A stretch of DNA of 64,000 nucleotides, from NCBI GenBank assembly GCA_015152555.1, contig SUTS01000003.1:1-64000 (forward strand), given 5' to 3'. This stretch comes from Cyanobacteria bacterium SIG26. GTDB taxonomy: Bacteria; Cyanobacteriota; Vampirovibrionia; Gastranaerophilales; Gastranaerophilaceae. The notes under the pieces were generated by a model. It had not been told where the DNA came from and ran no database searches. It saw only the letters and a list, made by a program, of their open reading frames with translations. The position numbers and the translations under genes were made by a program. Below, piece by piece: positions 1 through 64,000 of this stretch (position 1 is its first letter; each line of letters begins with the position of its first letter).

Positions 1-140
1 GTGCAGAGTTTTGGGAAGGTCTTGTTAGTCAATACAAAAAGCTATTTGATATGAAACTATTGAAAGAAAACCCAATCGGCAAGCTATTCCACATCGCTAA
101 TTCTAAAGAAGAAGTGATAAAATTAATATTGAGAAAATAA
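1..140 (+). CDS. C-terminal end of a LOG-family (lysine-decarboxylase-like) protein, partial
   Basis: Only the last 45 codons are present, in the frame starting at base 3; the gene begins before the window. The visible peptide opens with AEFWEGLVSQYKKLF and closes with FHIANSKEEVIKLILRK. This matches the usual tail of TIGR00730/LOG proteins (E-[FY]-W-x-GL followed by an acidic helix and a [VI]-x-[DN]-[DS]-x-EE motif), which are nucleoside 5'-monophosphate phosphoribohydrolases. The call rests on resemblance of this short tail only, and the active site (PGGxGTxxE) lies outside the window. The gene converges with the phosphomannomutase gene. Confidence 0.45.
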   Translation, partial: AEFWEGLVSQYKKLFDMKLLKENPIGKLFHIANSKEEVIKLILRK

Positions 141-200
141 CTGCAAAATATTAAAATCTATAAACAATTAGGTAATTCCGATGAAATTCATAAAACCTGG

Positions 201-272
201 ATCCTGAATCACCAAGTAGGAACAGAAAATCACGATTCGTATCCTTATCGGATTTTCTAGTCAGTTCAGGAT
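201..272. repeat. Imperfect palindromic intergenic repeat (REP-like)
   Basis: Outer arms ATCCTGAA (201-208) and TTCAGGAT (265-272) are complementary, and an inner pair AGAAAATC (224-231) with GATTTTCT (251-258) nests inside them. The element ends in AGGATGAC, like the GTCA...TGAC elements near 32.2 and 33.1 kb. It lies between two convergent genes and may also act in mRNA 3'-end formation. Confidence 0.55.
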
Positions 273-306
273 GACAAAATAAGAATTTACCCCAATTTGA
301 GTGTTG

Positions 307-1731
307 TTAAACTTTACTATTAACACATTGTTCTAAGAATGATATCATTGCAATTTTGAATTGATTACATTCAGCCTCGTTATTTGCCTCAAATCGGAGA
401 GTAAATACAGGTTCTGTATTACTTTGTCTAATTAGAGCAAAACCGCCGTTAAAAACGATTCTCATACCATCTAAAGTGACTATTTCTTTAATTGGCGAAC
501 CAAACATTGTTGGGTTTTCAGAAACCTCTTTTTTCATAGCCTCAAGCACTTCTTTTTTTAAGTGATTTGGGCAAGGAAAACGCACTTCGTCGCTAGTAAA
601 TACCTTATTAAACGGTTCAATTAATTCTTCTATTTTAAAATTAGAATTAGCAGTTTTATGTTTAGCGACAATTTCAATCATTCTGCAGCCTGCATAAATT
701 GCATCATCAAACCCATAATATCTGTCTTTAAAGAATGTATGTCCACTCATTTCACCACCAAGTACGGCGTTAGTTTCTTTCATTTTCTCTTTAATATAAC
801 CGTGTCCTGTTTTGCACATTACAGCGTTGCCGCCAGATTGATTAATTGTATCGAATAAAACTTGTGAGCATTTAACTTCTGATACAACTGTTGGTTTTTC
901 TGAAATAATATCCATAGCATAAATCAAAAGTAATTTATCGCCTGTTAATGGTTTTCCTTGAGAGTCTACAACCCCTATTCTATCGCTATCACCATCATAA
1001 GCAATCCCAAAATCAGCACTATTTTCAACAACACACTTAGACAAATCTTTTAAAGTTTTTAAATCACTTGGGTTTGGGTGGTGATTAGGGAAGGTTCCGT
1101 CAGGTTCAGAGTATAACTCTATAACTTCACAACCTAAAGCTTTGTATAATTCTGGGCCAACAATACCACCAGTAGCATTAGCGCTATCTACAACGACTTT
1201 AATATTACAACCTATTTTACCAAATTTTTCGGTCATTTCTGAAATATATTCAGGTAAAATAGCAGTCTTGTATTCATAAGTTTTTAATTCATTAGGCAAG
1301 GTTTTCCAGTTAGAATATGTTAACTCTTTTACTTCTTTTATTTGAGCTTCATTAAGAGTTTGGCGATTATATGTCATTTTCATCCCATTGTATTCTTTTG
1401 GGTTATGGCTAGCTGTAATAATCATTGCACCGTCAAGATTATGTGCAACTTCAGAATAATATCCAATAGGTGTCGGTTGTAAACCTAAATCTTCAATTGA
1501 ACCAACATTGTTATCTATTAAACCATTTATTAGTGCATCTTTTAGAGCTGGAGAATGTAGTCTTGCATCCATACATACGCTTATTTTAAGACTTTGAGGC
1601 TGTTTATTTGATTGCAAACATATCCATTTAACATAACCAGTTGCAATGTTGTAAAACAGTTCTTCTGTAATATCCTCACCGTAAATCCCTCTAATATCGT
1701 TTTTCCCAAATGCGTGTTCATATTTTTGCAT
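307..1731 (-). CDS. manB: Phosphomannomutase/phosphoglucomutase (ManB/AlgC type)
   Basis: A 474-aa alpha-D-phosphohexomutase, the usual length of the AlgC/ManB group. It interconverts hexose 6- and 1-phosphates to supply nucleotide-sugar synthesis in the cytosol. Signature sites are all present: the phosphoserine loop TASHNP (about 106-111, Ser108), the Mg-binding DGDSDR (246-251), the sugar-specificity loop GGEMSGH (325-331) and the C-terminal phosphate-binding RQSNTEP (435-441). GEMSG is usual in this family for glucose/mannose substrates. It stands alone on the minus strand, diverging from the sugar-permease gene. The glucose 1-phosphate it can make would feed the CDP-glucose pathway at 50.6 kb, but that link is inferred. 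Confidence 0.92.
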   Translation of the reverse strand: MQKYEHAFGKNDIRGIYGEDITEELFYNIATGYVKWICLQSNKQPQSLKISVCMDARLHSPALKDALINGLIDNNVGSIEDLGLQPTPIGYYSEVAHNLDGAMIITASHNPKEYNGMKMTYNRQTLNEAQIKEVKELTYSNWKTLPNELKTYEYKTAILPEYISEMTEKFGKIGCNIKVVVDSANATGGIVGPELYKALGCEVIELYSEPDGTFPNHHPNPSDLKTLKDLSKCVVENSADFGIAYDGDSDRIGVVDSQGKPLTGDKLLLIYAMDIISEKPTVVSEVKCSQVLFDTINQSGGNAVMCKTGHGYIKEKMKETNAVLGGEMSGHTFFKDRYYGFDDAIYAGCRMIEIVAKHKTANSNFKIEELIEPFNKVFTSDEVRFPCPNHLKKEVLEAMKKEVSENPTMFGSPIKEIVTLDGMRIVFNGGFALIRQSNTEPVFTLRFEANNEAECNQFKIAMISFLEQCVNSKV

Positions 1732-1756
1732 AATTCACATCTCCAAATCTTTTTAT

Positions 1757-1762
1757 TATAAT
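1757..1762 (+). promoter_or_regulatory. -10 hexamer of a possible leaderless promoter
   Basis: A perfect TATAAT ends 11 nt before the ATG of the sugar-permease gene, and no Shine-Dalgarno lies between. Transcription would start about 4-5 nt before the ATG. No convincing -35 box is visible. Confidence 0.4.
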
Positions 1763-1773
1763 AAAATCATATC

Positions 1774-2661
1774 ATGAAAAAAATAGTTAGAAATTTTATC
1801 AATAAGCAGAATATTTCGGCATGGATATTTATACTTCCGGCATTGCTTGGTACTATAATTTTTATTATAATACCTGTATTTTGTTCGTTTGGATTAAGTT
1901 TTACCAAATGGGACTTGCTGAATCCAATAGAATTTGTCGGGTTTGATAATTATTTTACTTTGTTTAAGGATGATTTATTCTATAAAATTTTATTAAATAC
2001 GGTTGTTTTTGCATTATCAACATCTTTTTTAGGTGTAATAATCCCTCTAGTATTAGCTTCTATTTTAAATACAAAAATTAGAGGAAGTGAATTTTTTAAA
2101 ACGGCGTATTTTTTGCCTTTTATAACTCCGATGGTTGTTATAGGAATTGTTTGGACATGGATTTTTGACCCGAATATTGGGTTTTTAAATCAAATTTTAC
2201 ACAATAATATAAATTGGTTATATGATTCTAAATATGCAATGCCGGCGATTATCATAGTCTCTGTATGGAAACTTATCGGATATAATATGATTATTTTTCT
2301 ATCTGCCTTGTCAGGTGTATCACAAAGTTTATTTGAGGCTGCAAAAATTGATGGTGCAAACGATTTTCAAATATTCAAAAATGTAACAGTACCAATACTT
2401 TCACCTACAATATTTTTTGTTATTATAATAACTGCAATAAGTTCATTTCAGGTGTTTGATTTAATTTACTTAATGACCCAAGGCGGGCCGTTGGACAGTA
2501 CAAATGTATTAGTTTTCTCTATTTATAAAAATGCTTTTGAATATTTTAATGTTGGTTATGCAAGTGCAATTGCGTATGTTTTATTTTTAATCATACTGAT
2601 TTTAACACTTGTTCAATGGCGATTGCGCAAACAGTTTGTTTATAATGAAACCGAAGAATAA
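1774..2661 (+). CDS. Carbohydrate ABC transporter permease, MalF/UgpA family
   Basis: A 295-aa inner-membrane permease of the binding-protein-dependent sugar importers. It has six predicted hydrophobic segments, the N-terminal hallmark of family-1 sugar permeases (residues 20-60, with IPVFCSFGLSFTKWDLL), and the cytoplasmic EAA loop at about 188-207 (FEAAKIDGANDFQIFKNVTV) that docks the ATPase. Family members normally sit next to a second MalG-type permease and a solute-binding protein. Neither is here, and the next gene is a 46-aa ORF. Either the partners are elsewhere or the operon has been broken. No Shine-Dalgarno precedes the start, which lies 11 nt after a perfect TATAAT. Confidence 0.88.
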   Translation: MKKIVRNFINKQNISAWIFILPALLGTIIFIIIPVFCSFGLSFTKWDLLNPIEFVGFDNYFTLFKDDLFYKILLNTVVFALSTSFLGVIIPLVLASILNTKIRGSEFFKTAYFLPFITPMVVIGIVWTWIFDPNIGFLNQILHNNINWLYDSKYAMPAIIIVSVWKLIGYNMIIFLSALSGVSQSLFEAAKIDGANDFQIFKNVTVPILSPTIFFVIIITAISSFQVFDLIYLMTQGGPLDSTNVLVFSIYKNAFEYFNVGYASAIAYVLFLIILILTLVQWRLRKQFVYNETEE

Positions 2662-2757
2662 TGTAACAATAAATTAATAATGAGCGTAAATTATTAAAGT
2701 TTTTCAAAATAAATCCGTAAATATACATGTAATTAGGTAAGACGGAGTGTGTATTAT

Positions 2758-2898
2758 ATGTACGACGAGTTATTAAGAATGCAAATTATATTAGAGCTTA
2801 AAAATTTAGTAGAAAATATTGAAAAATTTGAAGACTATAAGGATTCATATACCGAATTTATGAAAGAAATGATATTGAATACTTACAGTGTTAATTAG
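2758..2898 (+). CDS. Small hypothetical protein (46 aa)
   Basis: The ATG at 2758 is preceded at good spacing by the ribosome-binding sequence CGGAG (2743-2747). The 46-codon frame encodes MYDELLRMQIILELKNL... with high helix propensity and alternating Lys/Glu. No signal peptide or membrane segment is visible and no family is recognised. It lies in the 283-bp gap between the permease and the flavoprotein gene, both on the same strand. The RBS is the main support; a chance ORF cannot be excluded. Confidence 0.45.
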   Translation: MYDELLRMQIILELKNLVENIEKFEDYKDSYTEFMKEMILNTYSVN

Positions 2899-2944
2899 TC
2901 TATAAGGTGATGTAAATTGCGCCAAAGATAAATAAACTGTATTT

Positions 2945-4303
2945 ATGAATATAGTTATAATTGGCGGCGTAGCAGCAGGTGCGAAGGCTGCTGCAAAAAT
3001 AAAGCGTTTACTCCCGGACTCAAATGTAAGTATTTATACTGATGATACGCATGTATCTTATTCTTCTTGTGGTTTGCCTTATTATATAGAAGGGAATTTT
3101 GAAGATTATAAAGCATTACTTGTTAGATCTGTTGAAGAATTTAAAGCATCAGGGATTGATGTATTTTTAGAAACAAAAATTGATAAAATTTTACCTAAGC
3201 AGCGTCAAGTTCTTGCTTGCGGTAAGGATAAAGCTTGGCTAATTGATTATGACAGATTGATTATTGCAACAGGTGCTCGCCCTTTTATACCTAATATTAA
3301 AGGTGTAAATGACTTTGACAATATTTATACTTTAAGGAAAATTGAAGATGGTATAAATATTAGAAATAAAATGCTTAACTCAAAAAAAGTCGTTATTATC
3401 GGAAGCGGCTTTATTGGTTTAGAGTTGCTTGAAGCCTTTGTTAAAAATGGTTTAGAAGTAGTAGTATTAGAAAAAGGTAATCATATTATTTCTTCGTTTG
3501 ATGCGGATATGTCATTATTAATACGCGAAAGATTAGAGTCAATACCTGATAGAAATTTTCTAATTCAAACAGGAGAAATTGTATCAGAAGTTACAGGAAC
3601 AAATGGTCTTGCAGATACAGTTAAAACGTTATCCGGTAAAGAATTTAAAACAGATTTTGTTGTGATTTGTGCGGGGATTATTCCAAATTCTGAACTTGCA
3701 AAAAATGCAGGATTAGAAATAGGAGAAAGTGGTGCTATTAAAGTAAATAAACTCATGCAAACCTCAGAACCAAATATTTATGCTTGTGGAGATTGCTGTG
3801 AAGAACCTCATATAATAAGTGGTCATTCTGTGTGGGTTCCTTTAGGCTCTACTGCAAATAAAGAAGGAAGATGTGCCGCATTAAACGCAGCAGGCGTTTA
3901 TACAATATTTGAAGGTGTTTTAGGTTCTGCGGTCTCAAGATGTTTAAACACAACAATGTCTATGACAGGCCTGACAGAAAAAGAAGCTATTGAATTCGGA
4001 TTTACGCCAGTAAGCGCTACGGTTTCTAAATATGATAAGGTTGCTTATATGCCGGATGTGGGAGAAATTACCCTTAAAGTTGTTGCAGATAAAGCTACAG
4101 GTTTATTACTTGGTGGGCAGGCAATAGGTTCTTTAGGGGCGGATAAGCGTATTAATACACTTGCAAGTGCTCTATTAGGCCATTTAACAGTTCATCAATT
4201 CAAGAATAATGATTTAACTTATTCTCCGCCTTATTCTCCAACAATAGACCCACTTTTAGATGCGATGAATATATTATGTGGGAAAATAACTAGACGTTGT
4301 TAG
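2945..4303 (+). CDS. FAD-dependent CoA-disulfide reductase / NADH oxidase-like protein
   Basis: A 452-aa pyridine nucleotide-disulfide oxidoreductase of the CoADR/Nox group. The N-terminal FAD-binding Rossmann fold starts at once (VIIGGVAAGAKAA). It is followed by the single redox Cys in SYSSCGLPYY (Cys42), the ATGARPFIP motif (108-116), a second NAD(P)H Rossmann motif VVIIGSGFIGLE (149-160) and the CGD FAD site near residue 280. The C-terminal dimerisation domain (about 335-450) completes the fold. It probably keeps CoA or small persulfides/thiols reduced, or reduces O2, in an anaerobe. CoADR, Nox and persulfide reductase cannot be told apart from sequence alone. Its 3' end overlaps the convergent flavoprotein gene by 14 bp. 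Confidence 0.85.
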   Translation: MNIVIIGGVAAGAKAAAKIKRLLPDSNVSIYTDDTHVSYSSCGLPYYIEGNFEDYKALLVRSVEEFKASGIDVFLETKIDKILPKQRQVLACGKDKAWLIDYDRLIIATGARPFIPNIKGVNDFDNIYTLRKIEDGINIRNKMLNSKKVVIIGSGFIGLELLEAFVKNGLEVVVLEKGNHIISSFDADMSLLIRERLESIPDRNFLIQTGEIVSEVTGTNGLADTVKTLSGKEFKTDFVVICAGIIPNSELAKNAGLEIGESGAIKVNKLMQTSEPNIYACGDCCEEPHIISGHSVWVPLGSTANKEGRCAALNAAGVYTIFEGVLGSAVSRCLNTTMSMTGLTEKEAIEFGFTPVSATVSKYDKVAYMPDVGEITLKVVADKATGLLLGGQAIGSLGADKRINTLASALLGHLTVHQFKNNDLTYSPPYSPTIDPLLDAMNILCGKITRRC

Positions 4304-5600
4304 CAATATATTTTGCCACAGCTTCACCCATCGAAAAACAACTTGACTGAACTCTCAATGCACCTTGAGCCATATAATCTGCTGATAAGCATCGCCCTAT
4401 TACAAATAAGTTATCGTAATCTTTTGCCATAAGAGATTCAATCGGAAGTTGATATTCATTGACTCTATCGCAAGTTGATCTGTTTTTTTTGTTGCTATGA
4501 ACGTCTACCGGATAATTTGATATAAGTATCGGATTATCAAATTCTCTACCTGATTTTAAATCATCAATAGTATATATATATTTGCCGACTATTCTGTTTG
4601 AAACCCTTACCCCAAGCTCATCAGCAATATTTGATATATATGAGTTTTCAAATCCCGGAAGATATGTTTTACAAAATTTATACAGGCGCCAAATTGCTTC
4701 TCTACCTAGCATAGCAGCTTTTGATACATCAAAATTATCATTAGGATTAAGCTTTTCTATGATTCTTGGGCAGTTAAAGGCAACAGAATCAGGCATTCCG
4801 GCTATTGTAAACAATTGAAAATAGTTGCAATCAGTGGATTTTAGGATATTTTCACTAATTGCTTTATTAAATATGTCGGCTAAAGCCCACTGTCTATCTG
4901 TATCCCAGGTATATGCAGTGGAGAAATGAAAATCATTATCAACTTCTTCTACAGTTGTAACACTTCGGTCAGGGTCTAGTTTTAAAATCCAATCTGCAAA
5001 TATCTTTTTATTTACCCCGCTTAAAATAAAACGCATACTCATTGGTTGAAATTCAGTATTATCATTTTGCATTTCGCAATTAATTAATTTTGAAAAATCA
5101 CAATTTCCTGTCGCATCAATAAAGTATTTCGCTCCGATATATACCGATAAAATGCCTTTGCCTGATAGATTGATATTATTAGTATGTATCGTATCGTTAC
5201 ATGTTGATAACATATATTGTTTTATTTCTATAGAATTTATGCATGGATAATTAATTTTCACATTGTCAATGGTTGTGTTAAACAAAATATCAACATTCTG
5301 CTCCTTCATTAATTTATCTAGTACAATTTTTGTTAATTCAGGATTGAACCAACCGGAATTTCCTTGATAAGTAACTTGACCGCCAAAATTTTTGAGTTCA
5401 GAAACTAATAAATTGTAAAACTCGGTATTTATTTGATTTTCGCCGCAATGCATCACCGGAATCACAAGTCCGGAAGTTATTGCCCCACCTAAGTGAATAT
5501 TTTTTTCTATTATAAGTGTTTTTAAACCCCGCTTTGCGCACATATAAGCTGCAGCACAACCCGCAGTTCCGCCGCCGATAATAACTACATCGTATTGCAT
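4290..5600 (-). CDS. FAD-dependent oxidoreductase (FAD_oxidored-like)
   Basis: A 436-aa soluble flavoprotein. The N-terminus has a classic dinucleotide-binding motif, VVIIGGGTAGCAAA (about 5-18), then IIEKNIHLGGAITSG, as in the FAD_oxidored (PF12831) group. The C-terminal second FAD contact reads FVIGRCLSADYMAQGALRVQ. Substrate is unknown. Its start overlaps by 16 bp the end of an MnmC-like methyltransferase gene, so the two are translationally coupled in the same order as the two domains of the fused tRNA-modification enzyme MnmC. MnmC's oxidase belongs to a different FAD family (DAO), so shared function is only a hypothesis. Confidence 0.75.
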   Translation of the reverse strand: MQYDVVIIGGGTAGCAAAYMCAKRGLKTLIIEKNIHLGGAITSGLVIPVMHCGENQINTEFYNLLVSELKNFGGQVTYQGNSGWFNPELTKIVLDKLMKEQNVDILFNTTIDNVKINYPCINSIEIKQYMLSTCNDTIHTNNINLSGKGILSVYIGAKYFIDATGNCDFSKLINCEMQNDNTEFQPMSMRFILSGVNKKIFADWILKLDPDRSVTTVEEVDNDFHFSTAYTWDTDRQWALADIFNKAISENILKSTDCNYFQLFTIAGMPDSVAFNCPRIIEKLNPNDNFDVSKAAMLGREAIWRLYKFCKTYLPGFENSYISNIADELGVRVSNRIVGKYIYTIDDLKSGREFDNPILISNYPVDVHSNKKNRSTCDRVNEYQLPIESLMAKDYDNLFVIGRCLSADYMAQGALRVQSSCFSMGEAVAKYIANNV

Positions 5601-6880
5601 GGTAACTCCTTATTTTTATATAATTTTTTATATTTTGATGTCGACATTCGTGTACTATTTTTTACCTCAGAATCTCTGAGGGTCTTAATAGCCTCATTAA
5701 GGCCTGTTAAATTCTCATCACGATAAAATATACCTGCCGTTGTTTTTAATAGCCCTAAATCGAATTCTGAGAGGGAATGTTTTATAAGAGACTCTTTTTT
5801 GGTTGCAATAGTACCAGTTACCTTATTCAATCTCGAATTAAATATATTTCCGATATAAAATCCGGCTTCTTGCATTGCCCCTCTCACTGCAGAAGAAGTT
5901 GAATAAGTTAAAATCATTCCATTATCATCAAGTTTACTATAAAGTAATTTAAAAAAATCAAATGACCATAGACAAGGACATTTAGAGGGTGTAAATGCAT
6001 CTAAAAAAACTAAATTATATGTATTTTTATCTTCTAAAATGGATGTCCGCGCATCACCGTTTTTATAATTAAAATCCAAGTTCACTAAATGTATGGTTTT
6101 TAATCCTTTTTTATAACGCTTTGTTATATACCTATAATATATATTATGTAAAAAGGCTGTAAAATTATCAATTAGTATATTTTTACCATCGAGTTTTTTA
6201 ATAATTTTATAAAACTTAAACAAATTAACCAAATCTTGCTCAAAGAAATCTTTATACTTCTTATCTGATAATAATCTTAAAATACCCTCATTATTGGTTA
6301 TTTCGGCATTATATTGGAGGATTTTTTGAAAAATTAAAAAATTTATAATTTTATTAATTTTTGGGTTTTTAGCATTTTTTTTATTTTTCAAATATTTTTC
6401 AATATTTTTTGACTCAAAATCAAATTTTTGAGTTTTTAAATTATTTTTCCCGGTTTTTATATATGGAGATAAAAAATATAAATTTTCATCATTATCTAAA
6501 GCTGTTATAGAAATTTTATTAAGAATATTATTGGTATATATCGTCTCGTTATAAAATAGCTCTTTTAAAGATTGGATTTTATCGGTATGTATCGGAGCGA
6601 TATCTGTTTTTGCATGAGATAAAATTTTTGAAAATTTTTCAGAAAAATTTTTTTCTAAAATAAAATTTAAAAAAGTTTTTGTATTATAACCAATTCCGTA
6701 ACAAATATCTAAAACTTTAATTTTATCTAAGGTGTGTAACCAATTAATATCTATTGGTTGAACAAACTTCTCATAAGCTTCAGTTAAAGCGCCTGTAGAG
6801 CTATGATATATATCATCAAAGCCCTCACTATACAGCCCAACCGAGCCATCATTTGTAAAATATGGGTGAAATTCAAGCAT
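5585..6880 (-). CDS. MnmC-like SAM-dependent methyltransferase (DUF752/Methyltransf_30) with a long insertion
   Basis: A 431-aa protein. Residues 1-130 carry the family N-terminus (FHPYFTNDGSVGLYS), the SAM-binding motif VLDICYGIGYNT (56-67) and the acidic ITALDND (125-131). The catalytic-core motif LVFLDAFTPSKCPCLWS falls at 290-306. This is the pattern of MnmC2, which methylates nm5U34 in tRNA to mnm5U34. Between these blocks, about residues 132-262, lies a Lys/Asn/Phe-rich stretch. It is extremely AT-rich at DNA level, not found in standard MnmC2, and makes the protein roughly 130 aa longer than usual. It may be a lineage-specific insertion. The tail (about 385-431) is basic. Confidence 0.72.
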   Translation of the reverse strand: MLEFHPYFTNDGSVGLYSEGFDDIYHSSTGALTEAYEKFVQPIDINWLHTLDKIKVLDICYGIGYNTKTFLNFILEKNFSEKFSKILSHAKTDIAPIHTDKIQSLKELFYNETIYTNNILNKISITALDNDENLYFLSPYIKTGKNNLKTQKFDFESKNIEKYLKNKKNAKNPKINKIINFLIFQKILQYNAEITNNEGILRLLSDKKYKDFFEQDLVNLFKFYKIIKKLDGKNILIDNFTAFLHNIYYRYITKRYKKGLKTIHLVNLDFNYKNGDARTSILEDKNTYNLVFLDAFTPSKCPCLWSFDFFKLLYSKLDDNGMILTYSTSSAVRGAMQEAGFYIGNIFNSRLNKVTGTIATKKESLIKHSLSEFDLGLLKTTAGIFYRDENLTGLNEAIKTLRDSEVKNSTRMSTSKYKKLYKNKELPCNTM

Positions 6881-6957
6881 AGTCTTATTTTAAGGCTATT
6901 TTAAATATTGTGCAAATTCTTTATATAACTTATAAATAGTCATTATTTTTGTGTTTT

Positions 6958-6966
6958 TGCTATAAT
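6958..6966 (+). promoter_or_regulatory. Extended -10 promoter for thrB
   Basis: TGCTATAAT is a full extended -10 element (TGnTATAAT). It lies 31 nt before the thrB ATG, whose Shine-Dalgarno AAGAAAGG follows downstream. There is no good -35, as expected for extended -10 promoters. Confidence 0.6.
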
Positions 6967-6997
6967 ATAGACAGATTTAAGAAAGGTAATTTTAAGT

Positions 6998-7945
6998 ATG
7001 AAAGTAAGTGTAAAAGTCCCTGCAACCACGGCAAATCTAGGCCCCGGCTTTGATTGTGCGGGTATGGCATTACCTTTATATAATATTGTTACGATAGAAG
7101 AGACAGTATTACCCGGAACCGGTGTTGAAATAAATGTTATACAAGGGAATGATAGTATAGAAGAATTGTCACTAGATCATATACCTGTTGATGAAAACAG
7201 TATTGTTTATAAAGCTGTTGAACTTTTATATAATATGATTGGACAATCTCCAAGTGAATTAAAGATAACAATACAGTCGAATATTCCTGTTGCAAGGGGG
7301 TTAGGCAGTAGTTCATCAGTAATTGTTGGGGCACTAATTGCTGCAAATGAGCTTTTGGGACGTCCTGCAGATGAAGTTGCTTTATTATCAATAGCTTGTG
7401 AAATTGAAGGTCATCCGGATAATATTACACCTGCAATTGTTGGTGGATTAGTTATTTCTTCTCAAGAAGATGACGGCAGTGTTATTTATAGAAAACTTGA
7501 ATGGCCTCAAGAATGGGCTATAACTGTTTGCATCCCGGATTTTGAGCTTTCTACTGATATTGCAAGATCTGTTTTACCTTCAGAAGTGCCTATACATGAC
7601 GCCATATTTAACGCAAAGCATTTAGCTATGTTTGTTGAAGCTATCAATTCAAAAGATGTAGAATTAATGAAATGGTCGCTTCAGGACAAACTTCATCAAC
7701 CTTATAGAACTAAATTAATCCCAGGATTAGAAGAGATACAGTCAAAATTAAGACATTTTGAAAATGTTTTAGGTTGCGTTATAAGCGGCGCCGGGTCATC
7801 AATACTAATAATATCTCAAAAAAATAACTTAGATAATCTTAAAGATATAGTTAGAGAAATTTGGGCTAATCAAAATATAAAATGTGAAATAAAGACACTA
7901 TCTGTAGAAAACAATGGAGCGCAAATTGTTACTAATGAGGATTAA
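6998..7945 (+). CDS. thrB: Homoserine kinase
   Basis: A 315-aa GHMP-family kinase that phosphorylates L-homoserine in threonine biosynthesis. The N-terminus VKVPATTANLGPGFDCAGMA is diagnostic of ThrB. The GHMP ATP-binding loop IPVARGLGSSSS falls at 96-107, and the C-terminal GAGSSILII motif matches the third GHMP motif. Length fits the family (about 300-315). The start is supported by the RBS AAGAAAGG and an upstream extended -10 promoter. thrC and hom are not in the window. It is followed by a ferredoxin gene whose RBS sits in an inverted repeat. Confidence 0.95.
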   Translation: MKVSVKVPATTANLGPGFDCAGMALPLYNIVTIEETVLPGTGVEINVIQGNDSIEELSLDHIPVDENSIVYKAVELLYNMIGQSPSELKITIQSNIPVARGLGSSSSVIVGALIAANELLGRPADEVALLSIACEIEGHPDNITPAIVGGLVISSQEDDGSVIYRKLEWPQEWAITVCIPDFELSTDIARSVLPSEVPIHDAIFNAKHLAMFVEAINSKDVELMKWSLQDKLHQPYRTKLIPGLEEIQSKLRHFENVLGCVISGAGSSILIISQKNNLDNLKDIVREIWANQNIKCEIKTLSVENNGAQIVTNED

Positions 7946-7981
7946 CCTTATAAATTAGCAACAATACTATTAATATAAATT

Positions 7982-8020
7982 ATAAAACCCTTTATAATAC
8001 CCAAATATGGAGGGTTTTAT
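7982..8020 (+). promoter_or_regulatory. Inverted repeat that includes the ferredoxin ribosome-binding site
   Basis: ATAAAACCCT (7982-7991) and AGGGTTTTAT (8011-8020) are perfect 10-bp complements around a 19-nt loop. The right arm holds most of the Shine-Dalgarno GGAGGG (8009-8014) of the ferredoxin gene starting at 8022. The loop-proximal bases include TATAAT (7993-7998), so a promoter may lie inside. In read-through mRNA from thrB the hairpin would mask the RBS; in mRNA started at the internal promoter the left arm would be absent. Confidence 0.5.
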
Positions 8021-8021
8021 T

Positions 8022-8207
8022 ATGAATATAAGTATTTTAGATAGTTGTGTTGGTTGTGGTGCTTGCGCAATAATAAATCCTGAGGTTTTTGATATCCAAG
8101 ATGCCAAAGCTGTTGTAAACAGTAATAAAATCAGTGCAACAGAAGATCTTTGCATTGATGCCGCAATAACTTGTCCGGTTAACGCAATTGAATTAATTGA
8201 ATATTAA
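8022..8207 (+). CDS. Single-cluster [4Fe-4S] ferredoxin
   Basis: A 61-aa electron-transfer protein. Cluster ligands are visible as CVGCGAC (Cys9, 12, 15) plus CP at about Cys51, the arrangement of monocluster 4Fe-4S ferredoxins; Cys43 may be an extra or structural cysteine. An upstream in-frame ATG at 8007 would add five residues, but the GGAGGG between the two ATGs is ideally placed for the start at 8022, so I chose that. Partner enzymes are not adjacent. Its last 4 bp overlap a convergent 55-aa ORF. Confidence 0.88.
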   Translation: MNISILDSCVGCGACAIINPEVFDIQDAKAVVNSNKISATEDLCIDAAITCPVNAIELIEY

Positions 8208-8371
8208 GCTTCAACAGTGATACAAATCTTTAATTTATCAGGCAAAACCTCAACAATAGCCCATCTGACAATGTTTTCAAATTGTTGATATAATTGCTGT
8301 TCAACATTTATTGTAGAAATTAATTCAGTGTTATAATTTAAATAAACAGTTTTTGAAATTAATTGCTTCAT
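8204..8371 (-). CDS. Small hypothetical protein coupled to glmS (55 aa)
   Basis: Five nucleotides after the glmS stop an ATG opens a 55-codon frame, beginning MKQLISKTVYLNYNTEL and ending KLKICITVEA. The AGGA formed at the glmS stop (TAGGACTT) serves as ribosome-binding site, a sign of translational coupling. The peptide looks like a small alpha/beta domain (two strand-like segments around a Gln-rich helix and a Trp-containing strand). It has no signal peptide and no recognised family. It overlaps the convergent ferredoxin stop by 4 bp. Confidence 0.55.
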   Translation of the reverse strand: MKQLISKTVYLNYNTELISTINVEQQLYQQFENIVRWAIVEVLPDKLKICITVEA

Positions 8372-8376
8372 AAGTC

Positions 8377-10221
8377 CTATTCCACAGTAACAGATTTTGC
8401 CAAATTTCTAGGTTGGTCAACGTCTTTTCCTAAAAATTCAGCAATATAATACGCTAACAATTGAAGAGGTATCATAGCAACAATTGGTGACAAAACTTCA
8501 ATTACTTCAGGCACTTTAATAATGACTTCAAACAAATCGTTTAGTTTTGGATCGTTTGAGTTTGTTAAAGCTATCATACGCGCATTTCTAGCCTTTGCTT
8601 CTTCACTATTTGAAAGTAGTTTCTCATATACAAAACCTTTCATTAAAATAGACAATACTGGCATTGTTTCATCAAGCATAGCAATTGGCCCATGTTTTAA
8701 CTCTCCGGCAGGATAGCCAGTTGCGTTAATATAACTTATTTCTTTTAATTTTAAAGCACCTTCCAGAGCTGTAGGATAATTTATACCTCTTGCGATATAA
8801 ATAAAATCTCTTGTGCTTGCAAACTTTCTGGCACAGTCTTGAATTACTGTTTTGTTGCTTAATATTTGCTCAATTTTTTGTGGTAACAGTAACATTTCAG
8901 CTTTTAAATTAACCAACTCAGACACTGACATAGAGCCTTTTATTTCAGCCATATAAATAGCTAACAAATAAAATGAAGTTAATTGTGCGATATAAGATTT
9001 TGTAGCCGCAACAGATACCTCAATACCTGCATTAACAGGAATTAAGCTATCCGCTTCCCTAGCCATTGCACTATCCGGTCTATTTGTAATAATAAGTATA
9101 TGAGATCCTCGTGCTTTTGATTGTTTAATAGCAGTTAAAGTATCTGCAGTTTCGCCAGATTGCGACACTCCAATAACCAAAGTATGTTCATCCGTTACTG
9201 TTTTTCGATAAATATATTCGCTGGAAGCTTCAACATCAACAGGGATGCCACAAAAATCTTCAACAATATATTTACCAATCATAGCTGCGTGTAACGATGT
9301 ACCGCAAGCAATAACCTGAATTCTATTTAAGTTTTTTAATGTATCCTTATTAAGCTTTACTTCATTTAAAATAATTTGCGAATCGGGTGTGTGCAATTTA
9401 CCAACTAAAATATTACGTATAACATCCGGTTGTTCGTGAATTTCTTTGAGCATAAAGTGTTTATAACCCATTTTGCTTAAAGCAACCGGTTCCCAAGGCA
9501 AAACTTCTATTTTGGGTGAAATTTCAAAACCATTTTCATCTTCCAAAATAAAATCTTTAGCAGAAAGCGTTGCCACTTGATTATCATTTAGATAAACGGC
9601 TTTTTTAGTATGCTTAATAAATGCAGGAACATCTGATGCAATATAATAACCATCGTCATTTAATCCGATGATTAATGGCGCATTTCTTTTAGTAACAACA
9701 ATTTTGTCAGGCTCATTATTATGCATTATACAAAGAGCATAAGCCCCTTGAATTTTCTTTGTTGCAAGCTGTACAGCCTTTGTTAAATCCTTAACTTCCG
9801 CATACATTAAAGCAACTAAATGAGCGACAGTTTCTGTATCTGTTTGAGATTTAAATATACACCCTTCAGATTCCAACTCTAGCCTAAGCTCTTTGTAATT
9901 TTCAATAATACCGTTGTGTACGACAACAAGACTGCCGCAATTGCAAGTATGAGGGTGAGCGTTAACAACAGTTGGGGCGCCGTGTGTAGCCCATCTGATA
10001 TGACCAATACCCATATTAGATTTATTGAACTCATCACTATGTAATGCCAATTCACTACGAAGGTTATTAAGTTTTCCTTCGGCTTTATATACATTTATTG
10101 AAGTTTCTGTCTTTACTGCAATACCAGAAGAGTCGTATCCTCTGTATTCAAGTTGTTCAAGTCCATCTAATAATATATCTGCAACAGGCTTAGAGCCTAT
10201 ATATCCGACAATACCACACAT
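8377..10221 (-). CDS. glmS: Glutamine-fructose-6-phosphate aminotransferase (isomerizing)
   Basis: A 614-aa enzyme making glucosamine 6-phosphate from fructose 6-phosphate and glutamine, the entry to UDP-GlcNAc for peptidoglycan and lipopolysaccharide. The N-terminal class-II glutaminase domain starts MCGIVGYIG with the nucleophile Cys2. Its glutamine-site motifs GHIRWATHG and HNGIIENY follow. Two SIS sugar-isomerase domains fill about 285-614, with GVSQSGETADT in the first, and the conserved C-terminus DQPRNLAKSVTVE is intact. The RBS AAGGGAG precedes the start. The 90-bp upstream gap is too short for a glmS ribozyme. A 55-aa ORF follows in the same transcript. Confidence 0.97.
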   Translation of the reverse strand: MCGIVGYIGSKPVADILLDGLEQLEYRGYDSSGIAVKTETSINVYKAEGKLNNLRSELALHSDEFNKSNMGIGHIRWATHGAPTVVNAHPHTCNCGSLVVVHNGIIENYKELRLELESEGCIFKSQTDTETVAHLVALMYAEVKDLTKAVQLATKKIQGAYALCIMHNNEPDKIVVTKRNAPLIIGLNDDGYYIASDVPAFIKHTKKAVYLNDNQVATLSAKDFILEDENGFEISPKIEVLPWEPVALSKMGYKHFMLKEIHEQPDVIRNILVGKLHTPDSQIILNEVKLNKDTLKNLNRIQVIACGTSLHAAMIGKYIVEDFCGIPVDVEASSEYIYRKTVTDEHTLVIGVSQSGETADTLTAIKQSKARGSHILIITNRPDSAMAREADSLIPVNAGIEVSVAATKSYIAQLTSFYLLAIYMAEIKGSMSVSELVNLKAEMLLLPQKIEQILSNKTVIQDCARKFASTRDFIYIARGINYPTALEGALKLKEISYINATGYPAGELKHGPIAMLDETMPVLSILMKGFVYEKLLSNSEEAKARNARMIALTNSNDPKLNDLFEVIIKVPEVIEVLSPIVAMIPLQLLAYYIAEFLGKDVDQPRNLAKSVTVE

Positions 10222-10311
10222 TGAGTATAATCTCCCTTTTCATACTTATTACGTAAATCTATTTTAACATTAAAAAAAACTTTTTTTTATTCATTAATAT
10301 AATTTTTACAA

Positions 10312-10827
10312 TTAATCTAAAATTGTTATACCAGCTCCCATATTTGCCGGCACAACATTATTATATCTATAACTTCTGTTATGTATATTTCCATAACTCA
10401 TTCCCGGCATAAAACCGCCAGATGCAAATGGCATATTCATAATTGGAGGAGTAAACCCAGTAGGTTGCCCAAAAAATCTATTTCTAAATCGTCTTCCAAC
10501 ACCCGAATTCCCTGAATATTGAGTTAAATAATTCCTGTTATAATAATCATCTCTATAATTTTCTAATGCTCTATTCATTCTTTGCGCAATGTTCATTGTT
10601 GGATATGTTGTATTGAATAAACTATTTTCAATACGATTTAAACGTAATCCCGGAGCCTCTTTTGAGTATACTTTACCAAATAAATAATCTTCCATTTGTT
10701 CTAAATCTTGTTGATATGGACTACAGTATGAATTATCTACTCGAGCAACCCTAACGATACGAGCATCTACTGAGACAATAGTTAACAAGAATGATAATAA
10801 AAGACATATAACCGTTATTTTTTTCAT
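10312..10827 (-). CDS. Secreted small protein with tandem L-x-x-x-E-x-x-LF repeats
   Basis: A 171-aa protein with a clear signal peptide (residues 1-22, MKKITVICLLLSFLLTIVSV). Residues 42-62 and 63-84 are two copies of one pattern: L-x-x-[MI]-E-[DN]-x-LF-x-x-x-Y followed by R-[LM]. The rest is rich in Asn, Tyr, Arg and Gly with low complexity, and one Cys (35) lies in the mature part. It is probably periplasmic or outer-membrane associated. The repeat resembles short LF-[GN]-[KT]-x-Y repeats that I associate with secreted proteins of cyanobacterial relatives, but no function can be given. The RBS GAGAGG supports the start. Confidence 0.7.
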   Translation of the reverse strand: MKKITVICLLLSFLLTIVSVDARIVRVARVDNSYCSPYQQDLEQMEDYLFGKVYSKEAPGLRLNRIENSLFNTTYPTMNIAQRMNRALENYRDDYYNRNYLTQYSGNSGVGRRFRNRFFGQPTGFTPPIMNMPFASGGFMPGMSYGNIHNRSYRYNNVVPANMGAGITILD

Positions 10828-10899
10828 ATAAACCTCTCCTCTGTTGGTAATATCTTAAAAACCTATATAATATTTTTCATCAGTAAATTAGCTAATCTT

Positions 10900-10905
10900 T
10901 ACAAT
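10900..10905 (+). promoter_or_regulatory. -10-like hexamer close to the alpha-mannosidase start
   Basis: TACAAT (5 of 6 consensus) ends 12 nt before the ATG at 10918, and no Shine-Dalgarno is present. The pattern suggests a very short or absent 5' leader. Confidence 0.35.
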
Positions 10906-10917
10906 TAGCCAAATTTC

Positions 10918-13002
10918 ATGTCAGATGATAAAATTTTAATCATGAAAAATACTGCTAAAAAGAAAGAAGTTATAGCATATTTACACACACACTGGGATAG
11001 GGAATGGTACAGAGAATTTGAAGTATTTAGACTTCGACTAATTCGAGTATTTGATAATGTTTTGGATTTACTTGAACAAAATAAAATCCCTTCATTTTAC
11101 TTTGACGGTCAAGTTGTGGCCTTACTTGACTATTTGGAACTCAGACCGGAAAAAGAAGATATAATAAGAAAATTAATCAAAGATAAACGATTATTTATTG
11201 GTCCATTTTATTGTTTAGTCGACGAATTCCTAACTGATGGTATTTGTTTTAGAAAAAATCTTGAAATCGGACTCAACATTGCAAAGAGTTTTGGATGTAC
11301 AGATTTTATCGGCTATCTTGCTGATACTTTTGGACATAGCAAAAACATACCGTCTATTTTACAAGAATATGATATTAATAAAGCCATTGTTTGGCGTGGT
11401 TGCGGAGATCTTCCTGCAGAATTTATTTTTAATGGAGTTAATACCGTTAATTTAATACGTGGATATTTTATGGATATTTTTTCTGCGCAAATAAATATTG
11501 ATGAAAAAGTCAAAATTATTAAATCCAACCTTGATATAATTGCAGAAAAATCAGGTGATACCTTATTACTGCCTATTGGTGCTGATCATTTAGGTGTACC
11601 AATTGATATTGCAGATCAAATTATTGCCGTAAATGAGTGTTTGGATAATTATGAAATAAAACTTAGTTCACCTTTTGAATATTTTAACAAAGTAAAGTTT
11701 AAAACCGAACATAAAGATGAATTGAGAGATAATTCAAAAACTTTCATTTTACAAGGTGCATATTCAGCCCGCTTATTACTTAAACAACTAAATACAAAAT
11801 GCTCATATAAACTGGATTTAGCAAATAAATTACAGAATGAATTTGGTAATAATTATCAGAATGCAATTGATTACGCATATAAATTATTATTGCAAAATCA
11901 GGCACATGACGGGATTTGTGGCTGTTCAACAGACGACGTTCATAATGAAAATATAACTCGGTATAAAAAAGTTCTACAAATTGCAGAAACAATTATAGAA
12001 GAAATTAAATTCACAAAATCTCACGATATGGCAATCTCTTTCAAAAACAATAACAAATATAAAATTTTAGAAATTGAACGCGAATTAATTGAAGATAACA
12101 CACAAATTATTTCAACCTGTAAAGGTTTTCCAAAAGAGATTTTATATAATACTGAAAAAATACCGGCGACTGAAGATTATGCAACTATTTACACGTTATT
12201 AAAAGAGTTTAACCCTGATAATAAATCTTCAGATTTGCATGTTGATGATACGAATATTTTTAACTCGAACATACGTTTGGTAATTGAAAATGGTAAACTA
12301 AACCTATACGATAAAGGCACATGTTATAAAAATTTCATCCAATTCGTTCGCTGTAAAGATATTGGTGATACTTATAATTTTGGACCTGTTGTTGATGATA
12401 ACTTTGAAATTGCACAAATCAAATCAGCAAAAGTTATTTTAGATGGTCCGTTACGTTCAACAATGAGAATTAATACATCATTTTTTGATGTTGATATTTC
12501 TTTGAATAAACGTTCAAAGTTATTGAATTTCAATATAAAATGGTTAAATTTATTATCAAATAGACTTTGGCAAGTTCGCTTTAATTTCAAAAAACCGGTA
12601 AAAGAAGTTTTTTCTGAGGATTTGAATTTGCTTATAAGTCGAGAGTTTAACCCAAATTATGAAATAAGAAAAAACTTACCAAAAGAAAAAGGTCATGAAG
12701 CTATGACAAATACAGCTCCAATGCAACGTTTTGCTTGGGCAAATGGTTGTGGGGTAATTACTGATGGTTTGAGTGAATACGAGGTTTTTGATAAATCCCT
12801 GTCTATTACTCTTTTAAGAAGTGTCGGAATTATCTCCAACCCTAAAAATCCTGCAAGAACAACTCCTGCAGGTCCTCCAATACCAACTCCAAAAGCACAA
12901 CAAATTGGAGAAAATAATGTTGAATTCTCTATTGGATTTTTCCCGCTAAAAGATTGGGAATATTATATTGAAGAGATTTACCCGCAAACTATTTTATTTT
13001 AA
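10918..13002 (+). CDS. Glycoside hydrolase family 38 alpha-mannosidase
   Basis: A 694-aa cytosolic enzyme with no signal peptide, probably releasing mannose from imported (phospho)mannosyl oligosaccharides. GH38 sites are visible: the zinc-site motif HTHWDREW (23-30), the region FIGPFYCLVDEF, the nucleophile Asp136 in YLADTFGHS, and the late zinc/substrate motif NQAHDGICGCSTDD (about 327-340). Typical bacterial GH38 enzymes run 850-1000 aa, so the C-terminal beta-sandwich part is reduced. No Shine-Dalgarno precedes either possible start (10918 or Met9 at 10942). It is preceded by a -10-like TACAAT. Mannose 6-phosphate from this activity could reach the ManB-type mutase at the window start, but only in a general sense. 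Confidence 0.88.
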   Translation: MSDDKILIMKNTAKKKEVIAYLHTHWDREWYREFEVFRLRLIRVFDNVLDLLEQNKIPSFYFDGQVVALLDYLELRPEKEDIIRKLIKDKRLFIGPFYCLVDEFLTDGICFRKNLEIGLNIAKSFGCTDFIGYLADTFGHSKNIPSILQEYDINKAIVWRGCGDLPAEFIFNGVNTVNLIRGYFMDIFSAQINIDEKVKIIKSNLDIIAEKSGDTLLLPIGADHLGVPIDIADQIIAVNECLDNYEIKLSSPFEYFNKVKFKTEHKDELRDNSKTFILQGAYSARLLLKQLNTKCSYKLDLANKLQNEFGNNYQNAIDYAYKLLLQNQAHDGICGCSTDDVHNENITRYKKVLQIAETIIEEIKFTKSHDMAISFKNNNKYKILEIERELIEDNTQIISTCKGFPKEILYNTEKIPATEDYATIYTLLKEFNPDNKSSDLHVDDTNIFNSNIRLVIENGKLNLYDKGTCYKNFIQFVRCKDIGDTYNFGPVVDDNFEIAQIKSAKVILDGPLRSTMRINTSFFDVDISLNKRSKLLNFNIKWLNLLSNRLWQVRFNFKKPVKEVFSEDLNLLISREFNPNYEIRKNLPKEKGHEAMTNTAPMQRFAWANGCGVITDGLSEYEVFDKSLSITLLRSVGIISNPKNPARTTPAGPPIPTPKAQQIGENNVEFSIGFFPLKDWEYYIEEIYPQTILF

Positions 13003-13011
13003 TAAATTAAA

Positions 13012-13030
13012 AAGCGGCCCTTGGCCGCTT
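13012..13030. terminator. Bidirectional rho-independent terminator
   Basis: The perfect 8-bp stem AAGCGGCC (13012-13019) / GGCCGCTT (13023-13030) has a CTT loop. On the minus strand a T-rich stretch follows (CTTTTTAATTT), so it best serves the 80-aa minus-strand gene; it also lies 10 bp after the alpha-mannosidase stop. Confidence 0.85.
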
Positions 13031-13083
13031 ATATATTGGGTTTCCTAATCCTTTTCCTAAATCTTTCTCTTATTTCCTAATGA

Positions 13084-13326
13084 TTATCCAACAACTTTTG
13101 AAACAAAGTTTACTGCTTCAAAGAATGAATCTTTTACAAATTCTTTTGCTAATGTCTTAATCGGCCTATTCTCAATACAATCAAATACAAAATATATTGG
13201 ATCTTGAGAATTATTAAATCTCATACGTCTATCTTTATTTTTTAAATAATTAAAATCTTCAATAGATTTTCTTCTTGCAGTTCTTCTTGTCATAGAACCA
13301 AACGGTTGTGCCATTGTAGCTGTCAT
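13084..13326 (-). CDS. Small hypothetical protein (80 aa), basic N-terminus
   Basis: An 80-aa protein starting MTATMAQPFGSMTRRTARRK, followed by a mixed alpha/beta stretch (YFVFDCIENRPIKTLAKEF). There is no signal peptide or membrane segment. The QPFGS near the start resembles the Phe-Gly N-terminal signature of other small proteins in this window. AGAGAG upstream is a plausible RBS, and a strong terminator follows on its strand, so it appears monocistronic. Function unknown. Confidence 0.6.
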   Translation of the reverse strand: MTATMAQPFGSMTRRTARRKSIEDFNYLKNKDRRMRFNNSQDPIYFVFDCIENRPIKTLAKEFVKDSFFEAVNFVSKVVG

Positions 13327-13424
13327 AGTTTTAATCTCTCTCTTATTTATTTCTTACATATATATAAAGTATATAATGTTAAAAAAATTGCTTTTTTTGT
13401 TTTGTATATGTTTACATTTCTTAA

Positions 13425-14834
13425 TTATTTTTCTAAAAAGACCTCATTATCACAACTTACCAGGTTTTTACCAATTGCCCGTTCTAATTCTGCTTTGGCG
13501 GAATTATACTGATAAAGTGAGGTATAATAGGTGAGTTGGGCTTGTTCATAAGTATTTTCAGCATCTTTTAACTCAGTTGGAGACCCTTCGCCAACTCTAT
13601 ATCTACCATAAGAAAGGTCATAATTTTCTTTTGCTTGTTTAACTTGTATAATTGATACAGGTAACTGATTTCTTTTTTCGGCCAAGGTCAAGTATGCATT
13701 TTGAATTTCAAGATAAATATTATTCTGTGTATTTATTGCATTTGCAAGTTCTTTATCATATAAAAATCTAGCTTCTTTTATTTCGTTTTTAACCAACATT
13801 GTATTTATTGTTGGAAAAGTCAAATATCCTCCTATATTGAAACCATAATTTGAATCCCATGATTTTCCACCACGTTGGAATTGTGATTCGAATGATAATG
13901 TAGGTAAAAATGACTTTTTTGCCAATTTTAAAGTTTGATTAGCGGTTTCAACTTTAATTTCTGCTTGTTTCAATTCCGGTCGTGATTCTCTGGCTATCGC
14001 TATTGATTCATCAAAGGTGATATTAATTGGCATAAATTCTAATTTATCGCAAGGATTATATTTTTCTAAATATGGAACTCCCATAATATTATTAAGACGA
14101 GCTTTTGCAAGATTAATCGCATTATCAGCTTGTATTAACTTGAGTTTTGCATTACTTAAATTTGTTTCTGCAATAGTTACATCTACTTTCGGGTTCATAC
14201 CGCTTTTATAAAAAGCTTTTGCTTGATTGTAAAAAAGTTCAAATTTTCTTACTGTATCTTGGGCAACTCGTTTATTTTCGTATGTATACAACAAATTAAA
14301 GTAAGCATCTTTAGTTTGATAAATTACGTTATTTACAATGGCCTCAAAACTTTTTTTATAAGATTCGTAGTCTAATTTTCTAATAGTTGCTTGGTTTTGT
14401 GTAACTCCAAAATCATATAGCATTTGCTGTAATGATATTTGACCAAGTAAAAAATAATTAAATTCTAAATTTTCACCTAACGCATCGGACAATTGAAGTT
14501 GTCTAAGTCTTGTATATCCAGTTTGCCAAGAAAAAGTTGGGAAATAATTTGACCAAACCTGTTTTATTCTGGCATCAGCAGCTAAAATATCTTGAAATGC
14601 GGCATTAATTTGCGGGTTATTACCAAGTGCTATTTTTATACAATTATCCAAAGTTATATCAATATTTTTTTCAACCGAACCGGAAATTATATACTGTGCA
14701 TCTGTGTTTGTAGTAGGCAAAACTTGATTACTATTTGGAAATTCAAAAGGATTTAACTTGTTACCTGATTCAGCGTAACATGTGTAATCAATAGATAAAC
14801 AAAATAAAATTAATATGAATATTTTTTTATTCAT
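13425..14834 (-). CDS. TolC-family outer-membrane efflux protein
   Basis: A 469-aa protein with a signal peptide (1-21, MNKKIFILILFCLSIDYTCY). Two outer-membrane-efflux (OEP) repeats follow, about 60-250 and 270-460, with long amphipathic helices, for example DILAADARIKQVWSNYFPTF and the matching second-half PTELKDAENTYEQAQLTYYT. It would form the trimeric channel-tunnel of an RND pump. Its start overlaps the RND gene by 8 bp and it is the last gene of the run acrA-acrB-tolC. Symbols of the oprM/tolC type would be arbitrary. Confidence 0.92.
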   Translation of the reverse strand: MNKKIFILILFCLSIDYTCYAESGNKLNPFEFPNSNQVLPTTNTDAQYIISGSVEKNIDITLDNCIKIALGNNPQINAAFQDILAADARIKQVWSNYFPTFSWQTGYTRLRQLQLSDALGENLEFNYFLLGQISLQQMLYDFGVTQNQATIRKLDYESYKKSFEAIVNNVIYQTKDAYFNLLYTYENKRVAQDTVRKFELFYNQAKAFYKSGMNPKVDVTIAETNLSNAKLKLIQADNAINLAKARLNNIMGVPYLEKYNPCDKLEFMPINITFDESIAIARESRPELKQAEIKVETANQTLKLAKKSFLPTLSFESQFQRGGKSWDSNYGFNIGGYLTFPTINTMLVKNEIKEARFLYDKELANAINTQNNIYLEIQNAYLTLAEKRNQLPVSIIQVKQAKENYDLSYGRYRVGEGSPTELKDAENTYEQAQLTYYTSLYQYNSAKAELERAIGKNLVSCDNEVFLEK

Positions 14835-17800
14835 TTTTACCTCGAAATCTAAAATTTTTGACTTTTAGAGTCAAATAATCTTTTAAATTTTCAATAAATA
14901 CAAAATATGCAGGGACAAGAAAAGTGCCAATAAATGCAACAGCAATCATCCCTCCTAAAACAGTCATTCCTACAGAATGTCTTGAGGCTGCACCCGCACC
15001 TGAAGCTATAACCAGAGGTATTAAACCTAAAATAAACGCGATATTAGTCATCATAACTGCTCGAAATCTTAATCTTGCAGCTTCGATTGCAGCATCACAA
15101 ACCCCTGCACCATTTTCTTTTGCTTCTTTTGCAAACTCTATAATCAATATAGCTTGTTTAGTACTTAATCCGATAAGCATGACTAATCCGATTTGAGAAT
15201 AAATATCAAGAGCATATCCTGAAATATATTGAAAAAATAAAGCTCCACCCAGTGCAATCGGCGTAATTAACATTACACTAATTGGAAGAAACCAACTTTC
15301 ATATAACCCTACAAGAAATAAATATATAAAAACGAGTGACATAACGAGAATTGGGACAATTTGCCCACTGGAATTTTTTTCTTGCAAAGATGTTCCGGAC
15401 CAAGCGTACCCGATATCTTTTGGAAGAACCTTACCAGAGAGTTTTTCCATAATATTCATTGCTTCACCGGAACTCACACCGGCACTAGGAGAGCCATTTA
15501 AAGTAATTGCAGGATACATATTAAAACGTGTTCTTACATACGGGCCGACTGTATTTTTTGTTTTAATTACAGAAAGTAATGGTACCATTAAGCCAATATT
15601 ATTTTTCACATAGATTTGACTCAAATCCTCCGGAGTTTCTCTAAATTGAGAATCCGCTTGCAAATATACCCTATAAACTCGACCATATTTATTAAAATCA
15701 TTAACATAAGTTTTAGCAAAATATGCATTAATTGCACTGTAAATTTCTGAAACAGATACATTTTGAGCTAAAGCTTTATCAATATCAACATCAATTTGTA
15801 ATTGCGGTAAATTCGCGCTATATGAAGTGTAAACTATTCCTAATTTTGGTTCTTTACTTGCTTCCTTTATAAACTGTATGGCTTCATTATAAAATTCAGA
15901 AGAATTTCTATCTCCCTTATCTAAAAGCTGATATTCAAATCCTCCAAACATTCCCAATCCGGAAATTGCAGGTGGGGAAAACGTTGCAACAGTTGCTGTA
16001 GAATAGGTTGAAAACTCTTTATAAATATTTTTCATAATACCGTTTAATGATTCATTTTTAGATTTTCTTTGTTTCCAAGGCTTGAAATCAGAAACTATGA
16101 ATGCTGTATTTTCTCCGTTCATACCTACAAGCGCTATAGTATCCTTAACGCCGGGGATTTTTAATAATTTTTCTTCAATATCAAATGCTACATCATTAGT
16201 TCTGGAGGCGGATGAACCTTCAGGCAGTTGTACTTGAGTAAAGATTGCTCCTCTGTCTTCATTAGGAATGAACCCCTTTGGAATTAGTAAAAATAACATG
16301 ATTAATCCCAAAATTATAATTGTAAGAGTTCCGAACGTTAGAAAAGAGGAATATGTGAATATACGTACACAATCGACATATAAATCTCTAATTTTGTTAA
16401 ACCAATTATCGAATATTTTTATAAATTTAAAATCGGGGTTATCATCGCCTGATTTCAGTATAATTGCACACAGTGCCGGTGCTAATGTAAGGGCTACAAG
16501 GGTTGATAATGCAATAGAAGAAGATATACATAATGCAAATTGCCTAAACATTTTACCTGTAATTCCACCCATAAATGAGACCGGAACAAATACAGCCATT
16601 AAGACTAATGAGGTTGCAACAACTGCTCCAAGAACCTCTTTCATTGTTGTTTCTGTTGCTTGTTTTGGGGATTTACCTTCTTGGATATGACGTTGTGAAT
16701 TTTCAAGAACAACGATTGCATCATCAACGACTAACCCAACAGCTAAGACAAATCCAAATAATATCAATAAATTTATTGAAAACCCAAACAATTTCATGAA
16801 TATAAAAACTCCAATTAGCGAAACAGGGATTGCGGCAAAAGGAATAAATGCAGCTCGAAATGAACCTAAAAATAGATATGTTACTAATCCGACAAGTATA
16901 ATAGCAATAATAACCGCTTCTACAACTTCGTGTATAGAAGCCCGTACAAATTCAGTTTCATCATGCTGAATTTTATATTCAATATCTTTAGGAAAAGTTT
17001 TACTCAGTTCCTTCATTTTTGCATGTATTTTATCAGACAAATCAATAGCATTTGCTTCCGGCAATTGACTTATTGTGATTATTGCCGCATTTTGCTTGCT
17101 AATTCTGGAGAAAAAAGAATAGCTTTCAGCCCCTAGTTCTACTTTAGCTATATCTTTTAATTTAATCTGAGCACCAGTAGGTAACGATTTAACAATTATA
17201 TTTTCAAATTCAGATACATCTTTTAAACGCCCTGATGTTCGCATTGTAAGTTTAATTAATTGTTTATTATCCATTGGTTCAACACCCAAATCTCCGGCCG
17301 GAGCCTGTATATTTTGGGTTTGAATAGCTTGAGACACCTCATTAACAGACAAGTTATAATTCGCCATTTTATCTGCATTTAACCAAACCCGCATAGCGTA
17401 ATTAGAAGAACCAAAAACAGAAACAGATCCAACCCCTTTTATTCTCGCCAGTTCATCTTTTATATAAATATCTGCATAATTAGATATGAATAAATTATCA
17501 TAAGTACCTGCAGGAGATGTTATAGATATCATTAATAATCCTGGACCACCTGTTGATTTTTTTACAGATAACCCATATCGACGTACCTCTTCTGGTAAAC
17601 GCGGAGTTACTAATTGTAATTGATTTTGAACATTAATCACTGCCATATCAGGATCTGAACCTACTTCAAAATATAATGTTAATTTATATGAGCCATTTTG
17701 CGAGCTTGATGACATATATATCATGTCTTGTACACCATTTAACTGAGCTTCAACTGGCGCAGCAATTGTTGATTCTATAACATCAGAACTTGCTCCTGAA

Positions 17801-17961
17801 TAAGTTGCACTAACAACAACTTGGGGAGGTGTTATTGATGGATATTCTTCAAGTGGTAATGTTTTTAAAAGTATCACTCCCGCAAGTACAATTACAAGCG
17901 AAATAACAATTGCTAATTTAGGTCGCCTTATAAAGAAGTTACCTTGATTGTTTTCGTTCAT
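14827..17961 (-). CDS. RND-family efflux pump, inner-membrane transporter (AcrB/MexB type)
   Basis: A 1044-aa protein of the HAE1 hydrophobe/amphiphile efflux family with the usual 12 transmembrane segments. TM1 is near residues 12-30, followed by a large periplasmic porter domain and a second half that repeats the plan from about 535. The proton-relay region AVGLVVDDAIVVLEN in TM4 keeps both Asp residues. GGITGKMFRQFALCIS and the Gly-rich GLSTKQAILIIEFAKE are family landmarks. It expels drugs, bile salts or lipids through the adjacent adaptor and TolC. Gap to acrA is 21 bp; overlap with tolC is 8 bp. Confidence 0.95.
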   Translation of the reverse strand: MNENNQGNFFIRRPKLAIVISLVIVLAGVILLKTLPLEEYPSITPPQVVVSATYSGASSDVIESTIAAPVEAQLNGVQDMIYMSSSSQNGSYKLTLYFEVGSDPDMAVINVQNQLQLVTPRLPEEVRRYGLSVKKSTGGPGLLMISITSPAGTYDNLFISNYADIYIKDELARIKGVGSVSVFGSSNYAMRVWLNADKMANYNLSVNEVSQAIQTQNIQAPAGDLGVEPMDNKQLIKLTMRTSGRLKDVSEFENIIVKSLPTGAQIKLKDIAKVELGAESYSFFSRISKQNAAIITISQLPEANAIDLSDKIHAKMKELSKTFPKDIEYKIQHDETEFVRASIHEVVEAVIIAIILVGLVTYLFLGSFRAAFIPFAAIPVSLIGVFIFMKLFGFSINLLILFGFVLAVGLVVDDAIVVLENSQRHIQEGKSPKQATETTMKEVLGAVVATSLVLMAVFVPVSFMGGITGKMFRQFALCISSSIALSTLVALTLAPALCAIILKSGDDNPDFKFIKIFDNWFNKIRDLYVDCVRIFTYSSFLTFGTLTIIILGLIMLFLLIPKGFIPNEDRGAIFTQVQLPEGSSASRTNDVAFDIEEKLLKIPGVKDTIALVGMNGENTAFIVSDFKPWKQRKSKNESLNGIMKNIYKEFSTYSTATVATFSPPAISGLGMFGGFEYQLLDKGDRNSSEFYNEAIQFIKEASKEPKLGIVYTSYSANLPQLQIDVDIDKALAQNVSVSEIYSAINAYFAKTYVNDFNKYGRVYRVYLQADSQFRETPEDLSQIYVKNNIGLMVPLLSVIKTKNTVGPYVRTRFNMYPAITLNGSPSAGVSSGEAMNIMEKLSGKVLPKDIGYAWSGTSLQEKNSSGQIVPILVMSLVFIYLFLVGLYESWFLPISVMLITPIALGGALFFQYISGYALDIYSQIGLVMLIGLSTKQAILIIEFAKEAKENGAGVCDAAIEAARLRFRAVMMTNIAFILGLIPLVIASGAGAASRHSVGMTVLGGMIAVAFIGTFLVPAYFVFIENLKDYLTLKVKNFRFRGKNE

Positions 17962-17982
17962 ATTTAAATTTTCTCGGATAGT

Positions 17983-19152
17983 TTATCTATTATTATTCTC
18001 TAAAGATTTTATGTCGGCTTTTGAAACAATATTAACAGGAGCTCCCGGGACAACTTTTTGAACACCTTCTACGATAATTTTGTCTCCTGTTTTAACCCCA
18101 CTTTTTATTACCCAATTATCACCGGATTGACCAAATACTTTTATATAGGCTAGTTTTGGCAAACCCTCTTTATCAAGTTTATAAAGATACTTACCTTCCT
18201 GATTTTCTTGAACAGCGACTATAGGAACAATTGGCATATTAATTTTATTATTTGCAAATAATTTAACATTTACAAACTCGCCATGTAAAAGTTTATTTTG
18301 CGGATTTTCAAATGTAGCACGCATTGTAACTGTTCCGGTAGATTCTTCAACCTTATTATCCAAAAAGTCTTGAACCCCATCTATAGGGTATTTTGCACCA
18401 CTTTGTAAGTATAACTCAACTTTTCTTTTTTCATCAGCACCGTCATCAATTGTTGAAAGTTCGGCATAATCTTCCGAAGATAGCGGAAAGGTCACATAAA
18501 TAGGATTAGTGCTATTTATCGTTGTTAAAGAGCCTGTAGAAGGGGAAACATAATTGCCAACTGTCACATCTATTATACCAATACGTCCATCTACAGGAGC
18601 CTTAACTTCAGTATAACTTAAATTTCTTTTAGTATCATCATAATTAGATTGAGCTGCATTTAATTGAGCTTGTAAGGCATTTCTGTTAGCTAAGATCTCA
18701 TCATATCTGGATTTCGCGATATAATCATTTTTAACAAGCTCTTCGGCCCTAACTAATTGCTTATTTGCATACTCTAATTGAGCTTTTATATTTTGTATAT
18801 TTGCACCTGCAATATTAGATGCATTTTGATATTCTAAAGGTTCTATTAAAAAAAGTGTGTCATCAGCTTTAACATAATCACCTTCTTTAAAAAAACTTTT
18901 TTGTAAATATCCTGATATTCTTGCTAAAACACTTACTTGGTACTTTGATACAACTCTTGCAGGAGCATCAAAAGTCCTTATAATAGGTTCTTGTTTTACG
19001 GTTTCAATGACCACATTAGGCGGAATATATTTATTCTGAGATTTAGTTTTAAAAATAAATCCTACCGTAGAAAATACCAAACGTAATACCACTAATATTG
19101 TGACAATAATTGTAATAATCAAAATATATTTTGTGATTTTCTTGTTGTCCAT
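17983..19152 (-). CDS. RND efflux periplasmic adaptor (AcrA/HlyD family)
   Basis: A 389-aa membrane-fusion protein with one N-terminal membrane anchor (about 8-30). The biotinyl-lipoyl half VLARISGYLQKSFFKEGDYV and its partner VKAPVDGRIGIIDVTVGNYV bracket an alpha-helical hairpin (about 110-180, rich in Ala, Gln and Asn). Beta-barrel and membrane-proximal domains follow (HGEFVNVKLFAN...). It links the AcrB-type pump to TolC. It lies 12 bp after rdgB, so it is probably on the same transcript as the upstream envelope genes. Confidence 0.92.
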   Translation of the reverse strand: MDNKKITKYILIITIIVTILVVLRLVFSTVGFIFKTKSQNKYIPPNVVIETVKQEPIIRTFDAPARVVSKYQVSVLARISGYLQKSFFKEGDYVKADDTLFLIEPLEYQNASNIAGANIQNIKAQLEYANKQLVRAEELVKNDYIAKSRYDEILANRNALQAQLNAAQSNYDDTKRNLSYTEVKAPVDGRIGIIDVTVGNYVSPSTGSLTTINSTNPIYVTFPLSSEDYAELSTIDDGADEKRKVELYLQSGAKYPIDGVQDFLDNKVEESTGTVTMRATFENPQNKLLHGEFVNVKLFANNKINMPIVPIVAVQENQEGKYLYKLDKEGLPKLAYIKVFGQSGDNWVIKSGVKTGDKIIVEGVQKVVPGAPVNIVSKADIKSLENNNR

Positions 19153-19164
19153 TAGTCCCTCTTA

Positions 19165-19755
19165 TTATAAAAATAAAGATGATTGAATGTATGAAATAAC
19201 TTTATTCAATGCGATACTACGATGCGAAACTGAATTTTTTAAATCTTCCGACATATCTGCCATTGTGACTCCGTATCCATCAACTAAAAATATAGGATCA
19301 TAGCCAAACCCATTTATACCTGATTGAGATTTGGAAATTTCTCCGTGACATTCGCCGGTTTCCTGACATAAGATATTGCCAAATTCATCTACAAGAGTCA
19401 TAGCACAAACAAATTTAGCTTTCCTATTAGCCACATCGGTAAGATTATTTAAAAGTTTATCAATTCTTGCCTGTGGTGTTTGTGCATATCGGGCAGAATG
19501 AATCCCAGGGCCACCATTTAACGCTTCAACACATAAACCTGAATCATCGGCTAAAGCAATACAATTAGATATCAAAGCAGCTTCTTTTGCTTTGATATAG
19601 GAATTTTGTTCAAAAGTTGAACCTGTTTCATCAGGACTAAAATCAGTGGGCGGCAATATAAACTCAATACCGGAGCCTTTTGATATTTCATTTATTTCTT
19701 GTAACTTATGTGAATTTCCGGTTGCAAATACGATTTTTATTTTATTATTTTCCAT
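19165..19755 (-). CDS. rdgB: Non-canonical purine NTP pyrophosphatase (RdgB/HAM1)
   Basis: A protein of about 196 aa that hydrolyses dITP, ITP and XTP to monophosphates and protects DNA and RNA from deaminated purines. The signature FATGNSHKLQEI lies at the N-terminus. The catalytic ALADDSGLCVEALNGGPG and GFGYDPIFLVDGYG blocks are intact, as is the late SHRSIAL. The longer frame begins at 19776, but the start at 19755 (MENNKIKIVFATG) has a GGAAAAAGG ribosome-binding site inside the end of uppS and fits the family start. It then overlaps uppS by 11 bp. Confidence 0.93.
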   Translation of the reverse strand: MENNKIKIVFATGNSHKLQEINEISKGSGIEFILPPTDFSPDETGSTFEQNSYIKAKEAALISNCIALADDSGLCVEALNGGPGIHSARYAQTPQARIDKLLNNLTDVANRKAKFVCAMTLVDEFGNILCQETGECHGEISKSQSGINGFGYDPIFLVDGYGVTMADMSEDLKNSVSHRSIALNKVISYIQSSLFL

Positions 19756-20452
19756 AACGTCTATGCCTTTTTCCAAATTCTTCTACACATTCACCTAACA
19801 AATTTTTATCAAAATCTGGCCAAAATTCATCTTTTATAACTATTTCCGAATAAGCAATTTGCCACAACAAATAATTTGATATTCGTTGCTCACCACCTGT
19901 TCTTACCAACATATCAGGATCTGGAACACCTTTGGTGTAAAGAAATTCAGAAACAGTATTCGGAGTAATATCAACAGCCCTTATTCCTGAATTTATAATA
20001 CATTTTACAGCATTTGTAATTTCATCTCTTGCACCATAGTTTAATGCAATTTGTAAAACAACACCTGTGTTATTTTTAGTTTTTTCCACAGCATTTCTCA
20101 ATATATTTTGTAATGACTCACTTAAACGTGATAAATCACCTATAAAATGAATTTGTACATTTTCATTATGCATTTCATCCAACTCATTTGATAGAGTTAC
20201 AGCAACCAAATTCATTAAAAAATCAACTTCTTCCTGTTTTCTATTCCAGTTTTCAGTTGAAAAAGCATATACTGTCAGATATTTTATACCAAAATCATTG
20301 CAGGCTCTTAATGTTGACTTTAAAGCTTCAACACCTTTTTTATGCCCAATTGCTGATGGCAAATTTTTTTCTTTCGCCCAACGTCTGTTACCATCCATTA
20401 TGATTGCAACGTGCTTTAATCCTGTCTCTTTTACTATATCAATTACTGTCAT
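19745..20452 (-). CDS. uppS: Isoprenyl transferase / undecaprenyl diphosphate synthase
   Basis: A 235-aa cis-prenyltransferase that makes the C55 lipid carrier for peptidoglycan and surface polysaccharides. HVAIIMDGNRRWAKE carries the catalytic Asp20, LTVYAFSTENW follows, and DPDMLVRTGGEQRISNYLLW is the C-terminal IPP-site motif. Length is slightly under the usual 240-250. It sits 3 bp after ilvD and overlaps rdgB, inside a run that includes murE and ftsI, which fits its envelope role. Confidence 0.95.
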   Translation of the reverse strand: MTVIDIVKETGLKHVAIIMDGNRRWAKEKNLPSAIGHKKGVEALKSTLRACNDFGIKYLTVYAFSTENWNRKQEEVDFLMNLVAVTLSNELDEMHNENVQIHFIGDLSRLSESLQNILRNAVEKTKNNTGVVLQIALNYGARDEITNAVKCIINSGIRAVDITPNTVSEFLYTKGVPDPDMLVRTGGEQRISNYLLWQIAYSEIVIKDEFWPDFDKNLLGECVEEFGKRHRRYGK

Positions 20453-20455
20453 ATT

Positions 20456-22114
20456 TTACTCCACAATTGCTCCGTGTGAGGCATCTTTAACATTTCTTGC
20501 ATATTTTGTTAAATAACCGGATTTACAATTAAGTTCAAACGGTTTTAAACTTTTCTTGCGAATATCTAATTCTTGCTCAGAAACACAGAGATTTATTTGC
20601 CTAGTATTTATATCTATTTTTATTTTATCACCATTTTTTATTAGAGCGATTGGACCACCATTTGCAGCCTCTGGACAAACATGACCAATACAAATTCCTC
20701 TTGTACCTCCGGAGAACCTACCATCTGTTATTAATGCGCATTTAGTACCCAACCCTTTACCCACTAATAAAGAGGTTGGAGCTAACATTTCACGCATACC
20801 GGGGCCACCTTTAGGCCCCTCATAACGAATGATAAGAACATCACCTTCTTTTATCTCATCGTTTTCAAGGGCAGACATAGCTTCTTCTTCAGAATCAAAG
20901 GTTTTAGCAATACCTTCAAATTCATAACAAGATTCATCAATACCTGAGATTTTAGTTACAGAACCCTCAGGCGCAATATTACCGTACAAAATTCCAAGCC
21001 CGGGTTTTGTCGTTACCGGTTTTTCATAAGAATTAATTAAGGTATCATCTACATAGCAATCCAGAATAATTTCAGATATTTTATATCCTGATACTGTATT
21101 TTTGTCTGTAATTCCGACTTTTGCATCGCTCAATGTTTTCAACAACGCCGGCACTCCTCCGGCTTTATGAAAATCAGTCATTGTAGGATTTGCGGCAGGG
21201 TCAAGTTTTACAATTTGATGAATTTTGTAACTTAAGTCTTCAAAATCATCTAAAGTTACGTCTATACCACCAGCATTTGCCAATGCAAGTATATGTAAAA
21301 ATGAATTTGTAGAACCTCCCATAGCTAAATCACAAATTATAGCATTTCGTAAAGTATCTTTATCTACAATATCTAAAGGTTTTATATTATTTTTAACAAG
21401 TTCGACAACTCTATAACCGCTTTCAAAAGCAATTCTACGTTTTTTAGAAGATACAGCAGCAGAAGTTGCACAATAAGATAAACTCATGCCAATAGCCTCC
21501 GTTAAACAAGCCATTGTATTTGCCGTATACATACCTTGACAAGACCCTGCAGAAGGACAAGATTCTTCTTCTAATTCCAACAATCTTTTCTCATCTATTA
21601 TCCCATTTCTATATTTGCCAACAGCTTCAAAAGAACCTTTTATCATCGTCAATTTTTCACAACGACTTTCACCATCCAACATAGGTCCAGCTGACACAAC
21701 AATTGTCGGAATATTTAATCTAAGAGCTGCAATAAGCATTCCTGGGGTAATTTTATCACAATTTGATAATAACACTAACCCGTCTAGTTGATGAGCTTCT
21801 GCAACTGTTTCTACACAGTCAGCAATTAAATCTCGTGACGGTAATGAATATCTCATACCGCAATGCCCCATAGAAATCCCGTCACATACAGCAGGGACTC
21901 CAAATATAAAAGCTTGACCGCCGGCAGAATGAATACCTTTTTCAATTTGCCTTTCAAGATCCCTCATACCGATATGTCCGGGAACCAAATCAGAAAACGA
22001 ACTTGCAATACCTATAAACGGCTTATCCATATTTTTTTTACTTACCCCTGTTGCCATTAAAAGTCCTCTATGTGGTGTTCTTGCAATTCCTTTTGTTATA
22101 TTATCACTACGCAT
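20456..22114 (-). CDS. ilvD: Dihydroxy-acid dehydratase
   Basis: A 552-aa iron-sulfur enzyme of valine, leucine and isoleucine synthesis that converts 2,3-dihydroxy-3-methylbutanoate to 2-oxoisovalerate. Cluster and active-site motifs are visible: [28 protein letters not shown] and [16 protein letters not shown]. Length is normal for the family. It is placed between nagA (9 bp) and uppS (3 bp) in an otherwise envelope-related run, with no other ilv gene near. Confidence 0.96.
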
Positions 22115-22123
22115 AATACCTCG

Positions 22124-23029
22124 CTAATATGAAACCCTTACTATATTAAAATCTTCATCCCATTCAATTTCGCCATTTGGCTGAATTTGGTGATAATCAT
22201 AAGAATTTGAAATATGTTGTCTGTTAAATAAATCTTTTTTAGCTAAAACTTTAACAATATCAGGAAGTAGCATTGTGCTACCCGCCAAAGTACCATCAGC
22301 AGAAGTAGCTTTTATTCCATCAAAATAAATTTTAGAACCTGCAAAGTTAAACTCTTTTATATTACTATGCGTACAAGGCAAACAATCTGAGACCAATATA
22401 ATTTTATTCATTTGCTTAGCCTTAAACAATAAACGCAAAGCATCATCACAGACATGAACGCCATCAGGAATAACCTCAGAAAAAACATTATCATTGAGTA
22501 ATGCAGATGTTGCAGTACCCGAAACTTTATGAGAAACACACCCCATAGCATTAAACGTATGTGTTGTTCCATCACAATTAGACAAATCTGTCGCCAAACA
22601 ATGACCCGCTTGAATTTTTATATCTCTATTTTTTAAGTAAGTAAAAATATCTTTGTCAGCAAGTTCAGGGGCCAAGGTAACTATCCTTATAAAATCATCT
22701 TCAATCAATTTAATATTATCAATAGAAGGTTTCAAAAATAATTCAGAATTATGGATACCCGCCTTTTCTGGGTTGAGAAAAACACCTTCCAAATGTACAC
22801 CACAAATCTTTGCCATATCAGAAGACTGTTTTTCTGAAGCCATCTTAATAACCTTAATTTGCCTTTTAAGATTGTCAATAGTATCCGTAACTAAAGTTGG
22901 GAAAATAAAACCAATACCTTCTTTTAAGATTCTTTGAGACAATTCTAAAACTTCATCTACAGTTGCAGTATTAAAATCAATACCATAACATCCGTGAAAA
23001 TGTTGTTCTATAAATAACTTTGTTTTCAT
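22124..23029 (-). CDS. nagA: N-acetylglucosamine-6-phosphate deacetylase, N-terminally short
   Basis: A 301-aa amidohydrolase, about 80 aa shorter than typical NagA. Metal and catalytic positions are retained: CGVHLEGVF (the metal Glu), QAGHCLAT and THTFNAMG (two metal His), and the catalytic Asp in LVSDCLPC. The ADGTLAGSTMLL motif also remains. The protein begins where the usual GxxDxHxHG segment of the barrel starts (EQHFHGCYGID), so the N-terminal beta-sandwich strands are missing. It would convert GlcNAc-6-P to GlcN-6-P, complementing GlmS. It lies between murE (12 bp) and ilvD (9 bp). The expected Pro of HLEGPF is Val here. Confidence 0.85.
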   Translation of the reverse strand: MKTKLFIEQHFHGCYGIDFNTATVDEVLELSQRILKEGIGFIFPTLVTDTIDNLKRQIKVIKMASEKQSSDMAKICGVHLEGVFLNPEKAGIHNSELFLKPSIDNIKLIEDDFIRIVTLAPELADKDIFTYLKNRDIKIQAGHCLATDLSNCDGTTHTFNAMGCVSHKVSGTATSALLNDNVFSEVIPDGVHVCDDALRLLFKAKQMNKIILVSDCLPCTHSNIKEFNFAGSKIYFDGIKATSADGTLAGSTMLLPDIVKVLAKKDLFNRQHISNSYDYHQIQPNGEIEWDEDFNIVRVSY

Positions 23030-23041
23030 AATCCCTCGAAT

Positions 23042-24517
23042 TTAAATAACACTGCCTGCAAAAACTTTTCTTGCTTCTTCTCTATCATCAAAATGAATAG
23101 TTTTGTCTTTCAATATCTGATAATCTTCATGGCCTTTACCGGCAATCACAATAACGTCTTTATTATCAGCAATAGTTTTTAATAACGCTATTGCCTCACC
23201 TCTATCAGGTTCTACGGTAACCTTATCAGGATCAACAGAATGTAATCCGGCAATAATATCTGTAATAATTTGTTGTGGATCTTCAGAACGCGGATTATCA
23301 CTGGTAATAACAATTTTATCAGCTAAATTTTGCGCAATTGCACCCATTTTTGGTCGTTTAGTAGCATCTCTATCACCACCACAACCAAATAAACAAATCA
23401 ATTTACCATCAGCAGGTGTAATCTCACGAGCAGATTTTAAAACATTTTCCAAACCATCAGGTGTATGTGCATAATCAACAATAACAAGCGGCTTTTTATT
23501 AACGACTTCAAACCTTCCGGCAACACCCTGTACATTTTCTAAAGCCTTAATCGCAATCTTTACATCTATTCCCATAGCAACAGATGCAGTAATTGCAGCA
23601 AGAACGTTGTAAACGCTGAACATACCATTCATGTGTAAATTCACGAAATATTCACAGCCTTCAATAACCAAAGTAAATTCAGCACCATTTATACTAAATT
23701 GAATATCTTTTGCCACAATATCCGCATCATTTTTCACACCATAAGTATAGGTTTTTACACCCTCCGGTATAACTGATTTGAACTTGTCTCCATAATTATC
23801 GTCAAGATTTATGACCGCAAAATCATCTTGAGTAAGCTTTTCAAATAAAATAGATTTTGCTTTAAAATAGTTGTCCATAGTAATATGATAATCCAAATGA
23901 TCTTGTGTTAAATTAGTTAAAATAGCACAATTAAAGCGACAACCACCAACTCTGTTTTGCTCCAAAGCATGAGAACTAACTTCCATAACAACATTATCAA
24001 TTTTTTCAACATCTTTTATCATTCTTAATGTCGCTTGCAATTCAGGCGCTTGAGGTGTTGTATGTTTTGCATCACGATACTCACTATTCGAAGATAATTT
24101 GTACCCCAAAGTTCCGATTAAAGCACATTTTTGTTCATTTTCTTCAAAAATTTTCTGAATTAAATGAGTAACAGTTGTTTTGCCGTTTGTACCTGTAATA
24201 CCTATTAAATTTATCCCTTTTGACGGGCTTGAATAAAATCTATCGGCAATATCTGCAATTTTATGTCTAGTTGAATCTACAATAACTTGAGGAACTTTAA
24301 TCCCTTCTACTTTTTCTTGTGCTAAAATTGCTGCAGCACCATTATCTACAGCCATTTGGGCATATCTATGACCATCAGTATGTTCACCTACAAGACAAAT
24401 AAAAATATCCCCCTTTTTTGTCGTTTTAGAATTATAAGAAATCCCTGAGATTTCAACATCTTTAAAATTTATTAAATCATCATATTGTAAATATTCAATC
24501 AATTCATCAAGTTTCAT
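23042..24517 (-). CDS. murE: UDP-N-acetylmuramoyl-tripeptide synthase MurE (meso-DAP adding)
   Basis: A 491-aa Mur ligase adding the third peptide residue to UDP-MurNAc-L-Ala-D-Glu. The ATP P-loop reads GITGTNGKTTVTHLI, the carbamylated-Lys region is present, and the specificity motif DNPRSEDP marks meso-diaminopimelate rather than lysine. The N-terminal UMP-binding domain (about 1-95), central ATPase and C-terminal ligase domain are complete. It follows ftsI by 14 bp, the standard division/cell-wall pairing. Confidence 0.96.
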   Translation of the reverse strand: MKLDELIEYLQYDDLINFKDVEISGISYNSKTTKKGDIFICLVGEHTDGHRYAQMAVDNGAAAILAQEKVEGIKVPQVIVDSTRHKIADIADRFYSSPSKGINLIGITGTNGKTTVTHLIQKIFEENEQKCALIGTLGYKLSSNSEYRDAKHTTPQAPELQATLRMIKDVEKIDNVVMEVSSHALEQNRVGGCRFNCAILTNLTQDHLDYHITMDNYFKAKSILFEKLTQDDFAVINLDDNYGDKFKSVIPEGVKTYTYGVKNDADIVAKDIQFSINGAEFTLVIEGCEYFVNLHMNGMFSVYNVLAAITASVAMGIDVKIAIKALENVQGVAGRFEVVNKKPLVIVDYAHTPDGLENVLKSAREITPADGKLICLFGCGGDRDATKRPKMGAIAQNLADKIVITSDNPRSEDPQQIITDIIAGLHSVDPDKVTVEPDRGEAIALLKTIADNKDVIVIAGKGHEDYQILKDKTIHFDDREEARKVFAGSVI

Positions 24518-24531
24518 TATATATCTCCTTA

Positions 24532-26292
24532 TTAGAATTTTTTATTGGTATTTGCCGGGACTTTATCAGGTTTTAAGTCGAGTATGCGTGCCGTCTGCTC
24601 TGCAACTTCTTTAAACACAGGACCTGCAACTGTATTACCCCAAACAGGACCTTTTTTCGCACTATCTACAACCACATAAATAAGAACCTTAGGGTCTGTA
24701 GCTGGGAAATAACCTATAGTTGAAGTATAAACTGCGCCTGAATATCCTGTACCATTTTCATTTGGTTTTCTTGAGGTCCCGGTTTTAGCGGCTACATTGT
24801 ATTTGTCCATTTTAATACAGGACTTTCCGTTATTAACACTTTGTGCAAGTAACTTAGTTACGGTTTTTGCAGTTTCAGGGCTAACTGTTTGTATTGATTT
24901 AACTTTTTCAGCTTCTTCTTCCGGAGAATATTTTATAACATGAGGAGTTACACGTACTCCGTTATTTGCAAGTGCTGAAACCGCCGAAACCATTTGCATT
25001 ATAGAAACAGACGTACCATAACCGTAAGACATAGTCATGTGTAACCCTCTGTCCCAATATTTTGGAGAAGCAAGCAAACCCGAAGATTCACCCGGCAGAT
25101 CTATACCTGATTTTTCACCAAATCCAAATCTTTTAAGCATATCGTAAAACTCATTGTGCGTCATCAAATAGCCTACATTAACAGAACCAATATTACTTGA
25201 ATGTTCAAACAAATAAACTAAATCAATTCTGCCGGGTGCTCCTTTTTCACGATAATCATAATTCTCTATAGTATAACCGCCAAATTTCATACGACCGGAA
25301 TCTTCAATAATTGACTTTTCGTTAATTTTACCCAATTCCATTGCACTAGTAACCGTAATAGTTTTAAAAGTAGATCCCGGAGGATAAACATCAGTTAATG
25401 TCCAATTTTTGATTTGAGTATTTGTTGCTTTTTGGAATTTATTAGGATCATAAGTCGGATAAACTGCATAAGCTAAAATTTCCCCATTTTTTGGATTCAT
25501 AACAATAACAGAACCGCGTAAAGCTTCTTTATCCCGAATCATTTTTTCTAATTCACGTTCGCAAACGTGTTGAATTGCGGCGTCAATCGTTAATGTTATA
25601 TCTTGCCCTTTTGGATTTTGGGTTGGAGCAACCGGATCTGTTGGAATTTTATAAATAATTTTACCATCACGAGTTTTCTCATAAGTTGCTCTAACAGCAT
25701 GTTCCAATTTATCTTTCGCAGTATATTCAACACCACTTGAAACATTGGCATCAAAATTATAAAAACCTAAAACATGAGAAGCTAATTCACCTTGAGGATA
25801 TTCTCTTGTGTTCTTTTTATCCAAACTAATCGAACGGAATGAATTTTCGGAGATAATTTTATTGATTTTTTTTGCCGTTTCTCTATCAACATCTTTTTTC
25901 ACTGCGATTACGGGAATTTTTGTTTGAGAAAGAGTTGCATACAACTTCGCCTCCGGAATTTGTAATATAGGTGCAAATAATTTTGCAATTTTTCTTGGAT
26001 TTTCGGTATTAGAATAATCTACAGGTCTTGCATATATATTATAGTAGATTCTATCAGTAGCGAGCTTAATACCATGTCTATCATAAATATCACCTCTAAC
26101 TGCAAAATCATGACTTGAGCGTTGCATTTTTCCACGCTCTCTATACTTGTCAAAATCAAACAATTGAATTTTCACCAAGTGAGCGGCCAGACAAATAACG
26201 GCTCCTAAATACAAAATTGCAAGAATATTTGAAACCTTATTACAATACTTACCACGAGAGGGTTTTTGTTTTTTATCCAAGTCTCTGCTCAT
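24532..26292 (-). CDS. ftsI: Penicillin-binding protein 2 / FtsI-type peptidoglycan transpeptidase
   Basis: A 586-aa class-B PBP with one N-terminal membrane anchor (about 21-42) and a periplasmic PBP dimer domain (about 60-215). In the transpeptidase domain the three catalytic motifs are seen: STFK (307-310), SSN (365-367) and KTGT (503-506). No PASTA domain follows. Placement directly before murE matches the dcw cluster order, so FtsI (septal) is more likely than elongation PBP2. It heads the nine-gene minus-strand run and diverges from an amidase gene. Confidence 0.92.
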   Translation of the reverse strand: MSRDLDKKQKPSRGKYCNKVSNILAILYLGAVICLAAHLVKIQLFDFDKYRERGKMQRSSHDFAVRGDIYDRHGIKLATDRIYYNIYARPVDYSNTENPRKIAKLFAPILQIPEAKLYATLSQTKIPVIAVKKDVDRETAKKINKIISENSFRSISLDKKNTREYPQGELASHVLGFYNFDANVSSGVEYTAKDKLEHAVRATYEKTRDGKIIYKIPTDPVAPTQNPKGQDITLTIDAAIQHVCERELEKMIRDKEALRGSVIVMNPKNGEILAYAVYPTYDPNKFQKATNTQIKNWTLTDVYPPGSTFKTITVTSAMELGKINEKSIIEDSGRMKFGGYTIENYDYREKGAPGRIDLVYLFEHSSNIGSVNVGYLMTHNEFYDMLKRFGFGEKSGIDLPGESSGLLASPKYWDRGLHMTMSYGYGTSVSIMQMVSAVSALANNGVRVTPHVIKYSPEEEAEKVKSIQTVSPETAKTVTKLLAQSVNNGKSCIKMDKYNVAAKTGTSRKPNENGTGYSGAVYTSTIGYFPATDPKVLIYVVVDSAKKGPVWGNTVAGPVFKEVAEQTARILDLKPDKVPANTNKKF

Positions 26293-26382
26293 TTCTTATC
26301 CCTTACCCTATAATTTTAACACAATGACAAGTAAATTACACAATTATTAAATAAATTTACGAAATTAAAAATTCACATAATT

Positions 26383-26388
26383 TATAGT
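26383..26388 (+). promoter_or_regulatory. -10-like hexamer close to the amidase start
   Basis: TATAGT (5 of 6 consensus) ends 11 nt before the ATG at 26400 in a Shine-Dalgarno-free sequence. This is the same spacing as at 1757-1774. Confidence 0.35.
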
Positions 26389-26399
26389 ATATTATTATT

Positions 26400-27767
26400 A
26401 TGCTAAAACGAAAATTACTTCTGGGACTGATAATAATTTTAGGGATACAGACAATTTCTTTTGGAGTAGAAATTGTATACCCACGCAAACAGAATTCAAC
26501 TATAAATTCTGCTACAACTTTTTTTATTGGAAAGCAAAACCCTAATACTAATCTGACGATAAACTCTCAAACAGTAACAGTCCATCAATCAGGCGGGTTT
26601 AATCATCCTGTCAATTTAGATTACGGAGAAAATATATTCAATATTTTTGACGGTAAAAAAAATATTATATATAAAATTACAAGACAAAATAATAACAAAT
26701 TACCAGCAAAACATCCAATAACAACATATTATGATGAGCCTAAATTTATGATAGTAAAAGAGGATAACTGTCCACTACGTTCAACACCTATTGATTTTGG
26801 AACAAATCGATTACAACATCTTGAACAAGATATACCACTAAAAGTTATAGGGGAACAAAATAATTTTTACAAAGTTCAATTAGCAAGAGATGATTATGCC
26901 TATATTTTAAAAGGAGATGTCATACAAACCAATATTCCTACAGAGGAAGCTAATATTGAAAATTACGTATATGAAGAAACCGATAAGGCACGCTATTTCA
27001 AAATAAAACTCAGCAATAAAACACCATACATATTAAGTGAAAACGATGGTTTAGATTTGGTTATATATAACGTAAAAGGTTTTCCGGAAAATAAATACGA
27101 ATTTCACATAAATAAAATTGATAAACTATTTGGTTATAGAAGCTACTATAAAAACAATTCCGAATTAGTAATAGAAGTAAAAAAATACCCAATTATCAAT
27201 CCACAAACCCCACTTTCCGGTCTAAAAATAGCAATTGATGCAGGTCATGGAGGAAATGAAATAGGAACAATAGGATGCTTGGGGCATAAAGAAAAAGACG
27301 TTAATTTACAGGTTGCAAATATCCTTCAAGATAAGCTCGTAACAAAAGGGGCAAAGGTCCAAAATTTAAGAGTTGATGACTACGATTTGTCATTAACTGA
27401 TCGTGTTGAAATGGCACAATATTTAAATCCCGATATTTTTGTAAGTATACATCACAATGCTCCGCCTGATTCTGCAGCTTTTAAGCACAAATCCGGCTCA
27501 AGTGTTTTTTATTTTTATCATCAATCAAAACCACTTGCAAAAGCTATACAAAAAAGACTTACCAAAGATTTAGGAATGAAAGATGATACGGTTAAAGCAC
27601 AAAGTTTTGCTGTTGTCAGAAACACAAATTCAATTGCAGTTTTAGTGGAAATAGGCTATATGACAGATCCGGAGGATAATAGCAAAATTATCGACCAAAA
27701 ATTCCAAGAAAAAGCTGCTGATGCAATAATACACGGATTGGAGGATTATTTGAATGGCATACAATGA
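26400..27767 (+). CDS. N-acetylmuramoyl-L-alanine amidase (Amidase_3) with SH3-like region
   Basis: A 455-aa exported enzyme that cleaves the amide between MurNAc and the stem peptide. The signal peptide is residues 1-23 (LLLGLIIILGIQTISFG). A middle segment around 120-185 (KEDNCPLRSTPIDFG... KVQLARDDYAYILKGD) looks like a bacterial SH3 domain. The zinc amidase domain is C-terminal (about 275-452), with IAIDAGHGG, the Glu in GHKEKDVN, SIHHNA and the catalytic VEIGYMTD. No Shine-Dalgarno precedes the ATG. Its end overlaps the DUF3326 gene by 14 bp. Confidence 0.9.
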   Translation: MLKRKLLLGLIIILGIQTISFGVEIVYPRKQNSTINSATTFFIGKQNPNTNLTINSQTVTVHQSGGFNHPVNLDYGENIFNIFDGKKNIIYKITRQNNNKLPAKHPITTYYDEPKFMIVKEDNCPLRSTPIDFGTNRLQHLEQDIPLKVIGEQNNFYKVQLARDDYAYILKGDVIQTNIPTEEANIENYVYEETDKARYFKIKLSNKTPYILSENDGLDLVIYNVKGFPENKYEFHINKIDKLFGYRSYYKNNSELVIEVKKYPIINPQTPLSGLKIAIDAGHGGNEIGTIGCLGHKEKDVNLQVANILQDKLVTKGAKVQNLRVDDYDLSLTDRVEMAQYLNPDIFVSIHHNAPPDSAAFKHKSGSSVFYFYHQSKPLAKAIQKRLTKDLGMKDDTVKAQSFAVVRNTNSIAVLVEIGYMTDPEDNSKIIDQKFQEKAADAIIHGLEDYLNGIQ

Positions 27768-28737
27768 TAAAAAACTTGGGGCATTCATTATACCCACAGG
27801 AATAGGTGCCTGTATTGGCGGTTATGCGGGAGATGCAGGAAGTTATGTGAGAAAATTTGCTAAATACTCAGACTTAATTGTAAATCCAAACGTTGTAAAT
27901 GCAGGTTGCTTTTCTGCAATTACACCTAATATGTATTATACCGAAGGCTATACTTTAGATTCATTTTTCAGAGGCGAAATCAATCTAATTCCATCATCTG
28001 AGAATAAAATTGGGATTATATATGATAAAAGCATACCGAATGATGTTTTAAATATCCACATAAACACACAAAATGCAGTAAAAACTGTATATGGAATTAA
28101 TATTCACGCTTATGAAATAACTGAAGAACCCGTTGGAGTAGAATTTTATATAACAGAAGATGGTATTTCAACTGGCAACATAAAAAATATTGAAACAATT
28201 GGAAAAGCTTGCCAAAAATTATTAGATATGGGGTGCCAAGCGATAGCAATTGTTTGTCTATTTGAAGATCCTGAAGAAGAAAATTTATCATATTCAGCAG
28301 GTCAAGGCGCAGACCCTGTTGGAGGAATTGAAGCAATCATATCGCACTATATCTCCAAACACTTCAGAGTACCTTGTGCTCACTCTCCAGCTTTTAAAGA
28401 TTATTCCATTTATCCAAATATTGTCAATCCAAAATCAGCGGCAGAATATATTACGCCAACATTTTTGCCTTGTATTTTGTTGGGATTATCCCAAGCTCCA
28501 ATTATTGACCAAACATGTTCTTTTGGTTTCAATATAAAGGATCTAGATTACCTAATAATGCCGTATAACGCACTTGGTTCAACTCCGGTTTTTGAAGCCA
28601 TAAAAAAAGGTATTCCCATATTTGCTATAAAAGAAAATATTTCTGAATTAAACGTAACAGCAAAGAAACTAAATTTGCAAAATATTATAGAAGTTGAAAC
28701 ATACGCACAATGTCTAAATCTTATTCAAAAGTTATAA
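27754..28737 (+). CDS. DUF3326 domain protein
   Basis: A 327-aa protein. The opening FIIPTGIGACIGGYAGDAG, then a VNPNVVNAG-type segment and YYTEGYTLDSF, match DUF3326, a family I know mainly from Cyanobacteria and plastid-bearing plants and whose function is unknown. The C-terminal half contains a Gly-rich GQGADPVGG and a late PVFEAIKKGIPIFAI stretch. No membrane segment or signal peptide is visible. It is translationally coupled (14-bp overlap) to the upstream amidase and converges with murI, overlapping it by 17 bp. Its presence is one reason to place the organism near Cyanobacteria. Confidence 0.82.
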   Translation: MAYNDKKLGAFIIPTGIGACIGGYAGDAGSYVRKFAKYSDLIVNPNVVNAGCFSAITPNMYYTEGYTLDSFFRGEINLIPSSENKIGIIYDKSIPNDVLNIHINTQNAVKTVYGINIHAYEITEEPVGVEFYITEDGISTGNIKNIETIGKACQKLLDMGCQAIAIVCLFEDPEEENLSYSAGQGADPVGGIEAIISHYISKHFRVPCAHSPAFKDYSIYPNIVNPKSAAEYITPTFLPCILLGLSQAPIIDQTCSFGFNIKDLDYLIMPYNALGSTPVFEAIKKGIPIFAIKENISELNVTAKKLNLQNIIEVETYAQCLNLIQKL

Positions 28738-29533
28738 TTTGCGGACGAACAGTTACATTATAGAACAATTTTGCATTTCCTATAAACCCATCCGGATTAG
28801 AACTTACATAAAAACTATCCTTGCCTAAATCCGTATTTTTATTTAGGAGTTGTTTTGTTTTTAAATCATTTACGATAAATTTTGCAAAATCTTCAGCAGG
28901 GTCAATAAATAAATCTTTTTCAACAAATTTTGATAATATATCAATTAAAAATGGGTAATGAGTACAACCTAAGACTATTTTTTCCGGAGAATTATCTAGC
29001 ATTTTGTCTAGATCAGACTTAATCAATTTGATAGATTCTTCATTATTTATTAAATTATTTTCAACAATATGAACCCAACTTGGACAAAATTGACCAAATA
29101 CACACATATCACTGTTATATTTAGTTATTTCATTTTGATAAGCATTCGATTCAATAGTTGCGCGAGTTGCAAAAACTCCTAATCGAGTTATCGGTAAAGA
29201 TGATAAAATTTCAGACACAGATTGTACAATTGGATATAATTCAAATTTATACCTATCAACAACCTCCCGATATACAACGGACGATGTCGTATTACAAGCC
29301 ATTACGACTGCTTTGCAACCCAAATCTTCAAAAAATTTAAATATATTATTTGAATATTTTAATAAATCAGCCTTTGATTTTTCACCATAAGGCATGTGTA
29401 AAGTGTCACCATAATACACCAAATCTTCATTAGGAAGTAAACGTTTCACCTTGCTAAATACGGTAAGCCCTCCAACACCGGAGTCAAAAAAGGCTATAGG
29501 AGATTTGCTATTTAAGTTCTTTGAAATAGTCAT
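28721..29533 (-). CDS. murI: Glutamate racemase
   Basis: A cofactor-independent racemase supplying D-glutamate for peptidoglycan. PIAFFDSGVGGLTVF carries the first-half motif, MACNTTSS the first catalytic Cys and VLGCTHYPFL the second. An open frame extends upstream to 29629, but the first 32 codons lie within the end of the neighbouring amidase gene and do not resemble MurI. The ATG at 29533 (MTISKNLNSKSPIAFFDSG) gives 270 aa, the family length. It overlaps the amidase gene by 26 bp, so the two are coupled. Confidence 0.93.
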   Translation of the reverse strand: MTISKNLNSKSPIAFFDSGVGGLTVFSKVKRLLPNEDLVYYGDTLHMPYGEKSKADLLKYSNNIFKFFEDLGCKAVVMACNTTSSVVYREVVDRYKFELYPIVQSVSEILSSLPITRLGVFATRATIESNAYQNEITKYNSDMCVFGQFCPSWVHIVENNLINNEESIKLIKSDLDKMLDNSPEKIVLGCTHYPFLIDILSKFVEKDLFIDPAEDFAKFIVNDLKTKQLLNKNTDLGKDSFYVSSNPDGFIGNAKLFYNVTVRPQIITFE

Positions 29534-31370
29534 TAATACCCTCTGCAATGGCTTTTGCTGTAGCTTGTTTCCTGGAATCAGTAATAATATCTGCTCGTTC
29601 ATCAGGATTTGATAAAAATCCTGTTTCAATCAATATTGCTGGTGCCGTCGTATGATTTATAACATAAAATTTTGATTTGAACAACCCGCGATTATTTGCA
29701 TAAATGTGATTTAGCATTGATGCATGAACAGTTTTAGCCAACTGTAAACTATTTTCTTTATAATAATGAGTTTCTAATCCATTAGGAGCTTCACTGTTAC
29801 TTGAATTAACATGAATACTTACAAATATTTGCGGACTGATATTTTCGCTTAACTCAACACGCTCTTGTAAAGAAACAGTTGCATCGACATCCCTTGTCAT
29901 AACAACATCATAACCCTTCTTACGCAACAATTCTGCAACCTTATTAGAAATTTCTAATACGATATCTTTTTCATTAATTCCTTCACGTATAGCACCATAA
30001 TCACTTCCACCATGTCCAGGGTCAATAACTACAATGTATTTACCATCAGTTTTTTTATTAAACAATGAGTCAATAATTGAAGGGTTATTTTCAACAATAG
30101 GCAATTGAGCTCTAACAATTTTTTCACGTATTCTTAAAGTTTTCCCATCAGCTCCGGCATGAATATTTATAATATCTTCATCTGAATTAGAAATTGATAA
30201 TTTATATCCTCCACCTTTTATTGCAGCAAATCTAGCATCTTGAAAAATTAAAGATTTTTTAAAATTAACATTATCGGTGGAATCAACATTATATAAATAA
30301 AGATCAAGCCCTTTAGAGTGACGCTCAAGCCCGTAAATAATCGGTTTAGAAAATACCAGTTTCATGGTATGAGTTTTATCATCATTTAATTCATCATTTA
30401 CAAATTTCAGAGTAGATTTACTGCTAAATAAAGTTTTATGAGCATTTTGAGCCGCTTTATTAATAAATGCAAAATGTTGGGTATCTCCGTAGACTATCGG
30501 GATAAAATTATTAGCCTGTTCACTGGTAATAACAACCCGTGCAGTATTTCTATCAAATTGACCGATTTTTATTGTTTCTGTTGTAGATAGTTGGATTTCC
30601 TTATTCCTAATAGAAGAATTAACCAAAGCCCCATGAATATCAAAAACAGCACGAGTTGGATTGGTTAAATATAATGGTTTTGATAGAGTTAAGGAACCAA
30701 TACCAACTATGTGAATAGCAGAAGGTTTTACATCAATAGAGTCCAAATAGTATTTAGTCGGCAATACTAAATCATTTTTTACTAAAATATATTCTTGCTG
30801 AGCACTATGTCCAAGATTATTAAATGCCAAATCTATTTGACTTAAAACACTGTCTTGAACCTTTAAAACAGGTGTTTCTATACCAATTGTCTCATAATAA
30901 GAATTTATCGAAGTAACATCATCACTATAAACGTGTTGAAAATAGTAATTTGAAATACGTGTAGGATTAAAACGCACGAATAAAGTATTATTTACCTTAA
31001 GTAAACGAATATTTTTAGGATTATATGTTTCAGAATACTTAATTACAACTCTTACGACATTTGGATATTTTGAATATTGTTTTACTGCAACTTGCTTGAT
31101 ATCTCTGGAATTTATGACAAATTCTTTTTGAGGACAGTTCATGATTGCCGAATTTATATCAAAATAAATTTTTTGTTCATCCTCGACAATATAAATTTTT
31201 GGCACCTCAGAAAGAGAATATTCTTCGTTATCAAAAGAGTTAATAGTCAGGATTGAAGATGAATCATCATAAATAATAGATGTAATTCCCAAATCTTGTG
31301 CAAAAGAAGAGAGCACAAAACTTAGGATAAATGCTATTAAAGTTATAAATTTTGTAAGAAACTTTCTCAT
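29508..31370 (-). CDS. AmiC-type N-acetylmuramoyl-L-alanine amidase with AMIN-like N-terminal domains
   Basis: A 620-aa secreted amidase. A signal peptide (1-24) leads into a long beta-rich region (about 30-430) with AMIN-like segments such as VRVVIKYSETYNPKNIRLLKV and LTLSKPLYLTNPTRAVFDI; AMIN domains target amidases to septal wall or envelope. The zinc amidase domain is at about 445-618: VIDPGHGGSDYGA, the Glu in REGINEKD, VSIHVNSS and catalytic ILIETGFLSNP. This architecture is standard in Cyanobacteria and Proteobacteria. murI overlaps its end. Confidence 0.9.
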   Translation of the reverse strand: MRKFLTKFITLIAFILSFVLSSFAQDLGITSIIYDDSSSILTINSFDNEEYSLSEVPKIYIVEDEQKIYFDINSAIMNCPQKEFVINSRDIKQVAVKQYSKYPNVVRVVIKYSETYNPKNIRLLKVNNTLFVRFNPTRISNYYFQHVYSDDVTSINSYYETIGIETPVLKVQDSVLSQIDLAFNNLGHSAQQEYILVKNDLVLPTKYYLDSIDVKPSAIHIVGIGSLTLSKPLYLTNPTRAVFDIHGALVNSSIRNKEIQLSTTETIKIGQFDRNTARVVITSEQANNFIPIVYGDTQHFAFINKAAQNAHKTLFSSKSTLKFVNDELNDDKTHTMKLVFSKPIIYGLERHSKGLDLYLYNVDSTDNVNFKKSLIFQDARFAAIKGGGYKLSISNSDEDIINIHAGADGKTLRIREKIVRAQLPIVENNPSIIDSLFNKKTDGKYIVVIDPGHGGSDYGAIREGINEKDIVLEISNKVAELLRKKGYDVVMTRDVDATVSLQERVELSENISPQIFVSIHVNSSNSEAPNGLETHYYKENSLQLAKTVHASMLNHIYANNRGLFKSKFYVINHTTAPAILIETGFLSNPDERADIITDSRKQATAKAIAEGINDYFKELK

Positions 31371-31420
31371 AACCTTTTCCTATTAAGATTATACAATCAA
31401 TTAAGAAAAGGGCAAAAATG

Positions 31421-31618
31421 TTACAACTGAATAATTCTATCCCAACCAAGTAAAAATGCAAGATGAGTCCGATTATTTGCGCCGGTTTTGTTAAGGATTG
31501 CACTAATATGCCATTTTATTGTATGATTGGAGCAATGGAGCTCATTTGCGATTTGAGAATTATTTTTGCCAATAACAAGTAATTTACAAATTTGAGTCTC
31601 TTTTTTAGTTAACTTCAT
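31421..31618 (-). CDS. Solitary LuxR/GerE-type helix-turn-helix protein
   Basis: A 65-aa protein consisting only of a GerE DNA-binding domain: LTKKETQICKLLVIGKNNSQIA followed by the recognition helix region CSNHTIKWHISAILNKTGANNR. It lacks the receiver, PAS or autoinducer domain that normally controls such a domain. A strong Shine-Dalgarno AAGGAGG precedes the ATG, so the short form is the true product and not a fragment. It might be a constitutive regulator or depend on a partner. Targets unknown. Confidence 0.85.
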   Translation of the reverse strand: MKLTKKETQICKLLVIGKNNSQIANELHCSNHTIKWHISAILNKTGANNRTHLAFLLGWDRIIQL

Positions 31619-31739
31619 AATAATTCCTCCTTTTAATAATATTTTAAATTATATTAAGGAGATTTATTATAATAATATATCCCTATATTAATTAATAATA
31701 TGAATAATTAAGTAACGAATAGAGAAGAAAAAATAAAAC

Positions 31740-31768
31740 TTGAAAAAAAAGTTTGTTTTGTTTAGAAT
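31740..31768 (+). promoter_or_regulatory. Promoter of tRNA-Arg
   Basis: TTGAAA (31740-31745) and TAGAAT (31763-31768) are separated by exactly 17 bp and lie 20 bp before the tRNA 5' end. Confidence 0.65.
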
Positions 31769-31788
31769 TAAAAAGTAAACGATTTTAA

Positions 31789-31862
31789 GCGTGCGTAGCT
31801 CAGTTGGATAGAGTGTTTGGCTACGAACCAAAAGGTCGGGGGTTCGAATCCCTCCGCGCGTA
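31789..31862 (+). tRNA. tRNA-Arg(ACG)
   Basis: The cloverleaf folds fully: the acceptor 5' strand GCGTGCG pairs with CGCGCGT (first pair G-U). The D arm is GCTC...GAGT, the anticodon stem TTTGG/CCAAA has loop CTACGAA with anticodon ACG, and the T arm is GGGGG-TTCGAAT-CCCTC. The discriminator is A and CCA is not encoded. A degenerate copy of the 3' end lies 171 bp downstream. Confidence 0.96.
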
Positions 31863-31957
31863 GATAAAAGAGACCTCGCAAGGGGTCTTTTTTATTGCGA
31901 GGGATGAGAACCCACCAAGCGCAAGCTTGGTTTGGTTCGAGCGAGGAGCGAGCAGAG
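31847..31957 (+). repeat. Copy 1 of a direct repeat containing the tRNA-Arg 3' tail
   Basis: This 111-nt unit runs from T-loop position 58 of tRNA-Arg through the terminator into a GC-richer segment ending GAGCGAGGAGCGAGCAGAG. It recurs at 32018-32117 with a few substitutions and one gap of about 14 nt. Confidence 0.85.
31871..31893 (+). terminator. Rho-independent terminator of tRNA-Arg
   Basis: Stem AGACCTC/GGGGTCT (one G-U pair) with a GCAA tetraloop, followed by six T. Confidence 0.85.
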
Positions 31958-32017
31958 GCTGAAAGGCGGGGCGTTTAGACCCGACTCTAACGCCGTTTAA
32001 TGCGAGCGACTCAAGAC

Positions 32018-32117
32018 AATCCCTCCGCGCGTAAATAAAAGAGACCTCGCAAGAGGTCTTTTTTAATTGCGTAGGGATGAGACAGCTTGGTCTGGTTCGA
32101 GCGAGGAGTGAGCAGAG
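32018..32117 (+). repeat. Copy 2 of the tRNA-Arg 3'-tail repeat
   Basis: It starts AATCCCTCCGCGCGTA, identical to the tRNA from T-loop position 58 to the discriminator, but no 5' tRNA half precedes it. The terminator copy (AGACCTC-GCAA-GAGGTCT, 32042-32059) pairs perfectly, the G-U of copy 1 being A-U here. Its offset from copy 1 is 171 bp. Confidence 0.85.
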
Positions 32118-32195
32118 TATACTTTATGTATTTTATTGTCCGTTTTGCTCGGATGTATTTTAATGAGTAGTTTGGTCGGAAACAATTTTTATTTT

Positions 32196-32279
32196 GTCAC
32201 CCTGAACTCGATTCAGGGTCTATCCCAAATGGTGCTTTACGACTAACATTGATAGATTCTGAGTCAAGCTCAGAATGAC
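32196..32279. repeat. Long palindromic repeat (GTCA...TGAC, 84 bp)
   Basis: Left arm 32196-32224 and right arm 32251-32279 match over 29 positions. About 22 are identical as inverted repeat, and the rest are transitions that still allow G-U pairs in RNA. Each arm is itself a small palindrome (CCTGA...TCAGG and TTCTGA...TCAGAA). The same class of element occurs at 33121-33186 and in weaker form at 201-272. Confidence 0.7.
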
Positions 32280-32530
32280 TTTTTGAGGTCGGAAGTTTAC
32301 CAATCCAAACTGGACCAAAACGGTCTTTTGATAGACTTTATTTTCCAATCTTATATACACTCACCCGCCCTTTAGGCACCCTCTATCTTGACCTATTCGC
32401 GTTAAACGTGTCTGCGTGTTTTGCTACAGAGTTTCCAACTCTTTGCAAAAGCACTCCGCACTCTGCTCATAGGTCGCTCCCACAAGGGGCGAGGGTAATA
32501 TAAGTCACTTTTGGGAATTTTGATATTAAA

Positions 32531-32552
32531 AAGGTGCGTATAAACGCACCTT
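32531..32552 (-). terminator. Rho-independent terminator of the 134-aa gene
   Basis: Stem AAGGTGCGT / ACGCACCTT with a 4-nt loop. On the minus strand it is followed by TTTTT. It lies 27 bp past the stop codon. Confidence 0.75.
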
Positions 32553-32578
32553 ACAGGTTCTGTAATTAATTTTATTTA

Positions 32579-32983
32579 TTAAACTTTAGTATTTTTAGTC
32601 AAATTTTTAAGATATTGTAAAACACCCTTTTTAATTTCAGATATTTCTGAAATACCACAATCATTATCGTCGGGGTTACTTACAATTATGTCATGATTTA
32701 ATTTACCATTTGAATAACTTGAAATCAGAGTTTTTCTAACTGGCAAAGAAATTTCTGAGTAACCTCCATAATTGATATTTTCGTATGGTAAAATTGTAAT
32801 GAAAACCGAATCTTCATCTGTACCAAATTTTTTTACTGCATTTTCAATTTCTTTTAAACTTTCTCTTACAGTTTTTTTTCTAACGTATAATGAGTCATCA
32901 CTTTGTTTTTGAATTTTTACTTTAGCACAAAAATTTGGATATTTTTTGTTTTGGCTATTGTGATAAATAGATTTAATTATCAT
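32579..32983 (-). CDS. Hypothetical protein (134 aa) inside the repeat islet
   Basis: The frame is open from 33079, but the ATG at 32983 has the Shine-Dalgarno AAAGGAG at ideal spacing. It gives a product starting MIIKSIYHNSQNKKYPNFCA, so the upstream 32 codons are not used. The N-terminus resembles the short Ile-rich leader followed by a P/N-x-F motif seen in other unknown proteins here. The rest is alpha/beta, with a helix RESLKEIENAVKKFG and a strand SVFITILPYENINYGG. No signal peptide or membrane segment. It is flanked on both sides by a duplicated composite repeat module and ends in a terminator. Function unknown. Confidence 0.65.
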   Translation of the reverse strand: MIIKSIYHNSQNKKYPNFCAKVKIQKQSDDSLYVRKKTVRESLKEIENAVKKFGTDEDSVFITILPYENINYGGYSEISLPVRKTLISSYSNGKLNHDIIVSNPDDNDCGISEISEIKKGVLQYLKNLTKNTKV

Positions 32984-33120
32984 AGATTTAATCTCCTTTC
33001 TTTCAACATTATAAAACTCGTGAATTTTTTTTTTGCTAGTTAAATAAAAATTATCAAACTCACTGTTCTTTCTTCTCAAACTGAGTGTTAAAATACAGTT
33101 TGGTCGGAAACATTTTAACC

Positions 33121-33186
33121 GTCATTCTGAGGGCAAAACCCGAAGAATCTCCATATATTGAGACTCTTCGCTTCGCTCAGAGTGAC
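33121..33186. repeat. Palindromic repeat (GTCATTCTGAG...CTCAGAGTGAC, 66 bp)
   Basis: Left arm GTCATTCTGAG...GAATCTC (33121-33151) is complementary, with small loops, to GAGACTCTTCG...CAGAGTGAC (33160-33186). Ends and layout match the element at 32196-32279. Confidence 0.7.
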
Positions 33187-33523
33187 GAACATGATCGGGA
33201 ATTTACAATTTCAAACTACGCTAAGCGGATTTTGCATTCTGCAGAAAGAAAGGTGACTAAATGGTACGTTTCTTGAGAGGTAGTTAGCTGAGCGAAGTGA
33301 AGGAACGCCGAAGTAACACAGAACAAAACGAACGACAAATTTGCAAAAGTAAAATGTAGTGAATGACGGCGAAATGTGGAACAATAATCCAAGACAATGT
33401 GACTTTTGTTACTCACTGGCTTCCATATCACCCCATCCGCCTTCGGCACCTTCCCCATCCAGGGAAGGAACAATTATGTCACCCCACCAACCTCTTATCA
33501 CCCCACCCTAACCCATACCTCTC

Positions 33524-33550
33524 AGCAAAACAATACTTAATTGTTTTGCT
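33524..33550. repeat. Perfect 11-bp hairpin
   Basis: AGCAAAACAAT (33524-33534) and ATTGTTTTGCT (33540-33550) with a 5-nt loop. A weaker hairpin with TTTTGC/GCAAAA arms occupies the matching place in the left module near 32420-32450. Confidence 0.6.
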
Positions 33551-33652
33551 TCGGCAGAGTCTATCCATGGAGGAAACATAGACTATTTTTATGTTTACCC
33601 CCAAGTCCGTAAAAAGTCACTTTTGAGAATTTTGAAAGGGAAAAATTTTAAT

Positions 33653-33670
33653 GGTGCATTGCAATGCACC
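33653..33670. terminator. Palindrome GGTGCATTGCAATGCACC, possible terminator
   Basis: A perfect 18-bp palindrome about 70 bp past the minus-strand CHAP-like gene. On that strand it is followed by ATTAAAATTTTT, a loose T tract. It is related to the hairpin at 32531-32552. Confidence 0.5.
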
Positions 33671-33738
33671 CTACATTACTTACACCTACTTTCTATCTAT
33701 ACAAGTAATAAACCCTCTAAAAATATTTTTTTGGTAGC

Positions 33739-35118
33739 TTAAGCCAAATATTCTTTAAAAGAAGATGATTTATCATGGTCATAAACTAAATCCGGAGCTA
33801 TATACTCTAATTTTTTAGTAGTTTCATTAAATAGCCAATTCTTATCATTTAGCTTAAATACTCTCACCGTACCATGTTCTCCTTTTCTGAAGTATTCCCA
33901 TCTAAATGAATCCGGATGATCACCATTTAATTGACCATTGCCGTTAGTTGTACCGGCATGACCGGCTTCCTTGGCAAAAGTTTCACCTTCTTCAGGTATC
34001 CACAAAACAATATAACCCGCAGGTAAATCATATAAATCTGTCGAATTTAATTCTCTTATCGTACCATCTTCATTTTCCACATATTTTATTTCTGTAAATT
34101 TTTCAGGCTGACTAGCAAACCAATTAACAGCTTTTCTTGGTTCTGAAATTGATTTTCCGTTTTCATCTTTTATATCACCGTAATCAGAAATTACACCCGC
34201 AGAAAGCAATGTGTGTTTTAATCCGGTAAAACATTGACAAGTCGTAGATAAATCTTCCGCAACTTGAACACCATATTCTGCCAAAATTCTTGACGGCAAA
34301 TCTATTTCTTTATTATCAAAAGTATAGATATTTACCCCTTTACTTTTAACAGTCTCAAAACCGATAAATTTTCCTGCACAACGCATCCTATGTTGTTTAT
34401 CCGCATAATTTGAATTCCATGAATTTGGAGAAAACCATTTTGCAGCCCCTATAGTAACTGATGTTTCAGGATTTTCTATAATTCTTGTATCACTTTCCGT
34501 TTTATTTCTTTTAACTCTTAATACATTTATATTTTCAGAATTAGAAATAGTGACCTCTTTTGAATGTAATTGGAAATATTCTCGTCTGAAAGCTAATTCC
34601 TGCTGAGCAAGAAAAGCTCTTACATCTTTATCATTAGCTTTTTTACCACTCTTCATTAATTCATTATTATTAATAATATCAGAATATTTTAACAATAAAT
34701 CAACATCTTGATTTGTAATACCTAGAATTTCACGTTCCTGAATTTCGTGTTGAAATGCAAATTTTCCCAGAGATAAAGCATAAATTAAATTTTTCTTTCT
34801 TGTATCATCAAGATAAACATTACAATCAAGCAAAGACTTTAATTTAACTAATGCTTGTCCCTCTAAAGGTTCAGTTACTTCATTAGAATATAATCCAGGA
34901 CGAAATATTACACCGCCGATATTACCACAATTCGATTTCTCAAACTTATGTTCAGGAATTTGTATCACTGACGGCTCCAGCTCATCTGTGTTAATAATCT
35001 TATCGAAATTTACTGATCTTTCTTTTAACTTTGCAGAATGAATCGGATAATACATACCACCCTCAGTATCAATTTTTTGTTGGTAAAGAAATTTTTTATC
35101 GTAAATTGTATTAATCAT
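33739..35118 (-). CDS. Putative cysteine peptidase/amidase with CHAP- or NlpC-like C-terminal domain
   Basis: A 459-aa protein of no recognised family over residues 1-280, which contain a mixed helical region with many Lys/Glu (about 90-190). The C-terminal part shows a papain-like pattern: STTCQCFTGLKHTLLSAG (Cys294 or Cys296 as nucleophile), then DLPAGYIVLWIPEEG like the PxxGDIVxW strand of CHAP domains, then GHAGTTNGNGQLNGD with His387. This is the order and spacing expected for a Cys-His hydrolase acting on peptide or peptidoglycan. No signal peptide is visible, so it is either cytosolic or exported by another route. It is adjacent to the repeat islet. Function is inferred from the motif pattern only. 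Confidence 0.5.
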   Translation of the reverse strand: MINTIYDKKFLYQQKIDTEGGMYYPIHSAKLKERSVNFDKIINTDELEPSVIQIPEHKFEKSNCGNIGGVIFRPGLYSNEVTEPLEGQALVKLKSLLDCNVYLDDTRKKNLIYALSLGKFAFQHEIQEREILGITNQDVDLLLKYSDIINNNELMKSGKKANDKDVRAFLAQQELAFRREYFQLHSKEVTISNSENINVLRVKRNKTESDTRIIENPETSVTIGAAKWFSPNSWNSNYADKQHRMRCAGKFIGFETVKSKGVNIYTFDNKEIDLPSRILAEYGVQVAEDLSTTCQCFTGLKHTLLSAGVISDYGDIKDENGKSISEPRKAVNWFASQPEKFTEIKYVENEDGTIRELNSTDLYDLPAGYIVLWIPEEGETFAKEAGHAGTTNGNGQLNGDHPDSFRWEYFRKGEHGTVRVFKLNDKNWLFNETTKKLEYIAPDLVYDHDKSSSFKEYLA

Positions 35119-35331
35119 ATTTCCCCGTGTAATATTTTACATATATATTTATATAAACAATTTTATGAAAGAAAAATTGCCTATTACAAAAATAAAAAAT
35201 ACTGTACCAGATATTTTATCCATTACAGTATTTAAATCTTATAAATAAAACAGCAACACAAATTATATACTCTGTAGGTATTTTAAATATTTATTGAACA
35301 TGTATAATGGTATTTAATTAAGGAGGATAGA

Positions 35332-35880
35332 ATGAGAATTACTAGTATAACCCCAACCAATAATAACCCGAGTTTTGGACAAATCAAATTAGGTTCACAT
35401 CCACCAATTGATTTTGTATTAAAAAATGTAGCTAAAAAGAATGATTATATAAAACTTCAAAAACTTATAGAACAAGAAAACTATAATGATTGCGACGTCT
35501 TGTTAACCCACATTGAAAAAGTAGATGAAGAAATTATTGATGAAGATTTACTTTCAGGTAAACCATTTAAATACCTAAGAAATTGCAAACTTGTAGCAAT
35601 AGTTGGAAATCAAAAATTCACACAAACTTTATTTGAAACACCAATGCATATAATTGAAGAAGCTTGCAACTATGCTCAAAAAGTTAAAAATGAGCCTCTT
35701 TTAAAACACCGACACCGTAATCACTTGACAAAAGAGAATAAAGGGTTTTTCAAACGTCAGACAGATAACTTTAAAACAGTAATTGAATTACTAACTACAT
35801 CTGAACCTGATAAAAATAGAGGTCGTTTCTCCGAGGACATCAGAGAAGGACTTGCAAAAATGGCGGATACTTCTTATTAA
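35332..35880 (+). CDS. Hypothetical protein with NPSFG N-terminal signature (182 aa)
   Basis: A 182-aa soluble protein preceded by a strong Shine-Dalgarno AAGGAGG and a TATAAT (35303-35308). It starts MRITSITPTNNNPSFGQIKL. Short Ile/Thr/Asn-rich leaders ending in NPSFG are a recurrent N-terminus that I associate with Gastranaerophilales proteins of otherwise different sequence. The body is alpha-helical with Lys/Glu-rich helices and a basic HRHRNHLTKE segment near 125-135. No catalytic motif is recognised. The start is well supported; function unknown. Confidence 0.7.
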   Translation: MRITSITPTNNNPSFGQIKLGSHPPIDFVLKNVAKKNDYIKLQKLIEQENYNDCDVLLTHIEKVDEEIIDEDLLSGKPFKYLRNCKLVAIVGNQKFTQTLFETPMHIIEEACNYAQKVKNEPLLKHRHRNHLTKENKGFFKRQTDNFKTVIELLTTSEPDKNRGRFSEDIREGLAKMADTSY

Positions 35881-35927
35881 AATCGTTACAATAAGACCAA
35901 TAAAAAAACATATGCTAAAGTAATAAA

Positions 35928-37205
35928 ATGCTAAAGTTATTTAGACAGGATCATCCAAAAGGATTGTATTTGTTATTTTGCGTAGAAATGTGGGAAAGAT
36001 TTTCTTTCTACGGTATGCGTGCGCTTATCGTTTTATATATGATTGAAAATCTTATGTACACAACACAAAAAGCCGGCAATATTTATGGCTTATACACCGG
36101 ACTGGTATACCTCACCCCACTAATCGGAGGTTATCTTGCTGACAGATATTTGGGTCAAAGAAAATGTATAACAACCGGAGCTACATTAATGATCTTTGGG
36201 TTGTTTTTATTATCATTCGGGCCAAAAAGTCTATTCCTTTTATCATTATTTTTAATGATTATTGCTAACGGGTTTTTTAAATCTAATATCAGTTCTGTAC
36301 TTGGCCTATTATACGGAAATAATGACGAGAAAAAAGATTCTGCATACACAATTTTTTACATGGGGATAAACCTTGGAGCGTTTTTCTCGCCACTTATATG
36401 CGGGACATTGGCAGTAAAATACGGATATGAATATGGATTTGCCGCAGCAGGAATGGGGATGTTAATTGGTCTATTATGTTATAAACTTTTTGAGAATAAA
36501 TTACTTGGAGATTGCGGTTTAAAACCGGTTATAGCAGATAAAACACACTCTAACAATGAAGGGTTTAAATCAGAGAAACAAAAATCTCAATTTATTTCAT
36601 TGATTATTTTAATGCTTTTTACAATACCATTTTGGATATGTTTTGAACAAGCCGGTTCATCTTTAACACTTTTTGCGCAATATTTAACTGATAGAAACTT
36701 CTTTGGATACGAAATCCCAACCGGTTATTTTCAATCACTAAATCCTCTGTTTATAATAATACTTGCTCCGATTATATCAGTTTTATGGGGGAATTTACGA
36801 ACAAAACAGAAAGAACCGACATCTGTTGAAAAATTTGCCATTGCATTATTTTTAATATCATTATCATATATTATTATGGCATTTGCGGGTTATCTTTCAA
36901 AAACATCGCCGGTTTCACCATTATGGCTTATTATAGGTTATTTTATTATGACAGTAGCTGAATTATGCCTGTCTCCTATAGGACTATCTCTTGTTTCAAA
37001 ACTTGCGCCAAAAAAATTTCTATCTCTTACAATGGGATTATGGTTCTTAACCAGTTTTTTAGGCAATTTAGTTGCCGGAGTATTAGGAGGTTTATATGAA
37101 AAATTACAAACCGAACAATTATTCGGCATACTGTTTATTATCTCATTTACTGCATTTATACTTCTTTTATTAATTTTGCCAAAAATTAATAAAACTATAA
37201 AATAG
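35928..37205 (+). CDS. POT/PTR2-family proton-coupled di-/tripeptide transporter
   Basis: A 425-aa inner-membrane protein of the proton-dependent oligopeptide transporter family. The ExxERFxYY-type motif appears as EMWERFSFYGMRALIVLY in the first helix. LTPLIGGYLADRYLGQRK is the MFS loop 2-3 motif, and FYMGINLGAFFSPL is the second PTR2 signature. About 12 membrane segments can be traced. It is at the short end for the family (usual 450-500). It imports small peptides with H+. No Shine-Dalgarno is visible; a TATGCT hexamer ends 11 nt before the ATG. Confidence 0.92.
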   Translation: MLKLFRQDHPKGLYLLFCVEMWERFSFYGMRALIVLYMIENLMYTTQKAGNIYGLYTGLVYLTPLIGGYLADRYLGQRKCITTGATLMIFGLFLLSFGPKSLFLLSLFLMIIANGFFKSNISSVLGLLYGNNDEKKDSAYTIFYMGINLGAFFSPLICGTLAVKYGYEYGFAAAGMGMLIGLLCYKLFENKLLGDCGLKPVIADKTHSNNEGFKSEKQKSQFISLIILMLFTIPFWICFEQAGSSLTLFAQYLTDRNFFGYEIPTGYFQSLNPLFIIILAPIISVLWGNLRTKQKEPTSVEKFAIALFLISLSYIIMAFAGYLSKTSPVSPLWLIIGYFIMTVAELCLSPIGLSLVSKLAPKKFLSLTMGLWFLTSFLGNLVAGVLGGLYEKLQTEQLFGILFIISFTAFILLLLILPKINKTIK

Positions 37206-37241
37206 CTTTGAATTTCAACATGTTTAGATTTAAATAACAAT

Positions 37242-37589
37242 ATGCAAATACAAAGGATTCACTCTACAATAGGATTTAATAATAAACCTGAACAGGCAAA
37301 CCAACAAGCTCAACAAAAACCGGAGTTTATTGATAAATTGATGGCTCGAGTAAAAAATCAGCGAGATATTAACGACTGTGTAGCTGTGCCAAGAGGTATA
37401 TTTAAAGCTTATTTATGGATTATGGGCGGGTTTGGCTTACTTGGAATAAGTAGTGCCATACCAACAAAATTAAACCCTCTTAAAAAAACTTTAATTATTA
37501 CCGGCAATATTATGAATATAATCAGCGCCTTTTATTTTGCAAAACCTTTTGCATTCAAAGGTGCATCTCCTACTGTTGAAAAAAACTAA
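37242..37589 (+). CDS. Small membrane protein of unknown function (115 aa)
   Basis: A 115-aa protein with start MQIQRIHSTIGFNNKPEQAN, similar in style to the other short Ile-rich leaders with F-[GN] here. A polar Gln-rich segment (18-40) precedes two likely membrane helices (about 55-72 and 83-100; IMGGFGLLGISSAI and LIITGNIMNIISAFYF). No Shine-Dalgarno is seen. It ends 1 bp before the convergent serine dehydratase gene. Confidence 0.6.
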   Translation: MQIQRIHSTIGFNNKPEQANQQAQQKPEFIDKLMARVKNQRDINDCVAVPRGIFKAYLWIMGGFGLLGISSAIPTKLNPLKKTLIITGNIMNIISAFYFAKPFAFKGASPTVEKN

Positions 37590-37590
37590 A

Positions 37591-38472
37591 CTATTCACCA
37601 AACACTTGTTTTTTTATTTGTAAACCGGTTTTAGTTGTTGCAAGCCCTGCTTGAGAACTTTCTTTTAATGTTGGTGACATCAATGCGCCAGTTTGCTCCA
37701 TTGCATCAATAACCTCATCAATAGGAATCTTAGACTCAACACCAGCTAAAGCTAATTCAACCGCAGTAATAGCATGTACAGCAAGAAAAGGATTACGCTT
37801 AACACATGGTACTTCAACTAAACCTGCTACAGGATCACAAGTCAACCCCAGTAAATTTTTCAAAGCCAAAGCACTGGCATTTAAAACTTGATAGACACTA
37901 CCTCCACGCATCTGACAAACTGCAGCAGCAGCCATCGCGGAAGCTACACCACATTCTGCTTGACAACCCGCAACAGCACCTGCTAATGCAACCTTATTTG
38001 ATATAATTCTACCGACTTCGCCGGCAGTAATTAATGCATTTATCTGCTCAATTATTGAATAATTATACTCATCTGCTATAGCTATTAATGCAGCAGGTAA
38101 TATTCCACAAGAACCGGCCGTTGGACAAGCCACGATTCTTCCCATTCTGATATTCTCTTCACTTGTAGCAAGTGCGTATGTTAAAATCTTTTCAAAAACA
38201 GGACCTAATGCTGATTTTTCTGATTGATAACGCTGTTTTACCTTTGCACAATCTTGACCACACATCTTACTTAAAGATAATTCATCGTTTACCAATCCTG
38301 TTTGAATAGCCTCTTTCATGGCAAACAAACTTCTATTAGTAAAAGCTCTAACTTGATCGACAGTAATATCTGCACTTTGTGCCATATTTTCTTGAGCAAC
38401 TTCGTAAATTGATTTACTATTTGCAATACAAATTTTTAATAACTGTTCAAAAGTATTTATATTTTTATCCAT
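37591..38472 (-). CDS. sdaAA: L-serine dehydratase, iron-sulfur-dependent, alpha subunit
   Basis: A 293-aa subunit that deaminates L-serine to pyruvate. Cluster cysteines are visible in CPTAGSCGILPAAL, the GCQAECG segment and LTCDPVAGLVEVPC. Length is that of the two-subunit (Firmicutes-type) alpha chain. It follows the beta subunit by 3 bp, so the two form one unit. The pathway gives pyruvate and ammonia from serine in anaerobic amino-acid fermentation. Confidence 0.94.
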   Translation of the reverse strand: MDKNINTFEQLLKICIANSKSIYEVAQENMAQSADITVDQVRAFTNRSLFAMKEAIQTGLVNDELSLSKMCGQDCAKVKQRYQSEKSALGPVFEKILTYALATSEENIRMGRIVACPTAGSCGILPAALIAIADEYNYSIIEQINALITAGEVGRIISNKVALAGAVAGCQAECGVASAMAAAAVCQMRGGSVYQVLNASALALKNLLGLTCDPVAGLVEVPCVKRNPFLAVHAITAVELALAGVESKIPIDEVIDAMEQTGALMSPTLKESSQAGLATTKTGLQIKKQVFGE

Positions 38473-38475
38473 ATT

Positions 38476-39150
38476 CTAATTTTCCAACTTCTCAACATAA
38501 CTAACAAAATAAACTTCAGGAATTTCTTCTAATGTATTAATAATTTCAGAGTTTAATTCCCCATCAATACACAATGCCATTGAAGCTTCACGGCCCTTTG
38601 CACTTCTGTCACAAAATAATGATGCAATATTTATATTATGATACTGCATTAAAGATGTTACCTGCGAAATCATCCCCGGCATATCTTTATGGACAATTAA
38701 AACTGTATTGAACTTACCGGTTAATTTTACGGTAAAATCATCAATTTTACGTATTGCAATTTCTCCGGCACCAATTGATTCCCCAGATATAAACATTTTT
38801 CTGCCATCATTAGAATATAAAGTCATATCAACAGCGTTAGGATGCATTTTAAAATTATCTGAATATTCAAAAGAATAATCAACATCTTTTGCTATATCAG
38901 AATTAAAAATATCTTTAATTTGTCTGTCTGCAACACTTAAACCAAGAATTCCTGCCAAAAGCCCTTTCTCAGTTCCATGACCTTTTCCTGTGTGAGCATA
39001 AGAATTATATAATTTAAACACAACCTTATCCGGAGTTGTTTTATATATATTACGCGCCAACAGACCTAAACGAACAGCCCCTGCCGTATGAGAACTTGAT
39101 GGACCTATCATTACAGGTGAAATAATATCAAATAATGTCGATTTTTTCAT
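38476..39150 (-). CDS. sdaAB: L-serine dehydratase, beta subunit
   Basis: A 224-aa subunit. SPVMIGPSSSHTAGAVRLG is the substrate/allosteric signature. The C-terminal third (about 150-222, VLIVHKDMPGMISQVTSLMQ) is an ACT domain that binds serine or another ligand for control. It abuts the preceding small pilin-like gene without a gap and carries the RBS GAAGGG. Confidence 0.94.
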   Translation of the reverse strand: MKKSTLFDIISPVMIGPSSSHTAGAVRLGLLARNIYKTTPDKVVFKLYNSYAHTGKGHGTEKGLLAGILGLSVADRQIKDIFNSDIAKDVDYSFEYSDNFKMHPNAVDMTLYSNDGRKMFISGESIGAGEIAIRKIDDFTVKLTGKFNTVLIVHKDMPGMISQVTSLMQYHNINIASLFCDRSAKGREASMALCIDGELNSEIINTLEEIPEVYFVSYVEKLEN

Positions 39151-39375
39151 TTAATACCCTTCATACATATTTTTTTCAATATTTATTCTGTTTGATTTTA
39201 AATTTTCAATTTCTTGTATTTTATCATTAATTAGTTGTTGTTGAGTTTGTACCTGAGTGCTATGCTCTATATATTTATCAACAGGTGATTTCTTACCGAA
39301 AAACATTGTAACATAAAGCACTACTATGATAAATATAACTATTAACAATTCAAATAATCCAAACCCTTTTTGCAT
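39151..39375 (-). CDS. Short type IV pilin-like protein (74 aa)
   Basis: A 74-aa protein opening MQKGFGLFELLIVIFIIVVL. This is a prepilin-type leader: basic residue, Gly at the cleavage site, then Phe+1, Glu+5 and a hydrophobic helix (to about residue 27). After the helix there is only a short coiled, Gln/Asn/Lys-rich tail and no globular pilin domain. It could be a minor pseudopilin or a membrane-anchored assembly factor. It lies directly between a small secreted/membrane protein gene and sdaAB. Confidence 0.65.
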   Translation of the reverse strand: MQKGFGLFELLIVIFIIVVLYVTMFFGKKSPVDKYIEHSTQVQTQQQLINDKIQEIENLKSNRINIEKNMYEGY

Positions 39376-39377
39376 AA

Positions 39378-39683
39378 TTATTCCAACCTATTTCTTGTTA
39401 TATATGTCATAACAGCTTCATCTTTATCTTCGGGAGTTTTTAATGATAGTGAATTATTATCAAATAATAAAGATTTAGTTTTTACAAAAACCTTATTGTA
39501 TACAGATAACCCTACACTTAGAATAAGTGAAAACACTACGATAACACACATCACTAAAGTAAATTTCACAAGAGCTGATTTAATCTCCGGAGAAAAATCA
39601 ACCGCTGCAAATGCAAAGTTAGTAGTGCATAAGTGCACTACTAAAATTGCAAATATAAATCGATTTAAAAATTTAGTCTTCAA
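39378..39683 (-). CDS. Small exported membrane protein with TTG start (101 aa)
   Basis: The frame is open up to 39773 but overlaps the RNase gene there. The TTG at 39683 has a GAGGAG ribosome-binding site in the last codons of the RNase gene and begins 1 nt after its stop, which decides the start. The product has a signal peptide (KTKFLNRFIFAILVVHLCTT, cleavage near AFA-AVD) and one membrane helix (LVKFTLVMCVIVVFSLILSV). A short cytoplasmic or periplasmic tail follows. No family is recognised. It forms a coupled unit with the RNase gene and the short pilin-like gene. Confidence 0.6.
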   Translation of the reverse strand: MKTKFLNRFIFAILVVHLCTTNFAFAAVDFSPEIKSALVKFTLVMCVIVVFSLILSVGLSVYNKVFVKTKSLLFDNNSLSLKTPEDKDEAVMTYITRNRLE

Positions 39684-39684
39684 T

Positions 39685-41499
39685 CTACTCCTCGGATTTT
39701 TTTGAAGATTTTTTTGTCGTTTTTGAAGAGCCACGATTTGGACGTCTTGTCTTTTTCTTTGGTTCTTCATCAACCTTTGGTTCTTCTACCGGCTTAACTT
39801 CTTCTACCGGTGGTGTAATTTCTTCAACAACTTCAGCTTTTTTAGAAGCAGCCTTTCTTTTTCTTGATTTACCCTTGATTTTAGGTTCTTCTATTTGTGT
39901 ATCCAAAGCCTGAACTTCTGATTCAACATTAATTGCAGGTTGTTCTACTTCAACAATTTCAGGTGCTACAGTTTTTTCGTCAACCTGAATAACATCTTGT
40001 TGTTGTCTGTTTTTATCAAACTTATTACGTCTACCTTTGTTGCGTTTACTATTTTCTTTTTTCACAACTTCTTCAGTTGCAACAACAGAAGGCTCAGTTT
40101 CAATCACAAGTCGTTGTACTTGTTCTTGTACTTGTTCTTGCGGATGTTGATTAGCGTTATTATTGTTTTTATTGTTAAACTTATTATTCTTTTTATTACT
40201 TACAGGTAATTTTAATTTTGCAGCTTTTGCACGATATTCACCTTCTGCTGTTGGTGTAGCAAAATTAAAATCAATCACAGAGTAAGCACTGCCCTGACAA
40301 TGCGGACATTTTTTTGTAAATATTTCAGATAGAGATTGTCCTTGGCGATGACGAGTAAGCTCAACCAATCCTAAATCAGATAACTGTCCAACTTGTGGTT
40401 TTGCTTTATCAGGTTCAAGTGCTATTTCTAACTCTTCAAGCATTGCTAACTTATCCGCGCGAGAAATCATATCAATGAAGTCAATAATAATCATTCCGCC
40501 AATATTTCTCAAACGTAATTGACGCGCAATTTCATGTACTGCCTCAATATTTGTTTTTAAAATAGTTTCATCTTGGGTTGCCGAACTTACAAACTTACCA
40601 CTGTTAACATCAATAACTGTCAAAGCTTCTGTTTGTTGAATAAATAAATATCCGCCTGATGGCATTGGCACTTTAACATTTAACGCAGCCTTAATCTCTT
40701 TATGGATATCCATAGCAATCAATAACGGCTCATTACCTTTATATAATGTTACTTGAATACCTTTTGCCATGTGCCAATTTTGAAGAATAGATTGAACCCT
40801 ATTCATTGCAAACGGAGTATCAACAATAATTTCTTTTACATCATCAGTACAAGCCTCTCTGATTACACGGTAAAGTAAATCTTGATCTCTATAAATTAAA
40901 TTTGGTGGAGTTAAAGTTTCAGCAGATGTAATAATATTATTCCATTTTTCTAATAGAATTTCTAGATCTTCTTGAATATCAGCTTCTGACTGTCCTTCCG
41001 CTTCTGTTCTGATAATAACACCGACACCAACCGGCTTGATTAAATTAATAATAGCTTTTAACCTTGCTCTTTCTCTTGAATTTTCAATTTTTTTAGAAAC
41101 ACTTACACCAGGCTCATTTGGCATTAAAACCAAAAAGCGACCAGGTAAACTAATTTCGGTTGTAACTCTTGGGCCTTTATGTCCGGTTGGTTCTTTTACA
41201 ACCTGAACAACTAATTTCTGTTTTGGAGAAAGTTTTTCTTTTAATGAACCTTTACCCATAACATCTTGTGCGTGCAAAAAGCCCATTTTGTCAGTACCAA
41301 CATTCACGAATGCAGCATCAATACTTGGCAAAATATTATCAACAGTCGCCAAATAAACATCACCTAATAATACATCACCCCTATGTATAAAAAAGTCTGT
41401 AACTTTTTTATTTTCTAAAACAGCTGCAATATTGTCTCTTTCTGCAATAACAATCTTTTTCTCAATATGATTGTTAGAATTTCGATTTTTTTCACTCAT
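39685..41499 (-). CDS. rng: Ribonuclease E/G
   Basis: An endoribonuclease for rRNA and mRNA processing. It has an N-terminal S1 RNA-binding domain (RGDVLLGDVYLATVDNILPS onward) and a catalytic core with the metal Asp residues in ALTVIDVNSGKF and GMIIIDFIDM. The zinc-link KKCPHCQG follows the core. The last third is disordered, alternating basic (KNNKFNNKNNN) and acidic/Pro-rich segments, and may act as a scaffold as in RNase E. A start at 41523 is possible, but the ATG at 41499 (MSEKNRN) has the RBS AAAGGA, giving 604 aa. The upstream radical SAM gene is the usual neighbour in this family. Confidence 0.93.
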   Translation of the reverse strand: MSEKNRNSNNHIEKKIVIAERDNIAAVLENKKVTDFFIHRGDVLLGDVYLATVDNILPSIDAAFVNVGTDKMGFLHAQDVMGKGSLKEKLSPKQKLVVQVVKEPTGHKGPRVTTEISLPGRFLVLMPNEPGVSVSKKIENSRERARLKAIINLIKPVGVGVIIRTEAEGQSEADIQEDLEILLEKWNNIITSAETLTPPNLIYRDQDLLYRVIREACTDDVKEIIVDTPFAMNRVQSILQNWHMAKGIQVTLYKGNEPLLIAMDIHKEIKAALNVKVPMPSGGYLFIQQTEALTVIDVNSGKFVSSATQDETILKTNIEAVHEIARQLRLRNIGGMIIIDFIDMISRADKLAMLEELEIALEPDKAKPQVGQLSDLGLVELTRHRQGQSLSEIFTKKCPHCQGSAYSVIDFNFATPTAEGEYRAKAAKLKLPVSNKKNNKFNNKNNNNANQHPQEQVQEQVQRLVIETEPSVVATEEVVKKENSKRNKGRRNKFDKNRQQQDVIQVDEKTVAPEIVEVEQPAINVESEVQALDTQIEEPKIKGKSRKRKAASKKAEVVEEITPPVEEVKPVEEPKVDEEPKKKTRRPNRGSSKTTKKSSKKSEE

Positions 41500-41512
41500 A
41501 CTAATTCCTTTA

Positions 41513-44047
41513 CTATAACTCATGCAAAGACTCGGTTAAGAATTTCACGCGTTTGATATCAAATACAACACCTTCTGCAATAATATTCATCAAAACATCT
41601 GCACGCAAAGGCGGAGTATCAGACCCTTGACCGGTCTTTAATACTATGAACAGACATCCATCTTCAAAACGATGTGAGCCAATTGACCTCTTAATATCTG
41701 TTTTTTTAACTAAACCTTTTTTGTTTTTCTTCTCGACTAAAATCTCATCAGAAGACAAAACCTTTTCTGTATTATATACTAATTTTTCAAAATCGTAAAG
41801 AGGGGTATTATCACCTTGAAATATTTTTATTTGATACTCAGCCCAACAAGCAGTTTGGTCAATAGCAGGGGTTGATCTATCTATTTTTTCTACCAATAAA
41901 ACTTGAGATTGAGTTGGTAACACTTTTTGCAATTCTGATTTCACAAAATCAACCGATACATTTTCCCACAAGTCAATATCAACAAGTTCACATTCACTTT
42001 CGCAAAATAATGGTAACGCTATCCCCATAGAAATTCGCATTGTAGGATTATAACCGTATGAAAACGCCACCTTTAAATTTGAACGAGAAATTGCCTTAAA
42101 AAACGTATTTTGCCAATCCAAATGCGAAAAATACTTCAATATACCTGTTTTGGTTAATTTTACCCTGTATCTAAAAATATCTTTTACATTTTGAGGACAA
42201 ATCGAAGGGTCAACCGGTTCTTTTACAACTATCTGTTGCGCCTTGGCTGAAGCTTTAAAAGGTTCAGCCATATCCTTTGATACGCCAAAATTTTGACAAA
42301 CGCCGCAACCTACACAGTGTTGCTGACAAGTAGGCACAATATGAGGGGAATTTTCATCTATTGAATGAGCTTTATTATACTCAGAAACAAACCAGCTTTT
42401 ATTTATACCAATATCAATAAAATCCCACGGCAAATGACTATCGAGCTCATATTGTCTTTGAGCAAGCTTGTTTAAATCAATACCCAATTCTTCTGAGGTA
42501 TCGAACCAAACCTTTTTATCAAAATATTCACCCCACGCATCAAGATAGCAACCTTTTTTATACAAAGCTTCTATGTAAGCACATAAAGAGTCATCTCCCC
42601 TAGTCAAAACAGCCTCTAACAAAGAAACAAACTTTTCATGATAATTAACTTTTACGCCTTTTATGTGTTTTACCTGATCCATTAAATAATGAATATGCTC
42701 AGTTACCTTATTCAAATCCATTTGAGAACACCACTGGAACGGTGTAAATGGTTTTGGTACAAATATTGATAATGTACAAGTAATATCAAGAGAATGCTTT
42801 AAACCTTTCTCTTTCTTAATCAAACGTGACCGATACCGAATTTTTCTAAATAAATCCGCCATCTCATCCATATCTTGTAAAGTTTCAGTCGGTAAACCAC
42901 AAATAAAATAAAACTTAACCCTTGACCAACCGTTTTCATATAAAGTTAAAACGGCATCCATAATTTGTTCTTCTGTAATGTTTTTCTTTATAACATCTCG
43001 CAGTCTCTGACTACCGGCTTCAGGTGCTAATGTCATTGTGGATTTTCTTACACTTTGAACTAAATTAGCTAACTCTAAATTAAAGCCATCAATTCTTTGA
43101 CTTGGCAAAGAAACAGATACTTTTCTTTCATTAAAATCTACAGACAACTCTTTTATGACTTCATTTATATTCGCATAATCATTTGAAGATAATGATAACA
43201 AGGAATATTCATCATAACCCGTATTATCAACCAATTCTTTTGCAATTTTAATAATATCTTCTGCATTTCTTTCTCTAATTGGCAAAGTTACATGCCCAGG
43301 CTGGCAAAAACGACACATTCTGCCACAACCACGACGTATTTCAACAACTGCTCTGTCTTGAACTGAAGAAGAAAATGGTATCGGATAAGATTTTAATGCC
43401 GTGTCATAATTAAGTTGCGCAATACGCTTTCTTACATTTCCACCTACAGACTTTGACCAACGACCGGAATTTTCACCTTCACATAAGGCTTTAATTCTTT
43501 CATTACGCGGCAAACCTTTTGTATTTTCAATAATTTTACAAATCTCTAATATCGCGTCTTCACCGTCACCAATAACAAAAACATCAATAAAATCAGCTAG
43601 AGGCAATGGGTTATAACAACAAGGTCCACCGGCAATGATGATAGGATCATCATCCGTTCTATCCTCATTTCGATAAGAAATTCCGGACATTTCAAGCATC
43701 TTTAAAACTGTTGGATAAGACATTTCATATTGAAGCGAAAAACCTACAACATCAAAATCTTTTATTGCTTGCTTTGATTCTAAACCATAAAGTGTCTCCG
43801 GCTTAAAATCAGGTTCCGGAGCATAAACCCTATCACACATATACTCAGGGCAATTGTTTATAAGCTCATACAACACCCTTACCCCTAAATTAGAGATCCC
43901 GATTTCATACTTATCAGGAAATGCAAGCGCGACTTTTACACTTGCACTATTAAAATCTTTATTATGAGATAAATACTCGCCACCGACATACTGATACGGT
44001 TTAAAACATTTAAACAAACTTTCATGATATTTACTAAAAAAACACAT
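41513..44047 (-). CDS. B12-binding-like radical SAM protein fused to a DUF2344 domain
   Basis: An 844-aa protein of the TIGR03960 group. The N-terminal part (about 35-200) resembles a cobalamin-binding fold (AFPDKYEIGISNLG... FDVVGFSLQYEMSY). The radical SAM cluster motif CGRMCRFC is at 241-248, and TLAPEAGSQRLRDVI is typical of the barrel. A Cys-rich stretch QHCVGCGVCQNFGV (near 600) may hold another cluster. The C-terminal DUF2344 domain starts YRVKLTKTGILKYFSHLDW. The substrate is unknown; genomic pairing with RNase E/G suggests a tRNA/rRNA-related role. The ORF end overlaps the longer possible RNase start. Confidence 0.88.
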   Translation of the reverse strand: MCFFSKYHESLFKCFKPYQYVGGEYLSHNKDFNSASVKVALAFPDKYEIGISNLGVRVLYELINNCPEYMCDRVYAPEPDFKPETLYGLESKQAIKDFDVVGFSLQYEMSYPTVLKMLEMSGISYRNEDRTDDDPIIIAGGPCCYNPLPLADFIDVFVIGDGEDAILEICKIIENTKGLPRNERIKALCEGENSGRWSKSVGGNVRKRIAQLNYDTALKSYPIPFSSSVQDRAVVEIRRGCGRMCRFCQPGHVTLPIRERNAEDIIKIAKELVDNTGYDEYSLLSLSSNDYANINEVIKELSVDFNERKVSVSLPSQRIDGFNLELANLVQSVRKSTMTLAPEAGSQRLRDVIKKNITEEQIMDAVLTLYENGWSRVKFYFICGLPTETLQDMDEMADLFRKIRYRSRLIKKEKGLKHSLDITCTLSIFVPKPFTPFQWCSQMDLNKVTEHIHYLMDQVKHIKGVKVNYHEKFVSLLEAVLTRGDDSLCAYIEALYKKGCYLDAWGEYFDKKVWFDTSEELGIDLNKLAQRQYELDSHLPWDFIDIGINKSWFVSEYNKAHSIDENSPHIVPTCQQHCVGCGVCQNFGVSKDMAEPFKASAKAQQIVVKEPVDPSICPQNVKDIFRYRVKLTKTGILKYFSHLDWQNTFFKAISRSNLKVAFSYGYNPTMRISMGIALPLFCESECELVDIDLWENVSVDFVKSELQKVLPTQSQVLLVEKIDRSTPAIDQTACWAEYQIKIFQGDNTPLYDFEKLVYNTEKVLSSDEILVEKKNKKGLVKKTDIKRSIGSHRFEDGCLFIVLKTGQGSDTPPLRADVLMNIIAEGVVFDIKRVKFLTESLHEL

Positions 44048-44060
44048 ACTATCCTACTTC

Positions 44061-44408
44061 TTAAGCTAAATCCTCAGGGAAATACTTATCAATCTCGATG
44101 ATTGCACCATCTAATGTATTTTCTTCAAACGATTTCATAAACTTAAATAATTCTGAATTTGGGACATCATAACTATATAATACAATTTCCCCATCTAATT
44201 CCCGCATTACAGTAACCATATAATGACATTTTTTAGCGTATTTTAATAAATTCTCTTTATTAAATTTATTACCGTTAGTATCCTTTTTTAGTTTTACATA
44301 ATTAAATCCGGCAAAAAACTTAACTTTATCATTTGATTCAGAACTTATAACATTTTTCTTATGATTAGAAAATAAATTTATTACTTTTTTGTTAATCTCG
44401 TTTGACAC
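44061..44408 (-). CDS. Hypothetical protein, GTG start (115 aa)
   Basis: A 115-aa alpha/beta protein that starts at GTG (44408) with a near-perfect GGAGGG ribosome-binding site. Strands VKFFAGFNYVKLKK and YMVTVMRELDGEIVLYSYDV surround helices, ending with an acidic EIDKYFPEDLA. No signal peptide or family is recognised. It is downstream of the 99-aa repeat protein and 13 bp before the radical SAM gene, so it is possibly cotranscribed with both. Confidence 0.6.
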   Translation of the reverse strand: MSNEINKKVINLFSNHKKNVISSESNDKVKFFAGFNYVKLKKDTNGNKFNKENLLKYAKKCHYMVTVMRELDGEIVLYSYDVPNSELFKFMKSFEENTLDGAIIEIDKYFPEDLA

Positions 44409-44468
44409 AAAATCCCTCCAATTCTATTAAACAATAGAATTTCAAAAAAGTCTAAATATTAAGATATA

Positions 44469-44768
44469 TTATTCATTTGCATTCTTTAAAAAGTCAATTA
44501 CTTTCAAAGCCGTTTCACGACGTACCTCAACCGGTGAAAGTCTTAAATACTCAATAGCGTGAGAAACTTTAATATTTTTATCATACCAACGACGCATTAT
44601 ATAATTATATTGATCTTCTAAACTTAATTTTTCAAGCTCAACATCTTTTAACAAATCAATAATAAAATCAGCACATCTTACCTGAACGTCTTCCTCTGAA
44701 TGCTCTAATTCGTTAATAGCACGACTTACAACAGCATCAGCATCATACCATCTTTTAAACATTTTCAT
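44469..44768 (-). CDS. Two-repeat helical protein (99 aa)
   Basis: A 99-aa all-helical protein made of two copies of one unit, residues about 6-41 and 60-96. Both copies read RWYD-x(4)-VS-[RH]-AI-x-x-L-x(4)-x-E-[DE]-V-x-x-[RE]-x-A-x-x-[IV]-I-D-[LF]-L-K. This looks like a HEAT-like or tandem four-helix scaffold. GGGAGAA before the ATG supports the start. No function is recognised. Confidence 0.65.
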   Translation of the reverse strand: MKMFKRWYDADAVVSRAINELEHSEEDVQVRCADFIIDLLKDVELEKLSLEDQYNYIMRRWYDKNIKVSHAIEYLRLSPVEVRRETALKVIDFLKNANE

Positions 44769-44881
44769 ATAAATTCTCCCATATTGTTAAGAATATTAAA
44801 GCAAAAATTTACAAAAAAGTAAATTATTTTACAAAAAATTACTTTATATATATGTAGGTAAAATTCGGAAGGTTATTTAGT

Positions 44882-45223
44882 ATGATTAACGGTATTCCAC
44901 ACGGTTTTAACGATTCATTTTTTGAAGATATGGGCAGAAACAGTTTTACAAGTCCATTTGGTATGCCATATTTCGGCGTTGGCTCATATATGCCTTATGG
45001 GTGTAACCGTGATGCTTTTACTCTAAGTAAACCATTACCTGATATGCAAAAAGTTACACCGTCAGCAACCAGACACAAAGATAAAAATGTTTGGGCATCA
45101 GTATTAACAGGCGCCGCATTATTACTAGGTGGTGCATTTGCTTGGAAAACCGGCGGTTTACAAAAAGCTTGGAAAGGTATTTGTACTTTCTGCAGCGATT
45201 TGATAACAAAGTTTAAAGCTTAA
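44882..45223 (+). CDS. Small Gly/Phe-rich membrane protein (113 aa)
   Basis: A 113-aa protein. The N-terminal 50 residues are low-complexity and rich in Gly, Phe, Pro, Asn and Met (GMPYFGVGSYMPYG). A single membrane helix follows (about 74-93, VLTGAALLLGGAFAW), then a short basic tail FCSDLITKFKA. The segment HGFNDSFFEDMGRNSFTSPF near the start recalls the Phe-rich signature of the other unknown proteins. GGAAGG upstream is a distant RBS. A terminator follows. Confidence 0.6.
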   Translation: MINGIPHGFNDSFFEDMGRNSFTSPFGMPYFGVGSYMPYGCNRDAFTLSKPLPDMQKVTPSATRHKDKNVWASVLTGAALLLGGAFAWKTGGLQKAWKGICTFCSDLITKFKA

Positions 45224-45261
45224 TTCCCGTAATAAATTTGATTATAGAAGTGTGTTTGTAG

Positions 45262-45287
45262 GCAGGATTGATATATCCTGCTTTTTT
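45262..45287 (+). terminator. Rho-independent terminator
   Basis: Stem GCAGGAT (45262-45268) / ATCCTGC (45275-45281) with a 6-nt loop and six T after it; ends the 113-aa gene transcript. Confidence 0.85.
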
Positions 45288-45343
45288 ATGTTATATTAAA
45301 AACAAAATGGCACGAGAGTACGAGAATTAGAAGGAGCATCATT

Positions 45344-45844
45344 ATGGCAAAAGATTGTAGTTTCGATATTGTATCTGAATATAATAAACAAGAATTAGTA
45401 AACGCTATTGACCAAGTAAAAAGAGAATTAACTTCAAGATTTGACCTTAAAAACTCAAATTCACAAGTTGAATTAGAAGCCGATAAAGCCGTAACCATTA
45501 CAACCAGCGATGATATGAAGTTAAAAAATATCATTGATATTTTACAATCAAAGCTTGTTAAAAGAAATTTAAGCATCAAGATATTAGATCCTAAACCTGT
45601 TGAAAATGCTTTAGGCGGCAATGTACGTCAAGTATTTGAACTTAAAAAAGGCTTAACTCAAGAGCTTGCAAAAACTATTGTGGCTGACATTAAAGCTACA
45701 AAATTAAAAGTTCAGGCTTCAATTCAGGGAGAACAAGTTAGAGTTACAGGAAAAGACAAAGATGATTTGCAGGCAGTAATTCAAACATTACGCAAAAACG
45801 AAGATAAATATGATTACCCGTTACAATTTACAAACTACAGATAA
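45344..45844 (+). CDS. yajQ: YajQ-family nucleotide-binding protein
   Basis: A 166-aa protein with the YajQ start DCSFDIVSEYNKQELVNAID and the SRFDLKNSN segment. It has two ferredoxin-like alpha/beta domains, the second with IVADIKATKLKVQASIQGEQVRVTGKDKDDLQ. Members bind cyclic di-GMP in Xanthomonas and nucleotides or tRNA elsewhere. The exact ligand here is unknown. RBS AAGGAG. It converges with a cyclic-nucleotide cyclase gene across a shared terminator. Confidence 0.93.
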   Translation: MAKDCSFDIVSEYNKQELVNAIDQVKRELTSRFDLKNSNSQVELEADKAVTITTSDDMKLKNIIDILQSKLVKRNLSIKILDPKPVENALGGNVRQVFELKKGLTQELAKTIVADIKATKLKVQASIQGEQVRVTGKDKDDLQAVIQTLRKNEDKYDYPLQFTNYR

Positions 45845-45850
45845 AAATAA

Positions 45851-45874
45851 AAGCCCTACACTCAAGTAGGGCTT
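45851..45874. terminator. Bidirectional rho-independent terminator
   Basis: AAGCCCTAC (45851-45859) pairs with GTAGGGCTT (45866-45874); T runs lie on both strands. It serves yajQ and the convergent cyclase gene. Confidence 0.9.
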
Positions 45875-45882
45875 TTTACTAA

Positions 45883-47859
45883 TTATTTTTTATTTAAATC
45901 GATACGCAAAACTTCATAAATATTCATTTTCTTTGCTTTACCACGAATTTGAACTTCACTAATTTTAATAACATCCGCAATATCAGCTATAGCTTCATAC
46001 GTTGAACAGCTTACTAATAAATTAGTGCGATAAACCTTGTTGTAGCTTTCAATACGAGAAGCTAAGTTTACGGTATCACCAATAACAGTATATTCCATAC
46101 GGGTCTCTGTTCCAATATTACCTATAAAAACCTCACCTGTATTTATACCAACACCAATTTCAATTTTAGGTTTACCCTCAAACAACCATTTATCACGCAG
46201 ATACTCAACTTTTTTAAGCATTTCATAAGCACATTTTACGGCATTTTGAGCATGATTTAGATCTTGTATTGGCTCGCCAAAAATTGCCATAACAGCATCA
46301 CCAATAAATTTATTAATTACACCATTATATTTAGTAATAATAGGTTCCATCTCTGCAAAATACTCATTCAAAATCATCGAAACTTCTTCGGCTGACATTT
46401 TTTCACTTAAACTAGTAAAACCTCTTATATCAGAAAATAAAACCGTAACCGTCGCACGTTTACCACCAAGCTTCAAGTCATCAATATTCCTAACAACATT
46501 TTTCATAACATCTTGAGAAAGATATTTCCCCATCGCCTGTTTAATTTTTTCTTTGTAGCGATTTTCCGTAATAAATTTATAGGAATATCCAAATATCAAA
46601 GTTACCAACTGAGCCGTAATTGGACAAATAAAGCCCAAAATATATGCATTTCGAGCACATAGAGCACATATTATAAAAAATATAACATCTAAAATTAAAA
46701 CAGCCAAAAGCGATTTTATAAACGAAAATCTAAATATAAATATGAATGTTAAAATCGCAATAATAGCAAGAACAAAGAAGTTTATAAACAAATTTGCATT
46801 ATTAATAAAATCATTTGAAACAAGATTATCATAAACAGTAGCTTGAACATCTACCCCAGGGTGTCTGTTTGACATCGGTGTTTTAACAAAATCCGAAGAT
46901 GGGCCGCTAGTATATTCGCCGATAAACACCGCAACATCATTAAACACTTCCGGTGGAATGTCAGACGGTTGAGGCTTTCCGGCCTTTAAATTCCTATAAG
47001 AATCAATAATTTTATAAGCAGATACAACGTCGTGCGAAAAATCAGATCTGATAATATCATCCTGCGATGTTTTAAATAAAATATTATCATAGAACCTGAT
47101 ATCAGTTTTAACAACACCACCATAAATTAACTTATGCGGAATTTTTAATTTAGTCTTTGGAACAACAATATAATAATCATTTATTTCAATATCATTCGTG
47201 TTATTAGCATATAAATACATCCTTAAAGGTAAGGACGGATAATATGTTTCCCCGATTTGGATTAAATTGATTGAAGAAAAAATTATTCCCCCATCTTTTT
47301 CCGGTTTTATAACAACAGAAGCAAGGTTATCAACCCCATTCAAATATTTTTCAGGAACGCCAGAAACCTTATAATATTGAGTATCGGAATAATAAGGAGA
47401 ACCAACAATATTAACCGAATACTTTTGCTCAAAAAGCTTCATATAATCTAATAATTCAGGGTCAACATCACCCTTTTCAGGGACAAATCCGGATACATAG
47501 TTATCCATGCTTGAAATAAGCTCTAAAAACTTCATATCTGATTTATTATCAGGATCAATACTTGGCGCAATAAAATCGACCCCTAAAACTTTAGGTTTTG
47601 CATAGGTTTTAAAATAATCCAACAACTCAATATATAAATCTTTATTCCATTTCGGATACTTTGCCAATGTATCTTCATCTAAAACTACAATTTTTGTACC
47701 GTTAGAATAAGCAGGCATATTAGCCGTAAAATTAGAGATAAAATAAGCCTTTATTTCGGTTTCCAAAAATAAAACGGACAACACAATAGCTACAATAATC
47801 AAAATTAAATATATAAAAAATGAATTCAGGTAAAACCATTTATTCTTTAACTTTTTCAT
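45883..47859 (-). CDS. CHASE2-domain class III adenylate cyclase
   Basis: A 658-aa membrane receptor. There is one N-terminal helix (about 12-32), a periplasmic CHASE2 domain (about 55-330, KIVVLDEDTLAKYPKWNKDLY... KPKVLGVDFIAP), two to three helices (about 350-430) and a cytoplasmic catalytic domain (about 470-640). The catalytic motif VTVLFSDIRGFTSLSE contains the metal Asp. NKFIGDAVMAIFGEP supplies the second metal Asp and the adenine-selecting Lys, and IGDTVNLASRIES supplies the substrate Asp and transition-state residues. cAMP is therefore the likely product. This architecture is common in Cyanobacteria. Effector proteins are not in the window. Confidence 0.93.
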   Translation of the reverse strand: MKKLKNKWFYLNSFFIYLILIIVAIVLSVLFLETEIKAYFISNFTANMPAYSNGTKIVVLDEDTLAKYPKWNKDLYIELLDYFKTYAKPKVLGVDFIAPSIDPDNKSDMKFLELISSMDNYVSGFVPEKGDVDPELLDYMKLFEQKYSVNIVGSPYYSDTQYYKVSGVPEKYLNGVDNLASVVIKPEKDGGIIFSSINLIQIGETYYPSLPLRMYLYANNTNDIEINDYYIVVPKTKLKIPHKLIYGGVVKTDIRFYDNILFKTSQDDIIRSDFSHDVVSAYKIIDSYRNLKAGKPQPSDIPPEVFNDVAVFIGEYTSGPSSDFVKTPMSNRHPGVDVQATVYDNLVSNDFINNANLFINFFVLAIIAILTFIFIFRFSFIKSLLAVLILDVIFFIICALCARNAYILGFICPITAQLVTLIFGYSYKFITENRYKEKIKQAMGKYLSQDVMKNVVRNIDDLKLGGKRATVTVLFSDIRGFTSLSEKMSAEEVSMILNEYFAEMEPIITKYNGVINKFIGDAVMAIFGEPIQDLNHAQNAVKCAYEMLKKVEYLRDKWLFEGKPKIEIGVGINTGEVFIGNIGTETRMEYTVIGDTVNLASRIESYNKVYRTNLLVSCSTYEAIADIADVIKISEVQIRGKAKKMNIYEVLRIDLNKK

Positions 47860-47921
47860 TCACATCTCCCTCTATTGATATTAATGTTATAATATAATAA
47901 ATTAAAAAAAAAGGATAGATT

Positions 47922-48527
47922 ATGAAGTTTAATTTAATTGATAAATTACGAGAAAATAAAGTTTTACCGATTATACGCAGTTCAAACCCGCAAGAAGTGA
48001 AAGATATTGTACATGCTCTATTAGATGGCGGACTTGACATTATGGAAGTAAATGTTCAAACTCCCCAAATATTTGAAGCTATCAAAGAAGTTTCAGAAGA
48101 AGCAACAATTTGTGCAGGGGGAATAATTACGGCAATACAAGCACAAGCAGCAATGGATGCGGGCGCAAAAATTATATCTTCTCCCATATTCCAAACAAAT
48201 TTATTGAAAATATCAAAAGATAAAAGAGTTCCATTTATCGCAGGGACTTCAACAGCAAATGAAGCATACAATGCTTGGAAATCAAGAATCCCGCTTGTTA
48301 AAATTTATCCGATTACAGCTATGGGCGGAGTTAGTTACATTGAGAACTTACTAAGACCGATGCCTTTTTTAAATGTTATTCCTCAAGGAAACGTTAAATT
48401 GGATGAAGTTGCTGATTACATAAATGCAGGTGCCATTGCTGTTGGTGTAGGTAGAAATCTGACTAATGCAAATACTTACAATGAAATAACACAACGTACA
48501 AAAAAACTATTGGAGAAATTCAATTAA
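47922..48527 (+). CDS. eda: KDPG/KDPGal-type aldolase (Eda family)
   Basis: A 201-aa class I aldolase splitting 2-keto-3-deoxy-6-phosphogluconate (or the galactonate form) into pyruvate and glyceraldehyde 3-phosphate. The Schiff-base Lys is in LVKIYPI, and the Glu general base in DIMEVNVQTP. Compared with E. coli Eda, the phosphate-binding Arg after that Glu is Gln, and the GAGT loop reads CAGG, so substrate preference may differ (KDPGal aldolases vary at the same sites). A sugar-kinase gene follows after 1 bp. RBS AAGGAT. Confidence 0.82.
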   Translation: MKFNLIDKLRENKVLPIIRSSNPQEVKDIVHALLDGGLDIMEVNVQTPQIFEAIKEVSEEATICAGGIITAIQAQAAMDAGAKIISSPIFQTNLLKISKDKRVPFIAGTSTANEAYNAWKSRIPLVKIYPITAMGGVSYIENLLRPMPFLNVIPQGNVKLDEVADYINAGAIAVGVGRNLTNANTYNEITQRTKKLLEKFN

Positions 48528-48528
48528 T

Positions 48529-49473
48529 ATGACAAAAGAATTTGATATAATAACCATCGGCGAATGCCTAATAGAATTTTCAACAAATCAAAAACTTGAA
48601 TTCGCAGAATGCTTACACAAATACTATGGCGGGGATTCATTAGTTGTAGCTATTGCAGCAAAAAGATTAGGCTCAAATGTTGGGTTTGTAACCTGTTTAG
48701 GCAACGATGCGTTTAAAGATTATATGTTAACAAGTTGGGATAATGAAGGGCTAGACACCAGACATGTTAAAATTGTAGAAGAAAAAAACGGTATCTATAT
48801 GGTTTCAAGACCATCTTTAGAAGAAAAAGAATTTATTTATTACAGAAATAAAATAGCTCCGGCAAAACTTTCAATCAATGATATCGACGAAGATTATATT
48901 AAAAGTACAAAAATCATTTATGCTTCCGGAATCACACAATCTTTATCAATGGGTTCAAGAGAAGCCGTGAAAAGAGTATTTGAAATAGCAAAAGAAAACG
49001 GTGTCATTACTGCATACGACCCAAATTATTCATCACTAATATCAACAAACGATGAAGCAAAAGAATTTTTTGACGAAATTATACCATTAACAGATATCTT
49101 ATTTATGAGTTCAAAATACGATACAAAAAGTATTTTTGAAATAGAGTCATTAGAAAATATCATGAAAGTAATTTCTGATATCGGCGTCCAAACAATAGTT
49201 ATAAAATCAAGCAACGATAAGGGTTATCACATCAGTAACCACAGAACAACGACATTTGTGCCGTTTTACACAGATACAGTAATTGACACAACATCATCAG
49301 GAGATGCTTTTAACGGAGCATTCTTACACGCTATAGCAAACAGCTACACACCTACAGAAGCTGCAAAAATTGCCTCTATAGATGCCGGTATCCAAGCTCA
49401 GGGTATCGGAGCTGTAAAATCAACACCTTATGGACACGAAGTTTACGAAATCTATAACAGCGGAGCTTTTTAA
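48529..49473 (+). CDS. kdgK: PfkB-family sugar kinase, probably 2-keto-3-deoxygluconate kinase
   Basis: A 314-aa ribokinase-fold kinase with the N-terminal GECLIEF and KYYGGDSLVVAIAAKRLG substrate-side motif. The catalytic PfkB motif near the C-terminus is DTTSSGDAFNGAFLHA, in which the Asp base remains although GAGD is SSGD. Pairing with the aldolase gene 1 bp upstream makes KDG kinase the best assignment: KDG to KDPG to pyruvate plus GAP. The stop and the next ATG share one base (TAATG). Confidence 0.82.
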   Translation: MTKEFDIITIGECLIEFSTNQKLEFAECLHKYYGGDSLVVAIAAKRLGSNVGFVTCLGNDAFKDYMLTSWDNEGLDTRHVKIVEEKNGIYMVSRPSLEEKEFIYYRNKIAPAKLSINDIDEDYIKSTKIIYASGITQSLSMGSREAVKRVFEIAKENGVITAYDPNYSSLISTNDEAKEFFDEIIPLTDILFMSSKYDTKSIFEIESLENIMKVISDIGVQTIVIKSSNDKGYHISNHRTTTFVPFYTDTVIDTTSSGDAFNGAFLHAIANSYTPTEAAKIASIDAGIQAQGIGAVKSTPYGHEVYEIYNSGAF

Positions 49474-50489
49474 TGAAAAGAAAACGTTTTGTACTATCAG
49501 GATATTTCGGATTCAAAAACTTTGGCGATGAAGCTATTTTGTCTATATTGGTCAACAAATTAAAAGAACACAACGCAAGCATAACAATAATTTCATCCGA
49601 TCCTGAATATACAAAATCTAAATATAAAAAAGTTAGAAGTGTTTATACTTTTAAACTATCAGATATTTTTGGATTTATTGCAAAATCTGATTACTTAATA
49701 TCAGGTGGCGGGAGTTTGTTGCAAGATGCAACAAGCCTAAAAAGTTTAATTTATTATCTGGTAATTATATTAATAGGACTAATTTGTAGAAAAAAAGTCA
49801 TTATTTTTGCCCAAGGCATAGGCCCGATAACAAATCCTATCGGTCAAGCTTTAACTAAATTTTTATTAAAAAAATGTTTTTATGTAAGTGTTAGAGATAA
49901 AAAAAGTTATAACTTGTTGTCTCAATGGGGAGTAAAATCAGATTTATTATGCGACCCTGTATTTTCAACAAAAATCGAAGATTGTGAAAAAAAACCAAGT
50001 GTTGCTATACAACTGAGAGATTTTAAAACAATGAGCGAAGATTTTATTGATAGACTGGCTTTAGCTATATTCAAAGAATTTCCAAACAATAATATTGAAA
50101 TTTATTCACTTCAAAAAGAAATTGATTTTGAAGTTTGCAAAAAACTAAAAAAATCACTCGACATGCTAACTCCAAATTCAAAGTCAATAATCTACTCAGA
50201 ATTAACAGATGATGAAATCATTAAAAACATATCAAAATGCGAATACCTAATCGCTATGAGATTTCACGCACTTATTATCGGGCTTTTGGCAAAAACTAAA
50301 ACCTTAGCTATTAATTATGATATCAAGGTGGAAAAATTAGCCGCCGAATTTAATTTACCATTGATTAACTTAAAAAATGAATTTGATAATGAATTTAAGA
50401 TATTAAAAACACAAAACCCTAACGATTATACGCCTACATTGGAAACAAAAGTTTTCGATTGGACAAATTTTGAAAAGGCGATTAAATAA
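49473..50489 (+). CDS. csaB: Polysaccharide pyruvyl transferase CsaB
   Basis: A 338-aa enzyme that adds ketal-linked pyruvate (from PEP) to a cell-wall polysaccharide, which in Firmicutes and Cyanobacteria serves as anchor for SLH-domain surface proteins. Family landmarks are SGYFGFKNFGDEAILSILV at the N-terminus, YLISGGGSLLQDATS, IIFAQGIGP and the C-terminal AMRFHALIIGLL. Its start overlaps the kinase stop by one base, so it is coupled to eda-kdgK, which is an unusual partner set. SLH proteins are not visible in the window. Confidence 0.9.
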   Translation: MKRKRFVLSGYFGFKNFGDEAILSILVNKLKEHNASITIISSDPEYTKSKYKKVRSVYTFKLSDIFGFIAKSDYLISGGGSLLQDATSLKSLIYYLVIILIGLICRKKVIIFAQGIGPITNPIGQALTKFLLKKCFYVSVRDKKSYNLLSQWGVKSDLLCDPVFSTKIEDCEKKPSVAIQLRDFKTMSEDFIDRLALAIFKEFPNNNIEIYSLQKEIDFEVCKKLKKSLDMLTPNSKSIIYSELTDDEIIKNISKCEYLIAMRFHALIIGLLAKTKTLAINYDIKVEKLAAEFNLPLINLKNEFDNEFKILKTQNPNDYTPTLETKVFDWTNFEKAIK

Positions 50490-50519
50490 ACAAATTTTGT
50501 AAACTTATATAACAAAACC

Positions 50520-50537
50520 ATTAGCCGTACGGCTAAT
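50520..50537 (+). terminator. Probable terminator after csaB
   Basis: A perfect 18-bp palindrome ATTAGCCGTACGGCTAAT followed by CTTTCTGCTTTT; the T tract is weak. Confidence 0.5.
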
Positions 50538-50645
50538 CTTTCTGCTTTTACTAGATACATTTAATATTTAGGGGCATAAGATTAAATAGTAAATGAGCAA
50601 ATAAATTACTCTATTTTTAGATAGTAAAAGAGAAGGGAAGAACAG

Positions 50646-51461
50646 ATGAAAGTATTAATTCTTGCGGGAGGTTTGGGTACACGCTTGGGCGAAGAAACTG
50701 TATCTAAACCAAAACCGATGGTTGAAATTGGTGGGTATCCTATATTATGGCATATTATGAAAATTTATTCACATTTTGGGTTTAATGATTTTGTAATTTT
50801 AACAGGTTATAAATCACACATTATAAAAGATTACTTTGTTCATTATTACCAAAGATATTCAGATGTAACAATCAATATGTGTAATAACCAAATCGAATTG
50901 CATAAAATGAGAACAGAACCGTGGAAGGTTACAATGCTATATACCGGCCAAAATACAATGACAGGCGGGCGAATAAAAAAAGCTCAAGATTATATTGGGA
51001 ATGAACCCTTCCTTTTAACTTACGGTGACGGTGTCGCAAACGTGAATATAAAAGAATTAGTAGAATTTCACAAAAAATCCGGCAAACTTATGACAATGAC
51101 ATCAGTTCAACCTTCAGGAAGATTTGGAGCATTAAATATATCCTCAGATAATACAATTACCTCATTTCAGGAAAAGCCAAAAGGTGACGGTAACTGGATC
51201 AATGGAGGATTTTTTGTTTGTGAACCTGAAGTGTTCAATTTTATAGAACCAAATAATCCAAATGAAATTTTTGAAAGAAAACCGCTTGAAAGTATTGCAA
51301 ATGCCGGCGAATTAGTTGCATATAAACATGAAGGATTCTGGCGTCCTATGGATACATTGAGAGATAAATTAGAACTGGAAGACTTATGGACAAACGGAAA
51401 TGCTCCTTGGAAAGTTTGGGATAAGCAAAATTCATTTATAAGCTTAAAAGGAGTAATATAA
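50646..51461 (+). CDS. rfbF: Glucose-1-phosphate cytidylyltransferase
   Basis: A 271-aa nucleotidyltransferase that makes CDP-glucose from glucose 1-phosphate and CTP. The Rossmann-like start LILAGGLGTRLGEETVSKPK and the second motif PKPMVEIGGYPILWHIMKIY are characteristic of RfbF/DdhA. VNINMCNN-like and GDGVANVNI segments complete the active site. RBS GAAGGGAAG. It opens an eight-gene surface-glycan operon and is followed 1 bp later by an epimerase/reductase gene. Confidence 0.95.
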   Translation: MKVLILAGGLGTRLGEETVSKPKPMVEIGGYPILWHIMKIYSHFGFNDFVILTGYKSHIIKDYFVHYYQRYSDVTINMCNNQIELHKMRTEPWKVTMLYTGQNTMTGGRIKKAQDYIGNEPFLLTYGDGVANVNIKELVEFHKKSGKLMTMTSVQPSGRFGALNISSDNTITSFQEKPKGDGNWINGGFFVCEPEVFNFIEPNNPNEIFERKPLESIANAGELVAYKHEGFWRPMDTLRDKLELEDLWTNGNAPWKVWDKQNSFISLKGVI

Positions 51462-51462
51462 A

Positions 51463-52380
51463 ATGTCGAAAAAAGTACTTATTACAGGTGGCACGGGATT
51501 TATCGGTTCAAGGGTAACTGATGAATTGTTAAAAAGAGGTTATGAGGTTCACTCATTAGTTTACCCACCATTTGTTTCAAACAAAGAAAACCTTTATCAA
51601 TATGAAATGGATTTACTTGATTCAAAACAAATAGACTCATTTTTTAAAGAACACAAATTCGAAAATTTAATACATCTGGCATGGTATGTAGGAAAAGGTT
51701 GTCATAGTTCAAATAACAACATCGACTGGACAATATCTACATTAAACCTACTTAAAGCTTTCAAAGAACAAGGTGGAAAGAAGTTTTTAGGTGCCGGCAC
51801 AGTCTCTGAATATGAATACAAATATGGTTATTTGACAGAAGATTTAACACCAACTAATCCAGAAACACTTTATGGGGAAAGCAAAAATTCTATTTATAAA
51901 ATTGCAAAAGTATATTGCAAACAAAATGAAATCGAATTTAAATGGCCAAGAATATTTAATCTATATGGTCAAGGAGAAAAAGAACAACGACTTATGCCAT
52001 CTGTCATTAATTCTTGTTTAAAAGGCGAAACCATAAAAGTCAGCCCTTGCCTTAACTTTCAAGATTATCTCCACGTAAAAGATACAGCAAAAGGTATTGT
52101 TGACGTCTTTGAAAGTAATATAAATGGCGCCGTTAATATTTGTTCAGGAAAACCAATTCAATTAAGAGAAATTGTCAATAAAATCGCACAATATACAAAT
52201 TTTAAAGGCGAAATACAATGGGGAGCAATTAAAGCCGCATTTAGTGATGAAGTTGTGATTGGAAACAACAACAAATTAAAATCGATTGGATGGGAACAAA
52301 AATACAGCTTGGATGAGGGCTTAGAAGAAACGATAAATTGGTGGATAAAAAACAAAAAAGGAGAATTAACAAATGTCTAA
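51463..52380 (+). CDS. NAD(P)-dependent nucleotide-sugar epimerase/reductase (extended SDR)
   Basis: A 305-aa extended short-chain dehydrogenase. It has the ITGGTGFIGSRV nucleotide loop and the catalytic YGESK (Tyr-x-x-x-Lys; about 134-138). The Ser/Thr partner lies in GAGTVSE. Located between rfbF and rfbG, it most likely acts on the CDP-4-keto-6-deoxyhexose made by RfbG, as a C4 reductase or an epimerase (RfbJ-like). The exact sugar cannot be read from sequence. It overlaps rfbG by 8 bp. Confidence 0.8.
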   Translation: MSKKVLITGGTGFIGSRVTDELLKRGYEVHSLVYPPFVSNKENLYQYEMDLLDSKQIDSFFKEHKFENLIHLAWYVGKGCHSSNNNIDWTISTLNLLKAFKEQGGKKFLGAGTVSEYEYKYGYLTEDLTPTNPETLYGESKNSIYKIAKVYCKQNEIEFKWPRIFNLYGQGEKEQRLMPSVINSCLKGETIKVSPCLNFQDYLHVKDTAKGIVDVFESNINGAVNICSGKPIQLREIVNKIAQYTNFKGEIQWGAIKAAFSDEVVIGNNNKLKSIGWEQKYSLDEGLEETINWWIKNKKGELTNV

Positions 52381-53485
52381 TTTTAATAACGTATATAAAG
52401 GAAAAACAGTTCTTGTTACCGGGCATACAGGGTTTAAAGGTAGTTGGCTTTCAATATGGTTAACTATGTTAGGTGCAAAAGTTGTCGGTTACGCTCTGGA
52501 ACCATATTCAAAAAGAAGTAATTACTGCGCATCTCACTTAGAAAAACATCTTTATGCAGATATTAAAGGCGATATAAGAGACAGTAAAAAATTAGAATCA
52601 ACAATTCAAGAATATAAACCGGAGATAATCTTTCATTTAGCAGCTCAAGCACTTGTAAGAACAGCATATAATGACCCTAAAAATACTTATGAGACAAACG
52701 TAATGGGCTCATTAAACATATTAGAAGCCGTGAGAAAATTTGATTTTATCAAAACTGTTATAATGATTACTTCAGACAAATGCTATGAGAACGTGGAACA
52801 AATTTGGGGTTATAAAGAAACTGACAGAATGGGTGGATATGACCCATATTCTTCTTCTAAAGGTTGTGCTGAATTGTTAATTTCATCATATAGGAATTCA
52901 TATTTTAATCCAAATGAGTACACCAAACACGGCAAAGCAATAGCATCAGTGCGTGCCGGAAATGTTATTGGTGGAGGAGATTGGTCAGATAACCGTTTAG
53001 TACCTGATTGTATTAGATTTATTGAAGATGGTAAAGATATTGAAATAAGAAGCCCAAAGGCTACCAGACCATGGGAACACGTTTTAGAACCACTTAGCGG
53101 ATATTTAAGAGTTGGACAAAAATTAATTGAAGAACCTGTAAGATATTCAGAAGGATTTAATTTCGGCCCACCAATTGAATGTAATAAAACAGTTTGGGAT
53201 GTTGTTGAATACTTAGTTGAATACTACGGAAAAGGTCGTGTTATCGACGTATCAGGAGGTGACATGGTACATGAAAATACATTATTAAGCCTTGACGTAA
53301 CAAAAGCTTACAGAATGCTAGATTGGAAAGCAATGTTGACATTTAATGAAGCAATTGAATTTACTGTTGATTGGTACAAAGAAGCATTGATAACTGATGA
53401 TATGTTTGAATTCTGCCAAAAACAAATTAAAGCACATACTAACAAGGGGTATCTATGGGAACAACAATCCTTGGTAGCGGTATAG
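52373..53485 (+). CDS. rfbG: CDP-glucose 4,6-dehydratase
   Basis: A 370-aa SDR enzyme converting CDP-glucose to CDP-4-keto-6-deoxyglucose. VLVTGHTGFKGSWLSIWL is the diagnostic start for this family (GHTGFKG). The catalytic Tyr-Lys pair is in DPYSSSKGCAELL, and NVIGGGDWSDNRLVPD follows. RBS AAGGAG. The 3-dehydrase RfbH that would lead to 3,6-dideoxyhexoses is not in this operon. Overlap with the next gene is 31 bp. Confidence 0.95.
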   Translation: MSNFNNVYKGKTVLVTGHTGFKGSWLSIWLTMLGAKVVGYALEPYSKRSNYCASHLEKHLYADIKGDIRDSKKLESTIQEYKPEIIFHLAAQALVRTAYNDPKNTYETNVMGSLNILEAVRKFDFIKTVIMITSDKCYENVEQIWGYKETDRMGGYDPYSSSKGCAELLISSYRNSYFNPNEYTKHGKAIASVRAGNVIGGGDWSDNRLVPDCIRFIEDGKDIEIRSPKATRPWEHVLEPLSGYLRVGQKLIEEPVRYSEGFNFGPPIECNKTVWDVVEYLVEYYGKGRVIDVSGGDMVHENTLLSLDVTKAYRMLDWKAMLTFNEAIEFTVDWYKEALITDDMFEFCQKQIKAHTNKGYLWEQQSLVAV

Positions 53486-54735
53486 CAGGAATTTCAGCAG
53501 GCCATCACCTTCAAAAAGCAGGCGAAAAAATTATCATCTATGAAAAAAGCAATGACTGGGGTGGTTTATGTGGGAATTTTACGATTAACGGCTTTAGATT
53601 TGATAAATTTGTTCATTTTACTTTTACCGAAGATCCATATATTAAAGAAATTTTCGAAAAATCTTCATCTTTATATGAACATCCGGCAATATCTTCAAAT
53701 TATTACAACGGATATTGGTTAAAACATCCGGCTCAAAATAATCTTGCACCACTACCGGCTGAAGATAAAGTAAAAATTATTAGCGATTTTGTAAAAAGGC
53801 CACAAAAAGAAATATCTGATATTGAAAATTATGAACAGTGGTTACGTGTACAATATGGGAATTATTTTGCCGAAAAATTCCCATTCAAATATACACGTAA
53901 ATACTGGGGAATTGAACCAAATAAACTTGAGACAAAATGGATTGGAAATCGTATGCATTCACCAACATTGGAAGAGGTCTTAAAAGGGTCATATAAACAG
54001 CAAGATGAAAATTTTTATTATACAAAATATATGAGATACCCTAAAAAGGGGGGATTTCGTTCTATTTTAAACGACTGCAGAAAAAATTTAGATATTAGAT
54101 TTAACAAAGAAGTTATTGAAATTGATACGACAAATAAAATTATAACCTTTAAAGATAAAACTAAGGTCGAGTATAAAAGATTAGTTTCAAGTATACCATT
54201 GCCGGAAATTGTTAAAATCATAAAAGATTGTCCACAAAATGTACGAGAAGCAGGATATTATCTGCGAAACACTTGCGGTTATATGGTTTCATTAGGATTT
54301 AGGCGGCCTGATATAGCAAAACATCTTTGGTTTTATGTTTATGATAAAGACATTTTACCTTCAAGAGTTTACTCACCAAGCTTAAAATCACCGGATAATG
54401 TACCGGAAGGATGCAGTTCTCTACAGGCAGAAATATTTTTTGATTGTAAGGCTGAAATTCCACCAAAAGAAGAAGTATTAACAAACACAATTCAGAAATT
54501 AATAAATATGGGACTTTTCGAAGAAAAAGACATCATAGTCAAAGATATAAGATTTGAAAAATATGCAAACGTAACATTTGACAAGAATATATATATAAAC
54601 AGAGAAATAGTCTTAGAGTATTTAAAAAATATCGGGATAGAAAGTATTGGACGTTTTGGAAAATGGGAATACATGTGGACCCACCAAGTATTTCAAAGTG
54701 GTATGGAGGTAGCTAAATGCAGCCTTTACAACTAA
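53455..54735 (+). CDS. FAD/NAD(P)-binding protein of the protoporphyrinogen-oxidase-like / UGM-like group
   Basis: A 426-aa flavoprotein. The N-terminal dinucleotide motif ILGSGIAGISAGHHLQKAG and the IYEKSNDWGGLCGNF segment are those of the NAD(P)-binding amine-oxidase-like family found in O-antigen clusters. FDKFVHFTFTEDPYIKEIF also recalls UDP-galactopyranose mutase relatives. The C-terminus GRFGKWEYMWTHQVFQSGMEVA resembles the second FAD site. It probably acts on a nucleotide-sugar or lipid-linked sugar, but the reaction is unknown. RBS AAGGGG. It overlaps both neighbours (31 and 19 bp). Confidence 0.75.
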   Translation: MGTTILGSGIAGISAGHHLQKAGEKIIIYEKSNDWGGLCGNFTINGFRFDKFVHFTFTEDPYIKEIFEKSSSLYEHPAISSNYYNGYWLKHPAQNNLAPLPAEDKVKIISDFVKRPQKEISDIENYEQWLRVQYGNYFAEKFPFKYTRKYWGIEPNKLETKWIGNRMHSPTLEEVLKGSYKQQDENFYYTKYMRYPKKGGFRSILNDCRKNLDIRFNKEVIEIDTTNKIITFKDKTKVEYKRLVSSIPLPEIVKIIKDCPQNVREAGYYLRNTCGYMVSLGFRRPDIAKHLWFYVYDKDILPSRVYSPSLKSPDNVPEGCSSLQAEIFFDCKAEIPPKEEVLTNTIQKLINMGLFEEKDIIVKDIRFEKYANVTFDKNIYINREIVLEYLKNIGIESIGRFGKWEYMWTHQVFQSGMEVAKCSLYN

Positions 54736-55952
54736 TATTTTCAATAACAAATAACAAAACACACAAAATCATACAAATTTTTGGAATAAAAATAAAAATA
54801 AAACGTAGATTAGATATCATAGAGCAAATTAACAATAAATTTGCAGAATTAAATACATTGCAAAATTATAATGTAGAAAAAAATACAGAAATAATTCTGC
54901 AAGAAATTAAAAACAAAATAAATAAAAACAAAGCAGAAACGATTTCAAATAACTATACGATAATTAATCACATATATAAAAATATAGTAGAACAACTTGA
55001 AAACTGCAAAGCAGAAAACCGAATTATCAACAACCAACAAACTTCAAAAATAATTGAAGCTATGTGTCTTACAACATTTCCGGGCAAAGATATTTTCAAT
55101 GAATTAAAAAAAATATATCAACAATATCCAAAAGCTAATGGATTTTTAAAAGATGTACAATTATGCAATCTCGAATTATTAATTGCATTAAAAAAAATCA
55201 CTAATGAAATTGGTATAAATTATTGGTTGCATGCAGGGACACTAATTGGGGCATTACGCAACGAAGGTTTTATACCTTGGGATGATGATGTCGATGTCGC
55301 AATGTTAAGGAGTGATTTTGAAAAATTACAAGAATATGTAAGAAACAATAAAGATTATAAGATTTACCAATATTACAATGATATAACTTGTAGCAGACAT
55401 TATCAATTTAAAAACATGAAAATACCAAATTTTATTGATATAGTAATTTATGATCAATGCTCTATTTCCACAATTGAGGAATTAGAAGAATTCGAAATAA
55501 AATACACAACTATAAGAAATGAACTCGTTAATAAATTTAAAGAAGAACTTAACTGCCCAAAAGTAAACAATATCGGTTATTATCACGTGGGGATTTATGA
55601 TGATTTAATCAAAGAAAAAGTTGATAAACTAATTACAGAAGCTAATAAAAAGCTTATAACAATTAAGCCAAATAACATTTACTATTTTTATGCGATTGAG
55701 AATTACCCGTTTAGTTACCCTGTAATAAAAGAAAATGAACTATTCCCACTAAAAACAATTAATTTTGAGTCTATAGAACTTCAAATTCCTCAGAAAGCTA
55801 TAAAATATCTGGAAGGTTACGGAAATATATTCTACCCTCCCGGGGATATAAACAATTCATCGCACATATACGCTTTCAAAAAACATGAAAAAGAGATTAA
55901 AGAATTTATAAAGAAAAATCAAGGAGAAAAGAATGAAAAAAGTAAAAATTGA
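54717..55952 (+). CDS. LicD-family phosphotransferase-like protein with N-terminal coiled coil
   Basis: A 411-aa protein. The C-terminal LicD domain (about 155-405) has INYWLHAGTLIGALRNEGFI and the metal-binding WDDDVDVAM; LicD proteins transfer phosphocholine or similar phospho-substituents to surface glycans. The first 30 residues, FSITNNKTHKIIQIFGIKIK, look like the short leader found on glycosyltransferases in related genomes. Residues about 35-115 form a Lys/Asn/Glu-rich coiled coil. RBS GGAGG. It overlaps the GT8 gene by 20 bp. Confidence 0.85.
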   Translation: MQPLQLIFSITNNKTHKIIQIFGIKIKIKRRLDIIEQINNKFAELNTLQNYNVEKNTEIILQEIKNKINKNKAETISNNYTIINHIYKNIVEQLENCKAENRIINNQQTSKIIEAMCLTTFPGKDIFNELKKIYQQYPKANGFLKDVQLCNLELLIALKKITNEIGINYWLHAGTLIGALRNEGFIPWDDDVDVAMLRSDFEKLQEYVRNNKDYKIYQYYNDITCSRHYQFKNMKIPNFIDIVIYDQCSISTIEELEEFEIKYTTIRNELVNKFKEELNCPKVNNIGYYHVGIYDDLIKEKVDKLITEANKKLITIKPNNIYYFYAIENYPFSYPVIKENELFPLKTINFESIELQIPQKAIKYLEGYGNIFYPPGDINNSSHIYAFKKHEKEIKEFIKKNQGEKNEKSKN

Positions 55953-57066
55953 AAACATAACCCCATTAAATACAGTGTTTAAGGATAATTTTATACCCGT
56001 TACCTTTTCATCATCAAACTATTTTGCACCATATTTAGGTGTAACAATGAAAAGCATAATTAACAAATGTGATAAAAATTTCAACTACGATTTTGTTGTC
56101 TTTACAAAGGATATGGATGATCTAAATAAAAAGATGTTATCAAAAATTTGTGATCAAAAAAACATTTCGCTCAGATTTATAAATTTGTCGAACATATTTG
56201 ATAATATGAAATTGTACACCCCTGGACACGTGACAATAGAAACTTATTTTAGACTTGTGATTCCTAATTTCATGAAAAATTATAAAAAAATTCTATTTTT
56301 AGACTCAGATTTATTAGTAAAAGAAGATATAAAACATCTGTACGAGTATGATTTAGCTAATCATGCGATTGCAGCCTGTGAAGAGTGCTTAATGTCAGCT
56401 CTTCTTGGAATACACGGGGACTCAGCTAAAAAATATATGACAGAAAAATTACATTTAAAAGACATTGATAAGTATTTTCAAGCCGGAGTAATGGTTCTGA
56501 ATATAGAACAATTTAATATCAACAATTATTGTGAAAAACTACTCAATATGGTTAATTCTTATGACTATAACATAGTAGACCAAGATGCAATGAATGAGTT
56601 ATTAAACGATAAAGTTCTATGGTTACCTAATGAATGGAACTTTCCACCACAACAAAAGCACATGAAAGAACTTAAATATATTGAAAATATGTCAAAATAT
56701 ATCCGACATAAATATTTATCTGTAAAGAATCCTAAAGTTATCCACTTTGCTGACAGAGGAAAACCATGGTTTGATCCTACTGAAGAATTCGCACAAGAAT
56801 GGTGGGAGGTAGCGAGACAAACACCATACTACGAAGAAATAGTAAAACGAATGTGTGAAAACGCAATAAAACCAAATCTGGAAGCGACAAATCACCATTT
56901 TTCATCAGTAATTTGCGACTTAGAACACTGGCACAAAAATGTATTAAGTTATTGGAAATACAAAGTACTTCGAAATTTCTCTTTTGGTAAAACAAAAGAA
57001 AAATATATTCAGAAAAAATATATTTACAAACAAAAAATATGGAACGCTAAAGCATATAAACGATAG
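55933..57066 (+). CDS. Glycosyltransferase family 8 protein
   Basis: A 377-aa retaining glycosyltransferase of the LgtC/RfaJ type. PVTFSSSNYFAPYLGVTMKS is the family start, ILFLDSDLLVKEDIKHLYE contains the DxD metal site (DSD), and YFQAGVMVLNIEQFN and IHFADRGKPW are further landmarks. UDP-glucose or UDP-galactose is the usual donor. The C-terminal tail NFSFGKTKEKYIQKKYIYKQ is basic and resembles the tail of the next protein. RBS AAGGAG. Confidence 0.9.
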   Translation: MKKVKIENITPLNTVFKDNFIPVTFSSSNYFAPYLGVTMKSIINKCDKNFNYDFVVFTKDMDDLNKKMLSKICDQKNISLRFINLSNIFDNMKLYTPGHVTIETYFRLVIPNFMKNYKKILFLDSDLLVKEDIKHLYEYDLANHAIAACEECLMSALLGIHGDSAKKYMTEKLHLKDIDKYFQAGVMVLNIEQFNINNYCEKLLNMVNSYDYNIVDQDAMNELLNDKVLWLPNEWNFPPQQKHMKELKYIENMSKYIRHKYLSVKNPKVIHFADRGKPWFDPTEEFAQEWWEVARQTPYYEEIVKRMCENAIKPNLEATNHHFSSVICDLEHWHKNVLSYWKYKVLRNFSFGKTKEKYIQKKYIYKQKIWNAKAYKR

Positions 57067-57075
57067 AGGAGCATA

Positions 57076-58014
57076 ATGACTAAATTAAAAATTTTTATTT
57101 CATACAAAAAGAAAAAACATATTTTAAAAAATGACATATTACAACCGATACAAACAGGAAGAGCAATATGTAAAGAACGATTTGAAAATACAATCGGCGA
57201 CGATACAGGGGATAACATCTCGGAAATGAATCCAAAATATAATGAACTTTCAGCTCAATATTGGGTTTGGAAACATTATGATGAAGTTGACAATCCCGAA
57301 TATGTGGGGTTTATGCATAATCGCAGACATTTTATATTTGATCCTGAATTAAAACACCTACCGTATGTTTGGCTGCCAAAATCCAGATTCTATTTTCTCA
57401 AAGAAATTTATGATGGATATATTAACCACTTTAGCGAAGAGAAGATCCTGCCATATCTGGAGGACAAACCTAATTGTATTTCTTTTAGAAAAGTCAACAT
57501 AAGACCAATAACAAATCAATCAAACATGGAAAAACATTTTTACAACGGATTACCCAGCCAAAAAAAAGAAGTATTCAAAACTCTTGAAAGAGTAATTAAA
57601 ACCAATTATCCAGAGTATATAAAAACATTTGATGAGTTTAAAAACGGAACAGAGATGTACTGTTGTAATTCCTTTATCATGCAAAAAAAATTATTTTTTG
57701 AATATTCAAAATTTTTATTTGACATACTTAATAAAATAGATGAACAAACAGACAGTACAAATTTTGACGAAAAAGAAATTAGATTCTTAGGATTTTGCGG
57801 TGAATATATTTTATCAGTCTTTCTAATGCAAAAATTAAAAAATCCAAATTTTAAACTAAAAGAATTAGCAGGCACATTTATTTGTGATGACTATAAAATA
57901 TTCGAAAGAAGACTCCAAAAATATAAAATCTTGTCAAAGCTAAGCTTTGGATCAAAAAAAAGACATTACATAAAAAAATATATTAACTATAAACGACGTT
58001 TAGAAGGGAAATAA
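57076..58014 (+). CDS. DUF4422 glycosyltransferase-like protein
   Basis: A 312-aa protein of the DUF4422 group, thought to be glycosyltransferases of capsule and O-antigen loci. Landmarks are KIFISYKKKKHILKND, PIQTGRAICKERF, NPKYNELSAQYWVWKHY and YVGFMHNRRHFIF. The C-terminal tail LSFGSKKRHYIKKYINYKRR copies the style of the GT8 tail upstream. RBS GAGGAG, 9-bp gap from the GT8 gene. Confidence 0.85.
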   Translation: MTKLKIFISYKKKKHILKNDILQPIQTGRAICKERFENTIGDDTGDNISEMNPKYNELSAQYWVWKHYDEVDNPEYVGFMHNRRHFIFDPELKHLPYVWLPKSRFYFLKEIYDGYINHFSEEKILPYLEDKPNCISFRKVNIRPITNQSNMEKHFYNGLPSQKKEVFKTLERVIKTNYPEYIKTFDEFKNGTEMYCCNSFIMQKKLFFEYSKFLFDILNKIDEQTDSTNFDEKEIRFLGFCGEYILSVFLMQKLKNPNFKLKELAGTFICDDYKIFERRLQKYKILSKLSFGSKKRHYIKKYINYKRRLEGK

Positions 58015-58024
58015 TGAGGTTATA

Positions 58025-59875
58025 ATGAAAATAATAAACATTTGCCACAACAGTTTGAATTTATTATTAGAAATTCTAAAAAATGATATGCAAAAAAAAA
58101 TTACAACAGAAAAAATAAATAATATAAGATTTATTAAAAACTATAGAAGAATGTGGCCATATATAAAACCTTTTTGGTTTCGAGCATTATGTTCAATGTT
58201 AATATGTATTCCTATTGGTTCATTAGATGCAGTTATAGCACTTGCATTAAAGCCATATATGGATTTGGTCATGGTTGAAAAAACAGTAAATTCACCTTGG
58301 TATATCCCATTGGGGATAGTTGCATTTACCAGTTTGCAAGGTGGTTTAAAATATCTATCATCATATCTTTCAACCTGGGTAGGTTGCAACATAACCAACG
58401 GATTAAAAAAAGATTTATTTAAAAAACTTTTAACTTTCCCTAGCTCATTTTTTGACAAACAAAACTCAGGCGATATAGTATTTCAATTCAACAATATGGC
58501 TGACAGTGCTTGCATAGGTCTTTTAGATAATTTGAGCATCTTTACACAAAGAATATTTTCATCTGTATCTTTAGTTGCAGTACTTATTTATAATTCAATA
58601 GACCTAGCACTTATAGCTGTAATCGTATTAGCCTGCGCATTTGCACCTGTCGCGAAATTACAAAAACGAATAAAAAGCGTACTGGACAAAACCGTTGTAG
58701 CAGACTCCTCAATTATTACAATGTATAATGAAGTATTCGCCGGCAACAAAACTATTGCATCATATAATCTGAATGTCAAAGAAGAAGAAAAATTTAAAAA
58801 TATACTCAAAAATATATTTAATTTAAAAATAAAAATGGTACAAAAAACACAATGGTTATCCCCGATGATGCATATAATTGTATCAATAGGAATTGCCGCA
58901 ACAATAGGATACGGGAGCCATTTAATTATGAGCGGGAAAATAAGCAGTGGGAATTTTGTATCTTTTATAACTGCATTAATACTACTATATACACCTGTAA
59001 AAAATCTTGGGAACAACCTTAATGCAGTACAATTTTCATTTTTTGCTATTGAACAAATTTTTGCAAAACTTGAAGCAGAACCTGAAATAAAAAATAACCC
59101 GAATGCTATCGAATTAAATTCTAATATTTCGACAATAAGATTTAATAACGTAAACTTTGAATATACACCAAACGTACCGGTATTAAGTGATATTAACTTA
59201 ACAATTAATAAGGGTGAAGTTATTGCATTTGTAGGAAACTCCGGAGGTGGGAAAACAACAGTTGTCAATCTGCTTCCTAGATTTTATGAGATTAAATCTG
59301 GAGAAATTTTAATTAATAACATAGATATAAGAAATTACACACTAGAATCGCTAAGAGAAAATATAAGTGTAGTATTCCAAGATAATTTCTTATTTAACGG
59401 GACAATACGCGAAAACATATTATTAGGAAAACCAAACGCAACAGACTCAGAAATTCAAAAAGCAATAAAAATGGCTTATTTGGAAGATTTTATATCAACC
59501 TTAGAACATGATATAGATACTGAAATCGGAGAACGAGGCATATTATTATCCGGAGGACAAAAACAACGAGTCGCTATAGCTCGAGCATTTTTGAAAGATG
59601 CTCCAATTATTGTACTTGACGAGGCAACAAGTGCACTTGATAATCAAGCAGAAAGAATTGTACAAAAAGCAATTGAAAATCTAATGCATGATAAAACAGT
59701 ATTTGTTATTGCGCACAGATTAAGTACAATACAAAATGCCAATAAAATAGTAGTTATAAATCATGGAAAAATAATAGAAACAGGCACACATCAAGAATTA
59801 TTAAAAATAGATAATGGCGCATATAAATCACTTTATGAATTGCAATTCAAAAACAAGAAACACGCTCAGATATAA
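58025..59875 (+). CDS. MsbA-type ABC exporter (fused permease and ATPase)
   Basis: A 616-aa half-transporter with six membrane helices (about 50-340) and a C-terminal ATPase: Walker A GNSGGGKTTV, Q-loop SVVFQDNF, signature LSGGQKQRVAIA, Walker B IIVLDEAT and His-loop VIAHRLST. MsbA/PglK-like exporters flip lipid A or lipid-linked oligosaccharides. As last gene of the glycan operon it is the likely flippase for the product. The 45-residue extension before the first helix is longer than usual, but GAGG before the ATG supports this start. A terminator follows. Confidence 0.9.
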   Translation: MKIINICHNSLNLLLEILKNDMQKKITTEKINNIRFIKNYRRMWPYIKPFWFRALCSMLICIPIGSLDAVIALALKPYMDLVMVEKTVNSPWYIPLGIVAFTSLQGGLKYLSSYLSTWVGCNITNGLKKDLFKKLLTFPSSFFDKQNSGDIVFQFNNMADSACIGLLDNLSIFTQRIFSSVSLVAVLIYNSIDLALIAVIVLACAFAPVAKLQKRIKSVLDKTVVADSSIITMYNEVFAGNKTIASYNLNVKEEEKFKNILKNIFNLKIKMVQKTQWLSPMMHIIVSIGIAATIGYGSHLIMSGKISSGNFVSFITALILLYTPVKNLGNNLNAVQFSFFAIEQIFAKLEAEPEIKNNPNAIELNSNISTIRFNNVNFEYTPNVPVLSDINLTINKGEVIAFVGNSGGGKTTVVNLLPRFYEIKSGEILINNIDIRNYTLESLRENISVVFQDNFLFNGTIRENILLGKPNATDSEIQKAIKMAYLEDFISTLEHDIDTEIGERGILLSGGQKQRVAIARAFLKDAPIIVLDEATSALDNQAERIVQKAIENLMHDKTVFVIAHRLSTIQNANKIVVINHGKIIETGTHQELLKIDNGAYKSLYELQFKNKKHAQI

Positions 59876-59889
59876 TAAATTATAAAAAA

Positions 59890-59943
59890 ACTAAAAAAGA
59901 CCCACTGATGTGGGTCTTTTAGTAATTGCTTCAGGCCAGACTT
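59890..59943 (-). repeat. Copy 2 of the tRNA-Leu 3'-tail repeat
   Basis: On the minus strand it reads AAGTCTGGCCTGAAGCA (one mismatch to the tRNA-Leu 3' end from T-loop position 57), then the spacer and the terminator hairpin. The matching copy at the functional tRNA is 60052-60104, offset 162 bp. No 5' tRNA half adjoins it. Confidence 0.85.
59896..59919. terminator. Bidirectional terminator after the glycan operon
   Basis: AAAGACCCAC / GTGGGTCTTT with loop TGAT; T4 follows on the plus strand and T6 on the minus strand. Its near-identical sister ends tRNA-Leu. Confidence 0.85.
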
Positions 59944-60057
59944 TGCAAAACGAACAGGCGAAGTATGAGCCTTGTGAGCTTGCATGCGTAGGCGTTTACG
60001 CCGAAGCTGGACTGGAAGGAAAGGATGGCCGTCATATAAAATTAAGAACATACTAAA

Positions 60058-60081
60058 AAAGACCCACTTATGTGGGTCTTT
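60058..60081 (-). terminator. Rho-independent terminator of tRNA-Leu
   Basis: The same 10-bp stem with loop TTAT. On the minus strand six T follow directly. Confidence 0.88.
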
Positions 60082-60087
60082 AGTAAT

Positions 60088-60173
60088 TGCTCCAGGCCAG
60101 ACTTGAACTGGCACCGAGATTGCTCCCGATTGGATTTTAAGTCCAACGCGTCTACCGATTCCGCCACTGGAGC
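60088..60173 (-). tRNA. tRNA-Leu(TAA)
   Basis: Acceptor GCTCCAG/CTGGAGC. The D arm is GCGG...TAGACGC, the anticodon stem TTGGA/TCCAA carries loop CTTAAAA (anticodon TAA), the long variable arm is CGGGAGCAATCTCG, and the T arm is GCCAG-TTCAAGT-CTGGC. Discriminator A; CCA not encoded. 86 nt, class II as expected for Leu. Confidence 0.96.
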
Positions 60174-60202
60174 TTATCAATAGCATTTCGGCTAACAAGT
60201 TT

Positions 60203-60231
60203 ATAGTATAACAAACATATATTATTGTCAA
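60203..60231 (-). promoter_or_regulatory. Promoter of tRNA-Leu
   Basis: A perfect TTGACA (60226-60231) overlaps the patatin stop codon. A TACTAT box (60203-60208) follows at 17-bp spacing; TATACT (60205-60210) at 15 bp is an alternative. Confidence 0.65.
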
Positions 60232-61424
60232 TCAAATTTAGACAAATATTTTTGGATCTCATTCAAACGTGAAGTTACATCATTTATAATTGCAATTAAA
60301 GAATTACGAACAGTAACCAAATTAGAACATGAAGAGCCTAAAAAGCTTTTTTTAACATTTGCGTCAAGTAATTTATTAAAAAGGATTAACGCATCAGATA
60401 ACTCAGAATCGATAGAGCATCCCACGCTATAAAGGTAAACAAACAACTCTGATAAAACAGACTTACCTTGACAGTACTTACGTACCAAGAATAAAGACTG
60501 AATATTACGCAAGGAATCTAAGATAATAGAATATATATCACTTAAATTTTGCTTTTTTGCAAGTAAATAGTCAGAAAAATAATCCACGGCTTGATTATAA
60601 CCGGCATCAATAATAGCCTGTCTTTTATTTTTAGGATAATTAAAATCAACAACAACTACATTACCGGTATTAACAACCAAACAATCGTATTCATCATATT
60701 TTCCATAAACCTTTTTAATAAATGAGGATTCTGTTAAAGTCATACAAGTGTACATCCCATTAACATACTCTAATGGAGTTTGGGCATCTCCGCTATAAGA
60801 ACCTTCCAAACGAACTTCTAAAACCCTATAAGGTAGTTTCTTAACACTATCAGATAAGGTCCACATTGGTTGCCCTTTGAGTAAATCACCATCAACAAGT
60901 AAATTGTCATCAACTGTTAAAGCTCGCATAAGCCCTGGCATGCAACAAGAAATTCTAACGGCCATTGCAATTTCAAAATCGGGAGTAAGAAAATTCGAAA
61001 ATTCTTTACAAGAACAGCTATTCAAATTTGTAGTGATGACAATCAAGGATTTTTCAACATCTTTAAAACAAACCTTTTTACATTTACCCTTCTTATAAGA
61101 TTTCCCATAGAATTTCTTTTCAATAAGCTCTCTAATCCAATCAAGAAAAACCTCGCCTTTACTTAATGCAAATTTCTGGTTAAATCCAAAAGAAATATCT
61201 CTAAATAATTCAAAATTAACCCCAAGAAAAATCTCCGAAATCTCATCGACGCTATAACCAACAGCATATAAAGCAGCAACCAAAGAACCGACAGAAGAAC
61301 CTCCTAATGCAGAAATTTCAATTCCAAGCTTATCCAAGGCTTTTATAACACCGACATGCGCCGCACCACGGATAGCCCCACCACCAAACAAAACCGTATA
61401 TTTAAAATTATTATGTTCTCTCAT
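60228..61424 (-). CDS. Patatin-like phospholipase
   Basis: A 398-aa Ser-Asp dyad lipid acyl hydrolase of the RssA-like group. The oxyanion motif GGGAIRGAAHVG is at about 14-25, the nucleophile is in GGSSVGSLVAALYAVGY (GxSxG, Ser near 43), and the Asp lies in LLVDGDLLKG (DGD). A C-terminal helical region (about 290-398), rich in Leu, Ser and Cys, has no match I recognise. There is no signal peptide, so it is cytosolic or membrane-peripheral. The substrate is unknown. Confidence 0.88.
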   Translation of the reverse strand: MREHNNFKYTVLFGGGAIRGAAHVGVIKALDKLGIEISALGGSSVGSLVAALYAVGYSVDEISEIFLGVNFELFRDISFGFNQKFALSKGEVFLDWIRELIEKKFYGKSYKKGKCKKVCFKDVEKSLIVITTNLNSCSCKEFSNFLTPDFEIAMAVRISCCMPGLMRALTVDDNLLVDGDLLKGQPMWTLSDSVKKLPYRVLEVRLEGSYSGDAQTPLEYVNGMYTCMTLTESSFIKKVYGKYDEYDCLVVNTGNVVVVDFNYPKNKRQAIIDAGYNQAVDYFSDYLLAKKQNLSDIYSIILDSLRNIQSLFLVRKYCQGKSVLSELFVYLYSVGCSIDSELSDALILFNKLLDANVKKSFLGSSCSNLVTVRNSLIAIINDVTSRLNEIQKYLSKFD

Positions 61425-61447
61425 CTTGCACCCATTTTAACATAAAA

Positions 61448-61478
61448 AAAGGATTGACCATCACCCGATCAATCCTTT
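61448..61478 (-). terminator. Rho-independent terminator of the HEAT-like gene
   Basis: AAAGGATTGA (61448-61457) pairs with TCAATCCTTT (61469-61478); on the minus strand seven T follow. Confidence 0.82.
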
Positions 61479-61495
61479 TTCATAACAATTATAAA

Positions 61496-61777
61496 TTACG
61501 CAGCAATACCTTTAATTTCTCGGATTAGGTATTCTGCAACCCATTCAAAATCTTTGTTATCGTGTGCAGCTTGTTCAAGATATTTAACAGAAGCATCACC
61601 CAAACGAATAAGAGTCATAGCCACAACACCTCTTTTAACACCTCTTACAACTTGTAATTGATTTACAAGCTCAGGTACTACTGCAGAACCTTTACTTACT
61701 AAAGCATTTTCAATCTTATTTTTTGTAACTACATCAGCATTTTCTAATTCAGAAAGCATTTCATTTATTGTTAGCAT
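61496..61777 (-). CDS. Small HEAT-like helical protein (93 aa)
   Basis: A 93-aa all-helical protein. Segments such as ALVSKGSAVVPELVNQLQ, RGVVAMTLIRLGDASVKYLE and EWVAEYLIREIKGI follow the HEAT pattern of paired helices with a Gly/Val-Pro turn. It is probably a small protein-interaction scaffold. RBS GGAGAT; its own terminator follows, so it is monocistronic. Unlike the 99-aa protein at 44.5 kb it is not an obvious two-copy duplication. Confidence 0.65.
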   Translation of the reverse strand: MLTINEMLSELENADVVTKNKIENALVSKGSAVVPELVNQLQVVRGVKRGVVAMTLIRLGDASVKYLEQAAHDNKDFEWVAEYLIREIKGIAA

Positions 61778-61896
61778 GTTCTTATCTCCATATTATTGTC
61801 ATTTACATTCATATTATAAATTAAAAAATGAACAAATTCGGATTTCCTTACATAATCTTTATATCAGATAAAGATTATTAATATTTTCTTTATAAA

Positions 61897-63888
61897 TTAT
61901 TCTTCAGGTAGCTTAAAACGATTACGAATATCATATTTACCATAGGTTTTTTCATACATAACATCAGCAATTTTACTTGCCCAATTCTCAAAACCAGGTA
62001 ATTTGCCTTCTTTTGCCATATTATCAATCACTTCTAATTGCTTATAAAAATGTTTCCGAACTCCAAGTACCCGTTTATACCAATGATGAACACTTGATTT
62101 CGATTTAGAAATCGAATTACACGGCTTACATAAACCTATAAAATTATTAAAGTCATTATCAAAACCTTCAACTTGCGGGTCTAAAAGACTCACTGTTGCA
62201 ATACTTGGTTTAATTATGTTATATACAATCGTATAGAATTTATCTTTATCTGAAGTTGCATTTCTATCATCTGTTTTAGATAAGAAAGACATATATGATA
62301 ATAATTTAATTCTAGTAACAACCCCACGTAAAAGAGATGGGGTTTCATCATTCATAAGATCAGATAAACAAGCTTCATTTAACTTATAAAATTCAAAATC
62401 ATCAAATTTACCCTTGTCAACGTAATCCCAAATTCTTGAATTCACTTCATCAATCATCTCTGTAAATTTAGGATTTCCTGCATCTTCAAAATAATCTCTA
62501 ATAACAACTAAATTATCCATAATTTCATAAAAATTCTTAGTATAATACGGTATCATTCGATATCTTAGAGTTTCAGCAAACTCATCATCGTCGATATTAG
62601 GATTTTCCTCAACTATGTTGAAAAACTCATCTGCCAAATCACGTGAGACATCACCAATATACTTCTCATATTTTTTCAAAACATTCGAATAATCAATTAA
62701 AGAATTGCATTTAGACAAATCTTGTTCAAATTTCACTTTAACGGAATGAGGCATCAATATTGTTTCACAAGACGCACAAGGAATATCTACGTCTTCTTGC
62801 ATTAAAGGTTCAAACTCTCTATGATGTGAAGCTACATTCATCAAACTGGATAATCGATTTACAAAATAATCATCAAATTTAACGGTATCAAAAGAAGCTT
62901 TATTTGAAGCAAATAAGAAATAAGGTATATATGAAAAATTCTTCTGAATATCACCTTTACCCATTAGAAATGCAATATCAGATATATAAAGTTTCAAATT
63001 CTCTTTTAAATTAGATTGTAAAGCGGGTTGTGTGGTTAAAAATGAGGTTTTACTTGCCCGAGAATTACATTTTTTACAAATTAAAACTTGATTATTATAC
63101 TTATCTTTATTTTTATCTAACTTTGATAACTGAGAAAAATCCTGTAAAGAACAAGAAAATATACGATTCGCTAATTCTTTAGAGATTTCAGTATCAGACA
63201 TCTGTTTATGCATAAAATTTGCTCTAAATATACTGGAATAGTGACTGGTTGCAGAAATTAACTCATTGTAAGAACCATGCAATTCTTGATTTTGTTCTCT
63301 GCTTAAATTTAATTTTGGCATTACATCAGCTATTTTCGTTTTAAAGACAGTTTTTGAATCTTTATTAGTAATAGATCGTACAGCATTTAATAACTCTTGT
63401 TTTAATGCTTCATCCTCAATAGTCTCGGCAAAGTCAAAAAACTTTTGCTTTGCAAATATAATTGACTGTTCATGACGTCTAAATGACTGACGACGAGCAT
63501 TTTGGAAAAACACATGCATATTATCATGTTCTGTATCTACAGAAAGAATTGAACGCATATTATTCGGTATAAAGTCAGAATAACGATTAAGTAACTTTAG
63601 AAAATCATCACCATTATCTATTTCTGCTGCGTCCTTTAATATGTTTGAAAATTCTTCTTCGGAAAGCATTTTTGTTCCGCAACAAGGACAGTGAATTCCA
63701 TTAATATTTTTATAATCAGCTAAATTAAAAGACGCTAATCCTTGAGTTTCAAAATTATCATCATTACATTGAAAAGAAATTTCAACAACATCTGACTTTA
63801 AGGGTTTTAAGTTATAACTCAATTGTGTTATCGGTGCCGAAGCATTAGGCTTTTGTAAAAAATTATATTTGTATGGAGTAATTATCAT
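61897..63888 (-). CDS. Large unknown protein with duplicated split CxxC...CxxCN (HNH-like zinc) architecture
   Basis: A protein of about 663 aa from the ATG at 63888; an in-frame TTG at 63912 would add 8 residues. The N-terminus MIITPYKYNFLQKPNASAPI resembles the leaders of other unknown proteins here. Four cysteine knuckles are present: CPCCGTKM (Cys67/70), ICKKCNSRASK (271/274), CASCETIL (371/374) and LCKPCNSISK (587/590). They form two similar halves, each with a CxxC about 205-216 residues before a CxxCNSxxxK. In HNH (His-Me finger) nucleases the zinc site is also CxxC...CxxCNxxK, but no clear HH/N catalytic block is seen, except HHWYKR just after the last knuckle. The long helical inserts have no known match. 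Confidence 0.6.
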   Translation of the reverse strand: MIITPYKYNFLQKPNASAPITQLSYNLKPLKSDVVEISFQCNDDNFETQGLASFNLADYKNINGIHCPCCGTKMLSEEEFSNILKDAAEIDNGDDFLKLLNRYSDFIPNNMRSILSVDTEHDNMHVFFQNARRQSFRRHEQSIIFAKQKFFDFAETIEDEALKQELLNAVRSITNKDSKTVFKTKIADVMPKLNLSREQNQELHGSYNELISATSHYSSIFRANFMHKQMSDTEISKELANRIFSCSLQDFSQLSKLDKNKDKYNNQVLICKKCNSRASKTSFLTTQPALQSNLKENLKLYISDIAFLMGKGDIQKNFSYIPYFLFASNKASFDTVKFDDYFVNRLSSLMNVASHHREFEPLMQEDVDIPCASCETILMPHSVKVKFEQDLSKCNSLIDYSNVLKKYEKYIGDVSRDLADEFFNIVEENPNIDDDEFAETLRYRMIPYYTKNFYEIMDNLVVIRDYFEDAGNPKFTEMIDEVNSRIWDYVDKGKFDDFEFYKLNEACLSDLMNDETPSLLRGVVTRIKLLSYMSFLSKTDDRNATSDKDKFYTIVYNIIKPSIATVSLLDPQVEGFDNDFNNFIGLCKPCNSISKSKSSVHHWYKRVLGVRKHFYKQLEVIDNMAKEGKLPGFENWASKIADVMYEKTYGKYDIRNRFKLPEE

Positions 63889-64000
63889 AACATTCTTATT
63901 AAAACTGAACAAATTATTTTTTGCTTATTTTATTTAACTATTAATAATTTGTAACAAAAATCTTTGCTTACCAAAATTATTTTGAGAATATATTTTCACA

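Follow-up and report, generated by a model that had tools for sequence, protein, structure and literature searches.

Units behind tRNA genes of Gastranaerophilales are probably TLR-type, self-restoring DNA hairpin elements of the T-loop

INTRODUCTION

The discovery of tRNA-linked repeats (TLRs) in E. coli dates from 1978, and their function and origin are still unexplained (PMC8144298). E. coli K-12 carries 22 copies at ten loci, for which no function is known (PMC8144298; Rudd 1999), and over 18–19 bp, the TLR 3′ end exactly matches the tRNA or 5S gene that lies upstream of it (PMC8144298). The rrA, rrB and rrF sRNAs of the same species lie in rrn operons, in the interval that separates the two terminators, and are transcribed and processed (PMC8144298). 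An rtT-like sequence within BIMEs has been described in a study of attenuators (PMC2965389). Integrases are known to target the part of tRNA genes that extends from the T-loop to the 3′ end, and the elements that use this part restore the tRNA with a copy of its tail. Here, we compare these systems with units that are located behind both tRNA genes of the window, i.e. the whole 64,000-nt stretch of the uncultured gut bacterium Cyanobacteria bacterium SIG26 that was analyzed, and behind stable RNA genes of related genomes.

RESULTS

The tRNA-Leu and tRNA-Arg loci

Downstream of the tRNA-Leu(TAA) gene, a truncated copy of its 3′ end is present at a spacing of 162 bp (repeat finder, family D2), and each of the two tails is followed by a near-identical terminator (Table 1). 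At 53%, the GC content of the spacer exceeds that of its surroundings (∼30%) and of the window (32%). An earlier note, made from the sequence alone, had claimed this truncated copy with its terminator, a copy start at T-loop position 57 that is nearly the same in tRNA-Arg, a GC-richer spacer with a GGCGT-AA-ACGCC hairpin, and the same design at both tRNA genes of the window. All of these claims held (the copies start at nucleotides 57/58). The description of the feature as a duplicated tail was incomplete, as the unit also brings a terminator of its own and a T-arm antisense stretch. A 121-aa reading frame at 59866–60231 on the reverse strand overlaps tRNA-Leu and was taken as spurious.

Table 1. 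Features of the tRNA-Leu and tRNA-Arg loci in the window
Feature	Positions	Strand	Evidence or remark
tRNA-Leu(TAA), intact	60088..60173	−	ARAGORN; Rfam RF00005, 62 bits
Tail copy 1, AAGTCTGGCCTGGAGCA, T-loop 57/58 to discriminator base, within the functional tRNA	60088..60104	−	
Terminator 1, inside the Leu unit	60058..60081	−	terminator scan
Antisense (guide) stretch of the Leu unit, CCATCCTT	60021..60028	−	
Copy of the Leu T-arm 5′ half, CCAGTCCA in the window	60008..60015	−	
Hairpin core of the Leu unit	59944..60007	−	
GGCGT-AA-ACGCC hairpin, within the Leu core	59991..60002	−	compensatory changes in relatives
Tail copy 2, AAGTCTGGCCTGAAGCA	59927..59943	−	16/17 identical to tail copy 1
Terminator 2 of the Leu locus	59895..59920	−	terminator scan
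tRNA-Arg(ACG), second tRNA of the window	31789..31862	+	ARAGORN; Rfam
Complete tRNA-linked unit, common core type	31897..32034	+	model R1, 120 bits, E 1e-30
Truncated second unit after the Arg unit (guide, hairpin, GGTTCGAGCGAGGAGTGAGCAGAG)	32066..32117	+	repeat finder, D4
Common core inside CCCTCGCCCC..GGGCGGGTGAGTG palindrome, not at a tRNA	32368..32499	−	R1, 82 bits; occupied/empty comparison

In the window, the guide of the Leu unit pairs at six of eight positions with AAGTCTGG of tail copy 2; in congeners G260, G113 and G256, the guide CCAGACTT pairs at all eight, so the window carries two mismatches. As in the Arg family, the copy of the T-arm 5′ half lies ahead of the core; it reads CCAGTTCA in 7/7 aligned relatives. 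The same unit is found at the orthologous tRNA-Leu(TAA) of seven congeners (six with the tail copy and one truncated), which indicates that not every copy is recent; the tRNA-Leu(TAA) loci of other congeners are without it. A 52-bp stretch of the Leu core recurs 11 more times in the genome, never at a tRNA tail. When eight sequences of the Leu unit were compared, 94% of cells were paired, with 19 double changes (8 in shuffled controls) and zero G-U pairs. In single-sequence folding, the window Leu spacer folded no better than shuffles, either as RNA or as DNA, and the structure therefore rests on covariation and not on energy. An Rfam search of the whole loci found no RNA family at the unit, and a resemblance to hammerhead and group I intron sequences was dropped, since it was limited to short words without an Rfam hit.

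The tail copy of tRNA-Arg(ACG) lies at an offset of 171 bp and is identical at 16/16 positions (repeat finder, D1). The unit to which it belongs comprises the guide GAGGGATGAGAACCC, a hairpin, the T-arm 5′ half, the core and the tail copy (32018–32033). Several copies of the Arg core are present in the genome, both at and away from tRNAs. The checks proposed in the earlier note included a search for spacer relatives elsewhere, which were found for both the Leu and the Arg cores, so that the coincidence reading fails, and a test for one spacer family shared by the two loci, which failed. The Arg and Leu spacers belong to different core families set in the same frame. Another dispersed repeat, TGTATTTTAATGAGTAGTTTGGTCGGAA, is found at 32115–32170 and 32200–32290 of the window and in many tRNA flanks; it repeatedly begins exactly at the point at which a unit is truncated, be it after the antisense stretch or after the core.

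Anatomy and covariation of the unit

Read from the tRNA, the order of parts is as follows: the tRNA up to T-loop nucleotide 58, tail (59–73), terminator 1, the T-arm in reverse complement, a small hairpin, the 5′ strand of the T-stem copied together with TTCGA, the hairpin core with CAAGAC at its end, tail copy 2, and terminator 2. The core thus lies in the T-loop of a split T-arm, both halves of which pair with the antisense stretch. This stretch scored a mean of 11.2 of 17 against its own tRNA and 9.7 against other isotypes; examples are GGGTGGAT against ATCCACCC at tRNA-Tyr and ATACGTGAC against GTCACGTAT at tRNA-Val.

The structure was evaluated with a hand-drawn model of 37 pairs in 41 units from many isotypes and genomes, without energy prediction. 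Overall, 85% of cells were paired, and the number of double-change cells was 265, compared with 97 in shuffled and at most 86 in slid alignments; the covariation score was 0.38 (0.15 when shuffled). The stem formed by the antisense stretch and the tail copy was paired in 74.6% of cells, with double changes in six of its seven pairs. The share of G-U pairs in core helices was only 1.2%; in the same genomes, it was 8.3% in the acceptor and T stems of tRNAs (p 2e-12) and 5.9% in terminators (p 3e-6). These p-values are indicative only because the sequences are related. The direction of the deficit suggests that the helices are maintained at the DNA level, as hairpins in which G-T pairs poorly, or are renewed by copying between arms.

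Several variants of the antisense stretch were observed. In core-bearing units, GAG replaces TCG in its middle. A core-less unit at tRNA-Arg(CCT) of G112 (L266) has a perfect antisense T-arm, GCGATTCGAACGC. At a tRNA-Glu(CTC) gene with the T-loop TTCAATT (L130), every position of the antisense GGGGAATTGAACCCC is complementary, and the usual GAG mismatch is missing.

Distribution among stable RNA genes and genomes

The genome (1.86 Mb in 21 contigs) was scanned by comparing the tail of each of its 35 tRNA genes with its own downstream DNA, as had been proposed in the earlier note, with 175 mismatched tRNA/flank pairs as a control. An own-tail copy with a score of 12–17 was found at 13 tRNAs (Thr-CGT, both Lys, Gly-TCC, Gly-GCC, Arg-ACG, Arg-CCT, two Asn, Val-GAC, Leu-TAA, Leu-TAG and Tyr), and none of the mismatched pairs exceeded 11 (0/175 in that range). 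Nearly all copies start at tail position −16 or −17, which corresponds to T-loop nucleotide 57/58. Pro-TGG has a degenerate tail copy, and the tmRNA gene is followed by a tail copy and a complete unit (L071 1472–1640, C13:2820–2988). Further tmRNA cases were seen in other MAGs (L131 and L138).

A 24-nt core pattern identified 93 stretches of the genome collection. In other MAGs, 70 of the 89 hits are located directly behind a tRNA or tmRNA, with more than 10 isotypes represented, and the distance from the tRNA end to the GGTTCGAGCGA motif is usually 56–92 nt. Carriers with names are nearly all Candidatus Gastranaerophilales/Melainabacteria-type gut and rumen MAGs; the others are gut MAGs and one labeled Acinetobacter, which is probably mislabeled. 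A covariance model of the commonest form of the unit (R1), run on a phylum sample of 194 genomes, matched 76, every one of the same family (76 of the 85 sampled), and no genome of other families or classes in this sample. The process acting on tRNA 3′ ends that had been postulated in the earlier note is supported by the occurrence of copies at this set of tRNAs and tmRNA and in most genomes of the family.

Copy numbers per genome reach 15 or more. Two or three units may form an array with a spacing of 178–187 bp (three units 178 bp apart in L119), and tails 1 and 2 often have different terminators. In another tandem array, at tRNA-Arg(CCT) (L046 1571–2220), the core differs and contains a GGATTTTGAT..ATCAAAATCC stem; its copy number is uncertain because of a run of N within the array. 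At a tRNA-Leu(GAG) gene (L050 region, C2:5974–7112), the right end of a unit is present in degenerate form; the sole Y1 transposase gene of the genome lies 0.7 kb downstream.

Occupied and empty sites and the search for a mover

Three copies of the core in the genome, including the one in the window, are embedded in a palindrome CCCTCGCCCCTTCTGGG..AGAGGGTGCCCAAAGGGCGGGTGAGGG, which occurs a fourth time, at C3:143724 (L207), in an empty state. The difference between occupied and empty forms is precisely 94 bp, and each of the two joints shows AG. The precise insertion of one core is thereby shown. At tRNA-Asp, G037 is occupied and G112 is empty, and the two differ by 212 bp between 22-bp direct repeats. 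The flank past the second Asp tail of G037 corresponds to the flank past the sole tail of G112 (84% identity). The Asp pair alone does not prove gain, because loss by recombination between tail copies would look identical. Differences between congeners are large: three of them carry units at 13/35, 5/37 and 2/40 tRNAs, at mostly different isotypes.

No mobility gene accompanying the unit and no autonomous version between the same ends were found. A Y1 transposase is present in 29 of 88 genomes, unrelated to unit number, and is absent from several genomes with 14–15 units. An IS110 (DEDD) transposase, which would be expected if the units were IS110/IS1111 bridge-RNA elements or derived from them, is present in one of 25 genomes, that one without an R1 unit, and is likewise unrelated to copy number. 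Both were rejected as movers, as neither tracks copy number. In L075 (3183–5090), the halves of a unit are ∼1.9 kb apart, with LemA-like and TPM-domain-like frames (named by eye) between them; this locus, the only candidate for an autonomous version, was judged to be a rearrangement in which two halves of one element were parted by host genes. Viral contigs, phages and plasmids gave no match to the units.

Comparison with TLRs and other known systems

The units resemble E. coli TLRs in many respects. They are located immediately downstream of tRNAs on the same strand (Leu and Arg in the window, and the 70 of 89 hits in other MAGs). The tail identity (16/17 for Leu, 16/16 for Arg and 12–17 at the 13 tRNAs) satisfies the TLR criterion of 18–19 bp, or 15–16 bp where CCA is not encoded. 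The start of the copy is also the same; the E. coli tyrT, tyrV, argQ, argZ and argV copies begin at T-loop A58 or A59. In E. coli, an antisense T-stem stretch likewise precedes the core (GGGGAAGGATGAGAAG in tyrV and GGGAGGAT in argV), and the antisense stretch pairs with the tail copy as in the closing stem of RF00391, a criterion that is met here. The E. coli tyrTV locus shares the GGATGAGAA...GGTTCGA frame (i.e. GGATGAGAA..AAGGTTCGA), and tandem arrays are common to both, with a spacing of 178 bp in E. coli and L119 and three units in E. coli tyrTV. However, the units described here belong to a different phylum, occur also at tmRNA and often contain their own terminator, and their cores are also found away from tRNAs. 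Searches with Rfam RF00391 (rtT/RttR) gave no hit in the window and none above the cut-off in 21 genomes (best E 0.97). The few weak hits in the genome include the Tyr unit, with this best value, and the window Arg unit (E 3.7), and R1 matches behind E. coli tyrT with E 0.065. Because the anatomy matches while the Rfam threshold is missed, the units are filed as of the TLR kind by anatomy and not as members of RF00391. They are thus probably TLR-type, and whether they share descent with the E. coli elements or converged on the same design is undecided.

Resemblance to other systems is partial. The rrA, rrB and rrF sRNAs share a tail copied from the stable RNA that precedes them (13 nt of 5S), dual terminators and a hairpin-rich spacer; however, they are linked to 5S rRNA and not to tRNA, and no antisense stretch of comparable length was found in the E. 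coli sequence comparison. REP/BIME elements (RAYT/Y1) are also short intergenic DNA hairpins with many copies, mosaic with other palindromes, whereas the units described here sit in the T-arm and carry a tail copy, and Y1 is missing from many unit-rich genomes. In tRNA-targeted integrative elements, the insertion is also in the 3′ half of the tRNA, with the gene restored by the tail that is carried in, but our units have a length of only 162–212 bp, lack an integrase or cargo, and contain an antisense stretch and conserved hairpins.

DISCUSSION

The feature is best explained, in our judgment, as a TLR-type element, a self-restoring DNA hairpin element of the tRNA T-loop. The unit would sit in the T-loop of the tRNA gene, between nucleotides 57 and 59, and the gene would be restored by the copy of the tRNA 3′ end and the terminator that the unit itself brings; since the unit carries its own tail and terminator, the old ones would remain downstream. 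In its body, copies of the T-arm halves would enclose the core, which consists of clustered DNA hairpins, with the antisense stretch ahead. The anatomy, the recurrence at 13/35 tRNAs and tmRNA, and the covariation of the helices and of the antisense stretch with the tRNA are directly demonstrated. No enzyme that moves the units has been identified, and it is the near absence of G-U pairs that makes a mobile DNA hairpin more plausible than a conserved RNA. A bolder reading, which we regard as improbable, is that TLRs are cross-phylum, self-restoring DNA hairpins that find their targets by base pairing. The antisense T-arm would then be a guide that recognizes the invaded tRNA gene, or is rewritten to match it, and an unidentified enzyme supplied in trans would insert the unit into the T-loop.

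The main rival, which remains possible, is a functional structured RNA that is produced by read-through of terminator 1 and whose structure is kept by selection. The tail copy would be a tRNA-like 3′ processing site, and the hairpins and antisense stretch would form an sRNA or tune tRNA 3′ maturation. The E. coli RrA/B/F RNAs have lengths of 173 and 115 nt and bind Hfq and CsrA in vitro (PMC8144298), rtT constitutes an Rfam family, covariation is strong in both the 41-unit set and the Leu unit, and position and strand are fixed behind stable RNA genes. Against this reading, the G-U share is 5–7 times lower than that of tRNAs and terminators from the same genomes, presence among congeners is patchy, the same core also occurs in unrelated palindromes away from tRNAs, and TLRs have no known function (PMC8144298). 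Read-through and processing of our units is conceivable only by analogy, having been shown for E. coli RrB alone (PMC8144298). The DNA-element reading and an RNA role are compatible, and both may hold.

Tandem duplication, by slippage or unequal crossing-over of a downstream repeat with tail and terminator and without a mobile unit, is favored by genuine arrays (L119 and E. coli tyrTV) and by the truncated second unit after the window Arg unit. We nevertheless consider it unlikely, as a single T-loop breakpoint recurs across more than 10 isotypes, different core families and E. coli, the second Asp tail of G037 abuts the flank of the unoccupied site, and the terminators behind tails 1 and 2 often differ. 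A shrunken tRNA-targeted integrative element of the tyrosine recombinase type, with the tails as attL and attR, would agree with the T-loop location and the restoring tail copy. This is very doubtful, given that integrase or cargo was found in none of ∼70 loci, that 162–212 bp leaves no room for a gene, and that phages, plasmids and viral contigs contained no matches. The cores, conserved in sequence and fold across genera, are for that reason units and not random leftovers. Coincidence, in the form of two independent deletions or chance repeats, has nothing in its favor beyond the small sample on which the earlier note was based, and it is practically ruled out by the contrast between 13/35 tRNAs and 0/175 mismatched pairs at equal score.

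Compared with E. coli TLRs, what is new is the occurrence of such units in another phylum and at tmRNA, occupied and empty sites that show the insertion of a discrete 94-bp core, the turnover of units between species, and the almost complete lack of G-U pairs. With many core families and covariation data from this second, distant lineage, the TLR puzzle becomes testable: what inserts, at which exact site, and whether selection acts on the DNA or on the RNA. Duplicated tRNA tails that are encountered in genome scans are not necessarily integrase scars.
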